Assembly (NCBI GenBank): GCA_017631875.1
Contig: JAGBSL010000063.1
Span: 1 to 14,428, forward strand
Direction of reading: 5' to 3'
Length of the DNA: 14,428 bases
DNA from: Bacteroidales bacterium
GTDB taxonomy: Bacteria > Bacteroidota > Bacteroidia > Bacteroidales > UBA932
The notes under the pieces were generated by a model. The model did no database searches, was not told the origin of the DNA, and saw nothing but the letters and a program-made list of their open reading frames with translations. A program made the position numbers and the translations under genes. This document shows positions 1 to 14,428 of the stretch, piece after piece (positions within the stretch are counted from its first letter, which is position 1; every line of letters starts with the position of its first letter).

Positions 1-542
<542 letters not shown>

Positions 543-596
543 TTATACTTTAATTTTCTGTTCGTCATGTAGAGCACACCTCTACAAAATCGGGTG

Positions 597-604
597 CAAA
601 TTTA
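597..604 (-). promoter_or_regulatory. -7 promoter element for gapA (TAnnTTTG)
   Basis: CAAATTTA on the plus strand reads TAAATTTG on the minus strand, an exact match to the Bacteroidetes -7 consensus TAnnTTTG. It lies about 80 nt upstream of the gapA ATG and would give a leader of roughly 70 nt. No clear TTTG -33 box is seen at the expected 19-20 nt spacing. Confidence 0.5.
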
Positions 605-627
605 GAAAAATTTATGAATATATTGTA

Positions 628-635
628 TATCTTTG
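628..635 (+). promoter_or_regulatory. -7 promoter element for surE-lpxB (TAnnTTTG)
   Basis: TATCTTTG matches TAnnTTTG and ends 22 nt before the surE ATG, giving a very short predicted leader. The -33 box is not recognisable. It lies only 23 nt from the divergent gapA element, so the two promoters probably share the same short AT-rich control region. Confidence 0.5.
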
Positions 636-657
636 TAAAGAAAATAACACTAGAAAA

Positions 658-1473
658 ATGCGTATTCTCATAACCAACGACGATGGATATAATGCAAAGG
701 GCATAAAGGTCCTTGCAGAGATAATGAAACAGTTCGGTGAAGTCACCGTCATAGCCCCTAAAACACACCAGTCAGGCATGTCCATGGCCGTTTCCCTGGG
801 TTTCAAGCAGATTGCCCATAAAGATCTCGGAGACGGTTGGCATTATGTTGACGCAACCCCTGCAAGCTGCGTGAAGTTCGGACTCAACACGATGTTCCTT
901 GACAATTATCCTGATGTTGTCGTATCCGGAATCAATCACGGATCCAATGCTTCTACGGCATCATGCTATTCAGGAACTCTTGGAGCAGCAGAAGAGGCTG
1001 CACTTAACGGAATCCCTGCAATCGGAGTATCATTGGACACGCTCCATCCGGATGCTGATTTCAGCGGCGTTTCCGCTATGTTCGGAGAGATTTTCTCTAA
1101 GCTCATGTCTGACTTGCCGCGCAAACACGGAGTATATTATAATGTGAACTTCCCTGACATTCCGGCTTCGGAGATCAAGGGAGTGCGTGTGGGATACCAG
1201 GGACTCGGAAGATGGGTGCGCGAGTTCAAGGAATGGGACGTGCAGCATTATGCCAAGTACGGACTGACTCCGGAAATGCTGGGCCAGAGTTCGAATCCGG
1301 TTCTGGAAGAAGGAGAAGAACTATACATGATGGTGGGAGACTTCGAAAATGACCCTAGGAACACTCCTGAGGCAGACCACCTCCTTGTACAGGAAGGTTA
1401 TGTCAGCATCGTGGCACACAACGTCGACTGCACCGACTACGAAGAGTGCAGCCGCCTCAAAAACATCTTCTAG
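658..1473 (+). CDS. surE: 5'/3'-nucleotidase SurE (nucleoside-5'-monophosphate phosphatase)
   Basis: Metal-dependent phosphatase acting on nucleoside monophosphates in the cytoplasm; the family is linked to stationary-phase survival. The protein (271 residues) starts MRILITNDDGYNAKGI, with the paired Asp of the NDDG metal site. It also has the Ser/Asn metal-site motif QSGMSMAVS near residue 40, DATPASCVKFGL (the family's GTPADCV segment), and VVSGINHGSN near residue 91. Length is normal for the family. The start follows a TAnnTTTG element by about 20 nt and no better start exists. lpxB begins one base after the stop codon, so the two are almost certainly co-transcribed and probably translationally coupled. 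I infer no direct functional link to lipid A beyond this shared operon. Confidence 0.96.
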   Translation: MRILITNDDGYNAKGIKVLAEIMKQFGEVTVIAPKTHQSGMSMAVSLGFKQIAHKDLGDGWHYVDATPASCVKFGLNTMFLDNYPDVVVSGINHGSNASTASCYSGTLGAAEEAALNGIPAIGVSLDTLHPDADFSGVSAMFGEIFSKLMSDLPRKHGVYYNVNFPDIPASEIKGVRVGYQGLGRWVREFKEWDVQHYAKYGLTPEMLGQSSNPVLEEGEELYMMVGDFENDPRNTPEADHLLVQEGYVSIVAHNVDCTDYEECSRLKNIF

Positions 1474-1474
1474 C

Positions 1475-2728
1475 ATGAAGTATTACATTATTGCAGGCGA
1501 AGCATCAGGAGACCTTCATGGTTCCAATCTGATGAAAGGCATATATGCGGAGGACCCGCAGGCGGAGATACGTTTCTGGGGCGGCGACCTTATGCACGCG
1601 GTATGGGCTGGTTCCCAAAACAACCCCTCCCACGACTTTGTCGCGGGTCCCTCCCCCTGCGGCCAGGGGGGTAGCACGGTTTTGGAAACCAGCCCACACC
1701 CCTCACAAGAAGGTTTGGTAAAACATTACAAGGAAGGAGCGGTGATGGGATTTGTGGAAGTTCTCGCAAAGGCAGGCAAGCTGCTCAAGAACGTGAAGTT
1801 CTGCAAGGAGGACATTCTCGCATGGAAACCGGATGTAGTGATTCTCATTGACTACCCCGGCTTCAACTTCAAGATTGCGGAATTCGCCCACAAAGCCGGT
1901 TTCAAGGTATTTTACTATATTGCTCCAAAGGTCTGGGCATCACGCGAAAGCCGCATCAAGAAGCTCAAAGCATATGTTGACAAGCTCTTCATCGTATTCC
2001 CGTTCGAGAAACCATACTTCGATGCCAAAGGTGTGGAATACATATACAAGGGCAACCCTCTTGTGGATGCTGTGGACGGCTCCCCTGCCATGCTGGAAAC
2101 CCGCCAGGACTTCCTGGAGCGCACAGGACTTGAAGATAAGCCGATCATAGCCATGCTTGCCGGCTCACGTAAAGGCGAAATCAGCACGATGATGCCGGTA
2201 CTGACAGAGTTTGCAGGAAAGATGCACTCGCTGGCAAAGTATTCGGGCTACCAGTTCCTGATAGCAGGCGCTCCATCAAGGACCATGAAGGATTACGAAC
2301 CATGGCTTACCAGAGAAAACAGGAAATATATAAGGGTATTGTTCGGAGAAACGCAGTCCATCATCCGTCATGCAGAGGCCGGAGTCATCAATTCCGGTAC
2401 GGCATCTCTTGAGACTGCCCTTTTCGGCACCCCTCAGGTTGTAGGATACATAACCAACCCTCTCACATATAGGATTGCAAAGAAAATCGTCAAGATAAAG
2501 TACATCAGCCTTGGCAATCTGATCATAGACAGGCTCGCGTTCAAGGAATTCATCCAGGACGAATGCAACTCGGACGCTTTAGTCACCGAAATCCGCGAAC
2601 TCATTGAGAATCAGGAACGCAAAACAAAGATGTCAGCAGATTATGCTGACATCCGTAATGCTCTCGGAGGCACAGGAGCCTCATCGGCCGTCGCCAAAGC
2701 AATGATTGAAGAATTACGTTTCAGATAA
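1475..2728 (+). CDS. lpxB: Lipid-A-disaccharide synthase LpxB carrying an in-frame palindromic insert
   Basis: Membrane-associated GT19 glycosyltransferase that joins UDP-2,3-diacylglucosamine and lipid X to make the lipid A disaccharide. The start at 1475 gives MKYYIIAGEASGDLHGSNLM, the conserved family N-terminus; the same frame is open back to 1349, but that extension only overlaps surE. Other landmarks are VVILIDYPGFN (Asp126, equivalent of the catalytic Asp region), LAGSRKGEI (229-237) and INSGTASLETALFGTPQVVGY (305-325). At 417 residues it is about 35 longer than usual. The excess is one block, residues 44 to about 78, between GGDLMHAV and LVKHYKEGAVMGFVEVL, parts that are normally nearly adjacent. 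Residues 44-74 are encoded exactly by a 93-bp hairpin element (1604-1696). All catalytic motifs are intact and the frame is unbroken, so I call the gene functional, with a disposable loop added. A strong terminator follows at 2754. Confidence 0.95.
   Translation: MKYYIIAGEASGDLHGSNLMKGIYAEDPQAEIRFWGGDLMHAVWAGSQNNPSHDFVAGPSPCGQGGSTVLETSPHPSQEGLVKHYKEGAVMGFVEVLAKAGKLLKNVKFCKEDILAWKPDVVILIDYPGFNFKIAEFAHKAGFKVFYYIAPKVWASRESRIKKLKAYVDKLFIVFPFEKPYFDAKGVEYIYKGNPLVDAVDGSPAMLETRQDFLERTGLEDKPIIAMLAGSRKGEISTMMPVLTEFAGKMHSLAKYSGYQFLIAGAPSRTMKDYEPWLTRENRKYIRVLFGETQSIIRHAEAGVINSGTASLETALFGTPQVVGYITNPLTYRIAKKIVKIKYISLGNLIIDRLAFKEFIQDECNSDALVTEIRELIENQERKTKMSADYADIRNALGGTGASSAVAKAMIEELRFR
1604..1696 (+). repeat. 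93-bp palindromic element inserted in frame within lpxB
   Basis: The ends form an 18-bp inverted repeat with one mismatch: TGGGCTGGTTCCCAAAAC (1604-1621) and GTTTTGGAAACCAGCCCA (1679-1696). Inside are two further hairpins. The first is CGAC-TTT-GTCG (1633-1643), flanked by CCC/GGG. The second is CCCCCT-GCGGCC-AGGGGG (1653-1670). The whole would fold as a stem with two arms. Its length is exactly 31 codons, it starts on a codon boundary (residue 44), and no stop occurs in the read frame. The encoded stretch is rich in Gly, Ser and Pro and has no counterpart in LpxB proteins I know. Base composition (runs of C and G) differs from the surrounding gene. I infer a mobile or formerly mobile non-autonomous palindromic repeat. 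Confidence 0.8.
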
Positions 2729-2753
2729 GACACTACAACTCAAACACTTACAC

Positions 2754-2789
2754 AAATGTCCTGCATGGCGACACATGCAGGACATTTTT
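2754..2789 (+). terminator. Intrinsic terminator after lpxB
   Basis: A perfect 14-bp stem, AAATGTCCTGCATG (2754-2767) and CATGCAGGACATTT (2774-2787), with a GCGACA loop ends in a T run, 25 nt after the lpxB stop. The T run lies on the plus-strand side, so it mainly ends the surE-lpxB transcript; the minus-strand lipoprotein transcript could also stall here. Confidence 0.85.
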
Positions 2790-2833
2790 ATAAAGCATTA
2801 CAAGTCAAACTGTTACGCAAAACAGACAACGTA

Positions 2834-3310
2834 CTAGTTCTTAGTCATAATAATCTCTACACCCTCAGCCTCGAACTTGCCGTTGTCCCATGCACCGTCA
2901 CCTGGTTCGGTCTGCTGAACTGGAATCGAGACTTCCTGAGTCTGGAAATCTCCGCCGTTCTCCTCTCCGTCACGATCGGTGAAGGTCAGCTTAACCGTCT
3001 CCATCTCGAATCCGATATCTTCGGCTGTATAATCAAAGGATCCATCCTCCGATGTATACACCTTTCGACCATCGTATCCGTCTGACTGAGAAACCTCGAT
3101 ACACGGAATCGGATTACCCTCAGAATCCACAACCTTGCCCTTTACACTGAACCCCACTACCGGAGTTCCATACATGCAAAGCATGTCATCGTAGCCAGAA
3201 GGCGGAACGCCGTACTCCGGAGCAGGAAGAACACCATCACACGCAATAACTGCACTCACTCCCAAAAACGGAAGCACCCAGCGGCAGAAACGTAAAAACA
3301 GATCTTTCAT
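2834..3310 (-). CDS. Putative lipoprotein of the radical SAM/lipoprotein pair
   Basis: A 158-residue exported protein. Residues 1-23 are a short signal peptide with a hydrophobic core (VLPFLGVSAVIA) ending in lipobox VIAC, so Cys24 should be lipidated. The mature N-terminus carries two YGxP motifs (YGVP at 33-36, YGTP at 47-50) and Cys45 just before the second. From about residue 54 a beta-rich domain follows (FSVKGKVVDSEGNPIPCIEV, then SEDGSFDY) resembling the carboxypeptidase-regulatory/Ig-like fold, with Cys70. Its start overlaps the stop of the radical SAM gene by one base (TAATG), indicating translational coupling. From memory, it matches the putative lipoprotein family that accompanies a specific radical SAM/SPASM enzyme in Bacteroidales (TIGR04134). 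Being the enzyme's substrate is the family hypothesis, not something the sequence proves. Confidence 0.85.
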   Translation of the reverse strand: MKDLFLRFCRWVLPFLGVSAVIACDGVLPAPEYGVPPSGYDDMLCMYGTPVVGFSVKGKVVDSEGNPIPCIEVSQSDGYDGRKVYTSEDGSFDYTAEDIGFEMETVKLTFTDRDGEENGGDFQTQEVSIPVQQTEPGDGAWDNGKFEAEGVEIIMTKN

Positions 3311-4377
3311 TATTTCAATCTTTTAAGGTGGCACAATATAAGGTTTCCGTCGTCGTCACGCAGGTGCATGCCGTTGCCCTGGCAATATCGGAAGTACTTG
3401 CAGTCGGCGCACTCTCCTGTCTTCATCCATGAGCGGTCACGATACGGCTGGTAACGGTTCTCCCAGATGTCGATGAAATCATCCTTGTAGATGTTTCCCT
3501 GGGCGAGGTCGCTGCGGATGCTGGCGCATGCAGACACTGAACCGTCGATCATCACAGAACTGATGCTCAGACCGGCCTGGCATGTGAACAGATGGTCACG
3601 GACCTGACCCTCGTACTCACCGAGGAAGCCCTCGCAGCCGTAGCTTGCCATGATCCTTCCCTCCTTGCGGGTCTCCTTGATGAACTCCATCAGGCCGCGG
3701 AAACGCTCATTGCTGAGCTGCAGGTCCGGATCCTGAGCCGCACGGCCTACCGGGAACACGGTAAACAGACGCCATGCCTTAAGTCCCAATGAAATCAGAT
3801 ACTCCTTGAACTGAGGCAATGACTCATAATTCTTGTTATTGACACATGTAACGACGTCAAACTTGATAGAAGGTTCGTTTGCCAGGATTCTGATTGCTTC
3901 GGAAGCATTCTTAAAACTGCCCTGCACTCCCCTCATCCACTCGTGTTCTTCCTGGAAACCGTCAAGGCTGATTGTAGCGGAGTGAAGACCTGCGCGGAGA
4001 AGGCCGTCTATCTTCTTCGGAGTCATGAGGAGACCGTTGGAAACGATTCCCCATGGGAACTCCATGTCATAGATCGCACGACCGCACTGCTCGATATCCT
4101 TACGCATAAGCGGCTCGCCACCGGTAACCACAATCATGATCTTATGGGAATCGTATGTCTCCTTCACACGACGGAGCACCTTCGCAAAGTCCTCGAAAGG
4201 CATATCCGGATGCATGGACGACACCCTGCAGTCACTTCCGCAATGGCGGCATTTCATGTTGCAGCGCAGTGTGCTTTCCCAGAAGATCTGCCTAAGCGGA
4301 TGCTTCTCCTGATTGTCCTTGATCAGCTGGCGCTGAAGTTCCAGCGCTATCTTCTGCTTTAATGATAATCCTGACAT
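3310..4377 (-). CDS. Radical SAM/SPASM domain enzyme (rSAM/lipoprotein system)
   Basis: A 355-residue cytoplasmic iron-sulfur enzyme. The radical SAM cluster motif CNMKCRHC gives Cys39, Cys43 and Cys46 (CX3CX2C), with an extra Cys50; TGGEP (85-89) is the SAM-binding strand. The barrel continues through VSNG and ATISLDG. The C-terminal SPASM region has Cys248, 266, 284, 323, 326, 332 and 349, including GECADCKYFRYC, enough to hold auxiliary clusters as in enzymes that modify peptides or proteins. There is no signal peptide. The lipoprotein gene overlaps its stop by one base, so the enzyme and a small exported protein are made together, which matches the Bacteroidales rSAM/lipoprotein pair (TIGR04133 from memory). 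The modification chemistry is unknown. A TAnnTTTG element (4409-4416) gives it its own promoter, separate from yggS upstream. Confidence 0.9.
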   Translation of the reverse strand: MSGLSLKQKIALELQRQLIKDNQEKHPLRQIFWESTLRCNMKCRHCGSDCRVSSMHPDMPFEDFAKVLRRVKETYDSHKIMIVVTGGEPLMRKDIEQCGRAIYDMEFPWGIVSNGLLMTPKKIDGLLRAGLHSATISLDGFQEEHEWMRGVQGSFKNASEAIRILANEPSIKFDVVTCVNNKNYESLPQFKEYLISLGLKAWRLFTVFPVGRAAQDPDLQLSNERFRGLMEFIKETRKEGRIMASYGCEGFLGEYEGQVRDHLFTCQAGLSISSVMIDGSVSACASIRSDLAQGNIYKDDFIDIWENRYQPYRDRSWMKTGECADCKYFRYCQGNGMHLRDDDGNLILCHLKRLK

Positions 4378-4408
4378 ACTGTGAAATTAAATGTTCTAGG
4401 GCTAGATG

Positions 4409-4416
4409 CAAATATA
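4409..4416 (-). promoter_or_regulatory. -7 promoter element for the radical SAM/lipoprotein pair
   Basis: CAAATATA on the plus strand reads TATATTTG on the minus strand, matching TAnnTTTG. It lies 32 nt upstream of the radical SAM ATG. No TTTG box is found at 19-20 nt spacing. It sits beside the multi-hairpin repeat, whose outermost arm could affect transcription from it. Confidence 0.45.
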
Positions 4417-4438
4417 ACGAAAAAAGTTCCCGGATACT

Positions 4439-4552
4439 GCCAAAAACTCCTTTTGGCACTTCTCAACCCCCTGTCACTATGTGACATCCCCCTTTCAGGG
4501 GGAATTTCGGCCCTGCTCGGGCCGGGCCAAAAGTTCTTCGAGCCTTTTGGCC
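4439..4552. repeat. Multi-hairpin palindromic element between yggS and the radical SAM gene
   Basis: Five consecutive hairpins occupy almost the whole spacer: GCCAAAA-ACTCC-TTTTGGC (4439-4457); TGTCAC-TAT-GTGACA (4472-4486); CCCCCT-TTC-AGGGGG (4488-4502); CGGCCC-TGCTC-GGGCCG (4508-4524); and GGCCAAAAG with CTTTTGGCC (4525-4533 and 4544-4552). The first and last arms can also pair with each other, enclosing the rest. The order (AACCCC, a small hairpin with a 3-nt loop, then a CCCCCT/AGGGGG hairpin, all between CCAAAA and TTTTGG arms) parallels the element in lpxB. The last hairpin abuts the yggS stop codon and may help end that transcript, though it lacks a clear T run. Two bases of the repeat fall within the yggS stop codon region. 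Confidence 0.75.
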
Positions 4553-5250
4553 TATCTAGCCCCGAATATCATAGAGCCGAGGCGGATCATGGTGGAGCCT
4601 TCTTCGATGGCTATCGGGTAGTCGCCTGACATTCCCATGGAGATTTCGCGGCAATCGGCATCGACATTTCCGCCTTCGCCGATCCAGTCCTGAAGCATAT
4701 CTGAGATCTGTTTCAGTTTTCTGAAGTCAGCCCTGACAACGGTCTCATCATCGGTGTAGGTCGCCATGCCCATGACACCGGAAATATGGATATTCGCGTA
4801 CCTCTTATCTCCGCAGACGATATCCTCGATCTCCTGCTGCGAAAATCCCTGCTTGGTTTCGTCGCTAGAGATAAAGCACTCTAACAGAACATTTAAAACT
4901 TTGTTGTTAGCACTTCCCCAATTGTCAATTGCCTCCAAAAGACGGACAGAATCGACTGATTGAATCAGTGAAACATACGGAAGGACCATCTTCAGCTTGT
5001 TGGTCTGGAGATGTCCTATGAAATGCCACTCAACATCTGCCATATAAGACGGATCTCCAAGCTCCTCACGCCTTGCCTCCAAGGTCTTGACCTTTGCGGC
5101 AAGCTCCTGCGGACGACTCTCGGCAAAGATCCTCTGACCTGCCTTGTACGCCTCCTCTATAGCTTCGAAAGGGTGGAATTTAGAAACTGCCACCAGCTTT
5201 ACAGCTGCTGGCAGTTCCAAATGTAACTTATGTATGATATCCTGTATCAT
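4552..5250 (-). CDS. yggS: YggS/PROSC family pyridoxal-phosphate homeostasis protein
   Basis: Single-domain PLP-binding protein (fold-type III barrel, 232 residues) that buffers pyridoxal phosphate in the cytoplasm and affects amino acid metabolism; no catalytic reaction is established for the family. Lys24 in AVSKFH is the Schiff-base lysine. Family signatures follow: FAESRPQEL (42-50), WHFIGHLQTNK (75-85), GVMGMATY (158-165), SMGMSGD (204-210) and the phosphate-binding GSTMIRLGSMIFG near the C-terminus. Length is normal. Its ATG overlaps the yidC stop by one base (TAATG), implying coupled translation at the end of the DUF349-yidC-yggS operon. The PLP link to YidC is probably only positional. 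Confidence 0.95.
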   Translation of the reverse strand: MIQDIIHKLHLELPAAVKLVAVSKFHPFEAIEEAYKAGQRIFAESRPQELAAKVKTLEARREELGDPSYMADVEWHFIGHLQTNKLKMVLPYVSLIQSVDSVRLLEAIDNWGSANNKVLNVLLECFISSDETKQGFSQQEIEDIVCGDKRYANIHISGVMGMATYTDDETVVRADFRKLKQISDMLQDWIGEGGNVDADCREISMGMSGDYPIAIEEGSTMIRLGSMIFGAR

Positions 5251-7100
5251 TATCTGCGGTTTTTCTGCATCTGCTCCTGCATCTTCTGTGCCTCCTCAAG
5301 ACGCTGCTGCCACTTAGACTTCTTCTTAGGCTGCTTAGCCGCAAGCATCATGTCGTTGCGGACCTTCTCCTCTGTAACCACATACTTGCGGATGTACCAT
5401 GTCATGATCATGGTGATGATGTTAGAAAGGAGATAGTAGTAGCTGAGGGCTGCCGAAAGGTTGTTACAGATGAAGAACATCATGATAGGCATAAGCCATA
5501 CGCTCATGAACTTCATTCCGGCCATGTTCGGATCGTCAGACATCTGTGACGAAGACATCTTAGAGTAGAAGAACATTGTCACAGCCATAAGGAGTGCGAA
5601 CAATGAAAGGTGGTCTCCAAGAAGCGGAACATTCACACCGAAATCGATGATCGAATCATATGCACTGAGGTCATCCGCCCAAAGGAACTTCTGCTGACGA
5701 AGCTCGATAGACGCTGGGAAGAAGCGGAACATCGCGAAGAGGATAGGCATCTGCAGAAGCATCGGGAGACATCCGCCCATAGGACTGATACCTGCCTTCT
5801 GATAAAGCTCCATCATAGCCTGCTGCTTCTTCATCGCATCCTTCTCATTAGGATACTTCGCGTTAAGCTTGTCGATCTCAGGCTTGATCACCTGCATCTT
5901 TGCAGTAGACTTGTACGACTTGATTGTAAGCGGTGAGATCAAAAGCTTGATGAGAATGGTCATGATAAGGATAACGAGACCATAGTTGCTGATGAACCTT
6001 CCGAGGAAGTCAAAGGATGGGATGATCACCAGACGGCTGAACCATGCCACCATCCATCCTCCGAGAGGAACGATCTTCTCGTACTTGTTGTCGAATGACT
6101 TCAGTGTACGGTAGTCGTTAGGTCCGAAGTAGAATTCGTATGGAAGAGTAACCTTGCCAGGCATTGGAGTGTACTCCGAGCGAAGCTTTGCGCTGCATGC
6201 CATGAGGTTGCGTGACGGATCGTCCTCACCATAATACTTCACGCTGAGATCAGCTGAAGCAAAATCGTTTGCCGGAGTCATGATTGCCGAGAAGAACTGC
6301 TGCTGGAATGCGAACCACGAAAGTCTTGTGTTCACGCTCTTCGAATCGTCCTTACCGCGAGCAGCGATCTCAGGCTTCTTGTCACCATCGAAGTAGTAGT
6401 TCATCTTCGAGTACTGCTTCTCGTTCTTGTAGCCCTTCTCAAGGCGCGGAATCACGAATGACCAGTCGATGTCGAACATAGAGACATTTCTCGGGATCAC
6501 CTCGTCCATTCCTACGAACGAAAGCTCGTTCTGGAGCATGTAGCTGCCCTCAGGGAGCCAATACTTCTGCTCAATATAACCTCCCTGCGCAAATGGAAGT
6601 CGCATAACTACCGAGGAATCAGTCACTTCGTGGATATTGAATGCAAAATCCTTAGTGTTGATGCTCTCACCTGCATAGATGTTGATATTATACTGACTCA
6701 TGTCAGGCTTGATGAGATAAAGCGCCGCGCTGTCATAAGTCATGTAGTCATTGATCTTAACAGAGTATGGCTGCGCTCCCCTCGTGGTGAACTCAAGCTC
6801 GAGCTTCTCGTTGCAGATCTTCACGATCTGAGCCTCTGCAAGCCTTGCCTCTGTAAGAAGGCTGTCCTTGTATGCAGGCATGTTCATGACCTTGACACCC
6901 GACATCTCGCCGTCGGTCACGAGGCCCTCTGCCCTCTTTGCCGAGTCAAGCGCCATCGCGGCCATCTGCTCGACCATAGCGATGGAATCAAGCTGTGCCT
7001 GATATGCCATCTGCTCCCTCTGCTGCTTCGACTGCATCCATGAAAAACCGAACATGATCAAGCCGATCAGCACAAATCCGATAATTGTATTCTTATTCAT
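5250..7100 (-). CDS. yidC: Membrane protein insertase YidC (Oxa1 family)
   Basis: Inner-membrane insertase that places proteins into the bilayer alone or with Sec. The 616-residue protein has one N-terminal membrane anchor (residues 5-22), a large periplasmic domain (about 25-345) and a C-terminal Oxa1 core from about 350. The core includes LVILIMTILIKLLISPLT, the cytoplasmic coiled-coil hairpin (KMQVIKPEIDKLNAKYPNEK), and GGCLPMLLQMPILFAMFRF near 442-460. In the hydrophilic groove, Lys385 stands where the E. coli protein has its key Arg; I believe Lys is usual in Bacteroidetes. The tail (about 577-616) is strongly basic (KKKSKW and later KNRR), as expected for ribosome contact. It begins 17 nt after the DUF349 gene and its stop overlaps the yggS start. 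Confidence 0.97.
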   Translation of the reverse strand: MNKNTIIGFVLIGLIMFGFSWMQSKQQREQMAYQAQLDSIAMVEQMAAMALDSAKRAEGLVTDGEMSGVKVMNMPAYKDSLLTEARLAEAQIVKICNEKLELEFTTRGAQPYSVKINDYMTYDSAALYLIKPDMSQYNINIYAGESINTKDFAFNIHEVTDSSVVMRLPFAQGGYIEQKYWLPEGSYMLQNELSFVGMDEVIPRNVSMFDIDWSFVIPRLEKGYKNEKQYSKMNYYFDGDKKPEIAARGKDDSKSVNTRLSWFAFQQQFFSAIMTPANDFASADLSVKYYGEDDPSRNLMACSAKLRSEYTPMPGKVTLPYEFYFGPNDYRTLKSFDNKYEKIVPLGGWMVAWFSRLVIIPSFDFLGRFISNYGLVILIMTILIKLLISPLTIKSYKSTAKMQVIKPEIDKLNAKYPNEKDAMKKQQAMMELYQKAGISPMGGCLPMLLQMPILFAMFRFFPASIELRQQKFLWADDLSAYDSIIDFGVNVPLLGDHLSLFALLMAVTMFFYSKMSSSQMSDDPNMAGMKFMSVWLMPIMMFFICNNLSAALSYYYLLSNIITMIMTWYIRKYVVTEEKVRNDMMLAAKQPKKKSKWQQRLEEAQKMQEQMQKNRR

Positions 7101-7117
7101 CTATTTAAATTATGTTA

Positions 7118-8884
7118 TTACTCCTGCTCTTTTGTCTCAGCAAGCTGTCTGATCTGGGCGGCGAGAGCCTCAAGCTCTGCCTTAGCTTCAGCAATTCTCT
7201 GCTCCATCTGCCTGATGAGCGGTTCTGACGACTTCGACATCGAGAAGAATCCGATATTGTTCTCGTATGTCACGATATCCTGCTCAAGCTGGTGATACTT
7301 CTGGATAAGACGCTCCTGCTCCGAGAGCTGACGACCGCCACGACCCTTACGCTGAGGACGTGCTGTATGGAACTTCGCCATTGCTTCCTTGTAAGCCTTA
7401 GCCACGTTATCCTTCTCCTTAAACGGTACAAATCCGATCTCCTGCCATCTGTTCTGGAAATCATGCATTGCCTGCTGGTCACTCTCGTCACCCTTGAGCT
7501 CATAAGCCTTGATCTCCTCGATAAGACGTAACTTTGCCTTGAGGTTTCCATAGTAATCATTCTCAGGCTTAGCGTGCTTGTCTCTCTCAGCGAAGAAATA
7601 GTCACACGCTGCGCGGAATCTCTTCCAAAGCTGCTCGGACTTCTTGCGAGGCACTGCTCCGATCTCCTTCCACTGCTTCTGAAGGGCGATGAACTGGTCT
7701 GTAGTCTTCTTCCACTCAGTGCTTGTCATAAGAGCCTCTGCCTGCTCGCAAAGAGCAATTTTTTTCTCAAGGTTTGCGTTGATGCTGCCCTTGTATTCAT
7801 TATAGAACTCACGCTTACGCTCATAGAACTTGTCACAAGCCGCACGGAATCTGTCGTAGATCTTCTGATTCTCCTTCTTTGAAGCAAAACCGATGGTTCT
7901 CCACTCCTTCTGGATATCCTCAATCTCCTTCGAGCATGCATTCCACTCGTTTGAGTCGGTAATCTCTCTTGAAGCTATCTCTTCCACCTTTTCGCAAAGA
8001 AGCGTCTTCCTTGCGAGATTCTCGGCCTGCTGCTCCTTGATAGCCTCGAAGTGAGCCTGATATCTCTTGTTGATTACAGCCGTAGCTGCCTTGAATCTCT
8101 CCCAGATACTCTCTCTGAACTCCTTTGCTACAGGGCCGTACTCCTTCCACTGCTCGTGAAGTTTCTGGAGCTCACGGAATGCCTCAACAACGTTCTCCTG
8201 CTCTGCAAGGGCTTCAGCCTCCAGACAAAGCTGCTCCTTAGCCTCAAGGTTCTTCCTGAAGTCAAGGTCACGAAGCTCGCGATTGATCTTTACCATATCA
8301 TAGAACTGCTCAACATAGAGCTGATATGTCTCTGTAATGTTTCTATAGCTCTGCGCAGGAACAGGGCCGATAGCTCTCCAGCGTTCCTGAATCTCACGGA
8401 ATGCCGGGAATGTCGCGTTTACGTCCTCCTGCTTCTCGAGAAGGGCCTTGAGATCGGCGATTACCTCCTCTTTCTTAGCAAGATTCTCCTCTCTCTCCTT
8501 ATCAAGCGCCTTATTATACTCTGCACGCTCCTTCTTATATTTGTTGTACTGCTCCTTGAAGCCAGCCTCTATAACAGCAAAAGGACTGTCCTGAGCAACC
8601 TCAGGCATCTCCTCTGACTCTATCTCACCCTCTACAATTTCAGGAACCGCATAGCCAGCATCTGCCTTCTCCTTCTGGAGTCTTTTGTAGAATGCAGCCT
8701 TGATTGCATCAGCCTCCTTGGACATCTTCATTCTATCCTCGTTCTGCATAAGGGCCTCAAAAAGCGTAACAAGCTCTGCCAATGACTTTTCTGAATAATT
8801 TACTGCCGGTTCTGCGATTTCAGCAGCCTCGGCTTCCAGTACATCTGATGTGATTTCTACATCAGGAATGATCTCTTCACTCAT
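7118..8884 (-). CDS. DUF349 repeat protein, function unknown
   Basis: A 588-residue, highly charged, mostly helical protein without signal peptide or membrane segment. It contains five DUF349-type repeats, each with a W-x-x-x-G core: W169 (WRAIGPVP), W246 (WKEYGPVA), W328 (WRTIGFAS), W405 (WKEIGAVP) and W480 (WQEIGFVP), spaced 75-82 residues apart. Each repeat is followed by a helix resembling ERFRAACDKFYE. Acidic N-terminus (1-30), basic RPQRKGRGGR patch (509-518), then a C-terminal coiled coil (522-586). The family is common in Bacteroidetes and has no established activity that I know; the regular helical repeats suggest a scaffold or RNA/protein-binding role, which is inference. It is the first gene of the operon with yidC and yggS, and is divergent from trmD. 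Confidence 0.9.
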   Translation of the reverse strand: MSEEIIPDVEITSDVLEAEAAEIAEPAVNYSEKSLAELVTLFEALMQNEDRMKMSKEADAIKAAFYKRLQKEKADAGYAVPEIVEGEIESEEMPEVAQDSPFAVIEAGFKEQYNKYKKERAEYNKALDKEREENLAKKEEVIADLKALLEKQEDVNATFPAFREIQERWRAIGPVPAQSYRNITETYQLYVEQFYDMVKINRELRDLDFRKNLEAKEQLCLEAEALAEQENVVEAFRELQKLHEQWKEYGPVAKEFRESIWERFKAATAVINKRYQAHFEAIKEQQAENLARKTLLCEKVEEIASREITDSNEWNACSKEIEDIQKEWRTIGFASKKENQKIYDRFRAACDKFYERKREFYNEYKGSINANLEKKIALCEQAEALMTSTEWKKTTDQFIALQKQWKEIGAVPRKKSEQLWKRFRAACDYFFAERDKHAKPENDYYGNLKAKLRLIEEIKAYELKGDESDQQAMHDFQNRWQEIGFVPFKEKDNVAKAYKEAMAKFHTARPQRKGRGGRQLSEQERLIQKYHQLEQDIVTYENNIGFFSMSKSSEPLIRQMEQRIAEAKAELEALAAQIRQLAETKEQE

Positions 8885-8922
8885 AATTCGGGAGTTATAG
8901 GTTTATAAATATATACAAGTCG

Positions 8923-8930
8923 CAAATATA
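8923..8930 (-). promoter_or_regulatory. -7 promoter element for the DUF349-yidC-yggS operon
   Basis: CAAATATA on the plus strand reads TATATTTG on the minus strand (TAnnTTTG), 39 nt upstream of the DUF349 ATG. A CAAA at 8956-8959 (TTTG on the minus strand) is present but 25 nt away, longer than the normal spacing, so the -33 assignment is doubtful. Confidence 0.5.
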
Positions 8931-8963
8931 CCATTTTTTTTAGTATAACTTACATCAAATTGC

Positions 8964-8971
8964 TATTTTTG
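8964..8971 (+). promoter_or_regulatory. -7 promoter element for trmD
   Basis: TATTTTTG matches TAnnTTTG, 32 nt upstream of the trmD ATG. No TTTG box at -33 is evident; a run of eight T residues (8934-8941) lies near the expected place. It sits about 33 nt from the divergent DUF349 element. Confidence 0.5.
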
Positions 8972-9003
8972 CAGTCTATAACAACTTTTAGAAACATTCT
9001 GAC

Positions 9004-9684
9004 ATGAGAATAGACATCCTTACGGTAGTACCGGAACTCCTTGACAGCCCGCTCAGCCACTCTATAGTAGGCCGAGCAATCAAAAAGGGACTCGTAGAGA
9101 TACATATCCACAACCTCCGCAAATACGGTAAAGGCCCTCGCCAGCAGGTTGACGACTACAGCTACGGCGGAGATGCAGGCATGGTGATGATGCTGGAGCC
9201 CGTCTACAACATGATCCAGGAACTCAAGGCGGAGCGTGAATATGACGAGGTCATCTATATGTCACCGGACGGAGAAATTCTCAACCAGAACATTTCTAAC
9301 GAACTGTCCCTCAAGGAGAACATCATAATCCTCTGCGGTCACTACAAGGGTATCGACCATCGCATCAGAGAACACTTGATAACCCGCGAGATATCTTGCG
9401 GAGACTATGTCCTCAGCGGAGGTGAACTCCCTGCCGCAATCCTCGCCGACTCCATCATCAGGCTGATTCCAGGCGCCCTCTCTGACGAGACTTCAGCCCT
9501 CAGCGACAGCTTCCAGGACGGACTCGTATCCCCTCCTGTATACACCAGACCGGCAGAATTCAACGGATGGAAGGTCCCTGAGGTTCTTCTCAGCGGAAAC
9601 CCTAAGCTTATAAGGGCATGGCAGGACGAACAGGCAATCGAAAGAACAAGACTTTTAAGACCGGGACTGCTGGAAGAAAATTAA
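9004..9684 (+). CDS. trmD: tRNA (guanine-N1)-methyltransferase TrmD
   Basis: SPOUT-class enzyme that uses S-adenosylmethionine to make m1G37 next to the anticodon in tRNAs that read CNN codons and some others, preventing +1 frameshifts. The 226-residue protein starts [13 protein letters not shown] and shows [14 protein letters not shown] (49-62), the trefoil-knot segments [12 protein letters not shown] (109-120) and [15 protein letters not shown] (130-144), and the catalytic-Asp segment [17 protein letters not shown] (Asp168). It ends with the C-terminal tRNA-binding domain, [27 protein letters not shown]. All expected motifs are present and length is normal. It is a single gene here, not in the rpsP-rimM-trmD-rplS operon of other phyla. 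No hairpin terminator is evident right after it. Confidence 0.97.
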
Positions 9685-9730
9685 TTTTCATTATCCCCAG
9701 GTAGTTTTTATTGAATTTTAATATCATTTG

Positions 9731-9761
9731 TTTGGCAGTTATAAATTTTTACATAAATTTG
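9731..9761 (+). promoter_or_regulatory. Full Bacteroidetes promoter (TTTG-N19-TAAATTTG) for a short transcript
   Basis: The -33 box TTTG (9731-9734) and the -7 box TAAATTTG (9754-9761) are separated by exactly 19 nt, the canonical Bacteroidetes spacing. It is the only place in the window where both boxes are clear. It reads away from trmD into a non-coding stretch, with transcription expected to start near 9767. Confidence 0.7.
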
Positions 9762-9764
9762 CAG

Positions 9765-9883
9765 TTGACATAACGATTTAATGTCAATCAGACGTTTCTA
9801 ACCACTAATAATTAATCATCCCGAAAGGGAATACACTACACTACTAACTAACCAAAAAATCCCGCAGTGATGCGGGATTTTTT
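9765..9883 (+). ncRNA. Candidate small RNA or leader RNA (about 115 nt)
   Basis: A canonical promoter (9731-9761) would start a transcript near 9767 that ends at a perfect intrinsic terminator (9854-9883). The RNA would carry a 5' hairpin TTGACAT-N9-ATGTCAA (9765-9787), a small TCCC-GAAA-GGGA hairpin with a GNRA-type loop (around 9818-9829), an unstructured A/C/T-rich linker, and the terminator hairpin. One tiny frame (9781-9801, MSIRRF and stop) could be a leader peptide. No longer frame exists. It may be an independent small RNA, or a leader whose terminator attenuates the downstream 193-residue gene. It does not match an RNA family that I recognise. Confidence 0.5.
9854..9883 (+). terminator. 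Intrinsic terminator ending the candidate small RNA
   Basis: AAAAAATCCCGCA (9854-9866) and TGCGGGATTTTTT (9871-9883) form a perfect 13-bp stem with a GTGA loop and a T run, flanked by an A run so that it could work in both directions. It lies 25 nt before the ATG of the next gene. Confidence 0.85.
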
Positions 9884-9886
9884 ACT

Positions 9887-9894
9887 TACCTTTG
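9887..9894 (+). promoter_or_regulatory. Possible -7 element for the 193-residue gene
   Basis: TACCTTTG matches TAnnTTTG and lies just after the terminator and 13 nt before the ATG, so transcription would begin only a few bases upstream of the start codon. No -33 box exists at the right spacing because the terminator hairpin occupies that place. The gene may instead depend on read-through of the terminator. Confidence 0.35.
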
Positions 9895-9907
9895 CAACCG
9901 CAAAACA

Positions 9908-10489
9908 ATGATTATGGAAGAGAACATACAATATTACGACACTTATGAGGAGAATCTGCTTAGAGAGATTCTCAGAATGTGCACCAGCCTCGGAATGCTG
10001 GACGGAGAGCTCCTCAACTCGGAGGACATCGACCAGAAGTGGAAGGAATGGGCACCGGAATACATTGCCGAGGCACTGCCTGAGGTAAATACTTACCCTG
10101 ACTTCGCAATCGCTTGCGCAGGTTATGCAGGTATGGCAGTAGCGCACTGGTGGGATGCAGACTGGGGCCGTAACCACAGCGCAAAGTACGAGAGCCTGCA
10201 CGGACCGCGTGGATTTGACGACATGGACGAGCACATCGTGCAGAACATCCTTGGTCTGTCACTTGACTCTGTGGAAGCAAAGCAGATCATGAACATCCTC
10301 CTCTGCTGCGCACAGAAGGCAGGCACCTTCATCCACCATGAGCAGATCGAGCACCAGACCGTGAAGGCGTTCCACATCTTCGCCCGCACCGTCCGAGTGA
10401 TGTTCAAGATCGGCTCAGCACTTGAACTCAAACGCCTCGGATATAAATTCCAGAAGGTTGACCTCACAAAAAAAGGAATGTTCTCATAG
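9908..10489 (+). CDS. Conserved hypothetical protein, Bacteroidales type
   Basis: A 193-residue cytoplasmic protein with no signal peptide or membrane segment. I do not recognise a named domain, but the pattern resembles an uncharacterised family I have seen in Bacteroidales. Its features are an acidic start (YYDTYEENLLREI), a central Trp- and Ala-rich stretch FAIACAGYAGMAVAHWWDADW (residues 75-95), GFDDMDEHIVQNILGL, a Cys pair in LLCCAQ, and a C-terminal FKIGSALELKRLGYKFQKVDL. Start is ATG at 9908; a second in-frame ATG at 9914 (MEEN) is an equally good choice. Its stop codon lies in the loop of a terminator hairpin, so the last four or five codons are part of the terminator. The upstream terminator and -7 element suggest attenuation or an independent promoter. 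Confidence 0.8.
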   Translation: MIMEENIQYYDTYEENLLREILRMCTSLGMLDGELLNSEDIDQKWKEWAPEYIAEALPEVNTYPDFAIACAGYAGMAVAHWWDADWGRNHSAKYESLHGPRGFDDMDEHIVQNILGLSLDSVEAKQIMNILLCCAQKAGTFIHHEQIEHQTVKAFHIFARTVRVMFKIGSALELKRLGYKFQKVDLTKKGMFS

Positions 10490-10503
10490 GACATTCCTTT
10501 TTT
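10469..10503 (+). terminator. Intrinsic terminator overlapping the end of the 193-residue gene
   Basis: AAAAAAGGAATGT (10469-10481) and ACATTCCTTTTTT (10491-10503) are a perfect 13-bp stem with a 9-nt loop that contains the stop codon. The A run and T run make it usable from either strand. Confidence 0.85.
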
Positions 10504-10508
10504 AGTTA

Positions 10509-10586
10509 GTGGCCAGCAACAGACTGGCCACCAATAATTTAAATATACCTCCGTGCTCCCCTTTGACAGCACGGAGGTATATTTAA
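10509..10586. repeat. Two further hairpins between convergent genes
   Basis: GTGGCCAG-CAACAGA-CTGGCCAC (10509-10531) is followed by a perfect 19-bp inverted repeat, TTAAATATACCTCCGTGCT (10539-10557) and AGCACGGAGGTATATTTAA (10568-10586), with a 10-nt loop. The second has AT-rich outer ends and may terminate the mtgA transcript arriving from the right. With the preceding terminator this gives three hairpins in 118 bp. Confidence 0.75.
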
Positions 10587-10617
10587 TCAGCTATGCATCA
10601 AGAGGTTACACGCCACC

Positions 10618-11319
10618 CTAAAACGGATATCCAGTCTGCTGAGTCCTCTTGTAAGTAGTATTGTATTTTGAACGGTTTGTCTTGCCGACCGTATTGAGAT
10701 TGCGCTTCAACGGATTGGGAAGGACGCAGGCTATGGAGACCGCCTGATGGGTGGTGAGTTTAGCTGCACTGCGGTTGAAATACTTCTGCGACGCCGCCTC
10801 GACTCCAAAAATTCCAGGTCCCATCTCGGCTATGTTCAGATACACCTCCATGATTCTCTCCTTGCTCCAGAACAGTTCAATCAGAAATGTATAATAAGTC
10901 TCGAATCCTTTCCTCCACCAGCTTCTGCCGCAGAAAGTGAAACAGTTCTTGGCGACTTGCTGACTGACTGTGCTGCATCCGCGGATCTTCTTGCCCTTGG
11001 CCTCATGCTCATATTTCATCTTCCGAAGTTCCTGCAGATCAAAGCCGTTATGCTCCATGAACTTTCCGTCCTCTGAAGCCAGTATCGCACGGACCATAAC
11101 CGGGGCTATCTCCTCTATATCAACCCATGTACGGACATTCCTATAATCCTCCACCTTGACATTCTGTACGCTGCGCTTGAGCATAAGAGGAGTCCATTTC
11201 ACCGGGGCCCACTTGTAAAGCAGCACCCAGGCTACGCTAAGCACCACAAATGCCAAAACCAGCCGAACACATATTTTACACAGACGTCTGAACATGCTGC
11301 AAAAGTAATGAAAATTCAT
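10618..11319 (-). CDS. mtgA: Monofunctional biosynthetic peptidoglycan transglycosylase
   Basis: Membrane-anchored GT51 enzyme that polymerises lipid II into glycan strands on the periplasmic face. The 233-residue protein has one transmembrane helix (about 14-35) and the family motifs in order: ILASEDGKFMEHNGFD (catalytic Glu83), KIRGCSTVSQQVAKN (111-125), RKGFETYYTFLIELFWSKERIMEVYLNIAEMG (136-167) and GVEAASQKYFNRSAAKLT. Cys in RGCSTVSQQ replaces the more usual Gly, which I think is common in Bacteroidetes. There is no transpeptidase domain. The ATG at 11319 follows the stop codon of the M23 peptidase directly; an internal ATG (Met9, 11295) just before the membrane helix is a possible alternative start. 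The C-terminal tail (about 205-233) is basic and poorly conserved. Confidence 0.94.
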   Translation of the reverse strand: MNFHYFCSMFRRLCKICVRLVLAFVVLSVAWVLLYKWAPVKWTPLMLKRSVQNVKVEDYRNVRTWVDIEEIAPVMVRAILASEDGKFMEHNGFDLQELRKMKYEHEAKGKKIRGCSTVSQQVAKNCFTFCGRSWWRKGFETYYTFLIELFWSKERIMEVYLNIAEMGPGIFGVEAASQKYFNRSAAKLTTHQAVSIACVLPNPLKRNLNTVGKTNRSKYNTTYKRTQQTGYPF

Positions 11320-11865
11320 TTATCTAGGAAGATGATCTGCGGGATCAAGCCAGAACATCAGGCGCCAGCTGAAGCGTTTTGGAGGATTGCAAGTACCTTC
11401 ATTGGAGAATGCCTTCCAGACATATGGAATCGGTGTTATGATTCCATAGTGGACATGTGCAGGAGTAGATGCTGCATTTCCGGACTTGCCGAGCGTACCG
11501 ATAAGCTCTCCCGGCTTGACAAAATCCATCACTGAACAGTCTATAGTGTTCAGATGTAGATATTCATGTATCCTCCACTTTGGTCCAAGAACGAATACGC
11601 TCTTACCCGCCTTGCCCGGCATTTCCTTGGCATAGATCACAAGTCCGCCGGTCTGGGACGACACAGGCGCACCCACACGACCAAAAATATCGACTCCAGT
11701 GTGAGGGTGACCTGATTCACCTCTGGTCCATGGCCAATGCCAGAAGCTTTCATGGTTGTAATCCGCCGGAGTACAGCACGGCATCTCCTTCTTCTCAGGA
11801 ATAAGGTAGCCGGCCAATACCACTGAGGCCAGCACAACAAACAGTCTTTTGAAAAATCTCTTCAT
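11320..11865 (-). CDS. M23 family metallopeptidase (LytM-like, probable peptidoglycan hydrolase)
   Basis: A 181-residue exported or membrane-tethered zinc peptidase. Residues 1-22 are a basic start plus hydrophobic segment (signal peptide or anchor). The zinc motif HTGVD gives His55 and Asp59, and the HVH motif gives His137 and His139; YLHL (His104) supplies the other active-site histidine. The glycine-rich strands normally seen between them are present (GAPVSSQTGG, GKSGNAASTPAHVHYG). All metal and catalytic residues are intact, so it should be active, probably cleaving peptide cross-links in the wall. Cys30-Cys31 and Cys110 are extra. It is a minimal domain without LysM or coiled-coil parts. 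Directly adjacent to mtgA, suggesting that a hydrolase and a glycan polymerase are made together. No TAnnTTTG element is found upstream. Confidence 0.9.
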   Translation of the reverse strand: MKRFFKRLFVVLASVVLAGYLIPEKKEMPCCTPADYNHESFWHWPWTRGESGHPHTGVDIFGRVGAPVSSQTGGLVIYAKEMPGKAGKSVFVLGPKWRIHEYLHLNTIDCSVMDFVKPGELIGTLGKSGNAASTPAHVHYGIITPIPYVWKAFSNEGTCNPPKRFSWRLMFWLDPADHLPR

Positions 11866-11867
11866 AA

Positions 11868-11937
11868 ATATTCCGTTTATTCAGTTTCACCTTCATCTCG
11901 TGATGAATTCTCAGGCAAAATTGAACAAACGGAATAT
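11868..11937. repeat. Nested inverted repeat upstream of the M23 peptidase gene
   Basis: Outer arms ATATTCCGTTT (11868-11878) and AAACGGAATAT (11927-11937) are perfect 11-bp complements enclosing 48 nt that hold an inner hairpin TTCATC-TCGT-GATGAA (11892-11907). It ends three bases from the M23 start codon, so in the messenger the outer stem would place the ribosome-binding region in a structure. Possible terminator of the TonB receptor transcript, leader regulation, or a mobile repeat; I cannot tell which. Confidence 0.55.
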
Positions 11938-11963
11938 GGAAATCAAGTAATTTAGGTCTCCAT

Positions 11964-11997
11964 TTACGAAGTACCCTCTACGCGTTACGAATCCCTC
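11964..11997 (+). repeat. Short direct repeat downstream of the TonB receptor gene
   Basis: TTACGAAGTACCCTC (11964-11978) and TTACGAATCCCTC (11985-11997) repeat with a 21-nt period in the spacer after the receptor stop codon. Otherwise this 160-nt spacer (11866-12024) holds only the nested inverted repeat and AT-rich DNA. Confidence 0.35.
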
Positions 11998-12024
11998 GTT
12001 TTCTATTATTAAATTTTGATGCTC

Positions 12025-14376
12025 CTAGAAGTTCCAGCCGACCTTGAACATGAAGTTTACCGGGGCCTGAGGATAGAGACCTGTCTCGGCGTAGTAGAGG
12101 TCGTCCTGCTGGAAGTATGCACGCCAGAGCCATGCGTCGGCGTAGTACTTGTGGTTGAAGATGTTGTGGATGTGGAAACTGAAATTCAGAGAAGAAGATT
12201 TCTCCACTCCCTTCGGTCGGTCGAAATGACAGGTCGTGCTGTCACCTCGAGCGAAGCCGAGAGATCTGCCAAGCGGTACAGAATATCCCACAGCCATATC
12301 AGCAACGAAATATGCCGGGATGGCACGCTCGTCCGATGAGGTATTGTCATAATACTGACGGCCTACATATTTACCATTCAACGACAGATAAAGAGAGTTA
12401 AGCGAACCAGGATTGTGAACGAAAGGACGGAAGGTTGCTGAGGCCATACCGACAACGGACGGCGACATAAGAATGTCTGTGCCGACAAAGTCCACAGTAT
12501 GCTGTCCGAGGAAGTTCCAGTCGTTCATGTTGTCATACATTTCATAGTATGCCGTATACGCCTTTATCTTATTGGTAGACAACGTCATATTGCCATCCAA
12601 ATGAAGCCATGATACAGGTTTCCATGATGCTGCCAGCTCAACTCCTCGGCGCCAGCTGCGTGGCACATTCTCCTTGATTGCATAACCCACATCAGTCAGC
12701 TTGCCAGTCTCAAGAAGCATGTCCCAATACTCCATCATGTAGAGGTTTGCAGACACCGAAACACGCTCTCCGACGTACTCATATCCGAGCTCTATATCAA
12801 GCATCTTCTCAGGACGGATATCAACTCCGCGCGATGCCACACCAGCCTCAAGCGACTTATTTGCATCAAGGATCAGTTCCTTGATGTCGCTTCGTCCCGG
12901 CTCGCGATGGCCAAGGGCTGCGGAAGCATACACACGCGATGAAGGGCTCCAGCGGTATGAAACACCTGCGCGTGGATTGAAGAACTGCCAGTTGTCATTA
13001 TGGTCCAGAAGAACTCCGTCATCCTCCGGGCCCGACATCGCCAGCCATACTCCCCTGTACTGAAGATCAGCAAAAGCGGTAAAGCCATCAAAGCAAGCCA
13101 CTTCCCCACGAACAAAAGCGCTTGCCTCATGCTTCAGGCCTCGATTCAGATACCATTCATGACTGTCATAATCAAACGAATCCCCGAGCAGATTGCTCCA
13201 GAGCACGGAGCCGATATGGTCGCCGTCATAACGTGACAGATTCACTCCTCCTGTCAGATTCAGAATATCGGAAGTATAACGAAGATCGGTATTCAACACG
13301 AAATAATCATTCGCCAGAGCCTCCTTGGTTATGAAGTCACCCTCATCGTATGTAACACCGTCAATGACCGGATCGGGCATAAGGTACTTAGAGAAAGACT
13401 TCCCTGCCTTATAGTTCTCATAGAAGCCGTCACCACGGGTATAATTGAATGTCGTGCTCCATGCCAGCTGGTCCGTAAAGGCGTGAGTATAGTTCAGCTG
13501 AAGGTGATGCTGAGCATAGTTATCTGTTTCATTATCATAATAATGCACATTACCGAACTGGTCGTAATACTCTCCGGCCGGATTATATCGGCGGTCCACC
13601 TCATACATCTCAGGGCTTATACCCTCCCATGTGATTCCCGTGCGCTGAGATCCCATGAGCCATGTAAGACGCAGAGAGTTACGTTCATTCATCCATCCCA
13701 GCACCGCCATTGCCGAATGTACATCTGCAAAAGCATTACGGATGTATCCATCAGTCAGACCACGCGAATACGCGGCATTGAAATATACTCCGGAATCCAT
13801 GAGACCCGTGCCGGCAGCAAAAGACGCGATATAGGTTCCATATGAACCCAAAGCCATTTCCGCCGACGCAAAAGGATCAGCACCCACGGCAGCCGTGCTC
13901 ATGTTGATGCTCGCACCGAATGCGCCGGCACCATTGGCCGATGTGCCGAGGCCACGCTGCAGCTGCACACTGGAAATCATTGACGACAAAGCGGGAATAT
14001 TTACCCAGAACACCTCCTGAGACTCTGCATCATTGAGGGTTATTCCATTAAGAGTCACATTGATCTGAGAACCCTTCGAGCCACGGACAGTCATCTTGGA
14101 ATATCCCAGACCTGTACCGCCTTCATTCACAGAGATTACCGAAGGCTGAAGGCCAAGGTTCATAGGAAGCGAATTGAGAGGATTGGCACGGCGGAGTTCT
14201 TCCCTACCGACCATCGTGTAAGTCACAGGCGTATTCCTGCCTGCACGTGATGTTGAGACGACCACACTGTCAAGTCTCTCGACCTTTTCATCTGGAAAGG
14301 CCGCTTCTTTCTCCACACCTTGTGCGGAAAAAGGGATCAGCGAACATAGCGCTGCAAAAAACAAAAAACCTCGCAT
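12025..14376 (-). CDS. TonB-dependent outer-membrane receptor carrying an in-frame palindromic insert
   Basis: Outer-membrane beta-barrel for energy-dependent uptake of a large ligand. From the ATG at 14376 the 783-residue protein has a signal peptide (MRGFLFFAALCSLIPFSAQG), a TonB-box-like DSVVVS (36-41), a plug domain (about 45-160, with GLGYSKMTVRGSKGSQINVTLNGITLND) and a barrel ending in a terminal Phe (KVGWNF). The frame extends to a TTG at 14397, but ATG starts a better signal peptide. No carboxypeptidase-like N-terminal domain and no SusD partner downstream, so it is not the SusC type; a siderophore, haem or cobalamin-like ligand is likelier, but the substrate cannot be fixed. Near the end, residues 704-727 are encoded by a 72-bp palindromic element between the strands YSVPLG and SLNFSFHIHNIFNHKYY, where a short turn is expected. 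Confidence 0.92.
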   Translation of the reverse strand: MRGFLFFAALCSLIPFSAQGVEKEAAFPDEKVERLDSVVVSTSRAGRNTPVTYTMVGREELRRANPLNSLPMNLGLQPSVISVNEGGTGLGYSKMTVRGSKGSQINVTLNGITLNDAESQEVFWVNIPALSSMISSVQLQRGLGTSANGAGAFGASINMSTAAVGADPFASAEMALGSYGTYIASFAAGTGLMDSGVYFNAAYSRGLTDGYIRNAFADVHSAMAVLGWMNERNSLRLTWLMGSQRTGITWEGISPEMYEVDRRYNPAGEYYDQFGNVHYYDNETDNYAQHHLQLNYTHAFTDQLAWSTTFNYTRGDGFYENYKAGKSFSKYLMPDPVIDGVTYDEGDFITKEALANDYFVLNTDLRYTSDILNLTGGVNLSRYDGDHIGSVLWSNLLGDSFDYDSHEWYLNRGLKHEASAFVRGEVACFDGFTAFADLQYRGVWLAMSGPEDDGVLLDHNDNWQFFNPRAGVSYRWSPSSRVYASAALGHREPGRSDIKELILDANKSLEAGVASRGVDIRPEKMLDIELGYEYVGERVSVSANLYMMEYWDMLLETGKLTDVGYAIKENVPRSWRRGVELAASWKPVSWLHLDGNMTLSTNKIKAYTAYYEMYDNMNDWNFLGQHTVDFVGTDILMSPSVVGMASATFRPFVHNPGSLNSLYLSLNGKYVGRQYYDNTSSDERAIPAYFVADMAVGYSVPLGRSLGFARGDSTTCHFDRPKGVEKSSSLNFSFHIHNIFNHKYYADAWLWRAYFQQDDLYYAETGLYPQAPVNFMFKVGWNF
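12196..12267. repeat. 72-bp palindromic repeat inserted in frame within the TonB receptor gene
   Basis: Two diverged halves face each other. The plus-strand left half begins AGATTTCTC and ends TCGAAATGACA (12196-12231). The right half runs TGTCACCTCGA to GAGAGATCT (12240-12267), and its reverse complement begins AGATCTCTC and ends TCGAGGTGACA. Ends and inner boundaries match closely, with a GGTCGTGC spacer. The half-unit shape TGTCA-N-TCGA-N-GAGAnATCT resembles dispersed repeats I recall from Bacteroidetes intergenic DNA. Length is exactly 24 codons on a codon boundary, with no stop on the coding strand (part of the read product is TCHFDRPKGVEKS). It explains an otherwise unexpected segment of the receptor. 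Confidence 0.8.
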
Positions 14377-14402
14377 AATGTATGCACATTTATGCAAGGG
14401 GC

Positions 14403-14422
14403 ATGTACACGCGAATGTACAT
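14403..14422. promoter_or_regulatory. Inverted repeat upstream of the TonB receptor, possible operator
   Basis: ATGTACA-CGCGAA-TGTACAT (14403-14422) is a perfect 7-bp inverted repeat with a 6-nt centre, 27-46 nt upstream of the ATG at 14376. A second partly symmetric stretch, TGCACATTTATGCA (14383-14396), lies between it and the gene. The size and spacing fit a regulator-binding site controlling receptor expression, but no TAnnTTTG element is visible and the window ends six bases beyond. Confidence 0.35.
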
Positions 14423-14428
14423 TTGAGA

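Follow-up and report, generated by a model that had tools for sequence, protein, structure and literature searches.

A dispersed hairpin element with locus-specific mirrored arms, read in frame in lpxB and seven further genes of gut Bacteroidales

In the Bacteroidales DNA analysed here (the window, a stretch of 14,428 nucleotides in all), the open reading frame of lpxB runs through a 93-bp palindrome. What kind of DNA is this block, how does it come to lie within a housekeeping gene, and where does its symmetry originate? An earlier note on the window had taken it for an inserted palindromic element that is tolerated as a loop of the enzyme, analogous but unrelated to the Rickettsia palindromic elements (RPEs), and we have followed this proposal through the alleles of lpxB, the further copies of the element and the anatomy of its arms.

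The insert of LpxB and its alleles

The features of the locus are collected in Table 1. The two 18-nt arms (1604-1621 and 1679-1696), near-perfect according to the earlier note, match at 17 of 18 positions, and, as the note had it, position 1604 is a codon boundary and the block is free of stops; the repeat search of the window lengthened these arms to 22 nt, and the outer stem as well as both inner hairpins of the palindrome recur in 48 aligned copies. Covariance model R1 matched positions 1602-1698 with 104.4 bits, a score to be read with the window itself being part of the model. The DNA fold of positions 1590-1720 (-28.3 kcal/mol, z -2.37, with 5 of 200 shuffles equally good) lends modest support for structure in this copy alone. 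The peptide encoded by the insert is NNPSHDFVAGPSPCGQGG. Of the roughly 35 extra residues claimed, we count 32 relative to a 385-aa allele (GGDLMAQVGGELVKHYKE, P0081), and the block lies where it had been placed, but the non-native stretch reaches to about position 1711 instead of ending at 1696.

Table 1. Features of the lpxB locus in the window
Feature	Position	Strand	Basis
lpxB, lipid-A-disaccharide synthase, 417 aa, holding the insert	1475..2728	+	ORF; Pfam PF02684, E 1.2e-78; PDB relatives 5w8n, 5w8s
Left arm (5' stem), locus-specific sequence	1600..1621	+	91% complementary to 1679-1700; arm columns of the copy alignment
AA between left arm and core	after 1621, before core start at 1624		
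Conserved core, 55 nt, two inner hairpins, forward in lpxB, read as (N)PSHDFVAGPSPCGQGGST	1624..1678	+	model R1, alignment consensus
Inner hairpin 1, variable loop, stem covarying in part	1629..1647	+	helix 2 of covariation analysis
Inner hairpin 2, almost invariant, loop GCGGCC	1653..1670	+	helix 3 of covariation analysis
Right arm (3' stem), inverted copy of the left arm	1679..1700	+	repeat search, alignment, covariation
Short non-native tail preceding GLVKHYKE	1701..1711	+	comparison with core-less alleles

At the protein level, the AlphaFold2 model of the window LpxB (35 sequences) reached a mean pLDDT of 86.5, with 370 of 417 residues at 70 or above; residues 51-77 fell below 50 and the rest was mostly confident, in agreement with the earlier placement of the insert in a loop. 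PDB relatives align on either side of it (query residues 5-40 and 86-398). On a plain reading of the model, the insert would form a disordered, tolerated loop, and it is likely translated, since the reading frame is kept.

Among the best 120 of 8000 scored relatives examined in a protein search with LpxB, the loop between GGDLM and LV(K/R)HYKE is hypervariable and occurs in several states, namely empty (AQVGGE), forward (NNPSH..CGQGGSTV), reversed (NRATPLAAGGG..VGGVV), and shortened or other. The expected absence from close kin was borne out by P0046 and P0081, both without the block, which are identical to the window LpxB at 366 and 362 of 373 positions outside the loop (97-98%). Furthermore, P0006 (361 of 373) and P0007 (359 of 373) carry the element reversed, and at the protein level, to which this comparison with P0001 is confined, their cores are flanked by nearly the same arm residues (WAGSQN ... 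SP[HY]PSQ). An element that is absent or inverted in near-identical alleles is therefore not a fixed loop of the lineage.

For an LpxB tree, 156 of 171 rows were parsed, 15 distant L rows were dropped, P rows with repeated loops were removed, and 77 rows were kept. The site motif used on the L loci demands an open frame and parsed 35 of 50 Bacteroidota-type L loci plus the window; from the GEASGD motif onwards, 14 of the 15 unparsed loci stay open for more than 330 codons, and the remaining one, L049, was not picked up with that motif. On the 77-row tree, the four loop states need 31 changes (shuffled mean 37.3, with none of 200 shuffles as low), and well-supported branches alone require at least 11 changes for the forward and at least 7 for the reverse state. 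Near-identical loops (VG[VM]W[AS]GFRNNPSHSYG..) sit on separate branches (P0002, P0005, P0017), and thus recombination between strains probably contributes to the pattern, as judged from these sequences, and could inflate the count of state changes. P0045 looks like a deletion within the element. At the DNA level, with 10 lpxB genes and their 45 pairs pooled, gap columns omitted and copies with nested cores left out, fourfold sites are 40%, cores 91% and arms 59% identical.

Dispersal, sites and reading frames

Outside lpxB of the window, the family is dispersed. When 31 genomes, taken from those behind a set of 53 loci, were searched with the 93-mer (E <= 0.01), 26 of these related Bacteroidales genomes contained matches, both genic and intergenic, in keeping with the earlier note; the genome of L027 (Candidatus Cryptobacteroides merdavium) was among the five without a match at this threshold. 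Matching genomes held 1 to 9 places each, some of which are partial matches to a sister repeat. In a genus sample, the core was matched in 20 of 121 genomes at E <= 1e-6, with up to seven candidates scored per genome and partial and sister-type matches included. In a sample of the order, the covariance model was matched at E <= 1e-4 in 2 of 295 genomes, under strict filters and with up to 14 candidates scored per genome: G002, which is the centre genome, and G272, whose two readable copies (L207, L209) are both of the sister type. The element is thus neither a loop conserved across the order nor confined to a single copy, contrary to the alternative that the earlier note had raised. Given so few matches in the order sample, the family looks narrow, its hosts being a group of gut Bacteroidales related to Cryptobacteroides and mostly represented by ruminant metagenome genomes. 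Plasmids and phages yielded no match, and IMG/VR no exact match to 24 nt of the core, on which grounds an origin from phages or plasmids was rejected.

A total of 55 distinct anchored copies were read, taken from blast hits spanning query positions 25-70, with two anchorless hits and the copies with long nested cores (L012, L024, L050) left out. Forty-two are in frame within eight genes, namely lpxB (10 copies), an M20 peptidase (argE-like; 6), aroE (6), a hutI-like amidohydrolase (6), truB (5), miaA (4), tilS (3) and aroK (2), and 13 lie elsewhere. Pfam backs the identities of lpxB, M20 peptidase, truB, aroE, miaA and amidohydrolase; tilS and aroK as identities, like the exact designations argE and hutI, are presumed from sequence motifs. 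Within each gene the copies occupy one site common to different species. Relative to the gene, the core is oriented 21 versus 21 overall, and both orientations can occur at one site. The frames used by the genic copies are forward-1 (19), forward-2 (2), reverse-a (15) and reverse-b (6), the labels of L067, L116 and L118 having been set by hand; owing to a core of 57 nt, the two aroK copies start in a different frame and end in forward-1. Across the 55 copies, five of the six possible frames through the unit are stop-free in 36 to 49 cases, and the sixth in 4. As for the non-genic copies, 12 of 13 occupy gaps beside gene ends, with ORFs of at least 130 codons as neighbours (convergent in 8 cases, co-directional in 3, and a single one visible in 1), and L104 lies at a contig end. 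The locus-specificity of the arms, the inverted core and the eight affected genes had been missed in the earlier reading.

Several further repeats were noted. One of them is a sister repeat (reading TAAATCCCTCCCAC..GTGGGCCCCTCCCGTTCACGAGGCCACGGGCGGCCACGG in several copies; loci L132, L135-L143, L207, L209, L214-L216, L078 and L079), which has hairpin 1 in common with the element but departs from it in the second half; its copies showed no long ORF running across them, and several have mirror arms that differ by locus. In L012, L024 and L050 (lpxB) and in L129/L185 (truB), extra sequence, partly palindromic and in frame, is nested in the core (for instance VVSGKQTAQWAFAASSHE), as if elements stack at one tolerant site. 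The truB site of L181 and L182, from two genomes, holds a different repeat-like insert (ASEDPRP..SSPAI), which suggests that it is a general tolerant hot spot, and the aroE site of L149 holds another repeat-like insert (SLARNDRKTTRNDN..), which we take to resemble a dispersed repeat. The window itself contains two strong inverted repeats without a core, at 10539-10586 (19 bp, perfect) and 11868-11937 (25 bp, 84%), which are possibly terminators.

Conserved core, mirrored arms and their possible origin

In 50 of the 55 copies, the core has a length of 55, 49 or 52 nt; its consensus is CCCCTCCCAC..GTGGG(C/T)CCCTCCCCCTGCGGCCAGGGGGGTAGCACG, with a T/A subfamily (CTCTGCGGCCAGAG). GGTAG follows hairpin 2 within the core as delimited here. 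Ungapped arms of 22 to 33 bp flank it in 44 of 55 copies (the anchors of L100 and L123 understate arms that are actually longer), and among the 50 copies whose arms measure 8 or more, 90 of 1266 positions are mismatched. The arm sequences differ from locus to locus, yet they are complementary within each copy. The alignment comprises 48 of the 55 copies, with five omitted for arms that pair at less than 12 of 20 positions and two cut by contig ends; 93.1% of its arm cells are paired, a value biased upward by the omission of weakly paired copies, so that these figures describe copies with intact arms. All 20 arm pairs have changed on both sides, and the covariation score of 0.600 compares with 0.155 for shuffled controls (not reached in any of 500) and with 0.079-0.117 for slid ones. 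As the copies stem from many unrelated loci, this is arm-to-arm identity and not the outcome of slow compensatory evolution alone.

The clearest view of where an arm may come from is given by aroE, the only gene with a clear native arm. Here the left arm encodes a WLSDVAEGLK-type stretch with a counterpart in core-less enzymes as well (WLEEVQAEAAEDLK and similar), whereas the right arm is an inverted copy of the left and has no counterpart in them; an arm of this native type is found next to forward and reversed cores alike (L064, L067). The arms of lpxB are mostly missing from core-less alleles. Mean core identity is 0.833 within the same genome, 0.833 between different genomes at unrelated loci, and 0.859 within the same gene. 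With within-genome cores no closer than between-genome ones, the family is unlike the product of recent bursts, and sequence constraint may apply; the cores would be either young, through the rapid gain and loss that the alleles suggest, or constrained.

On balance, the block in lpxB is probably a copy of a non-autonomous selfish hairpin element, whose arms have been made or matched by fold-back template switching. The element proper would then be the core of about 55 bp with its two inner hairpins, through which most reading frames are open. It would reach a few permissive sites, namely gaps next to the ends of genes and, in housekeeping enzymes, disordered loops, in which only in-frame copies would survive. 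The arms would not be a fixed part of it; rather, one side would be host or drifted sequence and the other its reverse complement, with fold-back template switching of the replicating strand both producing this match and maintaining it, and either this switching or recombination between the arms would invert the core in place. The reading presupposes that the core is, or has been, mobile and that the inserted peptide is close to neutral, both of which we infer from the distribution of copies and alleles. No transposition event was seen among the copies, and no mobiliser was found. Matches to Y1 transposases are present in all 14 genomes searched from the series G001-G031 (45 in total, 1-7 each, mostly open frames of about 290-350 aa), and a core lies near such a match in 1 of the 20 places examined of these 45, namely L122/L229; a RAYT mobiliser was accordingly rejected, the genes being present and linkage to the core not. 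At L122/L229 (contig 71 of G022), the element lies about 400 bp from a Y1-type match below the family cut-off, possibly by chance.

A bolder version, which we put forward tentatively and consider less probable, is that an arm-less mobile core gains its inverted repeats anew at each site through reverse copying of host sequence, in effect duplicating its target in inverted form. If true, host coding sequence would turn into the ends of the element, and the element, lodged in essential enzymes, would retain the capacity to flip and to repair itself on the time scale of strains.

The strongest competitor, although unlikely, reverses the order of events: a mobile core enters the loops of pre-existing hairpins, and arms differ as their targets differ. 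The gap between rodA and ahcY (both identities Pfam-supported) speaks for it, as a core-less hairpin of L254 has almost the stem of the core-bearing L251, so that hairpins can exist without the core, and L276 has a plain hairpin in the same gap; in addition, the core-less lpxB of L009 contains an 11-bp perfect stem. Within genes, however, a perfect stem of at least 8 bp (loops of 3-25) occurs in only 2 of 22 core-less lpxB alleles (1.0% in control windows), one of which (L001) looks like a core remnant; stems reach at most 8 bp in 11 core-less aroE segments, some with core remnants, and the mirrored aroE right arm is absent when the core is absent. Pre-existing hairpins as the sole origin of the arms are unsupported in lpxB or aroE and possible in the rodA gap. 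It may be that the arms came before the core where hairpins resemble terminators, and after it within genes.

We give rather less credence to a functional structured RNA, in which a hairpin is selected as mRNA or small RNA and the arms covary since pairing is needed. The very strong covariation of the arms, partial also for hairpin 1, the conserved core sequence, and the position of intergenic copies next to the 3' ends of genes, with ORFs converging on 8 of the 12 in the manner of terminators, would all suit it. An RNA stem maintained by selection tolerates G-U pairs. In gene sense, the arm mismatches of the 42 genic copies, the only ones for which the transcribed strand is known, comprise 31 A-C and 10 G-U with strands set by hand, and 30 and 11 with the gene strand taken from the longest ORF; the 13 non-genic copies, read in element sense, show 10 and 2. 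G-U is therefore not favoured over A-C, which argues for DNA copying by template switching and not for mRNA structure, although the excess of A-C (31 versus 10) is itself without explanation. Equally at odds with a selected RNA are the even orientation of genic copies (21/21), both orientations being found at the same site, the lack of an Rfam match (the window at the gathering cut-off, 10 loci at E <= 0.5) and the near-identical LpxB alleles without the element. Template switching is described as homogenising the arms of inverted repeats and inverting their spacer (PMC8604942) and as creating and maintaining perfect stems (PMC8794818). Both of these signatures are present in the element, from which we infer template switching as the cause.

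An artefact of metagenome assembly or binning, producing fold-back chimeras, is very improbable: copy-bearing loci do stem from metagenome-assembled genomes and some copies lie at contig ends, but identical sites recur across independent assemblies and studies, clusters contain up to 159 member sequences (P0075), and the coding frame is kept in 42 of 55 copies. Finally, an ordinary lineage-specific coding loop with symmetry by chance, suggested by a segment that is in frame and recurs in relatives, is refuted by the same DNA in seven further genes in other frames and strands, its absence from 97-98% identical alleles, and the covariation of the arms.

Comparison with known systems

In-frame palindromes are best known from Rickettsia, and gut Bacteroidales turn out to have a comparable set in eight housekeeping enzymes, with turnover at the level of alleles and with arms that mirror local sequence. 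The family makes two questions testable, namely how new protein segments can originate by insertion without loss of function, and whether template switching of DNA can be a source of paired-site covariation, which is usually taken as proof of RNA structure. It is a naturally occurring case in which the reshaping of proteins by mobile DNA and by slips of DNA copying can be examined.

The analogy to RPEs drawn in the earlier note holds, in that 42 of the 55 copies are read in frame within eight genes and 12 of the 13 others are intergenic, and 'analogous to RPE but unrelated' appears a reasonable description. The comparison is by mode of action, not by sequence, and the hosts differ (Bacteroidales versus Rickettsia). 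We assume that RPE copies share their ends, unlike the arms of the Bacteroidales element, whose locus-specific mirror arms, occurrence in both orientations and use of several frames per site set it apart; locus-made arms and flips of the core go beyond the analogy. The likeness is that both are palindromes lying in frame in conserved protein genes and also between genes, where they are tolerated (PMC2229807, PMC3733652), and that truB is a target common to RPE-1 and the Bacteroidales element, RPE-1 interrupting truB of R. conorii (PMC2229807, PMC3733652).

With REPs of the GTAG/CGTC type the element has in common that these are short palindromes, some of them intragenic and sometimes at the same site across related species, and CGTC repeats are recorded from Bacteroidetes (PMC3733652). 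REPs, however, are 20-40 bp long with a GTAG/CGTC end tag, whereas the core is about 55 bp plus arms of mostly 22-33 bp, its GGTAG lies inside the core as delimited here, and linkage to Y1 was lacking in the places examined; from the CGTC repeats of Bacteroidetes it is set apart by description, not by sequence. MITEs such as ERIC and Correia/NEMIS are likewise non-autonomous palindromes of small size, and some of them form in-frame fusions with ORFs (PMC2229807), but the element lacks a shared terminal inverted repeat, as its arms vary by locus. As to target-site duplication, a mark of MITEs, the copies included no recent insertion paired with its empty site at the DNA level. No equivalent from Bacteroidales or Cryptobacteroides was recognisable in the literature as represented by titles and abstract openings, subscription journals lying mostly outside this scope.

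A further comparison is with the template switching of quasi-palindromes, which predicts homogenised arms and inverted spacers (PMC8604942) and perfect stems (PMC8794818). There, it concerns inverted repeats in general, whether existing or newly made; here, in contrast, a dispersed and conserved core stands at the centre of many such repeats.
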